From NCBI RefSeq assembly GCF_900105115.1, contig NZ_FNRV01000001.1:868001-932000 (forward strand): DNA of 64,000 bases. Reading direction: 5' to 3'. Shown here in pieces: positions 1-64,000 of this stretch. Origin of the DNA: Pseudomonas mohnii (GTDB lineage Bacteria > Pseudomonadota > Gammaproteobacteria > Pseudomonadales > Pseudomonadaceae). The notes beneath the pieces were generated by a model. The model was not told where the DNA came from, did no database searches, and worked only from the letters and a program-made list of their open reading frames with translations. A program made the translations under genes and the position numbers. Positions within the stretch are counted from its first letter, which is position 1, and the number at the start of each line of letters is the position of its first letter.

Positions 1-223
1 GGATTTCAGCGGTCTTGAGGCCCAAGTCTCGAAGTTCGGCGATCAAGTCATCCAGATGCCCGAAAGACTCGACCTCTTCATTGTCATCAACCAAAAAATA
101 ACTCCTCCCGGCGTCCTTCTTGAAGAATACGATCCACTCCTTGGGATTGGTCGGATTTGCGATCAAGTGGGTGTCAAAGGTTACGCCTTCGGCATGTTTG
201 CTTTTCACAGCTTTGCGATTCAT
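1..223 (-). CDS. Small hypothetical protein, 3' end cut by the window edge
   Basis: The reverse strand reads ATG at 223 and stays open to base 1, giving at least 74 residues that begin MNRKAVKSKHAEGV and include an acidic, hydrophilic C-terminal part (VDDNEEVESFGHLDDLIAEL). There is no signal peptide and no membrane segment. I do not recognise a catalytic motif. Small soluble proteins of this kind occur in many Pseudomonas genomes as uncharacterised proteins. The C-terminus lies outside the window, so length and function remain open. The gene is divergent from the sulP gene, with about 175 bp between them. Confidence 0.55.
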   Translation of the reverse strand, partial: MNRKAVKSKHAEGVTFDTHLIANPTNPKEWIVFFKKDAGRSYFLVDDNEEVESFGHLDDLIAELRDLGLKTAEI

Positions 224-398
224 GTCTGTCACCACGCTACGCGCTTTCTCAAAATTCTCTATGTGCAGTGTATGCCTGCTCAGATCCGTCTGAGCTTTCA
301 CCGTCAACATATCCAGCCGCAAGAAGCAGTGGCTCCACGGTATTTAAATTATCACTGCATGTTAATATTATGCACATGCATCCACTGAGGAGCTAGCC

Positions 399-2060
399 GT
401 GATTGCGATAGGTGAGGCATGGAAGGCGGGGTTGTTGGGTCGAAAGCACTGGCTCCGCAACCTGGTGTCTGGCGTGATAGTCGGGATCGTGGCGCTCCCC
501 CTGGCCATGGCGTTTGCCATTGCCTCTGGCGTCAAGCCTGAGCAAGGCATCTACACCGCAATCATTGGCGGCCTGCTGGTTTCGCTCTTTGGGGGGAGCC
601 GCTTACAGATTGCAGGGCCAACAGGTGCGTTCATCGTGATTCTGGCGGGCGTCACGGCCAAGCATGGGGTCGACGGCCTGCAAATCGCTACGATGATGGC
701 GGGCGCCATGCTGTTATTGCTCGGGGTCGCCCGGCTGGGTGCAATCATCAAGTTTATCCCCGATCCCGTGATCGTCGGATTCACCGCCGGCATCGGCGTG
801 ATCATCTGGATCGGGCAGTGGAAAGACTTTTTCGGCTTACCGGCGATCAGTGGAGAGCACTTCCATGAAAAGCTCTGGCATTTGCTACAGGCGCTCCCGG
901 ATCTTCATATGGCCACGACCCTGCTGGCTGCACTCAGTCTTTTGCTGGTCGTCACCGCGTCGAAAATTCCCGGTCTCAAACGGGTGCCTGGCCCGCTAGT
1001 CGCAATGACGGTAGCTACGGCGATACAGTCAGCCTTTCATTTCGAGGGAGTGGCCACGATTGGCAGCGCATTTGGTGGCATACCTCAAGGTCTTCCAGCG
1101 TTAAGCCTGCCTGAAATCACGCTCTCTCGCGTCATCGATTTGATTGGTCCGGCTTTCACTATCGCCATGCTTGGAGCAATCGAATCGCTTCTGTCTGCAA
1201 TGGTGGCCGATGGCATGGCGGGCACTAAGCATGACTCCAATCAGGAACTGATCGGTCAGGGGATTGCCAATCTGGTCACGCCGTTGTTTGGCGGCTTCGC
1301 AGCGACCGGAGCCATTGCCCGTACTGCCACCAATATCCGTAACGGCGGCACAAGCCCGCTGGCCGGCATTACGCACGCGGTCACCCTGGTGTTCATTATT
1401 CTGTTTCTGGCACCTCTGGCTGCAAACATCCCGATGTGCGCCCTGGCCGCCATTCTTTTCGTGGTCGCGTACAACATGAGCGAGTTGAAACATTTCAAGC
1501 GCATGGTTCAGCGAGCCCCACGCGCAGACGTGTCTATTCTGCTCATCACCTTCAGCCTCACAGTGTTCAGTGACTTGGTGATCGCCGTAAATATCGGTGT
1601 CATTCTTGCCATGCTGCATTTCATGCGTCGCATGGCTTCATCCGTGGAGGTACAACAGGTCGTCGAGCACGAGCTTGAAGAAGAGCTGAGAACCAATGGC
1701 CATGCGCACTTGCCCCCAGGGATACTGATTTACACGATTGAAGGGCCACTGTTCTTTGCTGCGGCCGAGACCTTCGAGCGAGTGCTGGCACAGACCCATA
1801 CAGACCCACGCCTGTTGATTATCCGTCTGAAACGCGTGCCGTTTATGGATATCACGGGCTTGCAAGTACTGGAGGAAGTCATTCAGCAGCTGCACAAGCG
1901 CAATATCGTGGTAAAGCTCTGCGAGGCGAATACGAAGGTGCTCGGCAAGCTCGACAGGGTGGGCATCCTGCAAGAAATTGGCCCGGAGCATTACCACGCC
2001 GACTTCAACAGCGCGCTGGCCAAAGCTGTCAGTCACGTAGAGGGTACGTCGACCCTCTAG
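399..2060 (+). CDS. SulP family anion permease with C-terminal STAS domain
   Basis: The 553 aa product is an inner-membrane SulP (SLC26-type) transporter. It has about ten to twelve hydrophobic segments through residue ~420 and a cytoplasmic STAS domain at about 440-545 (GILIYTIEGPLFFAAAETF, then the VPFMDITGLQVLEE loop typical of STAS). The conserved QIAGPTGAF stretch near residue 70 is the SulP signature region. The start is a GTG at 399, preceded by GAGGAG at 388-393. Family members carry sulfate, bicarbonate, dicarboxylates or other anions, and the sequence does not tell which. No carbonic anhydrase or sulfur gene lies next to it. The gene stands alone, with the opposing small RHH gene downstream. 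Confidence 0.9.
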   Translation: MIAIGEAWKAGLLGRKHWLRNLVSGVIVGIVALPLAMAFAIASGVKPEQGIYTAIIGGLLVSLFGGSRLQIAGPTGAFIVILAGVTAKHGVDGLQIATMMAGAMLLLLGVARLGAIIKFIPDPVIVGFTAGIGVIIWIGQWKDFFGLPAISGEHFHEKLWHLLQALPDLHMATTLLAALSLLLVVTASKIPGLKRVPGPLVAMTVATAIQSAFHFEGVATIGSAFGGIPQGLPALSLPEITLSRVIDLIGPAFTIAMLGAIESLLSAMVADGMAGTKHDSNQELIGQGIANLVTPLFGGFAATGAIARTATNIRNGGTSPLAGITHAVTLVFIILFLAPLAANIPMCALAAILFVVAYNMSELKHFKRMVQRAPRADVSILLITFSLTVFSDLVIAVNIGVILAMLHFMRRMASSVEVQQVVEHELEEELRTNGHAHLPPGILIYTIEGPLFFAAAETFERVLAQTHTDPRLLIIRLKRVPFMDITGLQVLEEVIQQLHKRNIVVKLCEANTKVLGKLDRVGILQEIGPEHYHADFNSALAKAVSHVEGTSTL

Positions 2061-2081
2061 AGGCTAACGGCCAGTGTTGGG

Positions 2082-2270
2082 TCATGACTTGGTACTGACG
2101 GCATGCTTGCTCTTGGTCGTATAGCTGGCGCCGTGAGTGGCCAGATAGTCACGAATCAGTTGCCGGACAACCTGCGAAGACGTCAGGTCTTGTGCTGCAC
2201 AGAGTTCCTCGAACGCTTTTTTCTTGACGGGATCAATGAGCACAGTGAGGCGCGCAGTCTTGCTTTCCAT
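2082..2270 (-). CDS. Ribbon-helix-helix (CopG/Arc type) DNA-binding protein
   Basis: This 62 aa protein starts MESKTARLTVLIDP, an N-terminal beta strand with alternating residues. Two helices follow (VKKKAFEELCAAQ and SSQVVRQLIRDYLATHG), which is the RHH fold layout. Such proteins dimerise and bind DNA through the paired strand, often as plasmid-copy or antitoxin regulators, but no toxin gene is adjacent. It is convergent with the SulP gene, with a 21 bp gap. The fold call is good; the target is unknown. It could be a chromosomal stand-alone RHH regulator. Confidence 0.7.
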   Translation of the reverse strand: MESKTARLTVLIDPVKKKAFEELCAAQDLTSSQVVRQLIRDYLATHGASYTTKSKHAVSTKS

Positions 2271-2394
2271 GGGGTATTCAATCGCTCGAGTCGCTGGATG
2301 TTAATCAAATTGTAATTGCCTTGTTCTGTGCTGTCACTGTACTGGCAGCCTGTTGCCTGGCACCTCGACGTTACTCACAGGAAAAGACCGGGCT

Positions 2395-2475
2395 GTCAGG
2401 GCCGTTTGCTGCCCGTCGCGAGAGGCAGAAAACGCCCCTTGGCTGACGGTCAGCCAGAAGCGAAGCGGACGTTCA
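2395..2475. repeat. Dispersed intergenic hairpin repeat, copy 1
   Basis: The imperfect arms GGCCGTTTGCTGCC (2400-2413) and GGCAGAAAACGCC (2424-2436) face each other around a short loop. They are followed by a GCCAGAAGCG...GCGGAC block. Related blocks occur at seven or more other intergenic places in this window. Confidence 0.6.
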
Positions 2476-2653
2476 TGAGAATCGGCCTGTGTCCCGTCCT
2501 GAATATGGCCTTGATGTCAGCGATCGAAGGGAGGTCGCGATTGACCATCCATCCCCTTGTTCTCTTGTCTATCCGTTTACTGATGTGGATCAGATGCCCC
2601 ACCCTGCCGGCTCCTATTCTCGAATTGACCCCTCGGTGTCGAGATGAACCCAA

Positions 2654-3085
2654 ATGAACAAATCAAGCCTGATCAGCCGGTGCTTGTTGGCAGGCATCAT
2701 CCTGCTGGCCACCAGTTTCGCGCTACCGGCCAATGCCGGGCCCCACGGCGGTGGACATGGCGGTCATGGCGGGGATGCCGGATGGTGGGGCCTGGGCATT
2801 GGTTTGGGCCTGGGCTGGCAAGCTGCGCACGTCTTCAACCCGTATTACTACCCCGCCTACCCGGTTTATTACTATCCGGCCCCGCCGGTGTACTACTACC
2901 AGGCCAGCCCACCACCAGTGATGGTTGCCCCACCTCCCGGGGCTGCGGCTTCAGCGCCACCCGCCCCTCCACCCGCCGCCAACTGGTATTACTGCGATTC
3001 CGCCCGAGGCTACTACCCGAATGTGCGCCAGTGCCCCGAAGGGTGGCGCATGATTCCAGCAGTCCCGCCTGGGCCGATACACTGA
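2654..3085 (+). CDS. Small exported Gly/His- and Pro/Tyr-rich protein
   Basis: The 143 aa product has an N-terminal signal peptide (positive MNKSSLISRC, hydrophobic core to about residue 25, then ALPANA as a likely signal peptidase I site). A GPHGGGHGGHGGD segment follows, then a short hydrophobic glycine stretch and repeated tyrosine/proline motifs (NPYYYPAYPVYYYP, PPVYYYQ). A proline/alanine hinge leads to a C-terminal NWYYCDSARGYYPNVRQCPEGW module with two cysteines. This C-terminal module is familiar from small Pseudomonas and other proteobacterial periplasmic or surface proteins of unknown role. The His/Gly run could bind metal, which is an inference. Confidence 0.75.
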   Translation: MNKSSLISRCLLAGIILLATSFALPANAGPHGGGHGGHGGDAGWWGLGIGLGLGWQAAHVFNPYYYPAYPVYYYPAPPVYYYQASPPPVMVAPPPGAAASAPPAPPPAANWYYCDSARGYYPNVRQCPEGWRMIPAVPPGPIH

Positions 3086-3139
3086 GTGATTGATCCGGTA
3101 TGCCGCCTGTGGGCGTCGCGGCGTTCACGCGTCTGCTGG

Positions 3140-3397
3140 TTTCTCAAAGGTGATTTTTCAGGCCCGGTACACATCCATGGCCAGGACATGCCCGGCCTGG
3201 CGGAACTGAAAGCCGCCAAGCCCGGACAAATCAAGATCGACTACAGCGACATTGAAGGCGGCGCCCAATTGCTCTTCAAGACCTCCGATCCAGCCTTGAT
3301 AGCGGCGCTCCACCATTGGTTTGACGCCCAGCTTTCCGACCATGGCAAGGACACGATGGAGGGCGACGCACATCATGGCGAGATGATGAACAGGTGA
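3140..3397 (+). pseudogene. 5'-truncated relic of a Pseudomonas metal-cluster small protein
   Basis: The reading frame contains FLKGDFSGPVHIHGQDMPGL and then KPGQIKIDYSDIEGGAQLLF, ending in a His/Asp/Met tail (MEGDAHHGEMMNR). This matches the C-terminal half of a family of about 170-180 aa exported proteins, often mislabelled 'aspartate carbamoyltransferase', found beside metal-resistance genes in Pseudomonas. The signal peptide and N-terminal half are missing: the frame opens only at 3086, inside sequence with no family resemblance. It lies directly after the preceding stop codon without its own ribosome site. I read it as a gene remnant. A second copy of its 3' tail lies at 6891-6946. Confidence 0.65.
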
Positions 3398-3604
3398 GGG
3401 ATGAATTGCGGGTAGCAATCGGCCAGAAGCGGACAGTCACTTGATTCGCCTCCAGCGATGGACAGCCCCTCGGTGACCTCAGTTTGAACGCTGGTGTATC
3501 GCCGGATTGGCGCACTTCTACATCAACAATACAGCTTCATGAAATCCATCGAACTCTGAGCGGGTCCGGCTTACCATGGACGTCGGTTCAACAGGAAGGC
3601 TGCA

Positions 3605-4060
3605 ATGGATCTGAAGTTCAGTCACGTAGATGTACTGGTCAATAATCTCGAAGAGGCCTGTGCTTACTACGCACAGATACTCAATGCCAGGATCTCCAAA
3701 ACGCTCGTTTGGGAACGAGATGGTCTGCACGTGCGCTACGCGATTGCGCTGATCGGTCAAGAGCGTTTCATGTTGGTACAGCCATTGGCGGGGAACCTGA
3801 GGGAGCTATTGGACGCCTCGGGAGAAGGGATGATTTATCGCCACTGCTATTCGACGCCGGACATCGAGAAGGCCTACGACGAACTGGTGGTCGCCGGTGT
3901 TCAGCCAGAAGACGAAAACGGAAAGCCATTGGCCCGTGCGAACCTGCAATCCCCGTCCGGGACACGCATTATCTGGTTGCCCAAGCGCTTCGGACACTTC
4001 TCTATCGAAATCCTGGAAGACAAGGCTTTAGAGGCATTTGTAGAAGCTGCATTTTCCTGA
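3605..4060 (+). CDS. VOC (glyoxalase/bleomycin-resistance fold) family protein
   Basis: The 151 aa product begins MDLKFSHVDVLVNNLEEACAYY, a typical first beta-alpha element of the vicinal-oxygen-chelate fold. It carries a second module around RHCYSTPDIEKAYDELVVAG and GTRIIWLPKRFGHFSIEIL near the C-terminus. His7 and the glutamate in FSIEIL are plausible metal ligands, as in methylmalonyl-CoA epimerase and glyoxalase I. A ribosome site (AGGAAGG) sits 5-12 bases upstream of ATG. The aminotransferase gene follows about 95 bp later on the same strand, so the two may share a transcript. The substrate cannot be assigned. Confidence 0.75.
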   Translation: MDLKFSHVDVLVNNLEEACAYYAQILNARISKTLVWERDGLHVRYAIALIGQERFMLVQPLAGNLRELLDASGEGMIYRHCYSTPDIEKAYDELVVAGVQPEDENGKPLARANLQSPSGTRIIWLPKRFGHFSIEILEDKALEAFVEAAFS

Positions 4061-4155
4061 GTGAGAAGTCGCCATTCAATCCCGAGCAATCTTGTCATTT
4101 GCCAGGGCTTAGGGCAGGGTCGATACCACTGATATCTCTGCCAAAGGAGTCATCC

Positions 4156-5289
4156 ATGTCAAAGCTCTATCCCAGTATCGATCCCGAGGGGCTGGTCGAG
4201 TACTCAGTGGTCTATACCGACCGCTCGCTCAACCACATGTCGCAGTCATTTCAAGGCGTGATGAAGAACATTTCCAGGACCCTGAAACAGGTCTACAACG
4301 CCCAGGCTGTTGCGGTGGTCCCGGGCAGCGGCACGTTCGGCATGGAGGCGGTGGCGCGACAGTTTGCCACCGGCCAGCAATGCCTGGTGATACGCAACGG
4401 CTGGTTCAGTTATCGCTGGAGCCAGATCCTGGAGATGGGCAACATCCCGGCGGCCACCACAGTGCTGAAAGCCCGACCGGTCGACACGGGTCGCCAGGCT
4501 GCCTATGCCCCACCCCCTCTGGACGAAGTGCTGGCAGCCATTGAGACGCAGAAGCCGCAGATTGTCTTCGCCCCCCACGTTGAAACCTCATCAGGGATTA
4601 TCCTGCCAGACGACTATCTGCGGGCCGTCGGCGACGCCGTGCATGCGGTGGGTGGCCTGTTCGTGCTGGACTGCATCGCCTCAGGCACGCTTTGGGTTGA
4701 TATGCACAAATGCGCAGTCGACCTGCTGATCAGCGCACCGCAGAAAGGCTGGAGCGCCTCCCCTTGCTGCGCCCTGGTGATGTTCAGTTCCTTAGCCCTC
4801 GAGCGCATCGAACAGACGCAGAGCAGCAGCTTCGCCTGCGACCTGAAAAAGTGGCTTCAGATCATGCAGGCCTACGAACAGGGCGGACATGCCTACCATG
4901 CGACCATGCCCAGCGATTCCCTCGCGCGATTTAACGAAGTGATGAAAGAGACGCAAGCCTACGGTTTCGACAAGGTCCGCGGCGAACAACAGGCGCTGGG
5001 CGATCGGGTGCGCGCCATGTTGACCGGCAAAGGCATCAAAAGCGTGGCCGCAGCCGGCTTTCAGGCCCCTGGCGTAGTGGTGAGCTACACCGATGATGCC
5101 GACATCAAGAGCGGCAAGAAATTTGCCGACCACGGCCTACAGATCGCTGCCGGAGTGCCGTTGCAATGCGACGAGCCGGCCGACTTCCAGACCTTCCGCA
5201 TCGGTCTGTTCGGGCTCGAGAAGCTGCACAATATCGAGCGCACGGTCAGCACCCTCGAGCAGGCACTGGACGAGGTGATGGTTCACTAA
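4156..5289 (+). CDS. Class V PLP aminotransferase (alanine/serine-glyoxylate aminotransferase family)
   Basis: The 377 aa product has the class V aminotransferase plan. PGSGTFGMEAVARQ near residue 55-70 binds the cofactor phosphate, VLDCIASGTLW holds the Asp that pairs with the pyridine nitrogen, and SAPQKGWS supplies the Schiff-base lysine at about residue 197. ATG at 4156 is preceded by AAAGGAG with good spacing; in-frame sequence upstream of it overlaps the VOC gene and is not used. The family transfers the amino group from alanine or serine to glyoxylate or related oxo acids in the cytoplasm. Substrates here are not predictable. The VOC gene upstream suggests a small oxo-acid or aldehyde salvage unit, which is only an inference. 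Confidence 0.85.
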   Translation: MSKLYPSIDPEGLVEYSVVYTDRSLNHMSQSFQGVMKNISRTLKQVYNAQAVAVVPGSGTFGMEAVARQFATGQQCLVIRNGWFSYRWSQILEMGNIPAATTVLKARPVDTGRQAAYAPPPLDEVLAAIETQKPQIVFAPHVETSSGIILPDDYLRAVGDAVHAVGGLFVLDCIASGTLWVDMHKCAVDLLISAPQKGWSASPCCALVMFSSLALERIEQTQSSSFACDLKKWLQIMQAYEQGGHAYHATMPSDSLARFNEVMKETQAYGFDKVRGEQQALGDRVRAMLTGKGIKSVAAAGFQAPGVVVSYTDDADIKSGKKFADHGLQIAAGVPLQCDEPADFQTFRIGLFGLEKLHNIERTVSTLEQALDEVMVH

Positions 5290-5517
5290 GCCCTCATCTT
5301 GCCCGCAGCACATACCGAACGTGTGAACGGCAGGAAGGCATCTGCCCTGGGCACTGCCGGCCCAGGGCGCTGATCTTCAACGAATATGACGCTGGTCGCC
5401 CGGACGTCATGTTTGGAACCATGAGGGAAAGCGCTTGCTCGCCATGGCATCGACTCAATTTTCCGATTCGTCCCAAATCTTTCTTGTCGTTTGCCGATGT
5501 TCTGTTGATTTTTAAGC

Positions 5518-5546
5518 TTGCTGAAACGTTTCATCACGTCTATAAA
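5518..5546 (+). promoter_or_regulatory. Sigma-70 promoter with embedded LacI-type operator
   Basis: TTGCTG at 5518-5523 and TATAAA at 5541-5546 are separated by exactly 17 bases. The perfect 12-base palindrome TGAAACGTTTCA (5522-5533) overlaps the -35 element and spacer, where a repressor would block polymerase. Its central CG dyad is typical of LacI/GalR-family operators. No LacI-family gene is present in this window. Confidence 0.65.
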
Positions 5547-5576
5547 AATGGCACAACTCCAAGAAAGGCTGCTGCC

Positions 5577-6791
5577 ATGATTCCGCTTAAACTCTTTGTT
5601 GCCCTCAGCGCACTGTCCGCTGCCTCCCACGCCATGGCCTGGGATTACGTTCTGCTCGACACCGACAAAGCCGCCCAGAACTGGCAGATCACCAGCCAGC
5701 AACTCGGCGTACAAACCGACAAACCCTTCAGTGTCACCCTGCGCACCTTGCACGGCGGTCGGCAGGAGGGCGTCAGCATCGTCGATATCGATAATGGCAC
5801 GATGAAACTCTCGGTAGTGCCGACTCGCGGAATGAACGTCTTGCAGGCCTCGGTCGGCAATGTGCGCATGGGCTGGGATTCGCCGGTCAAGGAAGTGGTC
5901 AATCCGTCCTTTATCGAACTCAATGGCCGCGGTGGTCTGGGCTGGCTGGAAGGTTTCAATGAGCTGGTCACCCGCTGCGGATACGAATGGGTCGGCCACC
6001 CCGGCGTCGACAACGGCGAATTGCTGACCCTGCACGGTCGGGCCGCCAACATTCCTGCGAGCACAGTCACCCTGCACATCGATGAAAAACCACCGTACGC
6101 CATCACCCTGCGCGGCGAACTGAAAGAGCAGGCGTTCAAGAAGGTCGACTTCTCCGTCGCGACCGAACTGGTCACCGAACCCGGCAGCGTCGTGTTCGCC
6201 CTCAACGACACCCTGACCAACAACGGTGACTATCCGAAGGAATACCAGGCGCTGTATCACAGTAACTTCAGCACCCCGTTCCTGGAACAGGGCGCTCGTT
6301 TCGCCGCGCCAGTGAAACAGGTGTCGCCGTTCAACGACAAGGCCAAGGGCGATCTGCCCGACTGGCAAACCTACCGCGCACCGACCAAGGACTACGACGA
6401 AACGGTTTACAACGTGGTGCCGTATGGCGATGCCAAGGGCGATACGTTAACCGTGTTGCATAACCAGGCCGGCAGCCTGGGTGTTTCGGTCGGTTTCAAC
6501 ACTCAGACACTGCCCGTGTTTTCCCTATGGAAAAACACCGATACCCAAGGCCAGGGCTATGTCACGGGGCTGGAGCCAGGGACAAGTTTTTCCTACAACC
6601 GCCGTTATCAGCGGCCACTGGACTTGGTGCCGACGATTGGGCCGAAGGAACACAAGCAATTCCGCATCAGCTACAGCTTATTGGCGGATAAGGCGGCGGT
6701 GGATAAGGCCTTGAAGCAGGTGAGCGAGATTCAGGGTGGGCGGGAGACTGAGGTGCGGCAGACGCCGTTGGTTGATCTGACCAAGGGGTGA
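5577..6791 (+). CDS. Exported DUF4432 (aldose 1-epimerase-like) protein
   Basis: The 404 aa product starts MIPLKLFVALSALSAASHAMAWDY, a cleavable signal peptide ending at the A-M-A/W site, so it acts in the periplasm. The mature part is the galactose-mutarotase-like beta-sandwich of DUF4432: VVPTRGMNVLQA, ELNGRGGLGWLEGFNELVTRCG, LTLHGRAANIPA, and the C-terminal YVTGLEPGTSFSYNRR are hallmark stretches. DUF4432 proteins are thought to interconvert sugar anomers or bind sugars; most are cytoplasmic, so export is notable. The upstream promoter carries a LacI-type operator, which fits control by a sugar-responsive repressor encoded elsewhere. A long inverted repeat follows the stop codon. Confidence 0.8.
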   Translation: MIPLKLFVALSALSAASHAMAWDYVLLDTDKAAQNWQITSQQLGVQTDKPFSVTLRTLHGGRQEGVSIVDIDNGTMKLSVVPTRGMNVLQASVGNVRMGWDSPVKEVVNPSFIELNGRGGLGWLEGFNELVTRCGYEWVGHPGVDNGELLTLHGRAANIPASTVTLHIDEKPPYAITLRGELKEQAFKKVDFSVATELVTEPGSVVFALNDTLTNNGDYPKEYQALYHSNFSTPFLEQGARFAAPVKQVSPFNDKAKGDLPDWQTYRAPTKDYDETVYNVVPYGDAKGDTLTVLHNQAGSLGVSVGFNTQTLPVFSLWKNTDTQGQGYVTGLEPGTSFSYNRRYQRPLDLVPTIGPKEHKQFRISYSLLADKAAVDKALKQVSEIQGGRETEVRQTPLVDLTKG

Positions 6792-6808
6792 CTCCGGCTG
6801 GATCATTG

Positions 6809-6857
6809 AAAAAGGGGGATAGATTTTATTTCTGTAAAATAAATCCGTCCCCTTTTT
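6809..6857. terminator. Long AT/GC mixed inverted repeat, likely bidirectional terminator
   Basis: AAAAAGGGGG...GATTTTATTT pairs with AAAATAAATC...CCCCTTTTT around a CTGT loop, giving a stem of about 20 bp that ends in a T run. It lies 18 bases after the DUF4432 stop codon and before the convergent methyltransferase gene, so it can end transcription from both sides. Near-identical stems are frequent between Pseudomonas genes. Confidence 0.75.
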
Positions 6858-6890
6858 CCGTTCAGCAAGTCGTCGCCAAGATGCCGGAGG

Positions 6891-6946
6891 ACGCGATGGA
6901 AGGCGACGCACATCATGGCGACTCGATGAACAGGTGAGGGATGAAT
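6891..6946 (+). repeat. Second copy of a gene tail found at 3351-3406
   Basis: These 56 bases differ from 3351-3406 at about five positions and encode the same His/Asp-rich C-terminal tail (MEGDAHHG...MNR and stop). Both copies are followed by GTGAGGGATGAAT and a GGCCAGAA block. No upstream coding part of the family is visible here, so it is a relic or transposed fragment. Confidence 0.6.
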
Positions 6947-6979
6947 GGATTGGCCAGAAACCGCCTCTCCCATTGCTGT

Positions 6980-7696
6980 TCAGACTGTTTTACACGTCAA
7001 CCAGGCACCCCAGAACAGGCTGCTGAAAAAACGGGTAGCGTCCCCGAAACCCGCGTCATGTAACAGCTTCTGAACCGCCGCCTCAGAATGTGGAGGGTCA
7101 GCGCCTTGAAGAATTTTACCCAGCTTGACTTTCACTTCGTCCGGGCTAGCTCCGTGCTGCCGCCAGCGTTGCCCCCAGGCAGCGAGGAGTAACGGCTGGC
7201 TGGCATAGGCATATTGATTGCCGGCGACAATCAGCGGAGCTCCCGGTTTCAGACGAGACCGAATGGATCGTAAAATTTGTTCTTTGGCATCATCCCCATC
7301 GAGATGATGGAGTACACCGATCAAAGTGGCTGCGTCGTAGGACTCATCAGCCGCCAAGTCTTCAACGTGCCCAAGATGCAGGTCCGTTCTTTCAAGCACG
7401 TTGTTCACGGCTAACTGCTGTTTCGCGGTTTCAAGCATCGGCCCAGATGGATCAACGGCGGTGAAGCGCCAGCCCGGCTCAAGCGCGGCCATCGCGATGA
7501 TCTCCTGCGCCGTACCGCCAGCACCGACTACCAGTATTTTTGCCGAGCCCATATTGCCAAGGCTTGCCGCGAGCATGCACGCCGCCAAGTCCTGACAGGC
7601 GTCATAACCTGCCAGTGCGATACGGCTCTGTCGTCCGTACTCATTGGCCCGTGTGTTATCAAACTTTTCAGCTGAGTTGAGTAGTAATGATTTCAA
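6980..7696 (-). CDS. Class I SAM-dependent methyltransferase
   Basis: The 238 aa cytoplasmic product has the Rossmann-type methyltransferase motifs. ILVVGAGGTAQE (motif I, SAM binding) is near residue 54, FTAVDPSGPML is the acidic loop binding the ribose, and AATLIGVLHHLDGDD is motif IV. A C-terminal cap region contains AVQKLLHDAGFGDATRFFSSLFWGAW. This resembles methyltransferase type 11/12 domains used on small molecules. Nothing in the context gives the acceptor. The start at 7696 is preceded by GGAGAACC. The gene stands alone, convergent with the DUF4432 gene. Confidence 0.8.
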   Translation of the reverse strand: MKSLLLNSAEKFDNTRANEYGRQSRIALAGYDACQDLAACMLAASLGNMGSAKILVVGAGGTAQEIIAMAALEPGWRFTAVDPSGPMLETAKQQLAVNNVLERTDLHLGHVEDLAADESYDAATLIGVLHHLDGDDAKEQILRSIRSRLKPGAPLIVAGNQYAYASQPLLLAAWGQRWRQHGASPDEVKVKLGKILQGADPPHSEAAVQKLLHDAGFGDATRFFSSLFWGAWLTCKTV

Positions 7697-7771
7697 GGCG
7701 GTTCTCCATGTCCTTGAATCAACTTAGGTCATAAAAAGCGATAATAAAAATTCATTAATTTTATATATTGG

Positions 7772-7861
7772 ATTCCTGTTGGGAATACAGAACTCGGTCG
7801 CTTCTTTGTGGCCAGGGATCCCGATGGCTACGCGATCACCTTTCATACGGCGCGGACCTGA
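7772..7861 (+). pseudogene. Short relic of a VOC-family C-terminus
   Basis: One frame reads NTELGRFFVARDPDGYAITF followed by HTART and a stop. 'ARDPDGY' followed by an aromatic/hydrophobic strand is the typical last beta strand of VOC proteins. There is no upstream family sequence and no start codon in context, so only about 25 codons remain. It lies in the 660 bp gene-free stretch between the methyltransferase and the histidine kinase. The resemblance is by eye only. Confidence 0.35.
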
Positions 7862-7930
7862 TCGCCCTTCGCGTTCAGCGGGTAATCCTGCCATGCGGGT
7901 CTGCTGCGAAGTACGAGAACGAACATTTGC

Positions 7931-7995
7931 AACAGACCGCTTTTTGGCCGACTCCCGCCTTTCGTGACCGGCAGAGGTCGGCCAACAGGAGTCAT
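7931..7995. repeat. Dispersed intergenic hairpin repeat, copy 2
   Basis: TTTGGCCGACT and GGTCGGCCAA are facing arms separated by about 25 bases, flanked by ACCGC on the left and a CAGGAGTCA block on the right. It lies in gene-free DNA upstream of the methyltransferase start. The rest of 7697-8357 shows only a tandem 12-base repeat (tcaatcaggctc, 8169-8200) and no convincing gene. Confidence 0.55.
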
Positions 7996-8357
7996 TTGTA
8001 GCTGGGAACATTCAACTGAGGGAGCCAGGTGGTTTCGATCAACGTGTTACAGGACTGAGCCAATCGACCACCGAGATGACTGTCGCGATCCATATGATAC
8101 AAAGACATAAGTGTAGAACGATGAAGGGGTTTTCTTTCATGGCAAAATTGTTAGGCTCAAATGGCTGATCAATCAGGCTCTCAATCAGGCTCTCAATCAA
8201 AGCGCCTTACCTTCGCGATGAGCTCTACCCATTAAGTTCCCGGGACAGCCCTTGCTCTGCAACCACAGAAGTAAACTTGCAAAAAACTGTGAAATTGAGT
8301 CTCCAAATGCCAAACCTCCAGTTTTTCGGTTCTCAGCCAGATGGCGCCAATCAGAAG

Positions 8358-9383
8358 TTAATGGCTGACCAACGGTAACGTCACCACAAACTCGCTCCCC
8401 TTGCCATCTCCGGCGCTTTGGCCGGTGACTGTGCCGCCATGGGCCTCGATCAACTCTCGAACCACCGTCAGACCAATGCCCAGACCTGCCCCGTTAAACC
8501 CCACCGCGTGGACGTCTTGCACAAAGGGCTCAAAGATGAACGGCAGTGCCTTGGCGGTAATACCGATGCCGGTATCGCGAATGTTTATGACCAACACACC
8601 GTCTTCGGCAGTGACTGAAAGGCTGACAGCGCCGCCCGCCGGGGTGTACTTGGCGGCATTGCCCAGCAAGTTGCCGAGAATCTGAGTCAGCCGCACAGGA
8701 TCGCCGTTCACCATCAACGCGCAGTCAGGCAGTTCTGCGCTGAAATGCAACTGGTGAGCAATCATGACGGGGGCACAGATGTCTATCGACTCATGAATGA
8801 TCTGCGTCATATCGACAAGGCTGCAATCGAGATGAAACTTGCCGGTGCTGGCGCGGGCAACGTCGAGTAAATCCTCCACCAATCGAGACATGTGCTGCAC
8901 CTGACCTTCGATCAGCTTCTGCATGCGCGGCAACTCCTCACTGGGCACCCGCACCAGTCGACCGGCAATCATGCTGATGGGCGTCAGGGGATTGCGCAGC
9001 TCGTGGGCCACCACCGTCAGGACTTTGCGTTGCTGTTCCAGCGCCAGTTCAGCAGCCGCTTGCAAGTGTTGCGCGCTGAGCGCGGCGATCACCAATTGCT
9101 CATTGGCTTCGCGCATTTCCAGGTACAGCCGTTGCTCTTCCTGTGTGCGCTTTGGTGTTTCCGCATCGGACTGCGCCAACAGGATCGCCAGCACCAATTG
9201 CTGATTGGCCTCGATCAGTTGCTCGACCTGCTGGTTATCGGCGAGCAGGGTGTTGGCGTCGTTCAGCTCTTTATGCAGCGCCGCAAGCACTGCGCGCGCC
9301 TCGACGGTCTTCTGGCCAAGCAGGAACAGTTCACGAGCGGCGGTGGCCAGCGCTTGCTCGTTCTTGCCATTGGCCTCATTCAT
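8358..9383 (-). CDS. Soluble sensor histidine kinase paired with KaiC-like ATPase
   Basis: The 341 aa product lacks membrane segments. Residues 1-115 form a charged, heptad-like helical region (ELNDANTLLADNQQVEQLIEAN and similar) that may be a coiled-coil input module. The H-box VVAHELRNPLTP places the phospho-accepting histidine at 127, and the ATPase domain shows N (NLLGNAAKYT), G1 (DTGIGI), F and G2 (GAGLGIGL) boxes. No receiver domain or response-regulator gene is adjacent. The gene begins 11 bases after the kaiC-like stop codon, so the two are almost certainly co-transcribed. The kinase may read the state of the KaiC-like protein, as SasA does in cyanobacteria; this is an inference and SasA's KaiB-like domain is absent. 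Confidence 0.85.
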   Translation of the reverse strand: MNEANGKNEQALATAARELFLLGQKTVEARAVLAALHKELNDANTLLADNQQVEQLIEANQQLVLAILLAQSDAETPKRTQEEQRLYLEMREANEQLVIAALSAQHLQAAAELALEQQRKVLTVVAHELRNPLTPISMIAGRLVRVPSEELPRMQKLIEGQVQHMSRLVEDLLDVARASTGKFHLDCSLVDMTQIIHESIDICAPVMIAHQLHFSAELPDCALMVNGDPVRLTQILGNLLGNAAKYTPAGGAVSLSVTAEDGVLVINIRDTGIGITAKALPFIFEPFVQDVHAVGFNGAGLGIGLTVVRELIEAHGGTVTGQSAGDGKGSEFVVTLPLVSH

Positions 9384-9393
9384 GATGGTTTAT

Positions 9394-10854
9394 TCACCTG
9401 TCATCTTTGCCCAAATGCCGTCTGGTAGGTCGTCCGCCGAGCAGGCCTTCCTGGTCCGACAGCATTTCACCAATCTGTAATCCGTGATCGTCGATCCGGT
9501 ACAGGCGCAGTTCATCCGAATGAGCGCTCGCCCGTACTTTGACGACGGCCATGATGCGCAACAGACGGCTTTCCACCTCAATATAGCGCTGGACAATGAT
9601 GGCGTCGGTGAGAAAGGCCGTGCCGTAAGGACTGAAACGCAGATCGGTATAACGATCTTCCAGCTCCGACGTCATCAGCACACTGACGCCGACGCTGGTC
9701 AGGGCAGTGACCATACGCGACAGCGATTCGCGGAAATCTTCGCGGAACGTCGGTGCCAGGGCCAGCTCGAACCCCGACAACGAATCGATGACCACGCGGG
9801 TCGCTTTCAACCGGCTAATTTCGCTCAACAGCAAATGCACGATTTCATCAATGGACAAATCAGGGGTACGGCTATCCACGAGGCCGACCTGACCGTTATT
9901 AATCAACGTAGCGAGGGTAGCGTTCTGCGAGTGATTAGGCCGTTGCTCGAACACCGCGATCACGCCGGTTTCGCCATTGCGCGCACCTTCCGCAAGGAAG
10001 GAGGACGCCAAAATGCTTTTACCCGACCCCGACGGCCCGGCCACCAGCAATGAGTACCCCCGAGGCAGACCGCCACCCAGCATCTCGTCGAGCTGCGGCA
10101 CGCCCATTTTCAGGCGCTGGAGCGGATATTCCAGCGGCGCTTCAACAGGGCTGAGTACAGCCGGCGCAAAAATCTTGATGCCAGAGGTGGCGATGCGGAA
10201 GGTGTGCAACCCGGGCAGGGTCGGCTGGCCGCGCATCTTCATGATTTCCATCTTGCGCACCATGGAGTTGCGCTGAACACTCTGGCGCAGCCAGATCAGG
10301 CCATCGGCCACGGTGAAAATCGGGTTGGTGTCGGTTTCGTTGAAGTATTCGCCGATCAGGAAGGTTGTTGCCTGCCAAGTGGTCATCAACATGCCCAACT
10401 GCTGAACGAACTGCGGCAGATTGTTGTTGGGGTTGTCCTGGGTCTGGCTGGCCAGCACCACCGAACGGAACGAGTCGACAAACACCAGCGCCGGTGAATG
10501 CGTCTCTACCTCGTTGACGATCCGGCGCAGCACTTCGTCCAGATCGCCCGCCAGCGTGTCGTCCGCCAGGTTGATATAGCGGACCGAGTGGTTGATCGCT
10601 TCGCTGTCGAAAAAATCGAACTGTTGCTGATAACGCAGCATCTTCAGCGGCGGTTCACCCAACACCGTAAAGAACAGCGCCGGACGCTCGGGCGTCGCCA
10701 GGGCAAACATCATTTGATGTGCCAGGGTGGTCTTGCCGCAGCCAGGCGGGCCGGCAATCAGGTTGAACGAAAATTCCGGCAAACCTCCGCCCAGCACCTC
10801 GTCCAAACCTGGCACACCGGTGGCCAGGCGGTTGATAGTCACTTTGGTGCTCAT
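9394..10854 (-). CDS. KaiC-like double RecA-domain ATPase
   Basis: The 486 aa product has two tandem KaiC/RecA domains: Walker A GPPGCGKTT at 35-43 and GPSGSGKS at 273-280, Walker B-like LVFVDSF and RVVIDSLSG. The usual GVPGLDEVLGGGLP motif precedes each domain. By-eye alignment with cyanobacterial KaiC puts Ala413-Phe414 at the Ser431/Thr432 autophosphorylation pair, and the catalytic Glu-Glu pairs become Leu-Gly (CI, near 65-66) and Glu-Gln (CII, 303-304). So it may bind ATP and oligomerise but not run the canonical phosphorylation cycle. It overlaps the upstream 144 aa gene by ATGA, indicating translational coupling. No kaiA or kaiB is present. Family members outside cyanobacteria are linked to stress or signalling roles. 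Confidence 0.88.
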   Translation of the reverse strand: MSTKVTINRLATGVPGLDEVLGGGLPEFSFNLIAGPPGCGKTTLAHQMMFALATPERPALFFTVLGEPPLKMLRYQQQFDFFDSEAINHSVRYINLADDTLAGDLDEVLRRIVNEVETHSPALVFVDSFRSVVLASQTQDNPNNNLPQFVQQLGMLMTTWQATTFLIGEYFNETDTNPIFTVADGLIWLRQSVQRNSMVRKMEIMKMRGQPTLPGLHTFRIATSGIKIFAPAVLSPVEAPLEYPLQRLKMGVPQLDEMLGGGLPRGYSLLVAGPSGSGKSILASSFLAEGARNGETGVIAVFEQRPNHSQNATLATLINNGQVGLVDSRTPDLSIDEIVHLLLSEISRLKATRVVIDSLSGFELALAPTFREDFRESLSRMVTALTSVGVSVLMTSELEDRYTDLRFSPYGTAFLTDAIIVQRYIEVESRLLRIMAVVKVRASAHSDELRLYRIDDHGLQIGEMLSDQEGLLGGRPTRRHLGKDDR

Positions 10855-11285
10855 GGCGAATTTTCCTGCGAGGGGGTGTCACTCAAAGAAGGTTCCCACA
10901 CATCACGAAGCAATCGTGCGGTGAGCGAGGGCCCGATCAGCGTGGTCAGCAGCTCGTAGAAAGTAGTCAACAATACTTCACCGAAAAACAGTGCATCGGT
11001 TTCGCTTTGTTCAACGAGTACTGACTTGAGGGCATTCAGATCCAGCGCAGCCTGCACACTGTCATAGGTGTCGGCCAACCGTGGATGTACGGAGACGCAC
11101 AGATGGAGACTGCGGCGGTATAGCGCGACAACCCCTTGCTGGCCGATGATTGGCGTAAGGGCCGCGTTCATATCCTGCAAAGTGGAAACGATCGCCTGAG
11201 CGATCCTTGCAGTGTCAACATTAGGACCAACACGGTGCGCCAGAGAAGCTACGATCTGACGGCTCTCTTCGCTTAGCGTGGACAT
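10851..11285 (-). CDS. Unknown 144 aa protein coupled to KaiC-like ATPase
   Basis: This first gene of the KaiC-like operon encodes a soluble, mostly helical protein: MSTLSEESRQIVASLAHRVG, then LYRRSLHLCVSVHPRLADTY and FFGEVLLTTFYELLTTLIG. I do not recognise the family. Its stop codon overlaps the kaiC-like start (ATGA at 10851-10854), which usually means matched amounts and physical or functional partnership. Plausible roles are an adaptor or regulator of the ATPase hexamer or of the downstream kinase. No signal peptide, metal motif or enzyme motif is visible. Confidence 0.75.
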   Translation of the reverse strand: MSTLSEESRQIVASLAHRVGPNVDTARIAQAIVSTLQDMNAALTPIIGQQGVVALYRRSLHLCVSVHPRLADTYDSVQAALDLNALKSVLVEQSETDALFFGEVLLTTFYELLTTLIGPSLTARLLRDVWEPSLSDTPSQENSP

Positions 11286-11732
11286 GACTGACTAATATCT
11301 GATGGACAGGGCTTGATGGTACACCCTATAGCCAACTATGGAGCCCTAATCGGACGCTGCATCGCAATTGCTGTCAATTACGATGGCGGAATGCGTTTTT
11401 TTTCAAACAGTTTGAGCGTCCGCTTGGGTCGATTGCAGCCCTTCAGCCTCAACGCGAAAATTTCCTTACATTGACCTGGCACGCCGCCAGTGCGACTAGT
11501 CCTTGGTCGCCATAGCCCGACAGGGTGCGCGGCGCCTTGGAAGTGATCGACCAGAACGAAAGGCTCAGCAAGATGACGCTGGCGGTGATGATGACGCCGG
11601 AGTGATCACTAACAGGCAGAAATCAGCCAAAAGCGGACTGTCCTCATTGGTTCAGACGACCTCCATTGAGGCATGAAGGCGCCTACGAAACTCGGGGCGA
11701 CTCACTGAGTGGGGGCTCTTAACACCAGCAGG
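11286..11732. other. Gene-free stretch with one dispersed repeat
   Basis: About 450 bp without a convincing gene. 11610-11645 carries a member of the dispersed repeat family (GGCAGAAATCAGCC followed by AAAAGCGGAC). A short open stretch around 11518-11604 ends in a stop and looks like decayed coding sequence, but I cannot assign it to a family. The upstream end should contain the promoter of the KaiC-like operon, but no clear -35/-10 pair stands out. Confidence 0.4.
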
Positions 11733-12302
11733 TTAGCTGGACGGCTGATCGCTGATGCTTTCTTCTTCTCTGAGTTGGCCACTCATCGCATCGCAGCTAG
11801 CCGACCACGATGTCAGCCATTGCGGCATCGCTGGCGACTTTTCGAGTAATCCCAACTCCCGAACAAATTCGCCTGGTGGAATAATCCCTTTAGATGAGCG
11901 AAATAGACCCCGCATGACTACAACTCCGATCACCCGTCCTTTGCTCAGAAACCGATGTTCCATAAAGCTCCATTTGTCGTCCCAGCCCAGCATTCTGGTG
12001 TGGACTTCAAACGTTTCAAACAGCCTGAGCTCACGACGAAATTTACCCCAGGTGTCCCCTACGATGGGTAGCGCTTTCGTTCTAATAGCCACTCGATACG
12101 CACCACTGCGCAGAACGAAATCCATACGTCCGACATCGGCGAGTGTGAAATATCGGCCATTGGTGACGTGTCGATTGAAGTCAAGATCTAGAGGCCATAC
12201 GCGCATTCGGATGACGGTTGACCCCAGAGCTTTTGCGGGGTTGCGCCACGGTCGGCGGAGTAGCATGAACAGAAGCCGAAACCATAGATTCATAAAAGAC
12301 AC
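11733..12302 (-). CDS. Hotdog-fold thioesterase family protein
   Basis: The 189 aa product contains VWPLDLDFNRHVTNGRYFTLADVGRMD, the 4HBT signature. The aspartate/asparagine and the N-G-R-Y-F helix entry form the acyl-CoA thioesterase active site. An N-terminal basic hydrophobic stretch (NLWFRLLFMLLRRPW) may hold it at the membrane. The C-terminal 40 residues (SPAMPQWLTSWSASCDAMSGQLREEE) extend the usual fold. The family hydrolyses acyl-CoA or acyl-ACP thioesters; substrate length is not predictable. It stands alone with gene-poor DNA on both sides. Confidence 0.8.
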   Translation of the reverse strand: MSFMNLWFRLLFMLLRRPWRNPAKALGSTVIRMRVWPLDLDFNRHVTNGRYFTLADVGRMDFVLRSGAYRVAIRTKALPIVGDTWGKFRRELRLFETFEVHTRMLGWDDKWSFMEHRFLSKGRVIGVVVMRGLFRSSKGIIPPGEFVRELGLLEKSPAMPQWLTSWSASCDAMSGQLREEESISDQPSS

Positions 12303-12632
12303 CGATAGTTGAATAATCGCTGCACTTTAAAGAGTGAGGAGTGAGCCAGGTAGGTCTGGAAATGACTTAATTTGCCTTAAAAGTGCATTTGAATCACTGC
12401 TGCCAGGGGATTAGTGGTTTTATGGTGAAATCTGGCTCCAAGGCTGTAATCGTCCGGGCAACACACCGTCCTGACAACGTCACTTGATCCGCAATTGGGC
12501 TTCATTACGTCGCCATAGTCCTGGCTGAAGGCGGTTGAAACTCAATTAAGCGAATGGCCGCTACTGGCCCGAAGCTTCCAGTCGTGACCGACCACTTTCG
12601 GCCAACAGTGGCGGGGCAAAGGTTCTGATAGA
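12303..12632. other. Gene-free stretch with dispersed repeat
   Basis: 330 bp with no supported gene. Bases 12545-12618 hold a degenerate member of the dispersed repeat family: GAATGGCCGCTACTGG on one side and GACCACTTTCGGCC on the other. Nothing else stands out. Confidence 0.45.
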
Positions 12633-12668
12633 TTGGTAGAAATACTACCTGTTCAAGAACCGCGATCG

Positions 12669-12893
12669 ATGAGAGTTATTCGTAGCAAAGATTTCACCGC
12701 CACTCGCGCTTGGGAGGCTGACGACATAGCTAACATGGATGGGACCACTGTCCGCCTACACTGGACCGACCAGCCAAATAAGTGGCATGTCAACGATGGT
12801 GAGGAAGTTTTCGCAGGGGTTGGATGCGAACATGTTGCGCATCCTCGTGGAGAAGCGCGGATTCTGGTGATCGAACGTGAGGGCAGCGTTTGA
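12669..12893 (+). pseudogene. Cupin gene with an internal in-frame deletion
   Basis: The reading begins MRVIRSKDFTATRAWEADDI and ends AHPRGEARILVIEREGSV, which are the two ends of a well-known Pseudomonas cupin of about 105 aa. Only 74 residues remain. The sequence passes directly from NDGEEVFA to GVGCEHVAHP, joining two places that in full members are about 25-30 residues apart and lie on different beta strands. The missing part holds the core strands of the barrel, so the product is unlikely to fold as a cupin. The frame is still open, so the event looks recent. An upstream in-frame ATG (12633) gives an unlikely longer start. Confidence 0.6.
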
Positions 12894-13062
12894 GTTGACT
12901 AGGCTATCGCCCACCACAATGCTACTTTGCCCGGTATTGAACGCTTTGTGGGGCCATAGCCTCACGCAAGAAAGCGAGGCCGTTGAGTTCGTTCAGGAAT
13001 AGAAATCCAGAGTCCTGACAGACCCAGGGACGATAGCTGTTAGTAACAGGGAAGACGTTACA

Positions 13063-13836
13063 TTGGTCATTTCAATAAACTCAAATACACTTTCTGGCAC
13101 GCAGGTTTCCAGTGTGACAGTAAGCCAAAATGAATCGCTGACGAAAAGTCAGGTGACAACTGAAAACGCTGCTTCTGGCAGCCAGAAAGATACCAGTAGC
13201 CTTTCTTCGCTCTCTCTGCAGTTGAGTGAGAGTGCCGCGCGTGCGGCGGCAAGGGACTCGAGTTTAAGCAGAAAAGAGCTTGGTGCGAAAGCGAGTGAGC
13301 TTTTGAGCAAGATTTCCGGTGATGGTTATTTTGCCAACAAAAAAGCCAATGATACTGAAGTACCTGACACTCAGGACCCTAAGTTATTGGCACGTGCGGA
13401 AAATGCGACGCAATTCGTCAATGGCAGCGGTAAAAACCCATTCGCGGGTATGTCTAGCGATCGACTCTCATTGATTATCTACGATGACAGTGGGAGTTTT
13501 ACGACTAATGAGCGCCGCGCGGCGTTGAGTGAGTCATTCGATCAGGAATATGCTTGGCGGCAGAAAGTTGTTGCCAATGCAATGGCGGAATATAACGGAA
13601 CCGGGAAGCTGACGAAATTCTTTACTGCAGCGCTTGAACACTACAAGGATTTGCCCGCTATTGAGCAGGCTCAGTACCCTGATAGTTATGAGGCGAAGTT
13701 GCAGGGTTGGATAGCACTCGACTTCAACTACAAGACCCATACCGCAGAAGGCACGGGGAGTGCTCAGGACGTGATTAACCAGGTCTTGAATCTCGACAAA
13801 CAGACGTTTGATGAGACTGATGCAGATTCGGCCTGA
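13063..13836 (+). CDS. Hypothetical 257 aa Ser/Thr-rich soluble protein
   Basis: The product starts at a TTG codon (13063) and reads MVISINSNTLSGTQVSSVTV. The first ~75 residues are rich in Ser, Thr, Gln and Ala and look disordered. A more ordered part follows, with NPFAGMSSDRLSLIIYDDSG, TTNERRAALSESFDQEYAWRQ, and a helical C-terminal half. Similar proteins beginning with a Ser/Asn-rich segment and an RLSLI-YDD motif are present in fluorescent pseudomonads but have no known function. There is no signal peptide. The lack of a hydrophobic leader and the disordered N-terminus could suit export by a non-Sec route, which is a guess. Base composition is more AT-rich than in neighbouring genes. Confidence 0.65.
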   Translation: MVISINSNTLSGTQVSSVTVSQNESLTKSQVTTENAASGSQKDTSSLSSLSLQLSESAARAAARDSSLSRKELGAKASELLSKISGDGYFANKKANDTEVPDTQDPKLLARAENATQFVNGSGKNPFAGMSSDRLSLIIYDDSGSFTTNERRAALSESFDQEYAWRQKVVANAMAEYNGTGKLTKFFTAALEHYKDLPAIEQAQYPDSYEAKLQGWIALDFNYKTHTAEGTGSAQDVINQVLNLDKQTFDETDADSA

Positions 13837-14020
13837 GTGCAGAACGCACCCATGATTGAGTCTGTCGAAACAAAAAACCCCGTATCGGCGTAATGCTATT
13901 CACTAAGCCGAATGGCCGTGAGTAGTCTGTCGCGCTCACTGCTTGTTGTTGACGGAGTGTGGCGTTGACGTAAAATCGCCACCCCCAAAAAAACGGCGTG
14001 CATAGTGAGAAGGAGCTTCG

Positions 14021-14560
14021 ATGCAACGGGTGATGATTGTGGGTCAGCCTGGATCGGGCAAAAGCACTTTGGCACGTAAGCTTGGCCTGCGCACGGGCTT
14101 GCCAGTCGTTCATATAGACACTATTCACTGGCAGCCTGGGTGGGTCGAACGAAGCTGGGACGAGAAGACACAGCTTTGTCACGAGGTCGAGGCCCGTGAT
14201 CGCTGGATATTCGAAGGCGGCCATTCAACCACTTGGGCCAACCGGTTGGCCCGCGCAGATCTTTTGATATGGATTGATCGTTCGGCCAAGCTTCGATTCT
14301 GGCGCGTACTGCTCAGAACGCTGCTTCAGCGCGGGCAGTCTCGGCCAGACTTGCCGGAGAACTGCCCCGAACTGCTGGCGAATCTGCCAGAGTTTTTTAG
14401 ATTCATGTGGCGGACGAAAAAGTCGGCGCGGGTCAAGATGCAGCAACTCGTGACGACTGCGCCAGCAACTTGCCGCGTCGTTCGCCTGCGGTCTAATCGG
14501 GATACCAGGGTTTTTCTCAAGAGCATTGGATATCTGACTGGCCAGATACCGCGAGATTGA
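14021..14560 (+). CDS. P-loop kinase-like protein (adenylate kinase / FlaR type)
   Basis: The 179 aa product starts MQRVMIVGQPGSGKSTLARK with a textbook Walker A (GQPGSGKST at 8-16). HIDTIHWQPGWVER, RWIFEGGH and ADLLIWIDRS follow. This set is typical of the small 'adenylate kinase-like' ATPases sometimes annotated as DNA topology modulation protein FlaR. The reaction is probably phosphoryl transfer to a small acceptor, but the acceptor is unknown. GAAGGAG lies 8 bases before ATG. It stands alone between the 257 aa hypothetical gene and the LysE-type exporter. Confidence 0.75.
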   Translation: MQRVMIVGQPGSGKSTLARKLGLRTGLPVVHIDTIHWQPGWVERSWDEKTQLCHEVEARDRWIFEGGHSTTWANRLARADLLIWIDRSAKLRFWRVLLRTLLQRGQSRPDLPENCPELLANLPEFFRFMWRTKKSARVKMQQLVTTAPATCRVVRLRSNRDTRVFLKSIGYLTGQIPRD

Positions 14561-14748
14561 TCGACGGTTGACTGCTTCAGTTTGGAAGTTGCCGGTTGCA
14601 AGCGGCTGCTTTGGGCCTAGAGTGTGTAAAAACACCACTAGCCTCAAAAGCCCTGTATCGAATTTTTATTTCGTTGTACGTTGAAGCCGCGAGCGGCCTT
14701 AACTGAATGATGACCATCCCCGGCCACAACACTCGCAAAGGAATGCAC

Positions 14749-15360
14749 ATGATCGATGGTCCCGCCGTTTTGACAGTCTTTTTGGTTTACCTGGCCGGTG
14801 TCGTTATTCCAGGTCCAAATTTCGTTGCAGTAGTCCACAAAGCGGTAGCTGCTACGCGGTCAGAAGCTTTGACCTTGGTAGCAGGCATCGTATTGGTCAA
14901 TTTATTCTGGGCCACCTGTGCAATCGCAGGAATCGGCGTTGTATTTGCTGCATTCCCTTGGGCGGCGCTGATCGTAAAAGTTCTGGGGGCAGCCTATCTG
15001 ATGTGGTTTGGATTCCGACTGCTGCTCAAGGCCGGGAAGAGCGCCCCCGGTAATAATGCTGTCGTTGGAAACTTTCGGCAGTCATTCATTCAGGGGGTCG
15101 TTACGAACATTGGCAACCCTAAATCCATGGCGTTCTATGCCGCTATTTTCTCAGCGGCAGCCCCCACCCACGTTTCACCAAGCACGTTTTTGTCGATGCT
15201 AGCAGTCGTAGTGGTGGTTTCGATGACTTGGTATGGAGTGGTCGCAATCGCTCTTTCGCAACCTGAGATCGCTTCAGCGTATCGAAGGAGGAAAAAAGCT
15301 ATTGATCGATTATGCGGTGGTTTGATTTTATCTCTAGGGATCCGGCAACTGGTTCAATAA
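14749..15360 (+). CDS. LysE/RhtB family amino-acid exporter
   Basis: The 203 aa product has about six hydrophobic segments and the LysE-family N-terminal stretch VIPGPNFVAVVHKAVAATRS, followed by GAAYLMWFGFRLLL and QGVVTNIGNPKSMAFYAAIF. This inner-membrane family exports amino acids or related metabolites by proton exchange. Substrate is unknown. I chose ATG at 14749, which has AAAGGA six bases upstream; an ATG at 14743 and one at 14707 are possible but less well placed. The IS1182 relic begins 75 bp downstream. Confidence 0.85.
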   Translation: MIDGPAVLTVFLVYLAGVVIPGPNFVAVVHKAVAATRSEALTLVAGIVLVNLFWATCAIAGIGVVFAAFPWAALIVKVLGAAYLMWFGFRLLLKAGKSAPGNNAVVGNFRQSFIQGVVTNIGNPKSMAFYAAIFSAAAPTHVSPSTFLSMLAVVVVVSMTWYGVVAIALSQPEIASAYRRRKKAIDRLCGGLILSLGIRQLVQ

Positions 15361-15434
15361 GTCTACGATTGAGTATCTATCCATCCCGAAAACCCTTGCT
15401 ATGATTTCTAAGGATTTCATCGCAGGGATCGCCT

Positions 15435-16405
15435 ATGAAGCGCTTCATTCAAGGTGAACATCGAGGCCAAGGCACCTTACTTCCCGAGCGCCTCGACGAC
15501 TACGTCAGCGATACCAATTCGGTGCGCGTCGTCGACGTCTTCGTCGACGAACTCGACCTGGTCAGTCTGGGTTTTGAAGGTGCCATTCCAGCCGATACTG
15601 GTCGGCCTGCTTACCACCCCGAGATCTTGCTGAAGATCTACATCTACGGCTATCTCAACCGCATCCAGTCGAGCCGACGGCTGGAGCGAGAAGCTCAACG
15701 CAACGTCGAGCTGATGTGGCTGACCGGGCGTTTGATGCCGGATTTCAAGACCATCGCCCACTTCCGAAAAGACAATAGCAAGGCCATCCGAGGCGTCTGT
15801 CGCCAGTTCGTTGTGCTGTGTCAGCAGTTGGGACTGTTTGGAGAAAATCTGGTCGCCATCGTTGGCAGTAAATTCAAAGCCGTCAACAACCGTGACCGCA
15901 ATTTCACCAGCGCCAAACTGAAGCGGCGCATGGAAGAAATTGAATCGAGTATCAACCGTTCCCTGGCGGCACTCGATGCTGCCGATCGGCAAGAACCCAC
16001 AGCTTCCGAGCCCAGTGCCGGGCGTCTGGAAGAGAAAATCGCCAAGCTCAAAACTCAAATGAAGGCGCTTCAAGCGATCGAAATCCAGCTTAATGAATCG
16101 CCGGATAAACAGGTCTCACTGACCGACCCAGACGCTCGCTCCATGATGACGCGCGGCACGGGAATCGTCGGCTACAACGTGCAGACAGCGGTCGATACTC
16201 AGCACCATTTGATCGTTGCACATGAGGTGACCAACGTCGGTTCCGACCGCGATCAACTCAGTTCAATGGCCAAGCAGGCCCGCGAGGCGATAGCGTCGGA
16301 AACGCTGTCGGTGGTGGCGGACCGGGGTTAGACGACGTATTGGAGGAGATGCAGCTTCGGCTGAGCAAACCAGAAGCGGCCCTTCGCTACAGTATTTTGA
16401 GACCG
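15435..16405 (+). pseudogene. Decayed IS1182-family transposase
   Basis: The frame opens MKRFIQGEHRGQGTLLPERL and follows the IS1182 transposase plan (HPEILLKIYIYGYLNRI, RRLEREAQRNVELMWLTGRL, GTGIVGYNVQTAVD) to VVADRG, then stops at 16331. Full proteins are about 450-500 aa. The next bases still read as transposase in another register (DDVLEEMQLRLSKPEAALRY), a later part of the protein, so an internal segment is lost and the rest is cut at about 16405. The first catalytic aspartate, usually in A-I-D-G-S-K-F, is valine at residue 143. No intact terminal repeats could be paired. The element is dead. Confidence 0.8.
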
Positions 16406-17013
16406 TCCGGTGTCTCAATATAAGACCGCAAACCATATTGGTCATTGCGTATGACTTTGACCGGGCCGCAGAAGCCAATCATTTCCAAATGGTGCTCGAC
16501 AGCACCCGGTTCGGGATGGAAAATCTCAAGACGCTGCAACTGACAGCCCTTCTCGTCAAGTCTCTGTGCCGGTGGCTTCGAGTCGCCCCAGTCGATCAGG
16601 CTGGGCACTACTCCATCCAGCGGCAGTTGTCCGTCTGTATGGATGGAAATACTCCACGACAGCTCGCCTCTGTTCATCGGTTCGATAACACCAAAAGCAC
16701 TCTGTAGCTCTTCATCTGCGGCATCCAGAAATTCCGTGCGCGCGACCCAGTGGGCCAGACGTGGAGATGCTTGGGCGTTTAGTTTATCAAGCCCAAACCA
16801 CCTGGGCCTCCTGGGTTTCGGCGCCAAGGGGTCGGGCGCAATCACCTCGAGATAAAAACAGTCGCCTAATCGTAAAAGTAGATTATGAGTGCTCATGCGG
16901 GGATGATTGCCACCCTGCTGCATGCTCACCCCTAATTGCCTTTCGACCAGTTGTGCGCCTGCCGCTAGTGTCGGTGACACGATGACCAGATGGTCAATGA
17001 TGGAACGCCTCAT
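16387..17013 (-). CDS. VOC-fold protein with glyoxalase-like domain, coupled to lysA-like gene
   Basis: The 208 aa product reads MRRSIIDHLVIVSPTLAAGA, then GTHPRM-like (GGNHPRMSTHNLLLRLGDCFYLEVIAPD), WVARTEFLDAA and a C-terminal LEIFHPEPGAVEHHLEMIG. This is the glyoxalase-like domain 3 (PF13468) pattern with His and Glu metal ligands. The ATG at 17013 overlaps the decarboxylase stop codon (ATGA at 17010-17013), so translation is coupled; a GTG at 17019 is the alternative. The role beside a diaminopimelate decarboxylase paralogue is unclear. Its 3' end runs into the IS1182 relic (overlap about 19 bp), suggesting the element inserted just behind it. Confidence 0.75.
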   Translation of the reverse strand: MRRSIIDHLVIVSPTLAAGAQLVERQLGVSMQQGGNHPRMSTHNLLLRLGDCFYLEVIAPDPLAPKPRRPRWFGLDKLNAQASPRLAHWVARTEFLDAADEELQSAFGVIEPMNRGELSWSISIHTDGQLPLDGVVPSLIDWGDSKPPAQRLDEKGCQLQRLEIFHPEPGAVEHHLEMIGFCGPVKVIRNDQYGLRSYIETPDGLKIL

Positions 17014-18248
17014 GGGCACAACTCCAGATTCAAGAGTTCCTGGACGGTCTGCCGCCGCCTTATCATTCGGTAGCTTTGGTTCTCGATCAGTAACTCCGGC
17101 AACAGGGGGCGACTGTTGTAGTTCGAAGACATGGAAGCACCATAGGCGCCCGTATCATGAATCACCAGCAGGTCGCCGACCCTGGCCTGCGGCAAGTCCT
17201 GGGGAGCCAACGCGTGTTCGCTCTGAGTAAACACATCACCAGCCTCACAGAGTGGGCCGGCCACCAGGGTGGGTTGCAAAGGGCGAGACACTGGTAGGCC
17301 ATCAACGTCGAGCAAGGTCATGCGATGGTACGAGCCGTACAAGGCGGGCCGCATCAAGTCATTGAACCCGGCATCGACCAGAATGAAGGTATTGCCACCT
17401 GCCTTCTTCACAGCGCGAACCTCGGTCACGAGGTAACCCGACTCTGCCAGCAGAAAGCGTCCAGGTTCGATCTCCATGCGTACGGCATGGCCAAGGATTG
17501 CCTCGATTTTCTCCCGAGCAGCGGCCCAAATCCGGGCATATAGGTTGATATCGACCGGTTTGTCGGTACTTGTGTACGGTGTAGCCAGACCTCCACCAAG
17601 GGAGAAGGCCTCTATGTTCCGGTCCAGCCGAGCAATGAGGTCCGTCATCGACTGAGCTACCTGCGCCAGGTGCGGGTAATCCACGCCCGAGCCAATATGC
17701 ATATGGACACCTACCAGGTGCAGACCCCAAGTGCTAATGCAGTCGAGTGCCTCTTCCAGTTGTTCGTGCCAGATACCATGCTTGCTATTTTCGCCTCCCG
17801 TGTTGGTCTTGCGACTGTGGCCATGGCCGAACCCGGGATTGATACGGAGCCAGACCCGATGCCCTGGCGATCGCTCCCCCAACTGCCGAAGCATATCGAT
17901 CGAGCCGACATTGACCTCGATCCTTGATTCGATTACCCGGGCCAAGGTCGTTTGATCTAGCAGGTCACACGTCAACACAACACCCGCTGGATCGCCATCC
18001 ACCGACGCTCCCGCCGCGAAGGCACGCTCCACCTCCCCCCAAGAAACCGCATCGAGCACCACCCCCCGTTCGCGCATCAAGCGAAGAATATGCAGATTGG
18101 GATTGGCTTTCTGCGCGTAGCGCACCGTATCGAAGCCGCGCAGTTTTTCAATTCGATCAATAATCGTCCGGGCGTCATACGCCCAAAGTGGCGAACCATG
18201 ACGGCGAACCGCAGCGGCTAATAATTCAAAAGGTGCATCAGCATTCAT
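17010..18248 (-). CDS. lysA: Diaminopimelate decarboxylase (group IV PLP decarboxylase), lysA-type
   Basis: The 412 aa enzyme is a fold-III PLP decarboxylase. Lys47 in RYAQKANPN binds PLP, HMHIGSGVD and SLGGGLATPY form the phosphate pocket, MEIEPGRFLL and GPLCEAGDVF carry the partner-subunit Cys, and HDTGAYGASM closes the site. It converts meso-diaminopimelate to lysine plus CO2 in the cytoplasm. Pseudomonads usually carry a housekeeping lysA next to dapF; this one instead faces a LysR regulator, as in the E. coli lysA-lysR arrangement, and is coupled to a VOC gene, so it is probably a second, regulated copy. A related amino-acid decarboxylase activity cannot be ruled out. Confidence 0.82.
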   Translation of the reverse strand: MNADAPFELLAAAVRRHGSPLWAYDARTIIDRIEKLRGFDTVRYAQKANPNLHILRLMRERGVVLDAVSWGEVERAFAAGASVDGDPAGVVLTCDLLDQTTLARVIESRIEVNVGSIDMLRQLGERSPGHRVWLRINPGFGHGHSRKTNTGGENSKHGIWHEQLEEALDCISTWGLHLVGVHMHIGSGVDYPHLAQVAQSMTDLIARLDRNIEAFSLGGGLATPYTSTDKPVDINLYARIWAAAREKIEAILGHAVRMEIEPGRFLLAESGYLVTEVRAVKKAGGNTFILVDAGFNDLMRPALYGSYHRMTLLDVDGLPVSRPLQPTLVAGPLCEAGDVFTQSEHALAPQDLPQARVGDLLVIHDTGAYGASMSSNYNSRPLLPELLIENQSYRMIRRRQTVQELLNLELCP

Positions 18249-18369
18249 GAGCGTGCCTCGTTACAGGAATGCGACCAGCATGAACTGAGTAAAAGTTTCA
18301 TAAAAATAGCTTTTTTTCTTTAATCGATTCACATCTGATATACCCAGTCTTTTCCTTTCTGGTCTTTCC

Positions 18370-19284
18370 ATGAAGCTATCGCTGCGCCATATCGAAATAT
18401 TCCGAGCTATCATGGCTGCCGGCAGCGTTACCAATGCTGCGCGACTGCTGTTCACGTCACAGCCGACTATTAGCCGTGAACTGGCTCGGTTGGAGCAGGT
18501 TGTTGGGCTGCGCCTGTTTGACCGTGAGGGGGGGCGCCTGCTAGCGACGGCGCAGGCGTTGCTGCTGATTGAGGAAGTCGAGCGGGCCTACGTCGGCCTG
18601 GAGCGCATTGATCGATTCGCCCAGGCGATCCGCAACTTTGAACATGGCAGGCTGGCTATTACTTCCCTGCCGCTCTTCTCTCATGCCTTGCTCCCTGAGG
18701 TGTGCCAGCAGTTTCATCAGAGCCACCCGGGTGTCAGCGTGAGCATCACTGCACAGGAGTCGCCATTGCTGGAAGAGTCACTGCTGGCACAGCAGCATGA
18801 CCTTGGCTTGACTGAAGTCGAGCAAGTGCCACGAGGTGCGCAAGGAGAGCTCCTATTTAGCGCTGGCTTGGTTTGTGTGTTACCGGATCGACACCCGTTG
18901 TTGAACAAGCCCCAACTGGAGCTGAGCGACTTTCACGAGGTGAATTTCATCAATCTGGCGAGCCTTGATACCTACCGGCAACGGTTGGATCAGCACTTCA
19001 GAGCCGCGGGAGTGAACAGGCGCACGATCATCGAGACGACTAGCGCGGCATCGGTATGCGCCATGGTCAAGCAAGGGCTAGGAGTGGCGATTATCAACCC
19101 ATTGAGCGGGCTAGAAGCAGCGCACAGTGGGCTGTCGATTCGCCGGCTGAGCGTTAGCGTCCCTTATTCGGTCATGTTGATACGCCCCGAACATAGACCG
19201 GGTTCAGCAGCAGTAGATTTGTTTTGTGAGGCGCTGCGGGCGCAGGCGCTAGAACTTACCGCTCGCCTGGCAAAAGGGATTTGA
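18370..19284 (+). CDS. lysR: LysR-family regulator, divergent from lysA-like gene
   Basis: The 304 aa product has an N-terminal winged HTH (LRHIEIFRAIMAAGSVTNAARLLFTSQPTISRELARLEQVVGLRLFDR) and a periplasmic-binding-like effector domain from about residue 90 (GRLAITSLPLFSHALLPEV, GLGVAIINPL). It is divergent from the decarboxylase gene across a 121 bp intergenic region, the arrangement of E. coli lysR/lysA, where the regulator activates lysA in response to diaminopimelate and is opposed by lysine. By position and family this is the likely activator of the lysA-VOC pair. The intergenic DNA is AT-rich, but I cannot mark a definite LysR box. Confidence 0.85.
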   Translation: MKLSLRHIEIFRAIMAAGSVTNAARLLFTSQPTISRELARLEQVVGLRLFDREGGRLLATAQALLLIEEVERAYVGLERIDRFAQAIRNFEHGRLAITSLPLFSHALLPEVCQQFHQSHPGVSVSITAQESPLLEESLLAQQHDLGLTEVEQVPRGAQGELLFSAGLVCVLPDRHPLLNKPQLELSDFHEVNFINLASLDTYRQRLDQHFRAAGVNRRTIIETTSAASVCAMVKQGLGVAIINPLSGLEAAHSGLSIRRLSVSVPYSVMLIRPEHRPGSAAVDLFCEALRAQALELTARLAKGI

Positions 19285-19496
19285 AAGGGCAACTTGGTCG
19301 CGTTGAGGCTAGGCACCCAGCGGCCCACACTGATTCTGCGTTGAAAAATGTAGCTTCTAGGCTTCCGGATAGACAGCGCATGATGAACCATTTGGGTCGT
19401 ACATCCTTGAGTCAGAGCTGCGTGCTCATTACGCATTGAGGTCGCTCACCGCCTGACGGTGCATCGCGATGTCGCAACGTGAAAACCGCTGAGGTC

Positions 19497-19568
19497 GTCG
19501 ACAGGCCGCTATTAGCCGTTTTCTGCCTCTCGCAACAGGCAAAAAGCGGCCCAAAGTAGCCATTCATG
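19497..19568. repeat. Dispersed intergenic hairpin repeat, copy with good stem
   Basis: GCCGTTTTCTGCCT (19515-19528) pairs with AGGCAAAAAGCGGC (19537-19550) around an 8-base loop, flanked by ACAGGCCGCTATTA and CCAAAGTAGCCATTCATG. It is the cleanest copy in the window. The rest of 19285-19658 shows no gene. Confidence 0.65.
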
Positions 19569-19658
19569 AACCACAGCCTTTGACCCAAAGTTGAATGTCG
19601 GCTCCGAGTATCAAAATCGAAGTTCCACCGAAAACCACACTTCGACTGAGCCGCCCTT

Positions 19659-19885
19659 CTAAACCGCTTCCACTTCATCGACCGGCAACGGCGCAAACAT
19701 TTCAGCGCGGCACATCTCAAGGACCTCATCCGCCAGCGCGAAATCATCCGGGCAGGCACGCGACAAAATAATCGCGCCGACAGCACGAGACAGCAGGTCG
19801 ATCATTTGCTTTCTTCCCTCACCCGCCGCGGCATCATAGGCGTCGATGAAGCCCGGAACATCGAGCGACTCAGCACCTTCCAGCG
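19659..19885 (-). pseudogene. Relic of a TetR-family regulator C-terminus
   Basis: The reverse strand reads DVPGFIDAYDAAAGEGRKQM, then IDLLSRAVGAIILSRACPDD and ALADEVLEMCRAEMF. This is the effector-domain end of a TetR/AcrR regulator of the kind where '...GA-I-LSRA...LADEIL' closes the protein. The HTH and most of the effector domain are absent, and the segment before AAGEGRK appears to lack the usual central helices. No start codon with a ribosome site fits. At about 19885 the sequence changes to a plus-strand PHA-synthase relic, so two unrelated gene fragments abut here. Confidence 0.6.
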
Positions 19886-20118
19886 ATTGGGTTCGTGGCA
19901 GCCGCCAGTTCGGCGAGGATATGCTGACCAACCGCGAGCTCCCGAGACAGGTCGACCGTGCGCCGTTCAAGGTGGGGGGAAAATATCGCCACGGCCAAGG
20001 GCGCAGTGGTGTTTCGCAACGAGATGTTCGAGCTGCTGCAGTTCGCGCCCCCCCGAAAATATCTATGCCCGGCCCCTGGTGATGTCACCGCCGCAACTCA
20101 ACAAGTACTACGCCATCG
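19886..20118 (+). pseudogene. Frameshifted fragment of a class II PHA synthase (phaC)
   Basis: Three successive frames together give an interior piece of polyhydroxyalkanoate synthase: SRQFGEDMLTNRELPRQVDR with APFKVGG, then IATAKGAVVFRNEMFELLQF, then ENIYARPLVMSPPQLNKYYA with ID. Intact PhaC proteins carry the same order (lead-in helix, VGKNLA-T-GAVVFRN, RPLL--PPQINK-Y). The frame breaks fall at homopolymers, a GGGGGGAAAA run near 19976 and a C7 run near 20050, as expected for decay. The catalytic GxCxG box and everything beyond are missing, so this is a fragment of about 75 codons from a gene normally near 560 codons. Confidence 0.65.
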
Positions 20119-20190
20119 ATAGCCGGCCGGCACCGAAGAAGCTCGGCTCGCGCAAGTACCCACCCCTCTGCCCTCCCCCTGGCACCTATG

Positions 20191-20733
20191 TCATGGAGCG
20201 ATAACGCCAATCTGCTGCAGGAACGTCAGGTTGTCCTCCAGGTGCCAGTTTTCGGCAATCCTGCCGTCGGCGATGCGGTAGATGTCGGTGGCAATGAAAT
20301 TCACCGCCTGACCCTGGCCTTTCACACCGTTGAACGTACCGGTGAAGTGCCCGGTAAAACGCAGGAACGACACCACCCGATCGCCGCTGACGATCATCTG
20401 CTGGACTTCGCAGTTCAGGTCGGGCACGGCCGCGTGGAAAGCCGTGGACGCCGCCAGGGGCCCGGCGATGCCCTGTGCCCGTCCCGGCGGCAAGGCGCGG
20501 TCCATGAAGTCAGGCGCCAGTGCCAGGCGGGCCAGCGCCGGGTCGCCGGACGACCAGAAGGTTGCGTAACGCCGTGCCGCGAGGGTCTGCGCCTGGACCT
20601 GTTCAGGCTTGGCACCGGGATCGGCAATCAGCACTTTGGGGGTAACCAGCGTGGGTTCTGCGGCGACTGCCTGTTGGCCCAGAACCGTAGCAGTGACAGC
20701 GGCGGCCAACAGGCCAGTGATCAACGAGCGCAT
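20191..20733 (-). CDS. Exported SnoaL-like (ester cyclase / NTF2-fold) protein
   Basis: The 180 aa product has a signal peptide (MRSLITGLLAAAVTATVLGQ, cleavage near AVAA/EP). Its SnoaL-like domain holds RRYATFWSSGDPALARLALA, FHAAVPDLNCEVQQMIVSGDRVV, RFTGHFTGTFNGV and IYRIADGRIAENWHLEDN. This is the polyketide-cyclase-like NTF2 fold; the DLNCEV and AENWH stretches match the usual active-site positions. It overlaps the upstream OYE gene by 13 bases and is certainly in its operon. The pairing with an ene-reductase suggests handling of enones or quinones, but substrates are unknown. Its export is unusual beside a cytoplasmic reductase. Confidence 0.8.
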   Translation of the reverse strand: MRSLITGLLAAAVTATVLGQQAVAAEPTLVTPKVLIADPGAKPEQVQAQTLAARRYATFWSSGDPALARLALAPDFMDRALPPGRAQGIAGPLAASTAFHAAVPDLNCEVQQMIVSGDRVVSFLRFTGHFTGTFNGVKGQGQAVNFIATDIYRIADGRIAENWHLEDNLTFLQQIGVIAP

Positions 20734-21845
20734 GGGGTTGCTTCCGAGGTGATGGAGGGATAATCGCTGTAGCCCTTGGCCGTGCCGCCGAACAGCGTGG
20801 CAGGATCAAGCGGGGCTAAAGGCAGGTCCTGCGCCAGGCGCAGCGGCAAATCCGGATTGGCGACAAAGGGTCTGCCGAACGCCACGAGGTCTGCATAGCC
20901 CTGGCCAATGACCCACTCGGCGCGCGCCCGGTCGTAATTGCCGGCGACGATGATCGGGCGAGTGAAACGCTGGCGGATCGCCTGACGGAACGACTCGGTG
21001 AACACCGGTGCATCGTCCCAGTCCGCTTCGACCAGATGCAGATAGCCGATGCCCTTGGCCTGCAGGTATTCGGCCGCTTCGAGTATGGTCGGGAGAATGT
21101 CCGGGCAGGCCATGCCACGGGCCGTCAGAAAGGGGGCCAGGCGTATCGCCGTGCGTTCGGCCCCGACTTCATCGCTGACCGCATCGACCACTTCCTTGAG
21201 AAAGCGCAGGCGGTTGCTGCGCGAGCCGCCGTATTCATCGGTCCGCGTATTGGATGTGGTGCGCAGGAACTGATCCACCAGATAACCATTGGCGCCATGG
21301 ATCTCCACGCCATCGAAACCGGCCCGGATTGCCCGACGTGCGGCCTGACGGAAGTCGTCGACGATCTGTGCGATCTCAGCCTTGGTCAGCGCGCGAGGCG
21401 TCGGGCTATCGAACATGCCCCCCTGCCCCGTGACCGGGTCGACTTTCCAGATCTGTCCTTCAAAGGGTTCGGCGGACGGCGCCACCGGCAGTGCGCCCTG
21501 ATGGAAGTCCGGATGGGACAGGCGCCCGACGTGCCACAGTTGCAGGAAGATACGACCGCCCTCGGCATGCACCGCCTCGGTCACGCCCTGCCAGCCTTCC
21601 ACCTGCGCTTCAGTGTGGATGCCGGGGGTAAAGGAATAACCCTTGCCCTGAGGGGAAATCTGCGCCGCCTCGGTCACGATCAATGCCGCCGACGCACGCT
21701 GCGCGTAGTACTGCGCGTTGAGGCTGTTGGGGATGTCGCCGGGCTGGCTGCTGCGCGCCCGGGTCATGGGTGCCATCACCACCCGGTGAGGGGCATTGAG
21801 GCCGGCGAAGGCGATGGGTTCAAACAATGTTGAAGGGGTCGTCAT
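20721..21845 (-). CDS. Old yellow enzyme family ene-reductase (NemA/XenB-like)
   Basis: The 374 aa flavoprotein has the OYE (beta/alpha)8 barrel marks: RVVMAPMTRARS near 20-31, FLQLWHVGRLSHPD, the EIHGANGYLVDQFLR His/Asn pair that binds the substrate carbonyl, SNTRTDEYGGS, and the FMN phosphate site DLVAFGRPFVANPDLP. It reduces activated alkenes such as enones and nitro compounds with NAD(P)H in the cytoplasm. The start at 21845 is divergent from a LysR gene (107 bp gap), which is the likely regulator, and the exported SnoaL-like gene follows in the same operon. Confidence 0.9.
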   Translation of the reverse strand: MTTPSTLFEPIAFAGLNAPHRVVMAPMTRARSSQPGDIPNSLNAQYYAQRASAALIVTEAAQISPQGKGYSFTPGIHTEAQVEGWQGVTEAVHAEGGRIFLQLWHVGRLSHPDFHQGALPVAPSAEPFEGQIWKVDPVTGQGGMFDSPTPRALTKAEIAQIVDDFRQAARRAIRAGFDGVEIHGANGYLVDQFLRTTSNTRTDEYGGSRSNRLRFLKEVVDAVSDEVGAERTAIRLAPFLTARGMACPDILPTILEAAEYLQAKGIGYLHLVEADWDDAPVFTESFRQAIRQRFTRPIIVAGNYDRARAEWVIGQGYADLVAFGRPFVANPDLPLRLAQDLPLAPLDPATLFGGTAKGYSDYPSITSEATPCAR

Positions 21846-21951
21846 GGTGAGCGTTCCTGAGCCAAATGAAGTGGATGGACTCAGTCTGCGACCGCTGCCT
21901 GGATTTGATAATTAGGCTAATCTTTGATGGATTTTCAAAAATAATGGAACA

Positions 21952-22866
21952 ATGATGGATAACCTGGAAGCCATCCGCCTGTTTGTCGAAGCAGCCCAAC
22001 TGGGCGGGCTCTCAGCTGCAGGGCGCAAGCTGGGGCTGTCACCAGCCGCCGCCAGCGCCCGCTTGCTCAAGCTCGAAGCTTCGCTGGCCACTCGCCTGTT
22101 CGAGCGCACCACCCGCCAACTGAGGCTGACCGATGAGGGGCGGATTTACCTGCAACATTGCCGTCAGGCGTTGCAGGCGCTGGACGATGCGCGAGCGGCG
22201 CTGTCGGCGGAGAAAAAGGAAATCCGCGGCAAGATCCGGGTGTCCGCCACCTCGGATTTCGGCCGACATGTGTTGAATCCGTGGCTTGATGAGTTCACCG
22301 CCCGCTTCCCCCAGGTCGTGCCGGCGCTGCTGCTGTCCGACTCGCTGTCGCACTTGATCGCGGACGATGTCGACCTGGTGATCCGCTTCGGTGTGCCGCC
22401 GGACAGCTCGTTGATCGCCCGCCCCCTGGCCACCAATCGCCGCGTCCTGTGCGCCGCGCCGAGCTATCTGCAACGCAAGGGCACGCCTGACCATCCGCTG
22501 CAGTTGGCCGGGTTCGATCACATTGTCGCCGGCCAGTCGGGGTGGTCCAGCGAATGGCGCCTGCACCGTGGCGAGGAAATGATGCTGTTCAAGGTGCCTC
22601 TGGAGGCAGCGCGCGAGACCAACGACGGCGCGTTGGCTCGCCAATGGGCGATCGATGGCCACGGCATCGCCCTCAAATCAATCTGGGACGTGAGCGCGGA
22701 CCTGGCGGCAGGACGCTTGAGCCTGGTGCTGCCGCAATGGCAATCGGACGAAGCCCCCGTGTACGCGCTTTACCCCCGCAGCCGCTACCTGGCGCCACGG
22801 GTACGGGCATTGCTGGATTTCTTGTGCGAACGGTTCGAACAAGCCTCGCGTGAGACTGCCTTGTAA
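21952..22866 (+). CDS. LysR-family regulator of the OYE operon
   Basis: The 304 aa product shows the CrgA-like LysR subgroup pattern: MMDNLEAIRLFVEAAQLGGL, then SAAGRKLGLSPAAASARLLK, and LEASLATRLFERTTRQLRLTDEG. The effector domain holds IRVSATSDFGRHVLNPWLDEF and SLSHLIADDVDLVIRFG. It is divergent from the ene-reductase gene, so it most likely controls that operon. The start could be the second ATG (21955); the first is kept because both share the same upstream context (AATAATGGAACA). The effector is probably an electrophile or quinone, inferred from the target gene. Confidence 0.88.
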   Translation: MMDNLEAIRLFVEAAQLGGLSAAGRKLGLSPAAASARLLKLEASLATRLFERTTRQLRLTDEGRIYLQHCRQALQALDDARAALSAEKKEIRGKIRVSATSDFGRHVLNPWLDEFTARFPQVVPALLLSDSLSHLIADDVDLVIRFGVPPDSSLIARPLATNRRVLCAAPSYLQRKGTPDHPLQLAGFDHIVAGQSGWSSEWRLHRGEEMMLFKVPLEAARETNDGALARQWAIDGHGIALKSIWDVSADLAAGRLSLVLPQWQSDEAPVYALYPRSRYLAPRVRALLDFLCERFEQASRETAL

Positions 22867-22932
22867 ACCCCGGCGTGCGCCCATGGATATTTCCAGGTTT
22901 TTTGATAATCCATGGCGCACGGCGGCGTTGAG

Positions 22933-23319
22933 TCATATCCAGACGTCGTTCAAGGCCGTTCGTTCGCCCTCTTCATGGCCGGTGTTCAAAATGCCTCGGG
23001 GTTCGATCATCATCAGTTTCGCTTCACCTTGCGCGGCGGTCCGGTGTGTAACGCCGCGTGGCACCACATAGAGTTCACCCGGATTCACGTGGACGCAGCC
23101 CTCTGGCAGGTCGATGCGCAAGGTGCCTTCCAGCACAAGAAACGCTTCGTCGGTCTCAGGGTGTGAGTGCCAGATGAATTCGCCTTCGATTCGCACGACC
23201 TTGAACTGGTAGTCGTTCATTTCCGCTACAACTCTGGGGCTCCATTGCTGCTCGATCAGCGAAGCCTTTTGCGCGAGGTTGATGGGCAACGATGTGTGTG
23301 GGTGACGGGACTCAGACAT
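22933..23319 (-). CDS. Single-domain cupin protein
   Basis: The 128 aa product carries cupin motif 1 (EFIWHSHPETDEAFLVLEG, with His, His and Glu metal ligands) and motif 2 (NPGELYVVPRGVTHRT, with the distal His). It ends in a linker containing GILNTGHEEGERTALNDVWI. Such small cupins bind a metal and act on or store small metabolites; the substrate is unknown. GAGGATCTG lies just upstream of the start. An AraC regulator follows upstream on the same strand (72 bp gap). Confidence 0.82.
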   Translation of the reverse strand: MSESRHPHTSLPINLAQKASLIEQQWSPRVVAEMNDYQFKVVRIEGEFIWHSHPETDEAFLVLEGTLRIDLPEGCVHVNPGELYVVPRGVTHRTAAQGEAKLMMIEPRGILNTGHEEGERTALNDVWI

Positions 23320-23391
23320 GACAGATCCTCTTGAATGGAAGTCGTCAGCCTATCGAACCGTGAATCCATCGATCTTGTACGATCCTGCAAG

Positions 23392-24297
23392 TCAGCGTGA
23401 AGGCCGCAAGCGTTCCAGCCAACGCATGGGGGGCACGCCGTAGCAGCGCGTGAAATGTCGGGTCATGTGACTTTGATCGTGAAAGCCTGCGGCGAGGGAG
23501 GCGTCAATCAGTGTGAAGCCGTCAAGGATCAACCCGCGAAAGCGATCCAGGCGACGCAGGGTGACAAAACGGTAGGGGCTGGTGCCGTAAAGCGCCCTGA
23601 AGTCCCGTGACAGACTCCAGCGTTCGCGCCCGCTGGCATTTTCGAGCATCTCCAGCGTAATACCGAGGTGCAAATGCTCCAGGATGAACGCTCTGGCGCG
23701 TTCGGCTGAGCGGTAATCCAGGCTCTTGCGACCGCGCGGCTTGCCTGCGACAGCACGCAACGCCATCGCCAGGTCATACAGGGCATCCTGCTCCTCCAGC
23801 GCTTCCAAGGGATGATCCACCGCTTGCACGAAGGCCTGGCTGGCATGGTACAGACGCGGATCGTTCGAAAGCCCCCCGGCGATGAAGGGCAAGGGTTCCC
23901 CACCCAGAACGTTCTGGATCGATCCGGGGTCGATGTAGGCCATGCGGTAGCGAAAACCTGCGTCAGTGCCGGCCATGCCATCATGAAGTTCGTCGGGGTG
24001 AAGCACGAGCGTGTTGCCTGGAACGCCGTGGCGCAACGAACCCTTGTAATGAAAGCTTTGCACGCCTGCGAGGGTGCGACCGATCGAGTAGGTGTCGTGA
24101 CGATGCGGGTCGTAACCGTGGCTGCCGAACCACGCTTCGATACGCTCGACGCTACCGGGTCGAGCGCTGCGGATGACCCAGTCGGAGGTGGCGGATGGGT
24201 CTTCTTTTCGATCCACGAAGGTGTTTCCCGTTTCTGCACAGTACTGTCGGAGATCTGCCCGATCAGCGCGTTCATTATGGGCAATATCACTCAACAA
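23392..24297 (-). CDS. AraC-family regulator (paralogue A)
   Basis: The 301 aa product has an AraC-binding cupin N-domain (GSHGYDPHRHDTYSIGRTLAG, TLVLHPDELHDGMAGTDAGF) and two C-terminal HTH motifs (ITLEMLENASGRERWSLSRDF and IDASLAAGFHDQSHMTRHFTRCYGVPPMRW). It shares this layout with the regulator at 26876-27736. The first ATG (24297) overlaps the end of the SGNH-hydrolase gene by 11 bp; a GTG at 24216 that starts near DRKEDPSATSDW is an alternative. Targets are unknown, but the overlap suggests co-transcription with the hydrolase. Confidence 0.82.
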   Translation of the reverse strand: MLSDIAHNERADRADLRQYCAETGNTFVDRKEDPSATSDWVIRSARPGSVERIEAWFGSHGYDPHRHDTYSIGRTLAGVQSFHYKGSLRHGVPGNTLVLHPDELHDGMAGTDAGFRYRMAYIDPGSIQNVLGGEPLPFIAGGLSNDPRLYHASQAFVQAVDHPLEALEEQDALYDLAMALRAVAGKPRGRKSLDYRSAERARAFILEHLHLGITLEMLENASGRERWSLSRDFRALYGTSPYRFVTLRRLDRFRGLILDGFTLIDASLAAGFHDQSHMTRHFTRCYGVPPMRWLERLRPSR

Positions 24298-25708
24298 GGG
24301 GCGGCCGATAAGCGCGCAATTCCAATATCGCGGGCGTATCGGATGGAACAGTCAACTCAATGACATGATGTGCATTGGGAAGGCCGGTTCCCAGTACATG
24401 ACGCTGCTGCACCGAGCCATTTGCCAGGGCAGTCGGCGGCTCGTCGCCACAGACGAAGCGTCGCTCCCATTGAAAGCTTTGTTCATCCGCGAGACCTTTA
24501 CCGGATATTAACTTGGCGTAGGAAAAGTTCCAGGCGTCCGGCTGTAGGGTAACGTTCCCCGAGCGCGACTTGAAAACGTCCTTGCCCGATCCGCTTCCCT
24601 CTGCGCCTGTACGCGCGCTCTCGACGTCAAAGTCGAAGCTTCCTTGCGAAGTGTCGAAATTCCGTACCCGAAGCGTCCAGACATCCTCTTCGCGATATGA
24701 CTGGCGGACGTCGACTTTTTTCAGGGCTGGCCATTCCGGGACATTCGGCAAACCCGTCACGCGGCTGGTTTGCCAGCAGCCGTCGAGCTCGCGAGGCGGC
24801 TTTCCGTCGATAGTGAGATTGACTTTTCCGTCCAGGGGCCCCGCGGCAATGAGTTCGGCGCGGTTGCCATAAAACTCATAGCGGGTCTTTTCGCCAGGAA
24901 CAGGCGCAGTAAAACTCCGAACTTGGTCGGAAGTGTTCCGCCCATTGTTTTGAGGGTGATCCACAAGCTCCTCGATCCAAGTGGTGAACAGGTTAGCCAT
25001 GAGGGCCCACCCCTCGGCGTTGGGATGCGGCGGGTCGGCGAGAAGATCCGCTATTTGGAGATTATTCTCCTGCAAGTAGGCATTCCAGCGCTGGCGACGC
25101 GGTTCCAGCGCAAGGTCATATTTCGCCGCCATGGCTGGCTTCCAGACGCTGGACATGAACTCCTCCCAGCTCTTTTGCTTGAACCAGAAATGCCCCGTAC
25201 AGCCCTCGGGCGGCGACCATTGAAGATGAAAGCCCGTGTCACACACCGGTTCAAGCGGATTCACGACGTGGTCGGTTTGAATGATGATGTCGGCTGCCGT
25301 TTTTGAGCGAAGGGTCCGAATAATTCGCTCGTAGGCACGGTGATCGCCATACACGTGGAAAACGATCAGATCGGGATAGACCTCCTCCACGTCGCGAGCG
25401 ACCGCCTGTTCCAGGAGAACGGCACTCCACCCCCCCAAAGCGAGGTTACGGTACACGAAGGCCACGTTGGGATATTTGACTCGCAAAGCCGCAATAGCCG
25501 GATCGGTCCATGTCGGCGAGCTGATCGACTGTCCGTAGAAAAGAATTTTCAGGACCTGCGGCTTCTCCGCAGTTGCTGAACGAATAATGGACAACGAACG
25601 GCCAATCGCCTGATCAGGATCTGGAGGAACCGGCTCTGCGGACACCTGCAGAAAGCAGCTTGAAAGCACCAGGCTTAAAGTGACGACACCATTAACTTTC
25701 CCCCACAT
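24287..25708 (-). CDS. SGNH-hydrolase-like lipoprotein
   Basis: The 473 aa product begins MWGKVNGVVTLSLVLSSCFL; VLSSC is a lipobox, so it is probably a lipoprotein. The SGNH-like domain starts at ILFYGQSISSPTWTD (block I, the G-Q-S serine). NLALGGWSAVLLEQ supplies block II Gly, FHVYGDHRAYE stands at the block III position, and PPHPNAEGWALMANLF holds the block V Asp/His-type pair. A C-terminal beta-rich part of about 200 residues includes WTLRVRNFDTSQGSFDFDVE. This architecture suggests carbohydrate esterase action outside the cytoplasm, but the substrate is unknown. It ends inside the start of the AraC gene. Confidence 0.7.
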   Translation of the reverse strand: MWGKVNGVVTLSLVLSSCFLQVSAEPVPPDPDQAIGRSLSIIRSATAEKPQVLKILFYGQSISSPTWTDPAIAALRVKYPNVAFVYRNLALGGWSAVLLEQAVARDVEEVYPDLIVFHVYGDHRAYERIIRTLRSKTAADIIIQTDHVVNPLEPVCDTGFHLQWSPPEGCTGHFWFKQKSWEEFMSSVWKPAMAAKYDLALEPRRQRWNAYLQENNLQIADLLADPPHPNAEGWALMANLFTTWIEELVDHPQNNGRNTSDQVRSFTAPVPGEKTRYEFYGNRAELIAAGPLDGKVNLTIDGKPPRELDGCWQTSRVTGLPNVPEWPALKKVDVRQSYREEDVWTLRVRNFDTSQGSFDFDVESARTGAEGSGSGKDVFKSRSGNVTLQPDAWNFSYAKLISGKGLADEQSFQWERRFVCGDEPPTALANGSVQQRHVLGTGLPNAHHVIELTVPSDTPAILELRAYRPPLVE

Positions 25709-26024
25709 AAAAGCACCACATGTAAATGGTTAATCGTCCGTACGACCTGTCAGGGTGCAACAAGAAATCCTCTACAGGAGCGTATCGGACATCACTGTTG
25801 ACGCCCTGAGGCGCTGGATCGCAAAGGTGTGCTGCTTTGGAGTTCCTTTGAGCGGCTGAAGCAAAGCCCAGAAGAGTCTTGAGGGATTGTAGCTGCCCTT
25901 TACAAGAATGTACTGTCGTTGATACAGGCTGCGTTTGGCCGATAGCGGATGTTCCTGACTGATTTCGGCCATGGATCGACGTCATACATCAATTCACCCC
26001 ATTTCTCATTGCCAGGGTCAACCT
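25709..26024. other. Gene-free stretch between divergent genes, with dispersed repeat
   Basis: 316 bp between the SGNH-lipoprotein and DapF-like starts. At 25920-25975 there is a degenerate repeat-family member (GCGTTTGGCCGATAGCGGATG followed by GATTTCGGCC in facing orientation). No coding sequence is convincing. Promoters for both genes should lie here, but none can be picked out safely. Confidence 0.4.
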
Positions 26025-26843
26025 ATGCCGCTGAAGTTTCACAAGATGCATGCTAATGGCGATGACTTCGTCATCGTGGACTTGCGCAATTCGTCCAACT
26101 CAATGACAGCCAACCTGGCTCGGCGAATGGGTGACCGGAACCGTGGCATCGGGTTCAATCAACTCGCGGTTCTGCTCGATGACGAGAATGCAGATGCGCG
26201 TTTGATGTTTTGGAATGCCGATGGCTCTCCGCTGGACGTTTGTGGCAGCGCGACGCGTGGTGCCGCCGATACGCTGATGCGCGAATCAAACAGTTCGTCG
26301 ATAACGCTTCAAACCAACCGTGGCCTGCTCACTTGCGAACGAACCTCGACCGGCGCTATTTCCGTTGCCATGGGAGAGCCACTTTTCGAGTGGTCGGCTG
26401 TGCCGCTGGCTCAGGCAATGGATACGCGTGCTTTGCCCCTGACGGGCGCTCCGGCGGCTTGCAGCATGGGCAATCCACACTGCACCTTTTTTGTGGATGA
26501 TCTGACAGCCATTGATATAGCGGCGACTGGACCGGCCATTGAATCCCATCCCCTTTTCCCCCTCAGGACAAACGTGCATTTCGTCCAGATCATTAATCGA
26601 AAGTACATTCGCTTGCGAATTTGGGAGCGCTGGGGAGGCATTCCGCTGGGTTCGGGCTCATGCTCTTGCGGTGCCGTTGTTAACGGCATACGACGTGGCT
26701 TGCTGGACGATTGTGTCGAGGTTGAATGTGATGGCGGAACAGTCACCGTACAATGGGATGGCGTGGGAACTGTCTTTCTCACAGGACCGGTAGAGCGCGT
26801 TTTTTCCGGGCTGTACACGAATGCGCTATTACACGCTTTGTGA
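26025..26843 (+). CDS. Divergent diaminopimelate-epimerase (DapF) paralogue
   Basis: The 272 aa product has the DapF fold: MPLKFHKMHANGDDFVIVDL at the start, SMGNPHCTFFVDD in the middle. Cysteines stand at both catalytic sites, Cys73 in DVCGSATRGAA (usually CGNGGR) and Cys215 in SGSCSCGAVVNG (usually ACGTGA). The loop that normally reads ERGAGET is ERWGGIPLGSGS. Both acid/base cysteines are therefore kept, but the substrate-carboxylate-binding Asn/Arg pairs are changed, so a different amino acid may be racemised. Related enzymes with new specificity are known, for example the histidine racemase CntK. I chose ATG at 26025; a longer start at 25971 adds no DapF sequence. Confidence 0.75.
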   Translation: MPLKFHKMHANGDDFVIVDLRNSSNSMTANLARRMGDRNRGIGFNQLAVLLDDENADARLMFWNADGSPLDVCGSATRGAADTLMRESNSSSITLQTNRGLLTCERTSTGAISVAMGEPLFEWSAVPLAQAMDTRALPLTGAPAACSMGNPHCTFFVDDLTAIDIAATGPAIESHPLFPLRTNVHFVQIINRKYIRLRIWERWGGIPLGSGSCSCGAVVNGIRRGLLDDCVEVECDGGTVTVQWDGVGTVFLTGPVERVFSGLYTNALLHAL

Positions 26844-26875
26844 CGGCCACGTCATGATGGACAGGTTACTGCCCC

Positions 26876-27736
26876 TCAAGTGTTCTCTCGAAACGCTCCG
26901 CTATTGCGAAAGCTTCCGGGGGTGACCCCGACTACTTTTTTGAAGGCCCGTGTCATGTGGCTTTGATCGAAGAATCCACAAGCAAAGGCAGCCTCCGTCA
27001 GGCTGGCGCCAGCGCGCAGAAGTTTTTGCACATGCGCGATGCGCTTCTGTATTTGATAGCTGTGCGGCGAAACACCAACGTGCTTCTTGAAAACCCGAAT
27101 GAGGTACAGCGGATCAAGATCAACCAGCTGCGCCAAGGTCTCCAAGGGAATGTCCCGGGCAAAATCGTCTTCCAACTTCTGTTTGATCCGTTTTACCGCC
27201 TGCTGCTCTGATGGCAGGACTGACAAGGCAGGGGCACCGCTGCGCTCGAATACCTGACACACCAGTTCCAGCAAGATGGACTCGCGCTGTAGTCCAGGCG
27301 GCGTCTGCTCGATTAGTTGATGCTGCTGAAGAAAGGTCTGGGCAAAAGCTGGATTTGAGCTGAGTGCTTCTTGAAAAAGATGTACGTGATCGCTGGCCAC
27401 GCGCCCTTGGAACACCGAGCGATTAACCCAGTCTGGATCCAGGTAGAGCATGCGGTACATCCAGCCATTGTCGTGTCCAGGCAGGCCGTCGTGTATCTCG
27501 CCAGGCGTGATGGTAACAACGCTGCCTACCCCGCCCAAGGCATAGCTGCCGCGGTAAAACAGTTTTTCAACCCCTGCGCTTATCACCCCCACCGCATAAC
27601 GGTCGTGCGAGTGCCGACCAAAAGACTGGGTGGTGTACCGCGCCGACAACAGCTCACAGTCGCCTTCGGGAATACGCCAGAAACGCACGAAATCCTTTTC
27701 ATAAAGAGGGTCTTTCAGGCCTTCTGTCTTTTCCAT
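26876..27736 (-). CDS. AraC-family regulator (paralogue B)
   Basis: The product from ATG at 27736 has about 286 aa. It has an AraC-binding N-domain (SFGRHSHDRYAVGVISAGVEK, VVTITPGEIHDGLPGHDNGW) and the double HTH at the C-terminus (PLETLAQLVDLDPLYLIRVFKKHVGV and LTEAAFACGFFDQSHMTRAFKKVVGVTPGSF). An in-frame upstream codon at 27829 would extend it into the divergent GST gene and is not favoured. It resembles the regulator at 23392-24297 in domain plan and in the D/GGLPGHD motif. Probable targets are the DapF-like gene, with which it is convergent, or the GST gene, from which it is divergent. Confidence 0.82.
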   Translation of the reverse strand: MEKTEGLKDPLYEKDFVRFWRIPEGDCELLSARYTTQSFGRHSHDRYAVGVISAGVEKLFYRGSYALGGVGSVVTITPGEIHDGLPGHDNGWMYRMLYLDPDWVNRSVFQGRVASDHVHLFQEALSSNPAFAQTFLQQHQLIEQTPPGLQRESILLELVCQVFERSGAPALSVLPSEQQAVKRIKQKLEDDFARDIPLETLAQLVDLDPLYLIRVFKKHVGVSPHSYQIQKRIAHVQKLLRAGASLTEAAFACGFFDQSHMTRAFKKVVGVTPGSFRNSGAFRENT

Positions 27737-27819
27737 GACTTGTCCAGTTTTGTGCAATACGACTGAAAAATGCGGCCGTAAAGTTAGCACCTGTTTCATA
27801 ACATGCGCTAGGGAAGAAT

Positions 27820-28443
27820 ATGACGGCAAAACTGGTTATAGGGGACTTCAAAAAGTCTTCCTGGTCACTGCGTGCGTGGTTGGTAATGGTGACCGCTGAT
27901 GCTGCATTCGATACGGTACAGATCAAGCTGGAACAGCCTGACACGCATCGCCGAATCAGCGAATACTCACCTTCAGGGAAAGTCCCGGCGCTGTTGTTAG
28001 ACAACGTTGTGATCAACGACAGCCTGGCCATCAGTGAGTACATTGCCGAGGCCTACCCCGATGCCAACCTGTGGCCCCGAGATACGCGTCTAAGGGCATT
28101 GTCGCGTTCCGCCGCGGCTGAAATGCATTCCGGCTTTACCCATCTGCGCACACAAATGGCGTTTGGCCTGGGCGCTGGCGACGATGCCGGTGCGTTGACC
28201 GAAGAAACCAAGGAAGAGATCGCCAGGATTTTTTCCATCTGGGAAGGGTTGCTGGCAGCGAGCCAATCCAGCGCATTCCTGTGCGGCCCGTTCGGCATCG
28301 TGGACGCGATGTTCGCGCCCGTGGTGTTCCGCTTCCGCCGTTATGGCGTCAGCGTGCCGCCAGCACTGCAAAAGTATGTGGATCTGGTGGTGGCTTACGG
28401 GCCGGTTCAACAGTGGCTGAAAAAAGCGGCTGAAGAAGTGTAA
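27820..28443 (+). CDS. Glutathione S-transferase family protein
   Basis: The 207 aa product has a thioredoxin-like N-domain (KLVIGDFKKSSWSLRAWLVM, with SWS as the likely catalytic Ser motif; GKVPALLLDNVVINDSLAISEYIAE holds the cis-Pro and glutathione gamma-Glu site) and an all-helical C-domain. This matches the YfcF/YliJ-like or zeta-like class used for conjugation or peroxide reduction. It is divergent from the AraC gene with 83 bp between starts. A rho-independent hairpin at 28497-28523 follows it. Confidence 0.85.
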   Translation: MTAKLVIGDFKKSSWSLRAWLVMVTADAAFDTVQIKLEQPDTHRRISEYSPSGKVPALLLDNVVINDSLAISEYIAEAYPDANLWPRDTRLRALSRSAAAEMHSGFTHLRTQMAFGLGAGDDAGALTEETKEEIARIFSIWEGLLAASQSSAFLCGPFGIVDAMFAPVVFRFRRYGVSVPPALQKYVDLVVAYGPVQQWLKKAAEEV

Positions 28444-28496
28444 GGCTCAGCCTGAGCACGGATGTTTCAGACCGAATAAAAGTAGAGATCGCGGCA

Positions 28497-28523
28497 ACAG
28501 AAAAGCCCGTGGAGCTTTTCTGT
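28497..28523 (+). terminator. Rho-independent terminator after GST gene
   Basis: ACAGAAAAGC (28497-28506) pairs exactly with GCTTTTCTGT (28514-28523) around a 7-base loop. The T-rich run in the right arm continues as TTTGT. It separates the GST gene from the DMT transporter gene. Confidence 0.7.
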
Positions 28524-28593
28524 TTGTCGGGCGTCGTTGTATCCGTCCAACAGGGAAAGGAGAAATGCGTGTGGGTCGTGTAAGGGGGTGCAC

Positions 28594-29529
28594 ATGTCGC
28601 TAAGTAAAAACCGTGCCATTATCGAATTGACGGTCGGTGGGCTGATGCTCAGCCTCTCGGCATTAGCGGTGGCTTTTGCTCATATCGGTGCCGGAGGAGC
28701 AGGGTTCTATCGAATGCTGTTTGCGTCGATATTGTGTTTCCTGCTGCTCAAAGTCCGCCGGATTCCAGTACTGCTAAAAAGTTATCGAGCCCAACTCTAC
28801 ACCGGCCTGGCTGGGGTGTTTTTGGCCATAGACCTGGTGCTTTGGCATCAGAGTATCTATGTGGTGGGACCCGGCATCGGCTCTATCCTCACCAATTGCC
28901 AGGTGTTTTTCATGACCGTGTTGGGAATGTGCTTGCTCAAGGAGCGGCCTTCGATCTATTTCCTGATCTCCATCCTCCTCGCGTTCGTTGGGCTTTATTT
29001 GCTGCTGGTGCCCGAAATGACGAGTTCGCTGGGTATCAAGGGGGTCGTGTTTGGTGTCTTGTCGGGCCTTGCCTACGCTATTTGCGTTTACTTCCTGAAA
29101 ATCAACACGCAGTTACCTGACGGTGGCGGCGACAAGACTGCCCAGATGCTTAACCTGGGCATTTGGGCAGCGCTGGTGCTGCTCGGTTACGCGATGTTCA
29201 ATGGCGAGAGCCTGGCTATCGTCGACGCCCAGACCTTGGTGATGCTGATCATCTACGGCGTGTTTGTGCAGTTTGTCGGATGGCTGCTGGTCAACCGTTC
29301 GATCGGCTCGATCAGCCTGGGGGTCGCTGGCCTTATCTTGCTGCTGGAACCGGTGATTACTTATTTCATCGACGTGACTTTTCTGGGCAAGGCCAGCTCA
29401 ACCTTCCAAGTGTGCGGAGCGCTATTGACGATCTTCGCGGTTTACATCGGCTCGATCAAACCGCCCGAGAAAGTGCAACCCCTGCCACCAGCAAAGGAGC
29501 AAAAGCGCGCGGGGCCATTGCGGGGCTGA
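28594..29529 (+). CDS. DMT/EamA-family permease
   Basis: The 311 aa product has ten hydrophobic segments in two EamA repeats (FAHIGAGGAGFYRMLFASIL ... GIGSILTNCQVFFMTVLGMCLL; and GVFVQFVGWLLVNRSIGSIS ... GLILLLEPVITYFIDV). This drug/metabolite transporter family exports metabolites across the inner membrane; the substrate is unknown. The ATG at 28594 has AAGGGGG seven bases upstream and the longer upstream reading lacks such a site. Downstream, a GC-rich hairpin at 29568-29588 and the convergent MFS gene follow. Confidence 0.85.
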   Translation: MSLSKNRAIIELTVGGLMLSLSALAVAFAHIGAGGAGFYRMLFASILCFLLLKVRRIPVLLKSYRAQLYTGLAGVFLAIDLVLWHQSIYVVGPGIGSILTNCQVFFMTVLGMCLLKERPSIYFLISILLAFVGLYLLLVPEMTSSLGIKGVVFGVLSGLAYAICVYFLKINTQLPDGGGDKTAQMLNLGIWAALVLLGYAMFNGESLAIVDAQTLVMLIIYGVFVQFVGWLLVNRSIGSISLGVAGLILLLEPVITYFIDVTFLGKASSTFQVCGALLTIFAVYIGSIKPPEKVQPLPPAKEQKRAGPLRG

Positions 29530-29567
29530 GGCCTTCTAATGAGCGACACCGGATGTGCGTTGGGCAC

Positions 29568-29588
29568 CCGCCTCGCCGGCTGAGGCGG
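29568..29588. terminator. GC-rich hairpin after DMT transporter
   Basis: CCGCCTC and GAGGCGG are perfect 7-base arms around a GCCGGCT loop, followed by GTGAAAA rather than a T run. It lies between the convergent DMT and MFS genes, and is probably a terminator of one or both. Confidence 0.45.
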
Positions 29589-29694
29589 TGAAAACCGCGC
29601 TGGAATGCCGGCAAGCAATCAGCGGGTCAACCGTGGGAGAAATACACACCCCATATGGCAGCCATCGAGATTGCGAGTGGCAGGTGCCTGGTTT

Positions 29695-30978
29695 TCACGC
29701 TGATCGTCCCTGATGCGTCGTTGAAAAATGAAAAGTGAGAAACCACAGAACCAGGGCCGTAGCGCTGATCAAAGCGCCCAGCAGGCTGACTGCAATCCAG
29801 CCCCATCGCGCATAAACCTGGGTCGCGGCTGCGGCTCCCAGCGCGCTACCGACCGAATAGAAGCACATGTAGGCGCCGACCATGCGACTTTGGGCGTCGG
29901 GTCGTGCAGCAAAAATGAGGCTCTGATTGGTGACGTGTACGGCTTGCACCGCGAAGTCCAGCAGGACTACGCCGCAGACCAGCGCGATCAGGGACGTTTC
30001 GGCAAACGAGATGGGCAACCAGGACAGCGTCAGGAGCCCCAGCGAAATGCCGGTCACTCGTTGCCCAAGGCCTTGATCGGCCCAGCGCCCGGCTCTACTG
30101 GCAGCAAGGGCCCCGGCGACGCCGGCCAATCCAAACATACCGATGGCAGTGTGTGAAAGCGACAACGGGGGCGCGCTCAACGGCAGTACCATGGATGTCC
30201 ACAGCACAGAAAAAGCGGCAAAGATCAGTAAGGCCAGAAGGCCTCTGGTGCGTAACGTGCGTTCGGTGATGAACAGTCTGAAAAGTGAACGAATGAGCGC
30301 CAGGTAGGAGTCCTGGTGCCTTGACGGCGCCGTGACAGGAACCACTTTCCACAGCACCGCCGCGATGGACACCATCAATCCTGAAGACACGAAGTAAACG
30401 GCGCGCCAGCCCGCGATGTCCGCAATCAGGCCTGAAGTGAAGCGCGCCAGAAGAATACCCAGGACAATTCCACTGGTTACCGTGCCGACGGCCTGCCCGC
30501 GTTGTGAGGGTGTTGCCAGCGCGGCGGCGTATGCCACCAATACCTGAACGACCACTGCCAACAAGCCCATCATGATCATGGCCCCCAACAGGGCCAGCCA
30601 TTGCTGTGCTGCACCGACCGCCGCGAGCGCCACCGCAGACAACAGTACCTGCGTCAGAATCAGCCGTTTACGGTTTACCAAATCGCCCAGCGGGACGATG
30701 AACAGTAACCCCAACGCGTAACCAACCTGAGTGGCCGTCACCACAACGCCGATGATCGATGACGCCACACCCAGGCTCTGGGCCATTGAGTCGAGTAATG
30801 GTTGTGCGAAGTAAACGTTGGCCACTGCCAGTGCACAGGTGACAGAAAACAATAACGTGAGCGACGGGGAAAGCCCTGGAGACCGGTCGCCCCTGCTGCT
30901 TTCGCCGGTATCCGGATGAATCCATCCCGCAGGCTGGCTGGAAAACCGTTTGGTGGCTGAGTCGGCCTCTACTGTCAT
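29695..30978 (-). CDS. MFS transporter (drug-efflux type), divergent from HxlR regulator
   Basis: The 427 aa product has a hydrophilic N-tail then twelve transmembrane segments. LFSVTCALAVANVYFAQPLLDSMA and YALGLLFIVPLGDLVNRKRLI (the motif A loop) mark the DHA-type major facilitator family. ATG at 30978 has a strong GGAGGT six bases upstream; the ATG at 30990 overlaps that site and is less likely. It is divergent from an HxlR-family repressor gene, and the shared region holds a palindrome, so the pair looks like inducible efflux of an electrophile or antimicrobial. The substrate is unknown. Confidence 0.87.
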   Translation of the reverse strand: MTVEADSATKRFSSQPAGWIHPDTGESSRGDRSPGLSPSLTLLFSVTCALAVANVYFAQPLLDSMAQSLGVASSIIGVVVTATQVGYALGLLFIVPLGDLVNRKRLILTQVLLSAVALAAVGAAQQWLALLGAMIMMGLLAVVVQVLVAYAAALATPSQRGQAVGTVTSGIVLGILLARFTSGLIADIAGWRAVYFVSSGLMVSIAAVLWKVVPVTAPSRHQDSYLALIRSLFRLFITERTLRTRGLLALLIFAAFSVLWTSMVLPLSAPPLSLSHTAIGMFGLAGVAGALAASRAGRWADQGLGQRVTGISLGLLTLSWLPISFAETSLIALVCGVVLLDFAVQAVHVTNQSLIFAARPDAQSRMVGAYMCFYSVGSALGAAAATQVYARWGWIAVSLLGALISATALVLWFLTFHFSTTHQGRSA

Positions 30979-30998
30979 GTGCACCTCCATGGCGTTAA

Positions 30999-31021
30999 AC
31001 TGGTTTCAATTAAAAACTAGT
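30999..31021. promoter_or_regulatory. Likely HxlR operator
   Basis: An imperfect 23-base palindrome with outer arms ACTGGTTT and AAAACTAGT and an AATT centre lies between the divergent MFS and HxlR starts. HxlR-family dimers bind such spaced inverted repeats. Its position suits repression of both genes. Confidence 0.5.
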
Positions 31022-31078
31022 ATCCATTGTTGCGGCATTGGGTTTTTAATTGCAACCACATTGCGCAAGGTCAAAAAA

Positions 31079-31537
31079 ATGGAAGAAGACGCCTCACCAC
31101 ACTGCAGCGAATGCCCGGTAGCAAGAACACTGGAGGCCATCGGGGATCGTTGGTCGCTCATGATCATCCGCGACGCTTTTGACGACATTCGCCGATTCAG
31201 CGCATTTCAGAAGAGCCTGGGCGTGGCCAAAAATATTCTGGCATCGCGACTGAAGACGCTGGTCGAGGTCGGGGTATTCGACGTGCGTCCGGCGTCCGAT
31301 GGCAGCGCCTACAAGGAGTACGTCCTTACGGACAAAGGACGGGAGATCTTTCCGGTTGTGGTCAGCATGCGGCAGTGGGGCGAACGTTACCTGTTCAAGC
31401 CGCAGGAGACGCGTTCCGTGCTGTTGGACAACGACTCCGGCCAGCCTCTGATGCCGATGGATGTTCGCTCATCAAACGGTCAAAAACTCGGACCGTCTGA
31501 CTGCCACAGGGTGAGGCTTGTGGGCGGCGAGTCGTGA
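31079..31537 (+). CDS. HxlR-family transcriptional regulator
   Basis: The 152 aa product has an N-terminal HxlR winged helix: HCSECPVARTLEAIGDRWSL, then MIIRDAFDDIRRFSAFQKSL and NILASRLKTLVEVGVFDVRP. Cys residues in HCSEC near residue 8-11 stand where HxlR/YodB-type sensors keep their redox Cys, so thiol sensing is possible. The C-terminal 45 residues (LLDNDSGQPLMPMDVRSSNG) extend the core. ATG at 31079 is used because the domain begins there. It is divergent from the MFS efflux gene, its probable target. Confidence 0.85.
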   Translation: MEEDASPHCSECPVARTLEAIGDRWSLMIIRDAFDDIRRFSAFQKSLGVAKNILASRLKTLVEVGVFDVRPASDGSAYKEYVLTDKGREIFPVVVSMRQWGERYLFKPQETRSVLLDNDSGQPLMPMDVRSSNGQKLGPSDCHRVRLVGGES

Positions 31538-31555
31538 ACAGACAGCAGACTTGCC

Positions 31556-32473
31556 TCACTCCGGAACAACGCCGGGGGAATGAGAGCCGGTGTGCTGGGC
31601 CTGGGCCTGAAGGCGAAACTCACTGGGGCTGCGCTGGGCGTGTTTGCGAAAAAAACGGCTGAAGTAACCGACATCGGAAAACCCCATGCCGTGGGCAATC
31701 TGCTTGACGCTTTGGGCCGAATGGGCCAGTTCGCGTTTGGCTTCGAGGATCAGCCGGGCGTTGATCAGGGTCATGGGGGTCATGCCGAGTTGTTCATGAC
31801 ACAGCCGTCCCAGGGTCACCACGGTGATCCCGAGGGAATTGGCGTAGTCGTGCAGCGAAAGGTGTTCGCGAAAGTGCCGGTTCACCAGTTCGCGAAAGGC
31901 GATCACCTGCTGACTGCGTCGATCGTGACGGTGCGCATGCAAGTCGTGTGTGTATTCGCTCAGGCGCAGCATCTGGATCACCAGCGCCAGCAATAACGAC
32001 ATGCTGCACGCGGTGTGTTCCCGACCACGACCGTGGTACTCCCCATACAACGCCCGATACAGCGGCTCCAGCGGATTATCGGCCGGCTCCCAGTGCGGCA
32101 GCGCAACGACACAGGCTTTCTGGATCTGTGGTAACAGGCCCGGTGAGAGCACTTGGACGATGCTTTCCAGCGGGTGTTGGACGGCGGTGATCACATGCCC
32201 TTCGACCCGTCCGTGCCAGGCGAAGCCATGGACAATCTGCTCAGGAATGTACAGCAGGCACGGCGCCTTGACCTCGACCCGCTGGTTGTCCAGCAGCACC
32301 TCGCCTTCGCCACTTTGCAGGTACAGCATCTGCAACAACCCGTCGTGTCGATGGGCGGCGATCTCCCAGTTATAGGCGCCAGAGCGCAGGGAGATCGATT
32401 CGACATGCAGTGAGTCGTGCCATATCGGCGCCACCGCCTCGCCGTACAGGGCATAGCTGGGAATCTTGTTCAT
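31556..32473 (-). CDS. AraC-family regulator of the PobR type
   Basis: The 305 aa product has an N-terminal cupin sensor domain (AHRHDGLLQMLYLQSGEGEV, YIPEQIVHGFAWHGRVEGHV) and a C-terminal double HTH (LSLHDYANSLGITVVTLGRLCHEQLG and SVKQIAHGMGFSDVGYFSRFFRKHAQRSPSEFR). It resembles AraC-type PobR proteins that sense 4-hydroxybenzoate or similar aromatic acids. It is divergent from the SDR gene that starts the next operon, with 204 bp between, so it is the likely activator of that operon. The effector is not known. Confidence 0.85.
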   Translation of the reverse strand: MNKIPSYALYGEAVAPIWHDSLHVESISLRSGAYNWEIAAHRHDGLLQMLYLQSGEGEVLLDNQRVEVKAPCLLYIPEQIVHGFAWHGRVEGHVITAVQHPLESIVQVLSPGLLPQIQKACVVALPHWEPADNPLEPLYRALYGEYHGRGREHTACSMSLLLALVIQMLRLSEYTHDLHAHRHDRRSQQVIAFRELVNRHFREHLSLHDYANSLGITVVTLGRLCHEQLGMTPMTLINARLILEAKRELAHSAQSVKQIAHGMGFSDVGYFSRFFRKHAQRSPSEFRLQAQAQHTGSHSPGVVPE

Positions 32474-32677
32474 TATTTTTATGTTCTACGGGCACGTGTT
32501 TTCTACCTTAGCGAAGAATCCGCGCGTTGGGCAATTCGCCGTTGATTTGTCGGAAAAGTCTCGACGGTTGAAGGTTTTGTCCATTCTTGTGAGCCGTCCC
32601 ACGCTTCTATCCTGAGCACCGCCTGCTGCCTCCAGTGCAGTGGGCGAACTGTCTTGAAATGCGTGTTGGAGATAACA

Positions 32678-33517
32678 ATGAATAATAACGACCTGCAGAA
32701 AAGCTGGCTGAATCTCGATTCCAGGGTCTGCGTCCTCACGGGCGCAGCCGGCGGTATCGGTGCCGCGATTGCCGCCGCGCTGGTTCGCCAGAACGCCCAT
32801 GTGGTGCTGCTTGATCGCGACGAACAAAAATGCCGCGAGCTGGCCGCCGAACTGGCGCAAAACAGTGAAGCGGATGTCTCTGTGCTGCACTGCGATATTG
32901 CCGACCCCCTCAGCGTGCAACAGGCCGCCGAGCAAGTGCAGGCGCTCCATGGGCGCTGCGATGTACTGATCAACAACGCCAGCGTGCTGCAGGCCGGCGC
33001 GCTTGAAGAGCTGACCCTGGACAACTGGAACCAGGTGCTTTCGGTCAACCTGACGGGCTATCTGTTGTGTGCCCAGGCGTTCGGGCGGCTGATGCTGGCC
33101 CGGCAAAGCGGCAGCATCGTGCACATCGCTTCGATCGCCGCGCATTACCCGCAAACCTTCAGCGGTGCCTACAGTGCAGCCAAGGCCGGGGTCGCCATGC
33201 TGTCGCGGCAGATCGCCGCAGAGTGGGGGCCACGGGGCATTCGCAGCAATGCCATTTGCCCGGGCCTGATTCGCACGCCGCTGTCGGCGGCGTTTTACGC
33301 CGACCCCAAGGTCGAGCAGCAGCGCAAGGCGATGACCGCCAACCAGCGGATCGGCGAGCCCCAGGACATCGCCGATGCCGTCCTCTTCCTCGCGAGCCCG
33401 CGGGCAGCTTATGTCAACGCTGCCGAATTGACCGTCGATGGTGGCCTGGAAAGTATGTTGATGGCGTTGATTCCTCGCCCCGGCTTTGAATCCCCCATGG
33501 CCAGCCGCCAGGCCTGA
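32678..33517 (+). CDS. Short-chain dehydrogenase/reductase, first gene of a ring-acid catabolic operon
   Basis: The 279 aa product is a classical SDR: TGAAGGIG (NAD(P) binding) at about residue 21, NNAS (NNAG position), the catalytic Ser/Tyr/Lys in HIASIAAHYPQTFSGAYSAAKAG, and the ICPGLIRTPL loop. The Asp in VVLLDRDEQK at the end of beta-2 favours NAD(H). The start at 32678 follows TTGGAG. It probably oxidises a secondary alcohol on the way into the pathway. The downstream flavoprotein starts about 115 bp further on; the two are probably one transcript. Confidence 0.87.
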   Translation: MNNNDLQKSWLNLDSRVCVLTGAAGGIGAAIAAALVRQNAHVVLLDRDEQKCRELAAELAQNSEADVSVLHCDIADPLSVQQAAEQVQALHGRCDVLINNASVLQAGALEELTLDNWNQVLSVNLTGYLLCAQAFGRLMLARQSGSIVHIASIAAHYPQTFSGAYSAAKAGVAMLSRQIAAEWGPRGIRSNAICPGLIRTPLSAAFYADPKVEQQRKAMTANQRIGEPQDIADAVLFLASPRAAYVNAAELTVDGGLESMLMALIPRPGFESPMASRQA

Positions 33518-33632
33518 CCTCCGTTCGGCCGATGATGGCCGACTCCGAATCCCCCAGCGAACCTGTGCCTGTCGTCCTGTCGATGGCGACCACGGCGAGC
33601 GTTCGGCTGGCTTTTACCGAGAGAGACTGACT

Positions 33633-35381
33633 ATGACGACAACAACTACCGAGGCGATCCGTCGGTGCGACGTTCTGGTGATCGGCGCCGGTGCCGGTGG
33701 TCTGGCGACCGCCATCACTGCACGCAAGCAGGGGCTGGAAGTCATTGTGATTGAAAAGGATGCGTACTTCGGCGGGACCACCGCGTTCTCGGGAGGAGTG
33801 CTGTGGATTCCCGGCAACGCGCTGTCCAAGGCCAAGGGCATCACGGACAGTCGGGAGGCCGCGCTGACCTACATGAAGAACGAAACGGGCGATTTCTACG
33901 ATGCCGAGGCCGTCGATGCGTTTCTCGATAACGCGCCGCAGATGATCGACTTTTTCCAGCGCGAGACCGAAGTCCAGTTCATCCCGACCCTCTACCCGGA
34001 CTATCACCCGGACGTGGCCGGTGGCGTCGATATCGGCCGTTCGATCCTCGCCGCGCCTTTCGACATTCGCAGGCTGGGGGCCGACATGGCACGTCTGCGG
34101 CCGCCGCTCAAAACCATCACGTTTATCGGGATGATGTTCAATTCGTCGAATGCCGACCTCAAGCATTTCTTCAACGCCACCAAATCCCTGACCTCGTTCC
34201 TCTATGTTGCAAAGCGCCTGATGACTCACGCCAAAGAGTTGCTGCTTTACCGGCGCGGCATTCAGGTGACCAGCGGCAATGCCTTGGCCGCGCGACTGGC
34301 GAAATCGGCGCTGGACCTGGGGATTCCGATTCTGACGCAAACCAGCGCCTGTCAACTGTTGAAAAGCGCAGACCGGGTCACTGGGGTGGTCGCTCAGACC
34401 GAGGGCGGTGAGTTGCGGTTTGAAGCCCGCCACGGTGTGGTACTGGCCAGCGGCGGCTTTTCCCATGATCTGCAACGGTTGAAGCAGGCCTATCCCCATG
34501 TGCGCCGCGGTGGCGAGCATTTCTCACCGGTGCCGCAAGGCAACACCGGGGATGGCGCGCGCATGGCCGAAGCCCTGGGCGGCACCGTCGATATACGGCT
34601 CAAGGCGCCTGCTGCCTGGATGCCTGTCTCGAAAGTGCCGATGGGTAACGGCAGGTTCACCGCCTTCCCGCATTTGCTCGATCGCTACAAGCCCGGCGTT
34701 ATCGGTGTGACCCGCAATGGCCAACGGTTCACCAACGAGTCCAACTCATACCACGATGTCGGCGCGGCGATGATCGAGGCCTGTGCCCACCAGACCGAAA
34801 CCGCCATGTGGTTGATCTGCGACCGCCGGACCATGGCCAAGTACGGGCTGGGTTACGCCAAGCCGGCACCGATGCCCCTCGCGCCATTGCTGCGCAACGG
34901 CTACCTGCACAGTGGCCGCACCCTGGCTGAATTGGCGCGTAGCGCCGGGCTCGACGCTGCCGGGCTGGAACAGACCGTACGTGACTACAATCGCACGGCG
35001 GGGCAAGGCGTGGATCGGCAGTTCGGCCGTGGCACCACTAGCTTCAACCGCTACCTCGCCGACCCGCAGAACCTGCCGAACCCGTGCGTGGCGCCGATTG
35101 GCGACGGCCCCTACTACGCCCTCAAAGTGATCATGGGCGATCTGGGTACCTTTGATGGCATCAAAACCAGCGTCTGCGGTGAAGTGCTCGACCAAGAAGG
35201 CCGGGCAATCGACGGGCTTTACGCGGTGGGCAACGACCGGGCGAGCATCATGGGGGGCAACTATCCCGCTGCCGGCATCACGCTCGGGCCGATCATGACC
35301 TTCGGTTATCTCACCGGGATGCACCTGTCCCGGGTGGCCGCCGAAAAAACACCGGGCAACCCTCGGCAGGAGGTGGCCTGA
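33633..35381 (+). CDS. FAD-dependent dehydrogenase of the KstD / fumarate reductase flavoprotein type
   Basis: The 582 aa product has an N-terminal dinucleotide fold (CDVLVIGAGAGGLATAITA, then VIEKDAYFGGTTAFSGGVLW) and a catalytic domain insert. A C-terminal cap holds IGDGPYYALKVIMGDLGTFDGIKT and RAIDGLYAVGNDRASIMGGN. The GGTTAFSGG and GLYAVGND stretches are hallmarks of 3-ketosteroid delta-1-dehydrogenase relatives, which desaturate a position next to a ring ketone. ATG at 33633 follows GAGAG. Paired with the SDR and an aromatic-acid-type transporter, a role in desaturating an alicyclic oxo acid is an attractive but unproven inference. Its stop overlaps the next start (TGATG). Confidence 0.85.
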   Translation: MTTTTTEAIRRCDVLVIGAGAGGLATAITARKQGLEVIVIEKDAYFGGTTAFSGGVLWIPGNALSKAKGITDSREAALTYMKNETGDFYDAEAVDAFLDNAPQMIDFFQRETEVQFIPTLYPDYHPDVAGGVDIGRSILAAPFDIRRLGADMARLRPPLKTITFIGMMFNSSNADLKHFFNATKSLTSFLYVAKRLMTHAKELLLYRRGIQVTSGNALAARLAKSALDLGIPILTQTSACQLLKSADRVTGVVAQTEGGELRFEARHGVVLASGGFSHDLQRLKQAYPHVRRGGEHFSPVPQGNTGDGARMAEALGGTVDIRLKAPAAWMPVSKVPMGNGRFTAFPHLLDRYKPGVIGVTRNGQRFTNESNSYHDVGAAMIEACAHQTETAMWLICDRRTMAKYGLGYAKPAPMPLAPLLRNGYLHSGRTLAELARSAGLDAAGLEQTVRDYNRTAGQGVDRQFGRGTTSFNRYLADPQNLPNPCVAPIGDGPYYALKVIMGDLGTFDGIKTSVCGEVLDQEGRAIDGLYAVGNDRASIMGGNYPAAGITLGPIMTFGYLTGMHLSRVAAEKTPGNPRQEVA

Positions 35382-35713
35382 TGAATCACAAGCCGGTCGT
35401 CGACCACCGTATCTACACCATCCGGCCACGGGGCATGCCCGAGTTCATTGAGGTCTTCGATCGTCTGGCGATGCCGATTTTGCTCGAGCATCTGGGCGCG
35501 CCGCTGGGATTTTATACCAGCAGCATCGGCCCATTGAACCAAGTCGTGCACCTATGGGGCTATGACAGTCTCGATGACTTCGAACGACGCAGCCAGGCGC
35601 GGGATGGCGATCCCCGCTTCCCGGCCTACCTGCAGGCTTCTGCGCACCTGATCCTTGCCCAGGAAACCCGGATTATCCGCCCGGTGCGGTTCCACAGCCT
35701 CGGCAGCGCTTGA
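35381..35713 (+). CDS. NIPSNAP family protein
   Basis: The 110 aa product reads VVDHRIYTIRPRGMPEFIEVF then HLGAPLGFYTSSIGPLNQVV and HLWGYDSLDDFERRSQARDG. This is the NIPSNAP ferredoxin-like fold (dimeric alpha/beta barrel). The start overlaps the flavoprotein stop (TGATG at 35379-35383), so it is translationally coupled to it. NIPSNAP proteins are recurrent in bacterial catabolic operons, often beside flavoproteins, but their reaction is unknown. It may be an isomerase, hydrolase or accessory protein in this pathway. Confidence 0.85.
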   Translation: MNHKPVVDHRIYTIRPRGMPEFIEVFDRLAMPILLEHLGAPLGFYTSSIGPLNQVVHLWGYDSLDDFERRSQARDGDPRFPAYLQASAHLILAQETRIIRPVRFHSLGSA

Positions 35714-35796
35714 GCCGCCGGTGACCGTCCTCGCTTCACCCCAATAAAAAAGTGGGCGCCGTGGTTGAGCGCCCCCACAACACAGAGGTGACTTTC

Positions 35797-37170
35797 ATGC
35801 TGACAACTCAACCCATCGACATCCACGCGCTGATCAACAGTCGCCCCATTGGCAGCTTTCAGAAGTGGGTCGTCTTTCTCGGGTTCCTGATCATCGGCCT
35901 CGATGGTTTGGATGTGGCACTCATGGGCTTTATCGCACCGCAATTGAAAATGGACTGGGGCTTGAGCCACCAGCAGTTGGGCCCGGTGTTGAGTGCGGCG
36001 CTGATTGGTCTGGCGGTCGGCGCACTGGTCGCCGGGCCGCTGGCCGACCGTTACGGACGCAAGATCGTGCTGGTCAGCAGTGTCTCCATGTTTGGCCTGT
36101 GGACGCTGGCGACGGCGTTTTCCCCGGACATCAGCACCATGGTGATCCTGCGCTTCCTGACTGGATTGGGGCTCGGCGCGGCCATGCCGAATGCCAGTAC
36201 CCTGGTGTCGGAGTACGCGCCGCAGCGCAGCCGTTCGTTCCTGATCACGGTGGCGTTCTGTGGGTTCTCCCTGGGCGCCGCCGGAGGCGGGTTTCTGTCA
36301 GCCTGGATGATCCCGGCCTTCGGCTGGAAAAGCATGCTGATTCTGGGCGGTGTCTTGCCCCTGCTGGTGGCGCCGCTGCTGTATTTCAAACTGCCCGAGT
36401 CGGTGACGTTCCTGGTCGCCAAGCGGGCGCCGAACACACGTATCCGCGCCATTGTGGAAAAACTCGCGCCGGGCGTCAGTGACGCGAAATCGACCTTCTG
36501 CCTGCCGGCTCATCCGCTGATGCGGTCTTCGGCGATGCAGATCGTATTGTCCCCTTCCTATCGCTTCGGCACGTTGATGTTGTGGAGCGGTTATGTGCTT
36601 GCGTTGTTTCTGGTCTACCTGTTCAGCGGCTGGTTACCGACCCTGGTGAAAGACGGGGGCGGTTATAGCGTTGCGGATGCGGCCATTGTGACCGCGATGT
36701 TCCAGATCGGTGGACCCGCCGGCGCGCTGTGTGTCGGCTGGGTCATGGATCGCTGCAATAAATACCGGGTGTTGATGGCGGTGTTCGTGTTGAGCGGGGG
36801 TGTGATCTATGCGATCGGACAGGCCACGGGGCATTTCCTGTTGCTGTGCTTGGTAGCATGGATGGTCGGGTTCGGCCTCAATGGCGCCAGCGTCGGCATG
36901 AACGCGCTGGCCGCCACGTTTTACCCCACCCAGGCGCGAGCCACTGGCGCCAGCTGGATGAGCGGTATCGGTCGCTTTGGCGCGATCCTCAGCGCCTTTG
37001 CCGGCGCGCAGATGCTGAGTTGGGGCTGGACCTTCGCGCAGGTCTTTGCGGCACTGGTGGTGCCGTCCGGTCTGGCGGCCCTTGCGATTTATGGGCTGGG
37101 ACGCAACGCCGGCACGGTGTTGAGCGATCGACAGGTCGCGTCTGTTCCACCGAGCCGGACGAATTCCTAG
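35797..37170 (+). CDS. MFS transporter, aromatic acid:H+ symporter (AAHS) type
   Basis: The 457 aa product has twelve hydrophobic segments. The AAHS signatures are visible: GFLIIGLDGLDVALMGFIAP in the first segment, where DGLD-type acidic residues are essential in PcaK, and LADRYGRKIVLVSSVSMFG in the 2-3 loop. A large central loop follows (YRFGTLMLWSGYVLALFLVY at its end). The family imports benzoate-, 4-hydroxybenzoate-like and hydroaromatic acids. ATG at 35797 follows AGAGGTG. As the last gene of the SDR-flavoprotein-NIPSNAP operon it points to import of a ring carboxylate as the substrate. Confidence 0.87.
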   Translation: MLTTQPIDIHALINSRPIGSFQKWVVFLGFLIIGLDGLDVALMGFIAPQLKMDWGLSHQQLGPVLSAALIGLAVGALVAGPLADRYGRKIVLVSSVSMFGLWTLATAFSPDISTMVILRFLTGLGLGAAMPNASTLVSEYAPQRSRSFLITVAFCGFSLGAAGGGFLSAWMIPAFGWKSMLILGGVLPLLVAPLLYFKLPESVTFLVAKRAPNTRIRAIVEKLAPGVSDAKSTFCLPAHPLMRSSAMQIVLSPSYRFGTLMLWSGYVLALFLVYLFSGWLPTLVKDGGGYSVADAAIVTAMFQIGGPAGALCVGWVMDRCNKYRVLMAVFVLSGGVIYAIGQATGHFLLLCLVAWMVGFGLNGASVGMNALAATFYPTQARATGASWMSGIGRFGAILSAFAGAQMLSWGWTFAQVFAALVVPSGLAALAIYGLGRNAGTVLSDRQVASVPPSRTNS

Positions 37171-37266
37171 ACCTTGAAACGCTCCACCCGCCGTTCCGGC
37201 TCATGCTGTAGCCGCGCCAGTTCGTGACACCGGTTAAATCCAGGAACGCGAGCGCTAAACCACCAC

Positions 37267-37284
37267 GGGCGCCTTCAGGCGCCC
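37267..37284. terminator. Hairpin between convergent MFS and sulfur operons
   Basis: GGGCGCC and GGCGCCC form perfect arms around TTCA. It is placed about 97 bp after the MFS stop codon and 23 bp beyond the end of the last gene of the convergent sulfur operon. No T run is present, so its strength is uncertain. Confidence 0.55.
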
Positions 37285-37306
37285 GCCAGTGTGCAACGGC
37301 TGGCGT

Positions 37307-37498
37307 TCAGCGACTGTTACAGGTTTTGATGCCCAGCAACGTATAGACAGGGCAGAAACGGAAAACACCAGTGGCCAGCGGTACTAAACCTATCCAACCC
37401 CATGCGCCGATCACACCGGACAGACTGAGGCCAATGAGAAGCAGACCCGCGAGAATGCGCGGGCTACGATCAATGGCTACGCCGGCTCTCCAGCGCAG
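37307..37498 (-). CDS. DUF2892 inner-membrane protein (YgaP C-terminal-like)
   Basis: The reverse strand encodes IDRSPRILAGLLLIGLSLSG, then VIGAWGWIGLVPLATGVFRF and CPVYTLLGIKTCNSR, which is the DUF2892 module: two membrane helices and a CP-Y--LG--TC end. Family proteins or domains accompany rhodaneses and sulfur transporters. The start is unclear: no ATG, GTG or TTG lies in frame near the expected N-terminus, only a CTG at 37498 or an ATT at 37474 (the ATT sits where the family's usual 'G-T-IDR' begins). The frame overlaps the preceding yedE-like stop codon, so start by translational coupling on a non-standard codon is possible. Alternatively the gene has lost its start. Confidence 0.55.
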   Translation of the reverse strand: MRWRAGVAIDRSPRILAGLLLIGLSLSGVIGAWGWIGLVPLATGVFRFCPVYTLLGIKTCNSR

Positions 37499-37889
37499 TA
37501 AACAACAACATGCCGGCCAGCATGGCCAACATGAACACGATCACTTGCCAGTGCCCTGTCAGCAGAATGGCCACTGCGGGGCCAGGACAGATGCCCGCTA
37601 TTCCCCAGCCGATACCGAACACCAGGCTCCCGCCAATCAAGCGCGCGTCCAACTCACGTTTGATCGGTAGCTGCATTGGCCCTCCCAACAGCGAACTGGA
37701 TTGTCGGCGGGCCCAGGTCAGCGGGCCGATGGCGACGCCAATGGCCCCGACCATGACCAACCCCAGGGAAGGGTCCCAGGCACCGGTCAAATCCAGGAAA
37801 GCGAGTACTTTGCCCGGGTTGGCCATGCCTGCCAGAAGCAGGCCCAGGCCGAACAGCAGGCCAGCAATGAACGCGGTCAGTTTGCTCAT
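37470..37889 (-). CDS. YeeE/YedE family half-transporter (DUF6691), second subunit
   Basis: The 139 aa product has four hydrophobic segments and the small-subunit YedE motif set: LLFGLGLLLAGMANPGKVLAF, RLIGGSLVFGIGWGIAGICPGPA. The Cys in GICPGPA stands at the position of the substrate-handling Cys in YeeE/TsuA thiosulfate channels. It starts two bases after the stop of its partner gene. Together the two form a split YeeE, probably carrying thiosulfate or another sulfur compound. ATG at 37889 has CCCC-rich upstream bases, so coupling to the upstream gene probably drives translation. Confidence 0.82.
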   Translation of the reverse strand: MSKLTAFIAGLLFGLGLLLAGMANPGKVLAFLDLTGAWDPSLGLVMVGAIGVAIGPLTWARRQSSSLLGGPMQLPIKRELDARLIGGSLVFGIGWGIAGICPGPAVAILLTGHWQVIVFMLAMLAGMLLFTALESRRSH

Positions 37890-37891
37890 GT

Positions 37892-38326
37892 TCAACCCCC
37901 CAGCAGATGACGCAAGACAAACACCGTGACGAAACCGCTGAACATGAAACACGCCGTGGCGACCATCGATCGCGGCGAAAGGCGCGATAGGCCGCAGACC
38001 CCATGGCCACTGGTGCAACCTGATCCGTATCGGGTGCCGATGCCCACCAATACACCGGCGACGATCAGTCCGACCCCGCCACTTTTGAACTCAATCTGTG
38101 GCAGCGCGGTGAACATGCCCCATAGAAGCGGCGCGATGAGCAGGCCCAGGAGAAAAAGTGCTTTCTCACTCACCCCCTCGCTCCCTCGCTGTAAAAGACT
38201 GCCGATCAGGCCACTGATGCCTGCGATACGCCCGTTGGCGACGACGAATAGGCTGGCCGCCAGACCAATCAATGCGCCACCGGCAAGGGATGACCAGGGA
38301 GTGAAGTTGAGCCAGTCGACATTCAT
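37892..38326 (-). CDS. YeeE/YedE family half-transporter, first subunit
   Basis: The 144 aa product has four hydrophobic segments with the GGALIGLAASLFVVANGRIAGISG and GTRYGSGCTSGHGVCGLSRLS stretches. The GSGCTSGHGVCG loop with two Cys is the signature of YeeE/YedE sulfur channels, where these Cys are thought to pass a sulfur compound. GGAG lies eight bases before ATG at 38326. It forms a pair with the next gene. The 176 bp gap upstream of it, behind the TSUP gene, is long for this operon and holds a hairpin and a TATAAT on the minus strand (38462-38467), so an extra promoter is possible. Confidence 0.85.
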   Translation of the reverse strand: MNVDWLNFTPWSSLAGGALIGLAASLFVVANGRIAGISGLIGSLLQRGSEGVSEKALFLLGLLIAPLLWGMFTALPQIEFKSGGVGLIVAGVLVGIGTRYGSGCTSGHGVCGLSRLSPRSMVATACFMFSGFVTVFVLRHLLGG

Positions 38327-38502
38327 GAGCTTTCTCCGGCGCAAAATGGTTGATAACGAGTCTGGGTGACGGCCCATGCCGCGCGGTTCAGCTGCTGGCG
38401 ATCTGATTCGGTCACTGATTGGAACTCATCACTGGCAGTTGAAGCCGGGCGCAAGTCCCGGATTATAGGCGAGGCCTGGAAGTGGACGGTTCTTGCACAT
38501 GA

Positions 38503-39303
38503 CTAAATGGCTTTCACCAGCAAGGCCACCGCCACCACGATGGAAACGGCGGCGAAGCCTCGTTGTAAGTGTGGGCCCGCCAGCCGTGCCGCGATCAGAC
38601 GTCCGCCGACCATTCCGACCAATGCGCCAGAGGAAAACGGAATGGCCACTGCCCACTGCAAGTGCCCGGCCGCAGAGCTTGCAGCAACGCCGGAAATTGA
38701 AACCAGCGCAATAATGGCAAGAGACGTTGCAAGCACCGACTGCGCTGTCAGATTGGTGTATCGCTGGAGCGCCGGCACCATCACAAAGCCACCGCCCACG
38801 CCGAGCAAGCCGGACAGCCCTCCCGCGACAATGCCGGAGAGCGTGAGTGCCCATGCACACGGACCCGTCCAGTTGAGTTTTCCTCGGTTCACATCCAATA
38901 GACACGGCGGCGGCTTGGATGTAACGGGGGTCTTCGACTCCGTGGAGGGTGATAGCGATCGTTGATACACACGGAACGCAACGTACATCAGCACGAAGGC
39001 AAACATGATCGTCAATGGACGGTTAGGCGTGCGCTGCGCCAGCCAAAGGCCAAGAGGGGAACATACGATCCCCGCCCCTGCCGTTAAAAGCGCAGCTTTA
39101 TAGCGGACGGTGCCGTTTTTGAGTCCCATCACGGCACCCAGGGTCGCGGCCAAACCGACAGCCAGTAAACCGATTGGCCCTGCCTCGGCCATGCTCAGTC
39201 CCGCTCCAAACACCAGTAACGGAACAGCCAGGATGCCCCCTCCGGCACCGGTCAGCGCCAGAATGACCCCGACAGTGAGCCCAAGCAGTAAGACGACGAT
39301 CAT
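38503..39303 (-). CDS. TSUP (TauE/SafE) family sulfur-compound transporter
   Basis: The 266 aa product has about eight hydrophobic segments and the TSUP motifs ALTGAGGGILAVPLLVFGAG and GGLSGLLGVGGGFVMVPALQRYT. Members export sulfite or move thiosulfate and other sulfur anions. It follows the SQR fusion gene with 28 bp between and AAGGAG before ATG at 39303. Removing sulfite made by persulfide dioxygenase would be a natural task in this operon, and this is an inference from context. Confidence 0.88.
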   Translation of the reverse strand: MIVVLLLGLTVGVILALTGAGGGILAVPLLVFGAGLSMAEAGPIGLLAVGLAATLGAVMGLKNGTVRYKAALLTAGAGIVCSPLGLWLAQRTPNRPLTIMFAFVLMYVAFRVYQRSLSPSTESKTPVTSKPPPCLLDVNRGKLNWTGPCAWALTLSGIVAGGLSGLLGVGGGFVMVPALQRYTNLTAQSVLATSLAIIALVSISGVAASSAAGHLQWAVAIPFSSGALVGMVGGRLIAARLAGPHLQRGFAAVSIVVAVALLVKAI

Positions 39304-39331
39304 CTCAGTCTCCTTGTTTTCAGGCCTGATC

Positions 39332-41002
39332 TCATACGTCAGCCATCTCGGGTTTCGCCATCCACTCACGGCCCTTGAGCATTCCCTTCCAATACAGCGG
39401 TGGAAGAATCCGCTCCTTGAGCAGCCATGCCAGCCTCGATGGCCGGGTACCGTCAATCAGCCAGGATGGAAAGCTGGGGGCGACCTTGCCGCCATAGGTG
39501 AACTCAGCCAGTACGATCTTGCCGCGTTCGACCGTCAGCGGGCAGGAGCCATAACCGTCATAATGGGCGCTGCCTTTCGCTTTACCCATTGCCGCCAACA
39601 CATTATGGGCAACGACTGGCGCCTGTTTGCGTGCTGCAGCCGCAGTTTTGGCGTTGCTGGAGTTGGCAGCGTCTCCGAGCGCGTGAATATTGGCCCAGCT
39701 TTTATGGCGCAAAGTGGCAGGGTCGACATCAATCCAGCCGGCCGCGTCAGCGAGGGGGCTGATCCGAATGAAATCCGGCGCGATCTGTGGTGGCACCACA
39801 TGAAGCATATCGAAGTCACGCGTCACGACATGGGCGCTGCCATCCGGATTAACGCAGTTGAACGTCGCGGTCCGTGCCGGTCCATTCACGCGGGTGAGTG
39901 TGTTGCCGAAATTCAGGTCGATACCATAGGCCTTGATGTATTCCATCAGTGCGGGCACATAGTCGGGAACCCCGAACAACACCGCGCCGGCGCTGCAAAA
40001 CTCGATCTCGACGTTGTGCAGTACACCGCTACGTTTCCAATGATCGGCAGACAGGTACATGGCTTTTTGCGGCGCCCCGGCACATTTGATCGGCATGGGC
40101 GGTTGCGTGAAAACTGCCCGGCCACCACGCAGTTGCTGCACCAGTTCCCACGTATAGGGGGCAAGGTGATACAGGTAGTTTGAAGTCACACCGTTGCGGC
40201 CCAGGGTGTCCGACAACCCCTCGATGGCATGCCAATTGAGCTTCAGACCAGGGCACACGATCAGTTGTTCGTATTTAACGACTCTGCACCCATCGAGAAT
40301 GACGGCATTTCTCTCGGGTTCGAAAGCGGCGACCGCCGATTTGATCCAATGCACACCGTGGGGGATGGTCGTACCCATCGTGCGCACAGTTTGGGGCGCG
40401 TCGAAGACGCCACCGCCGACAAGTGTCCAGCCTGGCTGGTAGTAGTGCACATCTGCCGGATCGATGATGGCGACGTCGAGCCCAGGCTCTCGCGCCAGCA
40501 AACTGGATGCCGCCGCGATACCTGCCGCACCGCCGCCGATGATGACCACGGCATGCTGCGCCTCAGCCACTTCGACCGGCGTACGCCCCTGGTTGGCAAT
40601 CCGGCGAATGACGCCTTTCATATCGAACCCGGCTTTTTTGGCCGTCTCGACGATGTATGGCAGGGATTGTTTGCCCGCTTGTGACAGGGCCCACATCGTT
40701 GTCGAGCGCATGCCGGAACGGCAATAGGCCAACACGGGTTTTGGAAGCGATTCAAGGAGCTTGCCGAAGGCAATACCTTGCTCATCAGTGACTTTGCCTG
40801 ATTCCGCAGGAAGGTAGTGCGCTTCAATGCCGACCGCTTCGGCGGCTCGTTTGATTTCGGCAAACAAGGGCTGATCACTGCCTTCGCCATCGGGACGGTT
40901 ACACACGACGGTGCGAAAACCCGCTTCCTTTAGTTCAGCCAATTGGTTGGGAAAAATCTGTTCGGATACCGACAGTCCGGGCGCAAGGTGGCGAATGTCC
41001 AT
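39332..41002 (-). CDS. Fusion of DUF442 sulfurtransferase/phosphatase-like domain and sulfide:quinone oxidoreductase
   Basis: The 556 aa product joins two modules. Residues ~1-140 are the TIGR01244/DUF442 (Blh N-terminal-type) domain with the loop AYCRSGMRST, Cys94 as nucleophile. From about 151 the FAD fold begins (AVVIIGGGAAGIAAASSLLA), followed by the SQR-specific stretches DPADVHYYQPGWTLVGGG, VCPGLKLNWHAIEG, PPMPIKCAGAPQKAMYL and NIHALGDAANSSNAKTAAA. SQR oxidises sulfide to polysulfide at the membrane and passes electrons to quinone; the fused sulfurtransferase may hand sulfane sulfur to glutathione. It lies 53 bp behind the persulfide dioxygenase gene. Confidence 0.9.
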   Translation of the reverse strand: MDIRHLAPGLSVSEQIFPNQLAELKEAGFRTVVCNRPDGEGSDQPLFAEIKRAAEAVGIEAHYLPAESGKVTDEQGIAFGKLLESLPKPVLAYCRSGMRSTTMWALSQAGKQSLPYIVETAKKAGFDMKGVIRRIANQGRTPVEVAEAQHAVVIIGGGAAGIAAASSLLAREPGLDVAIIDPADVHYYQPGWTLVGGGVFDAPQTVRTMGTTIPHGVHWIKSAVAAFEPERNAVILDGCRVVKYEQLIVCPGLKLNWHAIEGLSDTLGRNGVTSNYLYHLAPYTWELVQQLRGGRAVFTQPPMPIKCAGAPQKAMYLSADHWKRSGVLHNVEIEFCSAGAVLFGVPDYVPALMEYIKAYGIDLNFGNTLTRVNGPARTATFNCVNPDGSAHVVTRDFDMLHVVPPQIAPDFIRISPLADAAGWIDVDPATLRHKSWANIHALGDAANSSNAKTAAAARKQAPVVAHNVLAAMGKAKGSAHYDGYGSCPLTVERGKIVLAEFTYGGKVAPSFPSWLIDGTRPSRLAWLLKERILPPLYWKGMLKGREWMAKPEMADV

Positions 41003-41055
41003 AAGTGACTCCGTTATGGGTATTTTTTCTTATGCGTTTTTTGGGGTAGGCAACG

Positions 41056-41934
41056 TCAGGCGACGTTGAGCGGGATTTTCAGGTAGCGCGTTCCGTTCGC
41101 TTCAGGCTCGGGAAAGTGCCCGGCGCGCATGTTGACCTGAACCGAAGGCAGGATCAGTGTCGGCATTTCCAGCGATGCATCACGCTTTGTGCGCATCGCC
41201 ACAAACTCCTCCTCACTGATGCCGTTACGCACATGAACGTTGTGGTCGCGCTGGTCGGCGACGGTACTGACGAATTGCACCTCGCGGCCACCCGGCTGAT
41301 AGTCGTGGCACATGTAGAGCAACGTATTGGCCGGCAGGCTCAGCACCTTGTTGATTGACTGGAACAACGTGCGCGCGTTGCCGCCGGGAAAGTCACAGCG
41401 TGCAGTACCGTAGTCGGGCATAAACAAGGTATCGCCAACGAATGCAGCCGTTTCGGTGCCGTCGCTGATCACATAAGTCATACAGGCCGGCGTATGGCCA
41501 GGTGTATGGAGTGCGTGGCATTGCAGCGTGCCAATGGTGAACGGCTCGTCATTGACGAACAGGTGATCGAACTGACTTCCATCGCGGGGCATCTCGCCAG
41601 CGGTATTGAACAGCGTGCCAAACACCTCCTGCACCGTCGAAATCTGGTTGCCGATGCCTATTTTCCCACCAAGCTTTTCCTGCAGGTAGGGCGCTGCCGT
41701 CAGGTGGTCTGCGTGGACGTGGGTCTCGAGAATCCAGTCGACCCTCGCATTGAGTTCGTTCACCCTCGCAATCAATTGGTCGGCAGAGGTTGTGCCGGTG
41801 TGGCCGGACTTTGGGTCGTAATCCAGTACGCTGTCGATCAACGCGCAGTGGCGGGTCGCCTCATCCAGCACAAGATAGCTGACGGTATTGGTAGCAGAAT
41901 CGAAGAATCCTTCGACGTGAAGTTTTACACTCAT
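41056..41934 (-). CDS. Persulfide dioxygenase (Blh / ETHE1-like metallo-hydrolase)
   Basis: The 292 aa product is a metallo-beta-lactamase-fold protein with LETHVHADHLTAAPYLQEKLGG (HxHxDH), HALHTPGHTPACMTYV and TAAFVGDTLFMPDYGTARCDF; the last stretch (D-TLF-PD-GTARCDFP) is typical of type II persulfide dioxygenases. Iron-dependent PDO oxidises glutathione persulfide to sulfite in the cytoplasm. It is the first gene of the operon, transcribed from the sigma-54 promoter at 41988-42004. Sometimes called Blh in bigR operons, but here the regulator is of the FisR type rather than BigR. Confidence 0.9.
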   Translation of the reverse strand: MSVKLHVEGFFDSATNTVSYLVLDEATRHCALIDSVLDYDPKSGHTGTTSADQLIARVNELNARVDWILETHVHADHLTAAPYLQEKLGGKIGIGNQISTVQEVFGTLFNTAGEMPRDGSQFDHLFVNDEPFTIGTLQCHALHTPGHTPACMTYVISDGTETAAFVGDTLFMPDYGTARCDFPGGNARTLFQSINKVLSLPANTLLYMCHDYQPGGREVQFVSTVADQRDHNVHVRNGISEEEFVAMRTKRDASLEMPTLILPSVQVNMRAGHFPEPEANGTRYLKIPLNVA

Positions 41935-41987
41935 TGGCCTGTCTCCTTAGGGGCTTTTACCAAGCCGCTCACACTAAGGACTGACAT

Positions 41988-42004
41988 AGCAATAAGTCTG
42001 CCAG
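41988..42004 (-). promoter_or_regulatory. Sigma-54 (-24/-12) promoter of the sulfur operon
   Basis: Read on the minus strand the site is CTGGCAGACTTATTGCT. The GG at -25/-24 and GC at -13/-12 have the strict 10-base spacing of sigma-54 promoters (TGGCAC-N5-TTGC consensus). It lies 54 bases upstream of the persulfide dioxygenase start, downstream of a palindromic cluster at 42098-42140. Confidence 0.75.
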
Positions 42005-42097
42005 ACCCAAACAGAGCCAAAATATGATCATATCTATTTGATTTTATTGGTTTTAATTTTTCAACACGGTTTTATTTTTTCTGTATCCATCTGGATT

Positions 42098-42140
42098 CAC
42101 TGCCATTGGCAGTGCCTGTTGACAGAGTTGGCAGTGCCAC
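42098..42140. promoter_or_regulatory. Enhancer (UAS) candidate for the FisR-type activator, sulfur-operon side
   Basis: CACTGCCATTGGCAGTG (42098-42114) is a near-perfect palindrome with 8-base arms, and TTGGCAGTGCCAC (42128-42140) adds further TGGCAG/GTGCCA half-sites. The cluster is about 94-136 bp upstream of the sigma-54 promoter at 41988-42004, the usual distance for an enhancer-binding protein. The same half-sites recur upstream of the cyd operon. Confidence 0.7.
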
Positions 42141-42170
42141 AACAGGATGGATGGATTCTCAGGAGCCACG

Positions 42171-43496
42171 ATGAAGACTTTCTTGCCCACCCCAACCCAC
42201 CCACTCCCGCACTCGGATCAAGTGCAGTCACTGGTTTCATTTCTTGAGCACGAACCACAGCCGATGATCGTGCTCGATCCGAACTACAACATCCTGGCTG
42301 CCAACACGGCCTATCAGCGGCAGTTTGGCAGCGCTGACAAGCCCTTTATTGGCCATAAGTGCTATCAAATCTCACACCACTACGACGTTCCTTGTGATCA
42401 GGCGGGTGAGAACTGTCCGATGAAAAAGGCCCAGGAAATGCGCGGACCGGATCGTGTCTTGCACATTCACCACACGCCTCGCGGTCCAGAGCACGTCGAC
42501 GTCGAACTGCGCCCGATTCTGGATGAGCACGGTGTCATCACGGCCTATGTGGAGCGCCTCACACTGGTTCGCAGCGCCTCAGCGCGACCCAGCAACGAAG
42601 GCCTGGTTGGCCGCTCACCGGCCTTTAACCTTGCCCTGTCCGAGTTGCAGCGGGTGGCCCCATCCATGCTACCGGTACTGCTGCTGGGCGAGTCCGGTAC
42701 GGGCAAAGAGCTGTTCGCCCGCGCCGTACATGAAAACAGCGACCGGGCCACGGGCCCCTTCGTCGTCGTCGATTGCTCGGGATTGCCCGAAACGTTGTTT
42801 GAGAGCGAACTGTTCGGCCATGAAAAAGGGGCATTCACCGGGGCCACCACGCGCAAGCCCGGACTGGTTGAAACGGCCCAGGGCGGCACCTTGTTTCTTG
42901 ATGAGATTGGGGATGTTCCACTGGCCATGCAGGTGAAACTGTTGCGCCTGATCGAATCGGGCACCTATCGCCGTGTCGGCAGTGTCGAGACCCTCCACGC
43001 CAACTTCAGGCTAATTGCCGCGACCCACAAACCCCTGGAAAAAATGATGGAGAACGGTGAGTTCAGGCAGGACCTGTACTACCGCATCAGCGCCTTTCCC
43101 ATTCAGTTGCCCCCCTTGCGCAACCGGGTTGAAGACATCGGTTTGCTTGCCAATTCATTTCTACAACGTGCCGGTACCGGCAAGCGCCGGCTGACAATAG
43201 AGACAGAGGCGCTGACACAACTGCAGCGCCATTCCTGGCCCGGCAATATCCGCGAATTACGCAATGTGCTGGAAAGAGCCAGTCTGTTCGCTGACGATGG
43301 AGTGATCCGCTCCACACATTTACCCCAGGCATCCGTGGCGATACCTCCTCAGCCCCCCGCGTCAACGCCTTTCGACGGCAGCTCGCTGGCGCAGACACTG
43401 GCCACCTTCAAAGGCACCCGCAGTGAACTGGCCAGGCACATGGGCATCAGCGAACGTACGTTGTACAGACGACTGAAAGAACAAGGTTTGGCCTGA
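42171..43496 (+). CDS. fisR: Sigma-54-dependent activator, FisR-type sulfane-sulfur sensor
   Basis: The 441 aa product has a PAS-like N-domain (residues ~25-130), a central AAA+ domain (GESGTGKE Walker [14 protein letters not shown] sigma-54 contact loop; LFLDEIGD Walker [17 protein letters not shown]) and a Fis-type HTH at the end ([20 protein letters not shown]). The N-domain has Cys64, Cys75 and Cys82 with spacings of 11 and 7, the same spacing as Cys53/64/71 recalled for FisR of Cupriavidus, which sense polysulfide. ATG at 42171 has AGGAG six bases upstream; an ATG at 42147 lacks one. It lies between the two operons it probably activates. Confidence 0.85.
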
Positions 43497-43519
43497 TCAA
43501 TCGCACTCACGCCGCACGA

Positions 43520-43562
43520 CTGCCAACGACTGCCAATCACTGCCACCCTGGCAGGTTGGCAG
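43520..43562. promoter_or_regulatory. Enhancer (UAS) candidate for the FisR-type activator, cyd side
   Basis: Five half-sites lie in 43 bases: CTGCCAA at 43520-43526 and 43530-43536, CTGCCA at 43540-43545, TGGCAG at 43549-43554 and TTGGCAG at 43556-43562. They form nested inverted repeats built from the same half-site as the cluster at 42098-42140. The cluster starts 22 bp after the fisR stop codon and 90-130 bp before the cyd sigma-54 promoter. Confidence 0.7.
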
Positions 43563-43649
43563 CGCATTGACCCGCCAACGCCTGCCGCGCCAGCTCACCA
43601 TGATCACTAAGTCACTGTTTTAAAACGATAAAAACAGACGCCCTCCCCT

Positions 43650-43665
43650 TGGCATGCCGTGTGCT
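43650..43665 (+). promoter_or_regulatory. Sigma-54 (-24/-12) promoter of the cyd operon
   Basis: The site reads TGGCATGCCGTGTGCT, with GG and GC 10 bases apart as required for sigma-54. The -12 element is GTGCT instead of the consensus TTGCT. It lies 12 bases before the cydP start, so the transcript leader would be very short or the start lies close to the ATG. Confidence 0.6.
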
Positions 43666-43676
43666 AACTGCAAGTC

Positions 43677-43853
43677 ATGACCATTTCCGACAAACGACTT
43701 CGACGCCATCTGCTCACGGCAGTAGTGATCAAACTACTGGTGCTGACAGTGCTGTGGTGGCTGTTCATCCGGGATTCGCACGTCAGTGTCGACCCGAACA
43801 TTATCGGCAACCGTTTCGGTGTACCCACCTCGACTCAAGGGGCAAGCAAGTGA
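43677..43853 (+). CDS. cydP: Putative cytochrome oxidase small subunit CydP
   Basis: The 58 aa product starts MTISDKRLRRHLLTAVVIKL and continues LVLTVLWWLFIRDSHVSVDP, with one membrane helix and a C-terminal NIIGNRFG segment. This is the CydP pattern: a short single-span protein encoded just before cydA in several proteobacterial bd oxidase operons. Its stop codon overlaps the cydA start (GTGA at 43850-43853). It probably helps assembly or stability of the oxidase. Confidence 0.8.
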   Translation: MTISDKRLRRHLLTAVVIKLLVLTVLWWLFIRDSHVSVDPNIIGNRFGVPTSTQGASK

Positions 43854-45421
43854 TTTCAGAACACCTGGTAGATTTGTCTCGGCTGCAGTTCGCAGCCACT
43901 GCGCTTTACCACTTTCTTTTCGTACCGCTCACGGTTGGCATGGTGTGGCTGTTGGTCATCATGGAAAGCGTCTATGTGATGACCGGCAATGTCATCTGGA
44001 AAGACATGACGCGCTTCTGGGGCAAGTTATTCGGCATCAACTTCGCCTTGGGGGTGACAACCGGTATCACCCTGGAATTTCAGTTCGGTACCAACTGGGC
44101 GTATTACTCGCACTACGTGGGCGATATCTTCGGTGCGCCGCTGGCCATTGAAGGCCTGATGGCATTCTTTCTTGAATCGACCATGATCGGCCTGTTCTTC
44201 TTTGGCTGGGATCGCCTGAAGAAAGAGCACCACTTGCTGGTCACGCTGCTGATGGCCATCGGTACCAACCTCTCGGCGCTGTGGATTCTGATCGCCAATG
44301 GCTGGATGCAGAACCCGGTGGGTTCAGAATTCAGTTACATCACCATGCGCATGGAGATGGTCGATTTCTGGGCGGTGGTGTTCAACCCGGTGGCCCAGGC
44401 CAAATTTGTGCACACGGTGTCCGCCGGTTATGTCACCGGCTCGATGTTCGTGTTGTCAATTTCCAGCTGGTACTTGCTCAAGCGTCGTGATGTCGAGTTC
44501 GCCAAGCGCAGTTTTCGGGTGGCGGCGGCTTTCGGCCTGGCCTCCGTGCTCAGCGTCATCGTGCTGGGGGATGAGTCGGGTTACACGGTGGGTGAGGCGC
44601 AGCAAACCAAGCTCGCGGCCATGGAAGCCATGTGGGAAACCAAACCCGCACCGGCAGGCCTGACCTTGCTGGCCAGCATCAATGAAGCCGAGTCCAGAAA
44701 TAATTGGGAAGTCGACGTGCCGTGGGTGATGGGCTTGATCGGCACGCGCTCGGTCAGCAAGCAGATCCCGGGCATTCATGACATCAAAGAGAAAAACCGC
44801 GCGCGCATTCTGCGTGGCATTACCGCCGTCAATGCGCTTGAAGCCCTGCGGGCCGATCGCACCGATAAGGCGGCGTTCGAGACCTTCGAAGCCTACAAGG
44901 CGGACCTGGGCTTTGGCCTGCTGCTGAAAAAGTACGTTGAGGATGTCAACCAGGCCACGCCGGCGATTATCGACAAGGCAGTGAACGATACCGTGCCGCG
45001 CGTGACGCCGATGTTCTGGGGGTTCCGGATCATGGTCGCCCTTGGTTTTGCCATGCTCCTGCTGTTCGGGGTGGCCTTCTGGAGCACCTTGCAGTCGGCC
45101 TGCACACGCCGCCGCTGGCTGCTGCGTTGGGCGCTCTGCATGCTGCCCGCGCCCTGGATTGCCTGCGAGCTGGGCTGGTTCGTCGCTGAATATGGCCGTC
45201 AACCCTGGACCATCTACGGCGTGCTGCCCACTCACATGAGTGTCTCCACCCTTAGCATCAATAACCTCTATGGCTCGCTGGCAGGCTTCGTCGCTTTCTA
45301 CACCGTGCTGCTGGTGGTTGAAATGTTCCTGATGGTCAAGTTCGCCCGCCAAGGGCCCGGCAGCCTCGGAACCGGCCGTTATGCTCACGATGCCAACATG
45401 AAGGAACTCCACCATGCTTGA
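43850..45421 (+). CDS. cydA: Cytochrome bd ubiquinol oxidase subunit I, long Q-loop type
   Basis: The 523 aa product begins at GTG 43850 (MISEHLVDLSRLQFAATALY). It has nine membrane segments, His21 as the b595-type ligand region, HTVSAGYVTG for the b558 His, and FWGFRIMVALGF for the b558 Met. The Q-loop is long and E. coli-like (EAMWETKPAPAGLTLL and DLGFGLLLKKYVEDV), placing it in the L subfamily. The usual Pseudomonas cyanide-insensitive CioA has a short loop. The oxidase passes quinol electrons to oxygen; bd enzymes resist sulfide, which fits the neighbouring sulfide genes. It overlaps cydB by 8 bp. Confidence 0.93.
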   Translation: MISEHLVDLSRLQFAATALYHFLFVPLTVGMVWLLVIMESVYVMTGNVIWKDMTRFWGKLFGINFALGVTTGITLEFQFGTNWAYYSHYVGDIFGAPLAIEGLMAFFLESTMIGLFFFGWDRLKKEHHLLVTLLMAIGTNLSALWILIANGWMQNPVGSEFSYITMRMEMVDFWAVVFNPVAQAKFVHTVSAGYVTGSMFVLSISSWYLLKRRDVEFAKRSFRVAAAFGLASVLSVIVLGDESGYTVGEAQQTKLAAMEAMWETKPAPAGLTLLASINEAESRNNWEVDVPWVMGLIGTRSVSKQIPGIHDIKEKNRARILRGITAVNALEALRADRTDKAAFETFEAYKADLGFGLLLKKYVEDVNQATPAIIDKAVNDTVPRVTPMFWGFRIMVALGFAMLLLFGVAFWSTLQSACTRRRWLLRWALCMLPAPWIACELGWFVAEYGRQPWTIYGVLPTHMSVSTLSINNLYGSLAGFVAFYTVLLVVEMFLMVKFARQGPGSLGTGRYAHDANMKELHHA

Positions 45422-46550
45422 TTACGTCACCCTGAAAATTATCTGGTGGGCACTGGTCGGCGTACTGCTGATCGGCTTCGCCATCATGGACGGCCACGAC
45501 ATGGGGGTCGGCACCTTGCTGCCCTTTGTAGGCCGCACGGACCTGGAACGCCGCGTTGCGATCAACACCGTAGGGCCGCACTGGGACGGCAACCAGGTGT
45601 GGTTCATCACTGCCGGCGGCGCACTGTTCGCGGCGTGGCCGGTGGTGTATGCCACCGCGTTCAGCGGGTTTTACTGGGCGATGATTCTGGTCCTGTGGGC
45701 GCTGTTCTTCCGCCCGGTGGGTTTTGACTATCGCAGCAAGATTCACAACGCCAAATGGCGCAGCACGTGGGACTGGGGTCTGTTCATCGGCGGGGCCGTG
45801 CCGCCGCTGGTGTTCGGCATCGCGTTCGGTAACTTGTTGCAAGGCGTACCGTTCCACTTCAACGACATGCTGGTATCGACTTACACCGGGAGTTTCTGGC
45901 AACTGCTGAACCCTTTCGCGCTGCTGACCGGCGTGGTGAGCAGTGCCATGATCACTCTGCAGGGCGGTACTTATCTGGCGCACCGCACTGAAGGCGTGAT
46001 CCAGTCCCGTGCCATCAAGGGCGGGGTTGGCGCGGCGCTGGTGCTGCTGTGCACATTCGTCATTGCCGGCGTCTGGCTGCAATCGATCGACGGCTATCGC
46101 ATTACCTCGGTGGTGGATATCGCCGGGTTGCCGGACATTCTCAACAAGACCGTGGTACACGAAGCGGGGGCCTGGATGGCCAACTATGGCCACTATCCTG
46201 CGTTGTGGCTGCTGCCTGCGCTTGGCTTGGCGGGCGCCGCCGGTGCCGCGCTGTTGCTGCTGATGCGCCGCACACTGGCCGCGTTTGTCGCTTCGTCGCT
46301 CGCGGTGATCGGGGTGATCAGCACCGCCGGTGTATCGATGTTCCCCTTCGTCATGCCGTCGTCAACGGTGCCTGCGGCCAGCCTGACTGTGTGGGACAGC
46401 GTCTCCAGTCATTTAAGCCTGGCCATCATGTTCTGGGCCACGTTGATCTTCATGCCCCTGATCGTGATTTACACCTCGTGGGCGTACCGCGTGATGCGCG
46501 GCAAGGTCACCGTTGCTCAGATCAAAGCCAACGAACATTCCGCCTACTAA
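45414..46550 (+). CDS. cydB: Cytochrome bd ubiquinol oxidase subunit II
   Basis: The 378 aa product starts MLDYVTLKIIWWALVGVLLI. It contains GFAIMDGHDMGVGTLLPFVG, NTVGPHWDGNQVWFITAGGALFA and a C-terminal cluster with STAGVSMFPFVMPSS, all typical of CydB. Eight hydrophobic segments are expected. CydB forms the heterodimer with CydA and contributes the proton channel. Its start lies within the end of cydA, and cydX follows after a short gap. A GAAGGAA-type site precedes ATG at 45414. Confidence 0.95.
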   Translation: MLDYVTLKIIWWALVGVLLIGFAIMDGHDMGVGTLLPFVGRTDLERRVAINTVGPHWDGNQVWFITAGGALFAAWPVVYATAFSGFYWAMILVLWALFFRPVGFDYRSKIHNAKWRSTWDWGLFIGGAVPPLVFGIAFGNLLQGVPFHFNDMLVSTYTGSFWQLLNPFALLTGVVSSAMITLQGGTYLAHRTEGVIQSRAIKGGVGAALVLLCTFVIAGVWLQSIDGYRITSVVDIAGLPDILNKTVVHEAGAWMANYGHYPALWLLPALGLAGAAGAALLLLMRRTLAAFVASSLAVIGVISTAGVSMFPFVMPSSTVPAASLTVWDSVSSHLSLAIMFWATLIFMPLIVIYTSWAYRVMRGKVTVAQIKANEHSAY

Positions 46551-46573
46551 GTGACGGCAGAGGAGTAATAAAC

Positions 46574-46696
46574 ATGTGGTATTTCGCCTGGATGCTGGGG
46601 GTCGGTTTCGCATTGCTACTGGCCATATTGAATGCGATGTGGGGTGAGAACGAAGCTGGCCGCGCCATGAGCGACAATGACGAGACACTGTCATGA
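46574..46696 (+). CDS. cydX: Cytochrome bd small subunit CydX
   Basis: The 40 aa product (MWYFAWMLGVGFALLLAILN followed by AMWGE) matches the CydX pattern: MWYFAW start, one membrane helix and N-AMW-E motif. CydX stabilises the heme groups of bd oxidase in E. coli. A GAGGAGT site lies 9-15 bases before ATG. Its stop overlaps the ybgE start (ATGA at 46693-46696). Confidence 0.93.
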   Translation: MWYFAWMLGVGFALLLAILNAMWGENEAGRAMSDNDETLS

Positions 46697-46980
46697 CGCC
46701 GGGTGTCGCGACGCCCCCGCCCTCCTCACACATTCAAGTGCCGAGTTTGGTTATCGCATTAGTCATCATGCTCGCGTGTACGCTCTACCCTCCCATGATG
46801 GTCTCCCCCGATGGGAAGCCTGACCATGCGCTCGCGACTGCATTGTTCGTCGCCATGAGCGTGGCCTTTGTGAGAGGTGTGGGTTTTGTCCCGCGGATGC
46901 TTGTCTGGCGGTGGCTGTTCTCAGGCTGGACCTGCTTTGCGGCACTTGCAGTGGCCGGCGGGGTCAAGTTTCTGCATTGA
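46693..46980 (+). CDS. ybgE: Cyd operon protein YbgE
   Basis: The 95 aa product has three hydrophobic segments (SLVIALVIMLACTLYPPMMV, LATALFVAMSVAFVRGVGFV, WRWLFSGWTCFAALAVAGGV). Its length, its place behind cydX and the V-R-GVGF-PR motif match YbgE, a membrane protein of unknown role found in cyd operons of gamma-proteobacteria. It overlaps cydX by 4 bp. The operon ends here; no clear terminator follows within the next 200 bp. Confidence 0.82.
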   Translation: MTPGVATPPPSSHIQVPSLVIALVIMLACTLYPPMMVSPDGKPDHALATALFVAMSVAFVRGVGFVPRMLVWRWLFSGWTCFAALAVAGGVKFLH

Positions 46981-47187
46981 GGACTGACGGCTGAACCATC
47001 ACACAAAGAGTCGGAGCCTCAAGACAACCGAACGTTGATCTTGTCTTCACTCCCGTGGAGGGCACCGCGGAAAAGCCACTCGACATATGCAACAGCCGGC
47101 GGTACTTCGGAAAGAGCTCCGAACCCGCCGGCATCGGCTGGCACGTTTGAGATCGACCCCTTGCTGCCGCATCAGTGCCCCCCTATC

Positions 47188-47538
47188 TCACGCAAGGTGA
47201 ACCGGGCATGCGCTATCAATGGATTGGCGACGCTTGACCCATAGCCCGAATTGTTTCATGACCTCGATGACAGGCTCTAACCGGCGTCCGTCAACCGTGA
47301 GTTCGTATTCAACCGTGACGGGCACAGTGGGAAATACAGTCCGTTTGACAAGCCCGGCTTCCTCGAGGGCGCGCAAATCGATGGTCAGCATTCGTTGCGA
47401 AATAGCGGGAATGTCCCGCCTGAGCGCATTGAAGCGCTTTGGCCCGTCGAGCAGGTAGGAGGCAATGAGCAGGCGCCAGCGGCCACCCAGCAAACGCATC
47501 GCTTCTTCGACCGAGCAGCCTGATACGTTGTCTTTCAT
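47188..47538 (-). CDS. HxlR-family transcriptional regulator
   Basis: The 116 aa product shows the HxlR winged helix: CSVEEAMRLLGGRWRLLIAS, then GPKRFNALRRDIPAISQRML and DLRALEEAGLVKRTVF. A Cys at position 8 corresponds to the conserved N-terminal Cys of YodB/HypR-type sensors. It is divergent from a GST gene, and a palindrome lies between. By analogy with thiol-sensing HxlR proteins it may repress the GST gene until electrophiles appear. Confidence 0.87.
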   Translation of the reverse strand: MKDNVSGCSVEEAMRLLGGRWRLLIASYLLDGPKRFNALRRDIPAISQRMLTIDLRALEEAGLVKRTVFPTVPVTVEYELTVDGRRLEPVIEVMKQFGLWVKRRQSIDSACPVHLA

Positions 47539-47560
47539 GGTCAGAATCCCGGATTATCTC

Positions 47561-47579
47561 AGGTATATTTTATGTACCT
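47561..47579. promoter_or_regulatory. Likely HxlR operator before the GST gene
   Basis: AGGTATATTTTATGTACCT has arms AGGTA-AT and AT-TACCT around an AT centre. It lies between the divergent HxlR and GST genes, and HxlR-family dimers recognise spaced TAC/GTA-type inverted repeats. Confidence 0.55.
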
Positions 47580-47688
47580 ATACTACAAAATAGTGCGTTC
47601 TTCCTATTTTATACCTGACATCTAGAATGAGCCGGAGCCGTCTCTGCGTTGGAATTGACAGCGATCACTCATGCTCTGGAGTCTGCAA

Positions 47689-48318
47689 ATGAAGCTGTAC
47701 TACATCCCCGCGTCCTGCTCCCTTTCGCCTCACATCATCCTCAATGAGCTGGGTCTCGAGGCCACACTGATCAAGGTCGATCACAAGAAGCACCTCACCG
47801 AATCGGGCGCCAATTACTTCGAGGTCAACCGCTTGGGCTACGTACCCGCCCTCGAGCTGGACGACGGCACTCTCCTGCGCGAGGGCCCGGCAATCGTGCA
47901 GTATCTGGGTGACCTGAAGCCGGAGCTTGGACTGGTGCCCACTCATGGCACCCTTGATCGCTACCGCCTGCAAGAATGGCTGAACTTCCTGACGTCCGAG
48001 ATTCACAAGGGGTACATTCCGCTGTTGTACTCAACCCTCGCGGGTCAATACGTAGACACTGCCAAGCCAAAGCTGGAGAAGCGCTTCGCCTGGATTGACG
48101 AACAGTTGGCGAGCCGCCCATACCTCATGGGTGATGCGTTCACTGTGGCTGATGCCTATCTGTTCGCTTTGACAGGCTGGGGCCAGGCCGCCTGGTTGAC
48201 CAGCTATTACAAGGCCGACATCCACTTCGATGATTTGCATAACCTCCGTGCCTGGTATGACCGGGTCAAGGTTCGCCCTGCGGTTCAGAAAGCGTTGCGA
48301 GAAGAAGGTCTGGCATGA
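47689..48318 (+). CDS. Glutathione S-transferase, beta class (GstA-like)
   Basis: The 209 aa product starts MKLYYIPASCSLSPHIILNE, where the Cys10 and Ser positions match the beta-class motif (Cys10 in ASCSLSPHI). GYVPALELDDGTLLREGPAIVQYLGDL provides the cis-Pro and the glutathione site. The C-domain includes PYLMGDAFTVADAYLFALTGW, the helix N-capping box. Beta-class GSTs conjugate or reduce electrophiles and protect against them. ATG at 47689 follows CTGGAG. It is divergent from the HxlR gene. Confidence 0.9.
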   Translation: MKLYYIPASCSLSPHIILNELGLEATLIKVDHKKHLTESGANYFEVNRLGYVPALELDDGTLLREGPAIVQYLGDLKPELGLVPTHGTLDRYRLQEWLNFLTSEIHKGYIPLLYSTLAGQYVDTAKPKLEKRFAWIDEQLASRPYLMGDAFTVADAYLFALTGWGQAAWLTSYYKADIHFDDLHNLRAWYDRVKVRPAVQKALREEGLA

Positions 48319-48433
48319 AGCGACGCACAGGCCGATTTAGACAGTTATCGACAATAGAAGGACATTGGATGCTCGTCGTTGATCGCTGTAGCAGAGGCAA
48401 CAACGATTAGCCGCTCACTTGAACAGTAGCCCT

Positions 48434-50716
48434 TCAGCGCCTGTCCAGATAACGGAACAGTTCCTCCTCCTGGTCAAAGTGCAACTGCACCAGGGTATCC
48501 AGGCGAATTAACTGATGCTGAATCTCTTCGGCGGGAACCGTGGTCGGGTCGGCACTGAAGTCGCTGCTCATGCGCGCCAGCAGATGGATGTGGCGAAAAA
48601 TCTCGCGGTGTCCATAGCTCAGTGCCGACAAGGGGTCCTCGCCCGGCATGCTCAGGGTCAGCAGCGGATACAGGATGTTTTCATCGTCCCGTTCATGGCT
48701 GGCCAGGGAGGCTTGCAGTTTGTCGACCAGTTCCTGCAGATCGGTCTGCGCCTGCTCAAGCGGGCGCCGGGCGAAATCGCCGGCCAGTTGGTGCAGATCA
48801 CTCAACACAGTGGCGAGTTGGCTGTGTTCGTCTTGCAGTCGATCAATGTGCTCGCCGGCCAGTCGTCGCAGGCCCGGTCCTGCCGAAGACCCCAACGCAC
48901 GCAACGCATTGATGATGATGAACACGTCGATGACTTCCTGAACCACGGCGCCGGCGAGTGGCGGCAGGTAACCGAGGGCGGCCACCGTCATGGCCAGCAG
49001 CGACAGTCCCATGCCGGCCAGCACGCCTTGCAGAGCGATGTGCCGGGTACGACGGGCAATCTCCAGTGCCTCGACCAGACGGTCCAGGCGATCCACCAAC
49101 AGCACAACACCCGCCGCTTCCGCAGAGGCAGTGGCACCACTGGCCCCCATGGCCACGCCGACGGTGGCCGCCGCCAGTGCGGGCGCGTCGTTGATGCCGT
49201 CGCCGACCATCAGCGTGCTGGCGCGCGTACAGCCCTCTTGTACGGCACGCACCTTGTCCTCCGGGGTCAACCCGGCACGCAGTTCGTCGATGCCGGCAGA
49301 CAACGCAATCATTTCGGCCGTTTCCAGGCGATCACCCGTGAGCATGACAATTCGTTCGATACCGCTGTTGCGCAGCCGGCGAAGGGTTTGTGGGGTTTCC
49401 CGACGCAGGCTGTCCGAGAAAACCAGCAGGCCAGCAAGGTTCCCATCCACTTCAACGAAGCTTCCACCGCAGGCCGAATAATCCATCTGGCGCAGCATCG
49501 CGGTGGCCCAATCGCTGACAGAGGCCTCGGTATGAGCAAAAGACAGCGTGCCGAGACGCACTCGCCTCCCCTCAATCAGCCCACAAAGACCGGAGCCCGG
49601 GCTTTCTTCAACCTCTTGCGGGGCGCTGAGCGGCAATCGGAGCTGGCGCGCTGCGTCGACGATGGCCTGGGAGATGGGGTGCACCGAGGCCTGTGCCAGC
49701 GAAGCGGCCAGGCCCAGCAGGTGCTGTGGATCGACCTGGCCATTGACCTCGACCGACTGCAGGCGGGCGTGACCACTGGTCAAGGTGCCCGTCTTGTCGA
49801 GAAACAGCTGTTTGGCCCCTGCCAGCGCTTCCAGAGTGGCGCCGTCCTTGATGAGGATGCCGCGCCGCGCCGCCCTGGAGATACCGGACATGATGGCGAT
49901 CGGCACCGCCAGGATCAAAGGACAGGGCGTGGCCACCACCAGAACCGCCAGCGCCCGCAAAGGATCTCCACTCCATAGCCAGGCCAGTCCGGCGATCAGC
50001 AGCGTCAGCGGAATGAAGAGCAAGGCGTAACGGTCGGCCAGACGCACGAAAGGCGCGCGCGATCGCCGTGCCGCCTCGGCCAGCCGCACGACACCGGCGT
50101 AAGTACTCTGCGCCGCCGTCTGCGTCGCCAATAGCTGGATCGGCGCGCCGGCATTGGCAACGCCACTGCGCAACACCTCGCCTTCCCGGCGGGTGACCGG
50201 CAACGACTCACCGCTGAGCGCAGACTCGTCCAGCGTTGCCGTGGGGCTGAGCAGACGGCCGTCGACGGGGACCACCTCCCCCAGGCGTACAAGTAGCGTC
50301 TGACCCGGCTGGATCTGCTCGACCGGTATCTGGCGCAAGTCGTTCAACTCCTGCAGCCAGGCAAAGCGCGGCGCCCGATCGACCAGTGCACGCAGCTCGC
50401 GGTCGGCGCGTTGCGCGGTGAAAAATTCGAGGGTGCGCCCGGAAGCCAGCATCAAGGCAATGACCGCCGCCACCAGCATCTGCTCAAACACCAGGGCCGC
50501 GCCGATCGACAGCAGCGCAATCAAGTCCACGCCGGCCTCGCGCCGGGCCAGGCGCCGGACAATCTCCACCAGCAGCACCACGGCCATGACCAGGCTCCCG
50601 GAGAGCCAGCACATCGCCGCCCAGTCAGGCTTCTGAGCAACCTGCGCAATGCCGCCCGCCAGCAGTGTCAGGGCAGTCAGCAGCAATAGTGCAGGGTCGA
50701 GCCACTTGTTGGACAT
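48434..50716 (-). CDS. P1B-5-type metal ATPase with C-terminal hemerythrin domain (Nia-like)
   Basis: The 760 aa product lacks an N-terminal heavy-metal-binding domain. It has DESALSGESLPVTRREGE (actuator), VVATPCPLILAVP in the transport helix (TPC motif, class P1B-5), DKTGTLTSGHAR (phosphorylation site), and VGDGINDAPALAAA. From about residue 620 a hemerythrin-like four-helix domain follows: LQDEHSQLATV, SLASHERDDENILYPLL, YGHREIFRHIHLL and LVQLHFDQEEELF supply the His/Glu di-iron ligands. This matches Sinorhizobium Nia, a P1B-5 pump for iron/nickel with an O2-sensing hemerythrin tail. Specificity here is likely Fe or Ni, by family. Confidence 0.9.
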   Translation of the reverse strand: MSNKWLDPALLLLTALTLLAGGIAQVAQKPDWAAMCWLSGSLVMAVVLLVEIVRRLARREAGVDLIALLSIGAALVFEQMLVAAVIALMLASGRTLEFFTAQRADRELRALVDRAPRFAWLQELNDLRQIPVEQIQPGQTLLVRLGEVVPVDGRLLSPTATLDESALSGESLPVTRREGEVLRSGVANAGAPIQLLATQTAAQSTYAGVVRLAEAARRSRAPFVRLADRYALLFIPLTLLIAGLAWLWSGDPLRALAVLVVATPCPLILAVPIAIMSGISRAARRGILIKDGATLEALAGAKQLFLDKTGTLTSGHARLQSVEVNGQVDPQHLLGLAASLAQASVHPISQAIVDAARQLRLPLSAPQEVEESPGSGLCGLIEGRRVRLGTLSFAHTEASVSDWATAMLRQMDYSACGGSFVEVDGNLAGLLVFSDSLRRETPQTLRRLRNSGIERIVMLTGDRLETAEMIALSAGIDELRAGLTPEDKVRAVQEGCTRASTLMVGDGINDAPALAAATVGVAMGASGATASAEAAGVVLLVDRLDRLVEALEIARRTRHIALQGVLAGMGLSLLAMTVAALGYLPPLAGAVVQEVIDVFIIINALRALGSSAGPGLRRLAGEHIDRLQDEHSQLATVLSDLHQLAGDFARRPLEQAQTDLQELVDKLQASLASHERDDENILYPLLTLSMPGEDPLSALSYGHREIFRHIHLLARMSSDFSADPTTVPAEEIQHQLIRLDTLVQLHFDQEEELFRYLDRR

Positions 50717-50834
50717 CGTTGTAGGTTCCTCAAAAGGGATGCGTCATCGTGCTCCGCAAAAATGCCGGCTGTGCATCAGCGTGCCGGGTCACTGCGCCCC
50801 GTTGATTCTAGTGACTTCGCAGCGATCGCTTTTT

Positions 50835-51050
50835 TTAATGCAACGTGAACTGACGACCATCTTCCAGTTCTGTATGCAACTGACCCTCCAGGCACAACAG
50901 GATGTGCCCCCTCCAACACCAATGATCGGCCAAATATCCTGGGCTGTATTCGACCATCCGCACACGCGCTGAACCAAACTGGCAGGTACGCCAATAGGCT
51001 GTGCCTGTCTGGCCGGCATGCGTCACCGGCTCTATCGTTAACCACTAGTT
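50835..51050 (-). pseudogene. Relic of a DHCW-motif cupin gene
   Basis: The frame reads HAGQTGTAYWRTCQFGSARV then RMVEYSPGYLADHWCWRGHI and LLCLEGQLHTELEDGRQF before a stop. This is the central part of a small cupin family (D-HWC motif; family length about 110). The N-terminal ~15 residues and the C-terminal half of the barrel are missing, as no start codon of quality precedes it and it stops after LH. It lies between the metal ATPase and tautomerase genes. A broken gene is the simplest reading. Confidence 0.6.
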
Positions 51051-51419
51051 GCCCCGACCTCCTCCAAACGACCACTCATCGCCGGCCGTAGTGGAAATCA
51101 CCACCATGACATCCTCCGCGTTCAGGCCCGTCGCCCGCCCCAATTTCTTAACCAGATCGCGGTAAAAACGCTGCTTGGTCTCGACACTTCGAGGACGGCC
51201 TGCGGTAATCGCGATGAGCACAAAGTCATGGCTGCGCGGCCCACCCAAGTAGTGCGGATCAAATATCAGCTCGCCGACCTCATGTTGGTGTATGGCCTGA
51301 AAGCGATCTGTCTTCGGCACTTCGAAGCTCTCGACCAAGGCATCGTGCAACCCCTCAGACAACGCCTGTAAATACTCGACCGACTTCCCGCGGTGCAGTG
51401 AAATTCGTGCAAACGGCAT
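51045..51419 (-). CDS. Tautomerase superfamily protein
   Basis: The 124 aa product starts MPFARISLHRGKSVEYLQALS; after removal of Met the N-terminal Pro1 would be the catalytic base, so ATG at 51419 is chosen over the TTG just before it. The DDFVLIAITAGRPRSVETKQ-like stretch (HDFVLIAITAGRPRS, ETKQRFYRDLV) is typical of the larger, fused 4-oxalocrotonate-tautomerase-like group (PF14552). AGGAG lies nine bases upstream. It forms a pair with a carboxymuconolactone decarboxylase-family gene 6 bp upstream, suggesting an aromatic or quinone side reaction. Confidence 0.83.
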   Translation of the reverse strand: MPFARISLHRGKSVEYLQALSEGLHDALVESFEVPKTDRFQAIHQHEVGELIFDPHYLGGPRSHDFVLIAITAGRPRSVETKQRFYRDLVKKLGRATGLNAEDVMVVISTTAGDEWSFGGGRGN

Positions 51420-51425
51420 CAACGG

Positions 51426-51761
51426 TTACTCCTGGTGTTCTGGAAGGCAAGCCTGAAGCTCACTGAGCAAATTCAGCGCCGAGGCAGCCGTTGGCCAACC
51501 GGAATAAAACGCCAGATGGGTGATGACTTCGGCCAGTTCGTCAACACACAAGCCGTTATCCAATGCACGTTTCAAATGAAATGGCAGTTGCTCCAGGCGG
51601 TACATCGCCACCAGCGCGGCCACCGTCGCCAGACTGCGTTCACGAGGATTCAATTGCGTACGCGTCCACATGTCGCCAAACAATACGTTGTCGGTCAGCT
51701 CGGCAAACTTTTGCGGGTAGTTGCTCTGCTGTTCCCACCCCGTGACTATCGATGCGCTCAT
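51426..51761 (-). CDS. Carboxymuconolactone decarboxylase (AhpD-like) family protein
   Basis: The 111 aa product shows the CMD fold: FGDMWTRTQLNPRERSLATV, LPFHLKRALDNGLCVDELAEVITHLAFYSGWP and a final helix NLLSELQACLPEH. The E-H-AFYSGWP tail is typical of CMD-like enzymes acting on gamma-carboxymuconolactone or related lactones. The CxxC peroxidase motif of AhpD is absent, so a peroxidase role is unlikely. It precedes the tautomerase gene and is divergent from a LysR gene. ATG at 51761 is preferred over a longer reading with no ribosome site. Confidence 0.85.
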   Translation of the reverse strand: MSASIVTGWEQQSNYPQKFAELTDNVLFGDMWTRTQLNPRERSLATVAALVAMYRLEQLPFHLKRALDNGLCVDELAEVITHLAFYSGWPTAASALNLLSELQACLPEHQE

Positions 51762-51869
51762 GCTGTTTTTCCCCTGATGTCCCCATTGACGGGTGAAAAC
51801 TATCAAGTCGCGACAATTCCGAATATCAGATTTAATAGCACCCATCATCCCGAATTAGTGGACCATTGA

Positions 51870-52757
51870 ATGCGCCGCCCAACCTTCGATCTTGACGTAT
51901 TGCGCACCTTCGTCACCGGCGTGGAGTTCAACAGTTTTGCCAAAGCGGCGGATCGTCTCGGTCGGTCGACGTCTGCCGTAAGCGCTCAATTGAAAAAACT
52001 CGAGGAGCAGGTCGGCACGCCGGTAATGACTAAATCCGGTCGCGGACTGGTCTTGACCCCCACGGGAGAAACACTGCTCAGCCATGCCCGCCGGTTGCTG
52101 GAACTGAACGACGGCATTTTCCAGACCCTGCATGAAAGCCAAACCGCCGGGACCGTACGCCTCGGGCTTCAAGAGGACTTTGGGGAACATTTCCTGAGCG
52201 ATATCCTGCGACGCTTCGTCCAGACTTACCCGAGAGTGAAACTTGAAGTCCGGATCGCCCGTAACGCCGAATTGCTTGCGCTGGTCGAAAGCGCTGATCT
52301 TGACCTGGCCCTGACCTGGGACACCGGGCAACTGTCGCCCTATGCCACGCGTCTGGGCGAAACACAGATGCACTGGATCGGGGCTCGCGATACGCCATTG
52401 CCGAGAGCCCTTGAAGAATCACCCCTTCCATTGATCATGTTCGACGCGCCTTGCGTAATGCGCAGCGCCGCCACCCAGGCACTGGATGCCGCGCAAATAC
52501 CCTGGCGGATCGCCCTCACCAGCCCTAGCGTTGGTGGTATCTGGGCGGCCGTCGCCGCCGGATTGGGCCTGACGCTGCGCACCCGCATCGGGCTGCCGAG
52601 CCATCTCACCGTTGTTTCTGGCTTACCCCCTGTGCCAAGCCTTGGTTATGTGCTTCACAGCGATGGCGATAGCCCCACGCCGGCCACCCAACAATTGGCC
52701 GCATTGATCAAAACGAGCCTGCAAGAACAGGCGTTTCGTTTCACGATGGCGAAATAA
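51870..52757 (+). CDS. LysR-family regulator of the CMD/tautomerase pair
   Basis: The 295 aa product has the HTH DLDVLRTFVTGVEFNSFAKAADRLGRSTSAVSAQLKKLEEQVG and an effector domain (TVRLGLQEDFGEHFLSDIL, SADLDLALTWDTG, GIWAAVAAGLGLTLRTRIG). It is divergent from the CMD gene with a 108 bp gap, the classical arrangement for LysR control of the neighbouring operon. The inducer is probably the substrate of that operon, which is unknown. Confidence 0.88.
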   Translation: MRRPTFDLDVLRTFVTGVEFNSFAKAADRLGRSTSAVSAQLKKLEEQVGTPVMTKSGRGLVLTPTGETLLSHARRLLELNDGIFQTLHESQTAGTVRLGLQEDFGEHFLSDILRRFVQTYPRVKLEVRIARNAELLALVESADLDLALTWDTGQLSPYATRLGETQMHWIGARDTPLPRALEESPLPLIMFDAPCVMRSAATQALDAAQIPWRIALTSPSVGGIWAAVAAGLGLTLRTRIGLPSHLTVVSGLPPVPSLGYVLHSDGDSPTPATQQLAALIKTSLQEQAFRFTMAK

Positions 52758-52829
52758 TCGACGGTACCCAAGGGTTCAATTCGAGCGATACGGATGGAAA
52801 ACGACGAAGCACTGAGTTGATCGGCCAAT

Positions 52830-52890
52830 GACGGCTATACGTCGTTTTCAGCCGGTCGCCACAGGCAGAAATCGGCCGATCCTGTTGAAA
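52830..52890. repeat. Dispersed intergenic repeat copy
   Basis: TCGTTTTCAGCCGGTCGCC followed by GGCAGAAATCGGCC is an imperfect hairpin of the family also seen at 2395-2475 and 19497-19568. It lies in gene-free DNA after the LysR gene. Confidence 0.5.
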
Positions 52891-52977
52891 AAGTCGGCCA
52901 CGGCTTTCACAACAGAAAAGTACGAGTTTGAGATCAAAATCTTTACATTGAGCAGAGGACTTTGGGGGCAGATTTCA

Positions 52978-53228
52978 CGTAGCGACGCGCAGAAAGGCCC
53001 GTCTGCACTGCTTCGTCAGGCTTTCAGCCCAGCCCCCCGCATTACACGCGTAACTCGCCCATACCCGATACGGTTGACGGCCACCACCAGCCTTCGGGCA
53101 ATACGGCTCGATCAACCCCAACAAACCACTCCAGGCACCCCCTGATCCATTTCGGCAAGAAGCGCTCACGGCGGGTTTGCTTGCGCTTGTCAGCGTATTC
53201 AAAGTCGGAAAAGCTCATCTGGCTGATG
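52978..53228 (-). pseudogene. N-terminal fragment of an IS5-family transposase
   Basis: On the reverse strand one frame gives MSFSDFEYADKRKQTRRERF and another gives GLLGLIEPYCPKAGGGRQPY, which together are the start of a common IS5-family transposase (F-D-YE-KRK-TRRE-FL, then W..L..LIEPYYPKAG-GR-PY). A frameshift near 53150 separates them, and the protein is lost after RQPY. No DDE region or paired ends are visible. The rest of 52758-53615 is AT-rich gene-free DNA. Confidence 0.65.
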
Positions 53229-53615
53229 CGTGGCTCGGGTCAGGTAGTGAAGGTGTATTTCAGCACATCTGAGGACTTGTTCGGAGTTGCCTTGGCAACG
53301 GCTAAAAATTGGGCGTTTTTTTTCTGATCATCGAACAGCCTTATACAATTTAACCTTTAAGCAATATCACCAAACCACTTGCAGCGCTGCTTAAAACAAT
53401 AAAGCAGTACCAAAGTATTAGACTAATAATTCCAACGGGGAAATTAGCTAGCTATGCAATTACTACTTTTGTTTGATTTGATCTGCGTCAAGTTTAGATT
53501 CCACAAAAAGGAGCTTGCTTGTAAGAATATATTTCGCGTATTTTCTACATCTCACCCAATATAATTTGTTTCAAGCGGGCCGCGCTTTGGGGTTCTGATA
53601 AATAAGAAGGTGCAT
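53229..53615. other. AT-rich gene-free stretch before cheV
   Basis: About 390 bp with runs of T (GTTTTTTTTCTG near 53308) and AT-rich bases, clearly less GC-rich than genes on the left. No ORF has codon use or motifs of a gene. Promoters of cheV should lie here; a TATAAT-like TATAAA is not evident, so I mark no site. Confidence 0.4.
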
Positions 53616-54548
53616 ATGACTGGTGTTCTGGCGTCAATTAACAGTCGCACGCAGCTAGTAGGTCAGAATCGACTTGAGCTCCTGCTTTTTAGATTCAACA
53701 CGAATCAATTGTATGGGATTAACGTCTTCAAGGTCAGGGAGGTTATACGCTGCCCTTCCTTATCTATACTACCAAGGTCTAATCCCAACATTTGTGGCGT
53801 GGCAAATATAAGAGGCGTTTCAATCCCCATACTCGATCTGGCGATGGCCACTGGATTGCCGGGTGTTGAAGATAAGGCCTCGGCCTTTGTGATCATTACT
53901 GAGTACAACACTCGAACGCAGGGTTTTTTGGTCTATGCGGTCGAACATATTGTCAATTTAAACTGGGAGGATATTCATCCGCCTCCTAAAGGAAGTGGTG
54001 AGGACAACTATTTAACAGCTGTCACACGGCTGGGCGATCAGTTGGTTGAAATAATTGATGTCGAAAAAGTTTTGGCTCAGATATCCCCAACTTCAGAAGA
54101 GATTTCACAGGGGGTGGTGGGTGCTGACATGACTCATCTAGCACCTAAGTTTCGGGTGCTGACAGTCGATGACTCAGCGGTGGCCCGCAAGCAAGTGACC
54201 CGTTGCCTGGAAACCGTTGGAGTTGAAGTCGTCGCATTGAATGATGGTCGACAGGCTCTGAACTACCTGCGGTCAATGCTGGATGAAGGACGCAAACCGG
54301 AGGATGAGTTTTTAATGATGATCTCGGATATTGAAATGCCTGAGATGGACGGCTACACGTTGACTGCGGAAATCCGTAGCGACCCACGAATGTCAGATTT
54401 TCACATTGTACTGCACACTTCACTGTCCGGAAGCTTCAATCAGTCTATGGTCAAGAAAGTAGGCGCTAATGACTTTCTCGCTAAATTCCGGCCCGACGAT
54501 TTAGCCGGGCGAGTCGTCGCTCGCATTAGGGCCACCACCGTCCAGTAA
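53616..54548 (+). CDS. cheV: Chemotaxis coupling protein CheV
   Basis: The 310 aa product has a CheW-like domain (residues ~15-160: LELLLFRFNTNQLYGINVFKVREV, RGVSIPILDLA, TAVTRLGDQLVEIIDVEKVL) and a C-terminal receiver domain (VLTVDDSAVARKQVTRCLET; phospho-accepting Asp in MMISDIEMPEMDGY; Lys in VKKVGAN). This is the CheV plan: it couples chemoreceptors to CheA and buffers by phosphorylation. ATG at 53616 has AAGAAGG five bases upstream; a GTG at 53610 overlaps that site. A receptor gene lies 650 bp downstream with an HD-GYP relic between. Confidence 0.92.
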   Translation: MTGVLASINSRTQLVGQNRLELLLFRFNTNQLYGINVFKVREVIRCPSLSILPRSNPNICGVANIRGVSIPILDLAMATGLPGVEDKASAFVIITEYNTRTQGFLVYAVEHIVNLNWEDIHPPPKGSGEDNYLTAVTRLGDQLVEIIDVEKVLAQISPTSEEISQGVVGADMTHLAPKFRVLTVDDSAVARKQVTRCLETVGVEVVALNDGRQALNYLRSMLDEGRKPEDEFLMMISDIEMPEMDGYTLTAEIRSDPRMSDFHIVLHTSLSGSFNQSMVKKVGANDFLAKFRPDDLAGRVVARIRATTVQ

Positions 54549-54668
54549 TTTTTTAAAAGATCAAGACTAAAACCAAGGAGGTTTTAGGGAACGTAAGGAC
54601 TCAGAAAATACCAAGATGTCGATGCCCTACGGAAATCATGTGAGAACAGTGACGTTTGCCAAGAGGTC

Positions 54669-55027
54669 TTCAACAGCAGCTTGGTTCGTCTCAAAGGTGT
54701 GGATGAATTGGCCGGTGAGCCAATTAGCCTTTTCTCTCGTATGCCTGCTGTTTGCGACGTCTACGAGGCTGTCACCTCGGATCGTCCATACAATGAACCC
54801 GGGGTCCGGCAATCGCCATTCAAAGAATATCGAAATGGAAATGACACTTCGACAGTTCGGTCTTTCAGGCTTTTGTAAAGTCAGTCGGAATATATCCGGC
54901 AGGCTCTATTGTTCGCCTGAGCAGTGGAAATATTGGAGTAGTCGTGGAGCAATCTTCCAGATCTTTGTTAACTCCAAAAGCTAAAACCTTCTTCTCTTAC
55001 ACTTTGGCAAGGCTTGCCCGCTACTAG
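54669..55027 (+). pseudogene. Relic of an HD-GYP domain c-di-GMP phosphodiesterase
   Basis: Two frames carry the end of an HD-GYP protein. The first reads SLVRLKGVDELAGEPISLFS, then RMPAVCDVYEAVTSDRPYNE; the second, from 54845, reads HFDSSVFQAFVKSVGIYPAG, then SIVRLSSGNIGVVVEQSS, and stops at 55025-55027. 'DVYDA-TSDRPY' and 'F--FVK-VGIYP-GS-VRL--G--GVV' are standard HD-GYP C-terminal stretches. A frameshift and about ten lost codons lie between, and the HD and GYP motifs themselves are gone. The gene once lay between cheV and the receptor, so it was probably part of the same motility locus. Confidence 0.75.
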
Positions 55028-55194
55028 CATAACAATAAATAAATAGCTACATTCCCCTGATTTTACTCGAGCTGTTTTGCACGAGTAAAGGTGCGAAAGT
55101 AGCAAATAACTTAGCGTTTAGTCGCCTTGTCGTGCAAGTACATAAAACGCGACCATCCTTAACGATGGTATAAAAATAGTGGGCAGGGGGTATT

Positions 55195-57357
55195 ATGAAG
55201 TTCAAGTCTTTGCAGACGCGTATTTGTTTCACTGCAGGTATATGCTTATTTGTTTCCTCGGCCAGCCTGGTCGTTTACGGGGTATTCAACTCTCGAGCAA
55301 ATGAGCAGTATGTCTCGACGGAAGTCACGACGCTTGTTGAGAAATCAACGATCCGTGAGATTCAAAACCTGGCTGAGTCTCGAGCGAACGCCATTCAAAC
55401 AAAACTGCAGAATGCCCTTGATGCCGCTCGCACAATGGCCACTGCGTTTGCAGCCAGCAAGACCTCTCAAAGCCCCTTAGCAATAGGCCGGGAACAGGTT
55501 AACGCGGTATTGCTCAGCGTTCTAAAGGACAACCCCGAGTTCAATGGCACCTATTCATGCTGGGAGCCCGAGGCGTTAGATGGACAAGATATGGCGTTCC
55601 GTAACACTCCCGATGGTAGCAACCCTTTAACTGGACGTTTCACGCCTTATTGGACACGTAGCGCTGATGGCCATGTCGCAGTACAGCCGCTCGTGGAGTA
55701 TGACTCTCCGGATCGTCACCCCAACGGGGTGCTTAAAGGTGGCTGGTACAGCGGCCCGCGTTCAACATTGAAAGAAAGCGTACTAGATCCTATCCCGTAT
55801 GTTGTGCAAGGAAAAAATGTCTGGCTGACGACTTTGTCAGTTCCGATCGTTGCTAATGGCAAATTTTACGGAGTGGTAGGCGCTGATTTCGATATCTCCT
55901 TCATTCAGAAACTCAGCGAGCAAATGTCTGCGGATCTGTATGGTGGCAAGGGCTCGGTAACCATCATGAGTAACCAGGGACTGGTAGTGGCTGACAGTGA
56001 TCACGTCGACCTGATCGGTCAGCCCATCAAAGCCTTGCTACCCGAAACCTGGGACAAAATACTCAGTGATATACAGGGTGGACGCGGCAATAGCCTACTC
56101 AATCCCCAAACGCAAAACATTGAAGTGCTCATGCCGATTCAGCTTGGGCGTACCGGAAAACCTTGGGCTGTGTTGATTCGACTGCCCAAGGCGGTAGTCA
56201 TGAGCCAAGCAATCACTCTAGAGCGAGAATTGCAGGCGCGCAGCGTCAGCAACAGCATCTGGCAAGTGTCAGTGGGGCTGGTCATTTCACTGTTGGCACT
56301 GGTAGGCCTATGGTTTGCAGCGGCAAAAATCGTCGGGCCGATTCGTGAGGCAGCAGCGCTGGCAGCAAACATCAGTTTAGGGGACTTCTCCCGCCGGTTA
56401 GTACAGCAATCAGAAGATGAAGTCGGACAGCTGTCGTATGCACTAAACGACATGTCAGAAAGCCTGCAACGGCAGGTAAGGGTAGCCGAACGCATTTCTG
56501 AAGGTGATCTGGACCTGGAGGTACGGCTGTCTTCGCCCCACGACACACTCGGCAAGTCACTCGAGAAGATGGTCAGCAACCTTAACAATCTGATTTCCGA
56601 GGTGCAGGTCAGCGCCACCCAGATCACGGGCAGTTCGGAGCAGGTAACGGATTTGAGTCAATCGCTATCAGACGGAGCATCGAACTCCGCCTCATCTATC
56701 ACTGAAATTAGTGCCGTCATGACTCAGATGGCCGCGCAGACTTCCGATAATGCTGCCAATGCAAAAAAAGCTGATGAGCAATCACAAGCTTCAAGATCTG
56801 ACGCAGGAGAAAGCGACAAGCTGATGAGCGAGCTTATTGCTGCCATGGCGGAAATCGACAATTCGGGAAAAGACATTACAGCGATTATTACCACCATCGA
56901 TAACATCGCCGCACAAACCAACCTATTAGCCCTCAACGCAGCGATTGAGGCGGCTAGAGCTGGCGAACTGGGGCGTGGTTTTGCAGTGGTGGCTGACGAA
57001 GTCCGCAGTCTGGCAGCGAGGAGCGCCGAGGCAGCTCAACAGACAGCGGCACTGATCGCCGACTCATCCACCAAGACAAAGCGCGGCATGATCATCGCGG
57101 GCCGAACCGCAGAATCACTCAAAAGTATCGTCAGCGGAACCAGTGCCGTATCCAGCCTGGTTTCTCTCATTTACCAAGCCTCTAGCGAACAAGCCTCGGG
57201 CTTGCAGCAGGCCAGTTTGGGCCTCGAGCAGATCGACGAAGTGACGCAGCAAAACCAGTCAAACTCGCAAGAGTGTGCAGTGGCTGCAAAAGACCTTTCT
57301 GCCCGGGCATCGTTGATGCAACGTGAATTAGGTCGTTTTAGAGTAAAAAAGGTCTAG
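55195..57357 (+). CDS. Methyl-accepting chemotaxis receptor with dCache ligand domain
   Basis: The 720 aa product has an N-terminal membrane helix ([21 protein letters not shown]), a large periplasmic dCache_1 domain (about 35-350: [37 protein letters not shown]), a second helix ([20 protein letters not shown]), HAMP, and a cytoplasmic signalling domain. Its hairpin tip reads [20 protein letters not shown] followed by [20 protein letters not shown]. The WEPEALDG stretch is common in Pseudomonas dCache receptors for amino or organic acids. No CheR-binding pentapeptide ends it. It couples ligand binding to CheA through CheW/CheV; cheV lies upstream. Confidence 0.92.
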
Positions 57358-57416
57358 ACGTTCTGGAACTCTTAGCAGAACTTTGGAGTTATCACGAGTC
57401 CCCTCAAGGTGAAGCC

Positions 57417-57722
57417 ATGCCGGATCTTAATAATTTTAAAATTAGCTTCCTATATCATGGGCATATTAGTTTCGTTCATGTGGTTGCCAGCACGTTGCAT
57501 GAAGCGGATGTGTGGAAACATTTGGCCGATCGCCTTGGGTTTTTTTATTGTGATCCAGAAGGCTACGCAATGCTCTCTCACGCCATAAAAAAATTGGTGG
57601 AGGCTAATGGTGTCACCGATATCATGGTAGAAAAGTCAGAAATATCTGGAGTGACCTCTCAACCTATCGTGCAACTACTACAACCCCTTCAGCAACAAAC
57701 AGGCTCTGTTGTCATACCGTAG
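57417..57722 (+). CDS. Small hypothetical protein after the chemoreceptor
   Basis: The 101 aa product reads MPDLNNFKISFLYHGHISFV, HVVASTLHEADVWKHLADRLG, and a helix with AIKKLVEANGVTDIMVEKSE. The 'DGH--FVHV' start followed by a helix resembles small Pseudomonas proteins such as DUF6555, but the resemblance is weak and by eye. It has no signal peptide. It starts 60 bp after the receptor stop codon and may share its transcript. The function is unknown. Confidence 0.6.
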   Translation: MPDLNNFKISFLYHGHISFVHVVASTLHEADVWKHLADRLGFFYCDPEGYAMLSHAIKKLVEANGVTDIMVEKSEISGVTSQPIVQLLQPLQQQTGSVVIP

Positions 57723-57797
57723 ATTTTGTGTTTTAAGGAGGCGCATCGTTAGATGTGTCTTCTCAAAACATTGCTCTGTAAATCTAATTAAGCAGAC

Positions 57798-57912
57798 ACT
57801 CGTGAGCGTCCGGTTCTGGCCGATAAAGGACAGTCGTGGGCGGGTGCTGTGGGTCGAACGCGGTCCATGGCGACAGGCTGATATCGGCCAGGAGCGGGCA
57901 TCCATCCGAGCA
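57798..57912. repeat. Dispersed intergenic repeat copy
   Basis: GTCCGGTTCTGGCCGATA (57808-57825) faces TGATATCGGCCAGGAGCGGGC further right, giving facing arms of a wide hairpin with a GGGCGGGTGCTGTGGG centre. It belongs to the family of intergenic repeats seen across the window. Confidence 0.55.
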
Positions 57913-57985
57913 GTCCGCCCAGAGAATGCTCCCTGAAGGAAACATAATCCCCCCCTTGGCACAGTGACAACTCACATGCCAGTCG

Positions 57986-59086
57986 TTATTCGCTGGGCCT
58001 GCGTTCAGTCGCTAGCGTCGCCTCTGAATTGGCTTCGCGACTGCTGCTATACGTTGCAAAATACCGACCTAACTGGCGTCCAAATCGGATACAGGGTTTT
58101 TCAATTACGAACCAGGAAATACTGGCCAACGCAAGAGAAACGGCGATCGTAACAGCCTGATTTGCATGAATGCTGAAATTCGGGAAAACGGCAGCTATAA
58201 CCTTTTGTACTGGCCATCCGAAGACATACACTCCATACGAAAAGTCGCCTGGAAGCCGCAATGCCTTGATTGGGCCGGTGGTCATCAGCCAAAGCGCAGT
58301 CATCAAAAATGCCGGATAAAACACAAACTGGAACGCCGATCCATGCCGAAATATCCAAGCAAAGAGGATTAAGCCGGAAACCACACGGATATTGATACTT
58401 GCTTGGTCCTTATAAAGCGCAAGGAGAGCACCAAAAGCAAAAAAGGCCGGGAGGCGCCCACCAATGTCTATGTTCATCAGACCAATCAGTTGAATGTCTT
58501 CCGGGAAAAACATTGAAGTGACAAGAATTGCGATGAGAACCACCGTCGCGAAGAGCCTATGACGGAATACCCCACAGAGCCCTGCTGCCAGCAACATGGC
58601 GTACATAATAAGCTCATATCGGATTGTCCAAATTGATCCGTTGGTCAGCGGGAAGTTGCTATTTTCAAATACACCAGGCAATGAGTATTGGATATAGGGG
58701 TGCCGAAATATTTCTGAAAAAATGGCACTGTCAGCAAAATAACTATTCAACGGCAGTGTGGTGAGCATCGGTCCAAGCAGTAAGACGCAAGCGGCTGCAC
58801 TAACCAGGATGGCTGGGAACACCCGAAAAAACCGTGCCAGTATAAAATCAAGCGGTGAACTATTGTTTATCCAGCTATTCGTTACAAGAATACCGCTTAA
58901 GAAAAAGAAGAATTCAACGGCCAGCGATCCGGAATAGTCAAATCCAAGCAAACGCCCGATAGGCTCTGTCGTCACGGCCCCTGGAACAAGAGCGTAAGCA
59001 TGCCCCCAGATGACCGCACATGCAGCGACGAGGCGCAGCAAATCCGCATTGTTATTGTCCCTGAGCAGAGCGTAATTCAGTTTCAT
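57986..59086 (-). CDS. Acyltransferase-3 family membrane protein (OafA-like)
   Basis: The 366 aa product has about ten hydrophobic segments and the family motifs NNADLLRLVAACAVIWGHAY (R-ACAVI-GH), FFFFLSGILVTNSWIN and RFFRVFPAILVSA. These enzymes acetylate sugars of O-antigen, exopolysaccharide or similar envelope polymers at the inner membrane. It lacks the periplasmic SGNH domain found in OafA itself, so it is the shorter type. ATG at 59086 follows GAGAG. No polysaccharide gene is adjacent, so the target is unknown. Its codon use is less GC-rich than that of flanking catabolic genes. Confidence 0.85.
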   Translation of the reverse strand: MKLNYALLRDNNNADLLRLVAACAVIWGHAYALVPGAVTTEPIGRLLGFDYSGSLAVEFFFFLSGILVTNSWINNSSPLDFILARFFRVFPAILVSAAACVLLLGPMLTTLPLNSYFADSAIFSEIFRHPYIQYSLPGVFENSNFPLTNGSIWTIRYELIMYAMLLAAGLCGVFRHRLFATVVLIAILVTSMFFPEDIQLIGLMNIDIGGRLPAFFAFGALLALYKDQASINIRVVSGLILFAWIFRHGSAFQFVFYPAFLMTALWLMTTGPIKALRLPGDFSYGVYVFGWPVQKVIAAVFPNFSIHANQAVTIAVSLALASISWFVIEKPCIRFGRQLGRYFATYSSSREANSEATLATERRPSE

Positions 59087-59598
59087 TGAAAGGCTCTCGG
59101 AATGTGTGCGCGATGGCAGGAACCGATAACCATCCTGGTAATTTTTCCATTTTTGGTAGATGTGTCCGATAAGGTCTGAGTGTAGACGGCGCCTCAACGC
59201 GGCTGCTGAACATGAAAAAAAAGACATGTTACATATTCGCAATCCTGGCCCATGACAGCCCAACTCCGTCACACACTTTGCCTCTATTCCTGAGCATTGC
59301 ATCTATCCCAAACCAGGACAAAAGAATGCCAAAGATCTGGCGCGATTTAGTTGACTACTTTGGATCGATTACTGCCCTTCGAGACGGACAACAACCGGCC
59401 AATAACAATCTCCCGGTTGCATACAATAATTTAAGTGCCGATGGGCGAGTGCTATCGAACCCTCGGTCCGCAACAACTTTCAATCACTCAGAAAATGCTT
59501 GCTGGGTTGCTGGTCGATTTGCTGACGTTGAGCAAGTGAAACCACAAACTCGTTTGACCAGCCAATGAGTCCCTATCAGCTGGCCTCGATGACGGGCC
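59087..59598. other. Gene-poor stretch
   Basis: About 510 bp. An open frame of 118 codons at 59212-59568 on the plus strand starts MKKKTCYIFAILAHDSPTPS, but it lacks a ribosome site, shows no recognisable domain, and has an irregular composition. I do not accept it as a gene. No other structure stands out. Confidence 0.4.
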
Positions 59599-60372
59599 TC
59601 AGCGATTGCCGCCGGGGGTCGACTCCCGGCTGAAGGCGTCCAGTTCCTGCACCAGGCCCTTGGCTGCCTTCATCACCAGCGCACGACCTTTTTCCGGTGT
59701 TGCCTGGGCCGGGTCCGAGCCCATGCGACCATCCGGATGGCGCGCGCGGAAGTCTTGCGCTTCGCGGATGGGGCCCCACGCGGCGATCTGCGGCGAATAC
59801 TCGGCCGATTTGATCGAGTCCGGGTACGCCCATTGAGTCACGGCAATTTCCGACGGGGTGGCATGCACGCCATGGCCCGTTGGAAACTGCTCCCGCGCCA
59901 GCTCGCCAACGCCTTCGAGGTCCCACCAGTTGCACAGCTTCAGCGCAAACCCCGCCGGACGTCGTGCGAAGCTCGCCTCGGCGTAGAGTTCGGAAAATGC
60001 TGCTTCAATCGAGGCGACATTGCCGCCGTGGCCATTGAGGAAGAGGATTTTTTCGAAGCCGTGCGCGGACAGCGACCGCACCCAATCGCCAATGGCGGCG
60101 ATGAAGGTTGATGGACGCAGTGAAATGGTGCCCGGGAAACCCAGGTGGTGTTGGGCCATGCCAATGTTGAAGGTAGGAGCAATCAGTATGTCCGCTGATT
60201 TCTGGGCTTCGTGAGCAATGATTTCCGGACACATCCAGTCGGTACCCAAAAGGCCGGTGGGGCCGTGTTGTTCATTCGAACCGATCGGAACAATGATGGT
60301 ACGACTGCGTTGCAGGAATTCGCCGATTTCGGCCCAGGTCGACAGGTGTAAAAGCATTTGAGTTCTCTCCAT
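59599..60372 (-). CDS. Creatininase family amidohydrolase
   Basis: The 257 aa product carries the family metal-site motifs: VPIGSNEQHGPTGLLGTDWM (Glu and His ligands, plus the Asp of D-W), LFLNGHGGNVASIEAAFSEL (His and Asn-Gly-His-Gly), and GHGVHATPSEIAVTQWAYPD with the final Glu. Family members hydrolyse creatinine or related cyclic amides and lactams, and some act in other pathways. ATG at 60372 follows AAGGA; an alternative ATG at 60357 follows GGAG and gives MLLHLSTWAEIGEF. It lies 52 bp behind the MFS gene and is in the same direction, so the transporter probably supplies its substrate. Confidence 0.85.
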   Translation of the reverse strand: MERTQMLLHLSTWAEIGEFLQRSRTIIVPIGSNEQHGPTGLLGTDWMCPEIIAHEAQKSADILIAPTFNIGMAQHHLGFPGTISLRPSTFIAAIGDWVRSLSAHGFEKILFLNGHGGNVASIEAAFSELYAEASFARRPAGFALKLCNWWDLEGVGELAREQFPTGHGVHATPSEIAVTQWAYPDSIKSAEYSPQIAAWGPIREAQDFRARHPDGRMGSDPAQATPEKGRALVMKAAKGLVQELDAFSRESTPGGNR

Positions 60373-60424
60373 TGCAAGGTTCCTTGCGGAACATGACGAT
60401 TCAGTTGAAGTTGCCGGTATCTGA

Positions 60425-61735
60425 TCACACAGCGCTGTATTGAGGTGCAGAGCGTTCACCCGATAGCGATCGGCTGCGCGTGATGACCATTGCCGCGCAA
60501 AGTGACGCGCAGCCAACGGCAACGATGCCCAGGTTCATACTGCCGGTGGCCGTTTTGGCCCAACCAATGACCGCAGGCCCCCAGAAGCCACCGCACAGGC
60601 CGATGGTGTTGATGAAGGCGATGCCGCCCGCCGCGGCTTCGCCCTTGATGTGTTCGGAGGGCATGGCCCAAAACACGGTATAAGCCATGAAAATCGTGGT
60701 GGTGGCCCCGGTCAGCAGCCCCAGCGATACCATCAGGTGCCCTTCTGCCAACGGAAACGCCAGGAGCAGAACCGCCCCGATGCCCGCCGGCACTGCACAG
60801 TGGTAACGCCTTTCGCCGATGCGATCCGAGCGGCGCCCTATCAGATACATGCCGATTGCAGCCCCGACATAAGGAATAGCGCAATACCAACCCAACCGTA
60901 GTGTGTCCTCGACACCCTGGGCCCTGAGGATGGCCGGCAGCCAGAAGCTCATGGCGTAGATCGAGAAGATGATGCAGAAGTAAGCCGATGCCAGGACGTA
61001 AGTTTTCGGGTCGCGCAATACGGCCCTGAACGAATGGGTTTGTCCCGCTGATGTACCCACCTCTGCCTCCAGCAGTGTCTTTTCTTCAGCACTCAGCCAA
61101 TGGGCGTCCGAGGGCCGATTGGACAGGACAAAGAAGGTCAGGATACCGAGCAACACGCACGGAAGGCCTTCTATCAGAAACATCCACTGCCACCCGGCCA
61201 TACCGCCGATGCCGGAAAGCGTGGTCATCAGCCAGGCGGAAAGCGGACCACCGACAATGCCGCCGATGGGCCCGGCAATGAACACGATGGCAATGGCCCG
61301 GGCCATGCGTGTCGGACCGTACCAGCAAGACAGGTAATAGATCATCCCTGGCGCGAAACCGGCCTCGAATACACCCAGCAGAAAACGCATCAGGTAGAAC
61401 GTCGGCACGTCGCGGACGAAGAGCATGCAGGCCGAGGTGATGCCCCATAACACCAGAATGCGACTGAACGTCTTGCGCGCACCCACCCGGGGAAGCATCA
61501 GGTTGCTTGGCAGTTCAAACAACACATACCCCAGGAAAAATATCCCTGCCCCTGCGCCATAAGCCGCGTCGGAAAGTCCGAGATCGCTTTGCATCTGCAG
61601 CTTGGCAAAGCCGACATTGATGCGGTCCAGATAGGCGAACACATAGCAAATGAACAACAGCGGCAGCAGCCGCCCATTGAGCTTGCGGTAAAGGGCATTC
61701 AGGGCGCCCCTTCTTGCCGGTGCAAAGGCTGACAT
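60425..61735 (-). CDS. MFS transporter, anion:cation symporter (ACS) type
   Basis: The 436 aa product has twelve segments and the ACS marks: YRKLNGRLLPLLFICYVFAYLDRINVGFAK near residue 15-45, GAGIFFLGYVLFELPSNLML and RFLLGVFEAGFAPGMIYYLS. The family imports organic anions such as tartrate, phthalate, hydroxyphenylacetate or glucarate. ATG at 61735 follows GGAG. It leads the creatininase gene and is divergent from the LysR gene at 61862, which should regulate the pair. The substrate is unknown, but the pair suggests a cyclic amide or lactam nutrient. Confidence 0.88.
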   Translation of the reverse strand: MSAFAPARRGALNALYRKLNGRLLPLLFICYVFAYLDRINVGFAKLQMQSDLGLSDAAYGAGAGIFFLGYVLFELPSNLMLPRVGARKTFSRILVLWGITSACMLFVRDVPTFYLMRFLLGVFEAGFAPGMIYYLSCWYGPTRMARAIAIVFIAGPIGGIVGGPLSAWLMTTLSGIGGMAGWQWMFLIEGLPCVLLGILTFFVLSNRPSDAHWLSAEEKTLLEAEVGTSAGQTHSFRAVLRDPKTYVLASAYFCIIFSIYAMSFWLPAILRAQGVEDTLRLGWYCAIPYVGAAIGMYLIGRRSDRIGERRYHCAVPAGIGAVLLLAFPLAEGHLMVSLGLLTGATTTIFMAYTVFWAMPSEHIKGEAAAGGIAFINTIGLCGGFWGPAVIGWAKTATGSMNLGIVAVGCASLCAAMVITRSRSLSGERSAPQYSAV

Positions 61736-61861
61736 TAGGGATCTCCGATTTGTTCTTGTTGGCCGGTGGTGGTGCCAAAGGATGGTGCCCCGACGACAAA
61801 AACCCAGCAAGAGCAACTAAGTTCGCGTACCGTTGCTCTATAGGCAACGCAGCTTTCAGGG

Positions 61862-62794
61862 ATGCCCGACATGCGCGAGATCAATCAACAACGGCTTCGC
61901 TATTTTCATGAGGTGCTGGTCCACGGTTCGATTCGAGGTGCGGCAGACAGCATCAATACGTCCCCCTCCGTGATCACCCGCCAGATCAAGTTGCTGGAAG
62001 AGGAGTTAGGGGCGAGGCTTTTCGAACGGCAGGCGCGCGGTGTTCAGCCGACCGAGGCCGCCGCGCATCTGCTGGAGTTCTGGCGCGGATACCGGTCTCA
62101 CCAGGAAAAGCTTGAAGACCAGTTACAAGCACTCAAGGGCCTGCAACAAGGCCATGTGCGGGTGGTGATCAGTGAGGGTTATGTCGATGCCCTGGTCGAC
62201 AACGTGCTCGCGCCCTTCTGCAAGCAGTACCCGAAGCTGGATGTCACGCTGGACATACTTCCCGTCGATGACGTGATGACCGAAGTGGCAGAAAACCGCG
62301 CGCATATCGGCCTTGCCTATAATCCGCCGCTGCACGCGCAGATCGATTTTCGTGCCACCTCATCGCAGCCCGTCATGTTGCTGGTGCGCCCGGATCATCC
62401 ACTGGCCTTGAACGGTCGTGCGGCCACCGTCGAAGACCTGCTCGCCTGCCAGCTGGTCTTGACGCCCACCACGTTCGGCATCGGTCATGCGATAAAAATG
62501 CTCGAGTACGCGGAGAAAATCGAGATCCGCCCGGCGCTGGTCAGCAACTCCCTGGCAGCCCTCAAACGCCTGATCGCTGCCGGGGATTTCGCTTCGTTGC
62601 TGGGAGAATTCGCGGCCTATCGGGAAATCGCCAAGGGCAGCCTGGCGGCCGTCCCCATCGACCACCCGATTTTTCTCGGCGTCGAGGCGAAACTGTTGGT
62701 CAAATCCGGCCGCCCCCTCGCCGCCCCCGCCCAAGAGTTGCTCAACTGGATGCTGCAACGCTTGCCGATGTTTTCGCCGGGGGAAGAGGTGTGA
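61862..62794 (+). CDS. LysR-family regulator of the creatininase/MFS pair
   Basis: The 310 aa product has the [57 protein letters not shown] and an effector domain ([40 protein letters not shown]). It is divergent from the MFS gene with 126 bp between, so it is the probable regulator of that pair. ATG at 61862 and one at 61871 are both possible; AGGGA lies between 61857 and 61861, which favours 61871. Either gives the same domains. Confidence 0.87.
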
Positions 62795-62980
62795 CGCGGT
62801 CGGCCGTAACTCACGCTTGATTGTCGTACTGTTGGTTCAAGCGATTCATTTTGCAATAAGCTTCGTTTGATCGCGGTTCGAGCCGCTTTCCAGGTCGGCC
62901 ACGCCGCCCGCTAACCGCCCCATTATCAGCAGCAGGCACCCGCAAGAATGCTTGCCACACCACCAAGGCAGAACACCTGA

Positions 62981-63910
62981 TTGAACATCGATACCCGAAT
63001 CAAATTCCGTCATCTGGTGTGTTTTCTCGAAGTGGCGCGCCAGGGCAGCCTGGCACGTGCTGCCGACAAGCTGGCGATCAGTCAGCCGGCGCTTTCCAAA
63101 ACCCTCAAGGAACTGGAAACCCTGCTGGAGGCCACCCTGTTCGAGCGGGGCAAAAAGGGCTCGACGCTGACCGAGGCCGGTGCGGCCTTTCTGCGCTACG
63201 CCGGGCCGAGCGTGCAATCGCTGCGCGAGGGGGTCAACAGCCTGCGTTCCGGTGTGCATGAGCCGATTACCGTGCAGCTCGGCGTGCTGTCCACCGTCGA
63301 AAGCTTGCTGGTTCCTGAGGTGGTCTGCCGTCTGCATGACCGGCACCCTGCCTTGGTGGTCAGCGTCATGACCGGGCCTAGCGCCTATTTGCTCTCGCAA
63401 TTGCGGGTCGGCGAACTCGATCTGGTGGTGGGTCGAATGACCGATAGCCCGTTGATTTCCGGACTGACGTTCGAGCATCTCTACAGCGAGTCAATGACCC
63501 TGGTGGTGCGTGCCGGTCACCCGGCGCTCACCGCTCCACAGGGGCATAAAAATCTCGAAGACTACCCGCTGGTCTTGCCGTCGGCGGGGACGACGATCCG
63601 CAAATTCGCCGACAGCCTGTTTGTGCAGCACGGGATAACGCCGTCGCGCCAACGCCTGGAAACCCTGTCGGTCGCCCTGAGTCGGCGCTACGTGCAATGC
63701 AGTCAGGCGATCTGGGTGGCGCCCCATGACGCGGTCAGGCAGGACTTGAGGCAAGGTGAGTTGGTGGAGCTGGATCTGGGGATGCGCGAACCGGGCGGTT
63801 CGGTGGGGCTGTGCACCAATCCTGCGTTACCCGTGACACCAGCGGCGCAGTGGTGCGTGGAAGCCCTGCGCGAGATCGGCCAGGAATATCGCGAAGGACA
63901 ATATCCATAA
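62981..63910 (+). CDS. pcaQ: LysR-family regulator, PcaQ type
   Basis: The 309 aa product starts at a TTG codon (62981): MNIDTRIKFRHLVCFLEVARQGSLARAADKLAISQPALSKTLKELETLL. The NIDTRIKFRHL start and the effector-domain stretch GVHEPITVQLGVLSTVESLLVPEV resemble PcaQ, the LysR activator of protocatechuate catabolism genes. The final part has the usual LysR closing strands. The next gene, outside the window, would show whether pcaHG or another operon is its target. ATATCCA and TGGATAT arms flank its stop codon (63901-63907 and 63916-63922) and may be part of an operator or a weak terminator. Confidence 0.75.
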   Translation: MNIDTRIKFRHLVCFLEVARQGSLARAADKLAISQPALSKTLKELETLLEATLFERGKKGSTLTEAGAAFLRYAGPSVQSLREGVNSLRSGVHEPITVQLGVLSTVESLLVPEVVCRLHDRHPALVVSVMTGPSAYLLSQLRVGELDLVVGRMTDSPLISGLTFEHLYSESMTLVVRAGHPALTAPQGHKNLEDYPLVLPSAGTTIRKFADSLFVQHGITPSRQRLETLSVALSRRYVQCSQAIWVAPHDAVRQDLRQGELVELDLGMREPGGSVGLCTNPALPVTPAAQWCVEALREIGQEYREGQYP

Positions 63911-64000
63911 CCATTTGGATATGGATAGAGTCGTTTTTTTCAATTTTGCATCAGGTCGCGCAGGAGGAAACTGCGGTCACGAGTCACTGCCCACGCAGTG

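Follow-up and report, generated by a model that had tools for sequence, protein, structure and literature searches.

One of the closest described systems is the FisR-pdo-sqr locus of Cupriavidus pinatubonensis JMP134. There, as predicted for the locus studied here, FisR is a sulfane-sulfur-sensing sigma-54 activator of sulfide-oxidizing genes with three conserved cysteines; however, the available parts of the two reports name only sulfide-oxidizing genes as its targets (PMC8614764, PMC9774590). A C53-C64 tetrasulfide is described for this protein (PMC8614764). In C. metallidurans CH34, TauE and not cyd lies downstream of fisR. Half-site clusters flank fisR on both sides in that genome, and by eye the -24/-12-like site ends in GT, not GC. 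In Acinetobacter baumannii, FisR is divergent from pdo-sqr-tauE, and cydAB is sulfide induced too. However, cydAB is unlinked there (A1S_1433-1434), and the part of the report open to us shows FisR dependence for A1S_1708-1711 only (PMC7315123).

Induction by sulfide has been reported for the bd oxidases of E. coli (PMC9774250), A. baumannii (PMC7315123), and P. aeruginosa (PMC10968556). Cytochrome bd-I and CIO, as studied in E. coli and P. aeruginosa, are insensitive to sulfide (PMC9774590, PMC10968556). P. aeruginosa cioA rises about two-fold with NaHS, and CIO respiration is unaltered at high H2S (PMC10968556). A 2022 paper calls the mechanism of E. coli bd induction obscure before its own YgaV data (PMC9774250). 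YgaV, an SqrR/BigR homologue, is a sulfide-responsive regulator that acts on cydAB, which resembles what we propose for FisR. However, it is of the SqrR/BigR type and acts on many genes, without sigma-54 or SQR/PDO linkage in the accessible parts of the reports (PMC9774250, PMC11858517).

We analysed a 64-kb stretch of Pseudomonas DNA (the window) in which fisR lies between sulfide-oxidation genes and a cytochrome bd operon. We consider it very likely that this one FisR switches on both sets together, through two sigma-54 promoters and in response to sulfane sulfur. FisR regulons are already known; that a bd oxidase should recur in them appears to be new in the open literature searched. That search, mostly by title and abstract, found neither a FisR-cyd link nor a bd oxidase with PDO under FisR. 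The initial annotation had called the link no standard textbook matter.

Genes of the fisR locus

The fisR gene (42147..43496, plus strand; translation may instead begin at an in-frame ATG, 42171) encodes a PAS domain, an AAA+ domain, and a Fis-type HTH, matched by PAS_4, Sigma54_activat, and HTH_8 (Pfam/NCBIfam). The initial annotation had described a FisR-type activator with three N-domain cysteines at spacings of 11 and 7, and the profiles and the sequence bear this out: the motif is C-x10-C-x6-C and lies within the PAS match. The first spacing equals that of C53-C64 in C. pinatubonensis FisR. The full C-x10-C-x6-C spacing occurs in 107 of 107 FisR homologues, which were found by similarity, so the agreement is partly by construction. 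Among 78 control sigma-54 activators, none had the motif (first two cysteines 11 apart).

C. metallidurans FisR is 69% identical to the window protein, and both fall inside one set with 100% support in a comparison in which C. metallidurans stood for Cupriavidus. The tree is a quick one with SH-aLRT support only, and 32 of its 87 inner branches are weak; it took in 90 of the 107 rows, the other 17 being relatives of rows that were kept. PDO or SQR is encoded near FisR in all 28 loci of clade A of the genus. Judged by its sequence and by its place beside pdo and sqr with a sigma-54 promoter, the window activator is predicted to be of the FisR type, and it probably senses excess sulfane sulfur.

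The sulfur genes run on the minus strand. PDO (persulfide dioxygenase; 41056..41934) has a metallo-beta-lactamase fold (PF00753, 3.5e-15) and matches structure 4ysk (9.6e-132) and structure 4chl (2.9e-23), which is the persulfide dioxygenase ETHE1. Its best NCBIfam match, NF040641, is under that model's cut-off. SQR (sulfide:quinone oxidoreductase; 39332..41002) is mitochondrial-like (6mp5, 2.1e-87), with an N-terminal DUF442/BLH_phosphatase domain (PF04273, 1.3e-27) fused to Pyr_redox_2 (Pfam/NCBIfam). It is followed by TauE/SafE (TSUP), a putative sulfite/thiosulfate exporter (38503..39303; PF01925, 6.1e-41). Further on are a YeeE-like (Sulf_transp) half (37892..38326; PF04143, 3e-07), a YedE-like (DUF6691) sulfur transport half (37470..37889; PF20398, 6.7e-50), and, at the tail of the run, a YgaP-like transmembrane fragment or ORF with an uncertain start codon (37307..37465; PF11127, E 3.9e-16 for 37310-37465). 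YeeE begins 176 bp past the TauE stop, and therefore the YeeE/YedE/YgaP-like genes may form a transcription unit separate from PDO-SQR-TauE. The placement of fisR between the two runs thus stands as first annotated, and the assignment of YeeE to the same operon is less certain.

The cyd genes lie on the plus strand. They are cydP (43677..43853; NF045611, 55.7 bits against a cut-off of 29.6), cydA with a GTG start (43850..45421), cydB (45414..46550; TIGR00203, over cut-off), cydX (46574..46696; TIGR02106, over cut-off, and PF08173), and ybgE (46693..46980; PF09600, 1.7e-17). CydA is of the E. coli bd-I type (PF01654, 1.4e-172, over cut-off; 6rko, 2.4e-211), and NCBIfam equivalog models match it under their cut-offs. 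It aligns with 6rko over residues 6-514, with the long Q-loop present. The His and Met positions that we take to be the heme ligands are identical between the two proteins. With these features and with CydB and CydX, the operon is predicted to encode a cytochrome bd-I.

Sigma-54 promoters and half-site clusters

A sigma-54 promoter had been proposed before each operon, and we found a GG-N10-GC site at both places. The pdo-sqr site, CTGGCAGACTTATTGCT, reads on the minus strand from 42004 down (41988..42004), and the cyd site, TTGGCATGCCGTGTGCT, reads on the plus strand from 43649 up (43649..43665). The window holds 15 GG-N10-GC sites scoring 11 or 12, including the two promoters. We rejected the consensus score in a single window as proof, because 2 of 15 sites scoring at least 11 is not significant.

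The two densest clusters of TGCCA/TGGCA half-sites in the 64 kb are 43521-43561 (five half-sites) and 42101-42139 (four), and both are intergenic. In first-order Markov simulations (60 sequences, each of 64 kb), the richest 70-bp stretch held four half-sites in seven sequences and five in none. Half-site density, the genome pattern, and alignment mark these stretches as candidate FisR upstream activating half-sites (UAS), at 42100..42139 on the pdo side and 43520..43561 on the cyd side. They lie 96 and 89 bp from their promoters, as the matching distances first annotated implied. TGGCA also occurs within the -24 element, which makes cluster and promoter partly dependent on each other.

Genome-wide, a three-half-site pattern had nine matches at seven separate places, versus one for a reversed-pattern control. 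The two fisR-flanking clusters are the only intergenic places. The other five are inside open frames of 197 to 433 codons and lack a sigma-54 site (up to one mismatch) at 40 to 250 bp, whereas the pdo-side place has one; the cyd-side pairing comes from separate promoter scans and not from this check. A single CTGCCA...TGGCAG pair was uninformative (22 sites per strand genome-wide versus 26 in the control). Position and conservation suggest that FisR binds the TGGCA clusters. By its GG-N10-GC spacing with TGGCA/TGC, and by its conservation, the cyd promoter has the marks of a sigma-54 promoter, and cyd would depend on RpoN. The ANR/FNR box TTGATNNNNATCAA was not found upstream of cyd in the window, where the best match has three mismatches. 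In this respect the window bd-I differs from known bd-I and CIO, with a sigma-54/FisR-type promoter in place of an ANR-like box.

We suggest that a single FisR-type activator serves two promoters that point away from fisR, one on each side. Accumulating sulfane sulfur would modify the PAS-domain cysteines, and FisR at the clusters, about 90 bp upstream, would open both promoters. The pdo-side promoter would yield PDO, SQR, and TauE, so that sulfide is oxidized, electrons pass to quinone, and products are exported. The cyd-side promoter would yield cytochrome bd-I, which is expected to be sulfide-resistant and would re-oxidize the quinol. In this scenario, the cell keeps respiring while it destroys sulfide, and the locus would offer a direct, cis-encoded route by which the product of SQR activates the oxidase that SQR needs.

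Conservation of the cyd promoter in the genus

The initial annotation had proposed looking in other genomes for this gene order accompanied by the two sigma-54 sites. Some members of the genus and one Oxalobacteraceae MAG (L001) have this arrangement, together with both half-site clusters. The CydA of that MAG is 89% identical, and the fisR-cyd locus has probably moved between lineages. An alignment of 19 fisR-cydP regions gave a mean conservation of 0.91 for the sigma-54 site and 0.85 for the UAS, compared with 0.67 between the two and 0.27 in the 21 bases past the fisR stop. The half-sites are thus kept at orthologous loci, as the first reading had required. The pdo-side sigma-54 site shows in the consensus of 25 aligned loci.

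Among the 28 clade-A loci, cydA is linked in 18. Two near-identical loci keep the promoter and cydP, with cydA truncated near its start, and one locus, which has the promoter, is cut short by the end of its contig. In the remaining seven, the stretch read holds no cyd, and no promoter of this kind lies within 260 bp of fisR. All 20 loci that carry this cyd type and were scored (L001 and 19 of the 20 places in the genus) had the sigma-54 site and the UAS, and an ANR-like box within one mismatch was present in 3 of the 20. The other cyd type of the genus was scored at 16 of 38 places: a perfect sigma-54 site occurred in none, a one-mismatch site in two, and an ANR-like box in 13. It appears that in this lineage a FisR/sigma-54 promoter replaces the ANR/FNR-like box of most other cyd operons read in the genus. 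In one genome (G189), the locus has lost fisR but keeps the cyd promoter and half-sites, and a second-clade FisR is encoded elsewhere. In clade B, E. coli-type cydA stands beside FisR at 1 of 91 FisR places (L162), which we rejected as an independent regulatory link; the ANR-like box of its cyd is perfect, and a good sigma-54 site is lacking.

Both inputs could act on cyd, with FisR/sigma-54 as the main one and residual ANR or IHF at an AT-rich element between UAS and promoter (43610-43640). We hold this to be possible but somewhat doubtful, and it is compatible with FisR control of both operons. The element is conserved (0.77), and L001, L138, and L139 have their ANR-like box at about the same distance, 234-235 bp from cydA. 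Because the box is kept there, oxygen input may persist at those three loci. The three mismatches in the best match of the window argue against such a box in the window itself.

Linkage of FisR with bd oxidases beyond the genus

A gene for bd subunit I lies within 5 kb of a FisR-type gene in 18 of 28 clade-A loci, 1 of 15 clade-B loci, 23 of 33 loci of the order (20 of 29 when four loci picked knowingly are omitted), and 9 of 60 loci of the class. The other 51 class loci have no bd gene within 5 kb, with flanks under 4 kb in 17. No such gene was found within 5 kb of 78 control sigma-54 activators that are not FisR, which came from many phyla and had a flank under 4 kb in 21.

In 12 loci of the order, cydA, cydB, and PDO lie on one strand, divergent from FisR. 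The oxidase there is CIO-type and in an apparent operon with PDO, and SQR was seen in 11. At eight other loci of the order, cydAB of the E. coli type is divergent from FisR, and no PDO is in view. Each of the 19 scored loci of the order with a directly divergent bd oxidase carries a sigma-54 site with at most one mismatch, and in 10 the match is perfect; the background is about 0.05 (one mismatch) and 0.005 (perfect) per 250 bp.

We think it probable that bd oxidases of both kinds, E. coli-type CydAB and CIO-type, belong recurrently to the core of the sulfane-sulfur regulon of FisR. They would do so mainly in the taxonomic order of the window and, in some groups, as one cydAB-PDO-SQR operon, a self-contained sulfide-quinone-oxygen module switched on by its own intermediate. 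In Pseudomonas, a cyd operon would then have exchanged control by oxygen (ANR) for control by sulfane sulfur (FisR/sigma-54). The prediction is that many members of the order have a bd oxidase that responds to sulfane sulfur, not only to oxygen. The set of loci supplies promoter positions and natural deletion lines for testing.

A FisR-like regulator at bd loci might instead sense NO, oxygen, or general redox state, with the oxidase serving NO or oxidative-stress tolerance. The effector is not readable from sequence, the eight loci with no PDO in view would fit this, and a P. aeruginosa bd-type oxidase recovers fast from NO, according to the available part of one report (PMC10968556). However, the window FisR joins Cupriavidus FisR with full support and all three cysteines, PDO or SQR accompanies FisR throughout clade A, and 11 loci of the order appear to have bd, PDO, and SQR in a single operon; we regard a different signal as unlikely.

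Less likely still is that cyd is a mere neighbour of fisR, brought there by chance or by joint transfer, and answers to another regulator such as ANR, with the cluster 3' of fisR no cyd enhancer: the ANR-like boxes of the other cyd type, the patchy presence of FisR in the genus (118 of 398 genomes), the mobile locus, and L162 are in keeping with it, but promoter and UAS are retained wherever this cyd was scored and the promoter is missing from the seven clade-A loci without cyd, the linkage repeats with different bd types and layouts, and the G189 sites outlast fisR.

FisR-linked promoters were also sought farther afield. The promoter expected at the FisR-unlinked cydA of a low-GC family of the order, which we guess to be Acinetobacter, was not found in six of six genomes (FisR loci were read in three of them), and therefore any sulfide induction of cyd in this family would work by another route. 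No sigma-54 site within one mismatch was found in the 500 bp before fisR at the class locus L193 or at two FisR-cydAB loci outside the order, in Thalassotalea (L002) and Pseudoalteromonas (L265). Among the bd loci outside the order, 3 of 10 have a high-scoring site close to cydA. A scan from the fisR side covered the seven class loci whose cydA is divergent and allowed GA or GT at -12; six of them, all but L193, had a site within one mismatch, four with GC.

Organization of the fisR locus

The fisR gene (42147-43496, plus strand), encoding a predicted sulfane-sulfur-sensing sigma-54 activator, lies between two operons. On the minus strand are the genes for a persulfide dioxygenase (PDO; 41056-41934), an SQR (39332-41002) with a fused DUF442/BLH_phosphatase domain, and a TauE exporter (38503-39303), together with a YeeE half, a YedE half, and a YgaP-like fragment. 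The plus strand carries cydP-cydA-cydB-cydX-ybgE (43677-46980). The top solved-structure matches were 4ysk for PDO (9.6e-132), the mitochondrial SQR 6mp5 for SQR (2.1e-87), and bd-I subunit 1, 6rko, for CydA (2.4e-211). The genome has one FisR (E<=1e-100), and there is one second bd subunit I gene elsewhere. The SQR also has a TIGR01244 match. The extra domain is at its N terminus, which suggests that sulfurtransferase-like and SQR functions may be fused in this gene.

In the available text of the papers cited here, FisR is a known sulfane-sulfur sensor that forms a C53-C64 tetrasulfide (PMC8614764, PMC9495516). In A. baumannii, cydAB is induced by sulfide, and FisR dependence was demonstrated for A1S_1708-1711 only (PMC7315123). 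An E. coli ygaV mutant has higher cydAB read counts (PMC9774250). In P. aeruginosa, CIO is unaltered at high H2S, and NaHS raises cioA about two-fold (PMC10968556). No link between FisR and a bd oxidase appears in the available parts of PMC12170894, PMC8148161, PMC11858517, PMC9918477, PMC8469610, PMC9774590, and PMC12856154, or in the open literature searched, mostly at title and abstract level. The initial annotation had called a FisR-regulated bd oxidase a nonstandard linkage; on this literature, the linkage appears to be new. The FisR regulon itself is known, and the bd oxidase as a linked member is what appears new. Our confidence is high for the linkage and lower for its physiology.

The initial annotation had also placed a sigma-54 site and a cluster of half-sites before each operon, and both are indeed present; the half-sites are of the form TGCCA/TGGCA and are proposed FisR sites (UAS). 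The pdo side has its site at 41988-42004 (minus strand) and its cluster at 42100-42139; the cyd side has them at 43649-43665 (plus strand) and 43520-43561. The sigma-54 motif alone, in a single window, is not above chance: 15 sites in the window reach a score of 11 or 12, these two among them. The half-site clusters exceed chance, and the two densest of the window fall exactly in the two intergenic regions. A three-half-site pattern occurs at 7 places in the 6.6-Mb genome versus 1 for the control. Five of the seven are inside long open frames and have no sigma-54 site. The two at the fisR locus are intergenic, each with a sigma-54 site at enhancer distance; on the cyd side, that sigma-54 site was located by separate inspection of the locus sequence.

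Only 12 nt separate the -12 GC of the cyd site from the cydP ATG (43650-43679; 12 to 13 nt in relatives, by eye), so the cydP mRNA may be leaderless or near-leaderless. A conserved AT-rich element (43610-43640) between the UAS and the promoter sits at about the position of an ANR-like (oxygen-regulator) box in loci L001, L138, and L139, and may be a degenerate ANR or IHF site.

Two types of cyd operon in the genus

FisR (E<=1e-100) was found at 119 places in 118 of 398 genus genomes. We read the 28 closest loci (clade A; 79% or more identical, the window among them). PDO or SQR is near FisR in all 28, and cydA is within 5 kb in 18. Two near-identical loci (L122, L123) have an intact promoter, UAS, and cydP, with cydA truncated close to its start (by eye); a contig edge ends L137, where the cyd promoter is present. 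Seven loci have no cyd within the stretch read; in each of them, the 260 bp downstream of fisR contain no sigma-54 site, even with one mismatch allowed. UAS pieces remain in L124 and L136. When 19 fisR-cydP regions are aligned, the promoter (conservation 0.91) and the UAS (0.85) stand above the stretch between them (0.67) and the first 21 bases past the fisR stop codon (0.27). The half-sites on which the proposed regulon had been staked are kept at orthologous loci in part of the genus.

E. coli-type CydA occurs at 58 places in 57 of the 398 genomes. It falls into two types: the window's, at 20 places (93% or more identical), and a second, at 38 (62 to 66%). FisR is in the genome for 20/20 of the former versus 10/38 of the latter (base rate, 118/398), as counted by hand from two lists, and the 20/20 figure mostly restates the linkage. 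A perfect TGGCA/TGC GG-N10-GC site is upstream of cydA in all 20 scored window-type loci (19 of the 20 genus places plus L001; genome G006 was left out for too little upstream sequence). Three of these 20 retain an ANR-like box within one mismatch, which counts against FisR control of cyd. Among 16 scored loci of the other type, none has a perfect sigma-54 site and two have a one-mismatch site; an ANR-like box with no more than one mismatch is present in 13, and in four of these it is perfect. Also against FisR control, only 1 of 91 places of clade B, the genus's other FisR clade, has E. coli-type cydA beside it (by coordinates), and the cyd promoter there is ANR-type.

One genome (G189, locus L160) lacks pdo and fisR at the locus and has kept the half-sites and the cyd sigma-54 site; it has a clade-B FisR with PDO-SQR elsewhere, making it a natural test of trans-regulation. 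In L171 (G319), PDO and an ANR-type cyd operon flank a fisR sensor-domain remnant that contains an in-frame stop (by eye). Clade-B pdo promoters (e.g., L088, L090) have a conserved -24/-12-like site, TGGCATGCATCTTGA, with GA replacing GC at -12 (by eye).

Recurrence in the order and class

FisR (E<=1e-95) is present in 55 of 293 genomes of the order. A bd subunit I gene is within 5 kb of FisR in 23 of 33 loci read, or 20/29 without four loci chosen after CydA was seen. In twelve, cydA, cydB, and PDO follow one another on a single strand that diverges from FisR, and SQR comes next in 11 of these; L272 and L302 have a longer gap between cydB and PDO, and the remaining gaps are short. In another eight, FisR diverges from E. 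coli-type cydAB and no PDO is visible (a weak SQR-family match lies nearby in L271 and L295), and three have other layouts. A sigma-54 site with at most one mismatch is present in all 19 directly divergent loci scored, L303 not among them, and is mismatch-free in 10; the background expectation per 250 bp is about 0.05 and 0.005, respectively, and some scored stretches exceed 250 bp. In the class, bd is near FisR in 9 of 60 loci read. Where cydA is divergent (seven loci), a site within one mismatch precedes fisR in six when the -12 element may also read GA or GT, and in four when it must be GC. As a control, 78 non-FisR sigma-54 activators were examined (taxa unmatched; flank under 4 kb in 21): no bd gene, SQR, or PDO lies within 5 kb of any of them, and the Cys motif is absent from all 78.

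Some loci speak against FisR control of cyd. In Thalassotalea (L002) and Pseudoalteromonas (L265), cydAB is divergent from a FisR 45% identical, but no sigma-54 site with one mismatch or fewer precedes fisR in these two or in L193. In a low-GC family of the order, possibly Acinetobacter, cydA is away from FisR and lacks such a site in 6/6 genomes. If the family is Acinetobacter, the induction of cydAB by sulfide reported there is probably indirect.

A Tll0287-like gene (PF11845 in L002) lies between fisR and cydAB in L002 and L206. In L183 and L196, a member of its blast cluster, c10, is next to FisR and to a gene of the SQR family.

FisR relatives beyond the genus

The same gene order with both sigma-54 sites, sought in other genomes as the initial annotation had proposed, was found, for example, in an Oxalobacteraceae MAG (L001), which has sqr-pdo-fisR-cyd with both clusters and both promoters. 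Cupriavidus metallidurans CH34 has a FisR 69% identical, a divergent pdo-sqr, and TGCCA/TGGCA clusters on both sides of fisR (by eye). It shares the two-sided layout with the window, but the downstream gene on the same strand is TauE, not cyd. Therefore, this layout exists with another downstream gene. In a quick FisR tree of 90 rows, a single set with full support contains the window, L001, Cupriavidus, and both clades A and B. Mapping "bd nearby" onto this tree requires at least 16 changes, with gains and losses counted together.

Most of L203-L239 form a separate FisR-type clade (33 tree rows) with unchanged Cys spacing and an SQR or PDO relative nearby in 17 of the 33. Two of its members, L208 and L232, share blast cluster c1 with L199, which belongs to a different clade and has an SQR that matches the solved SQR 3sz0.
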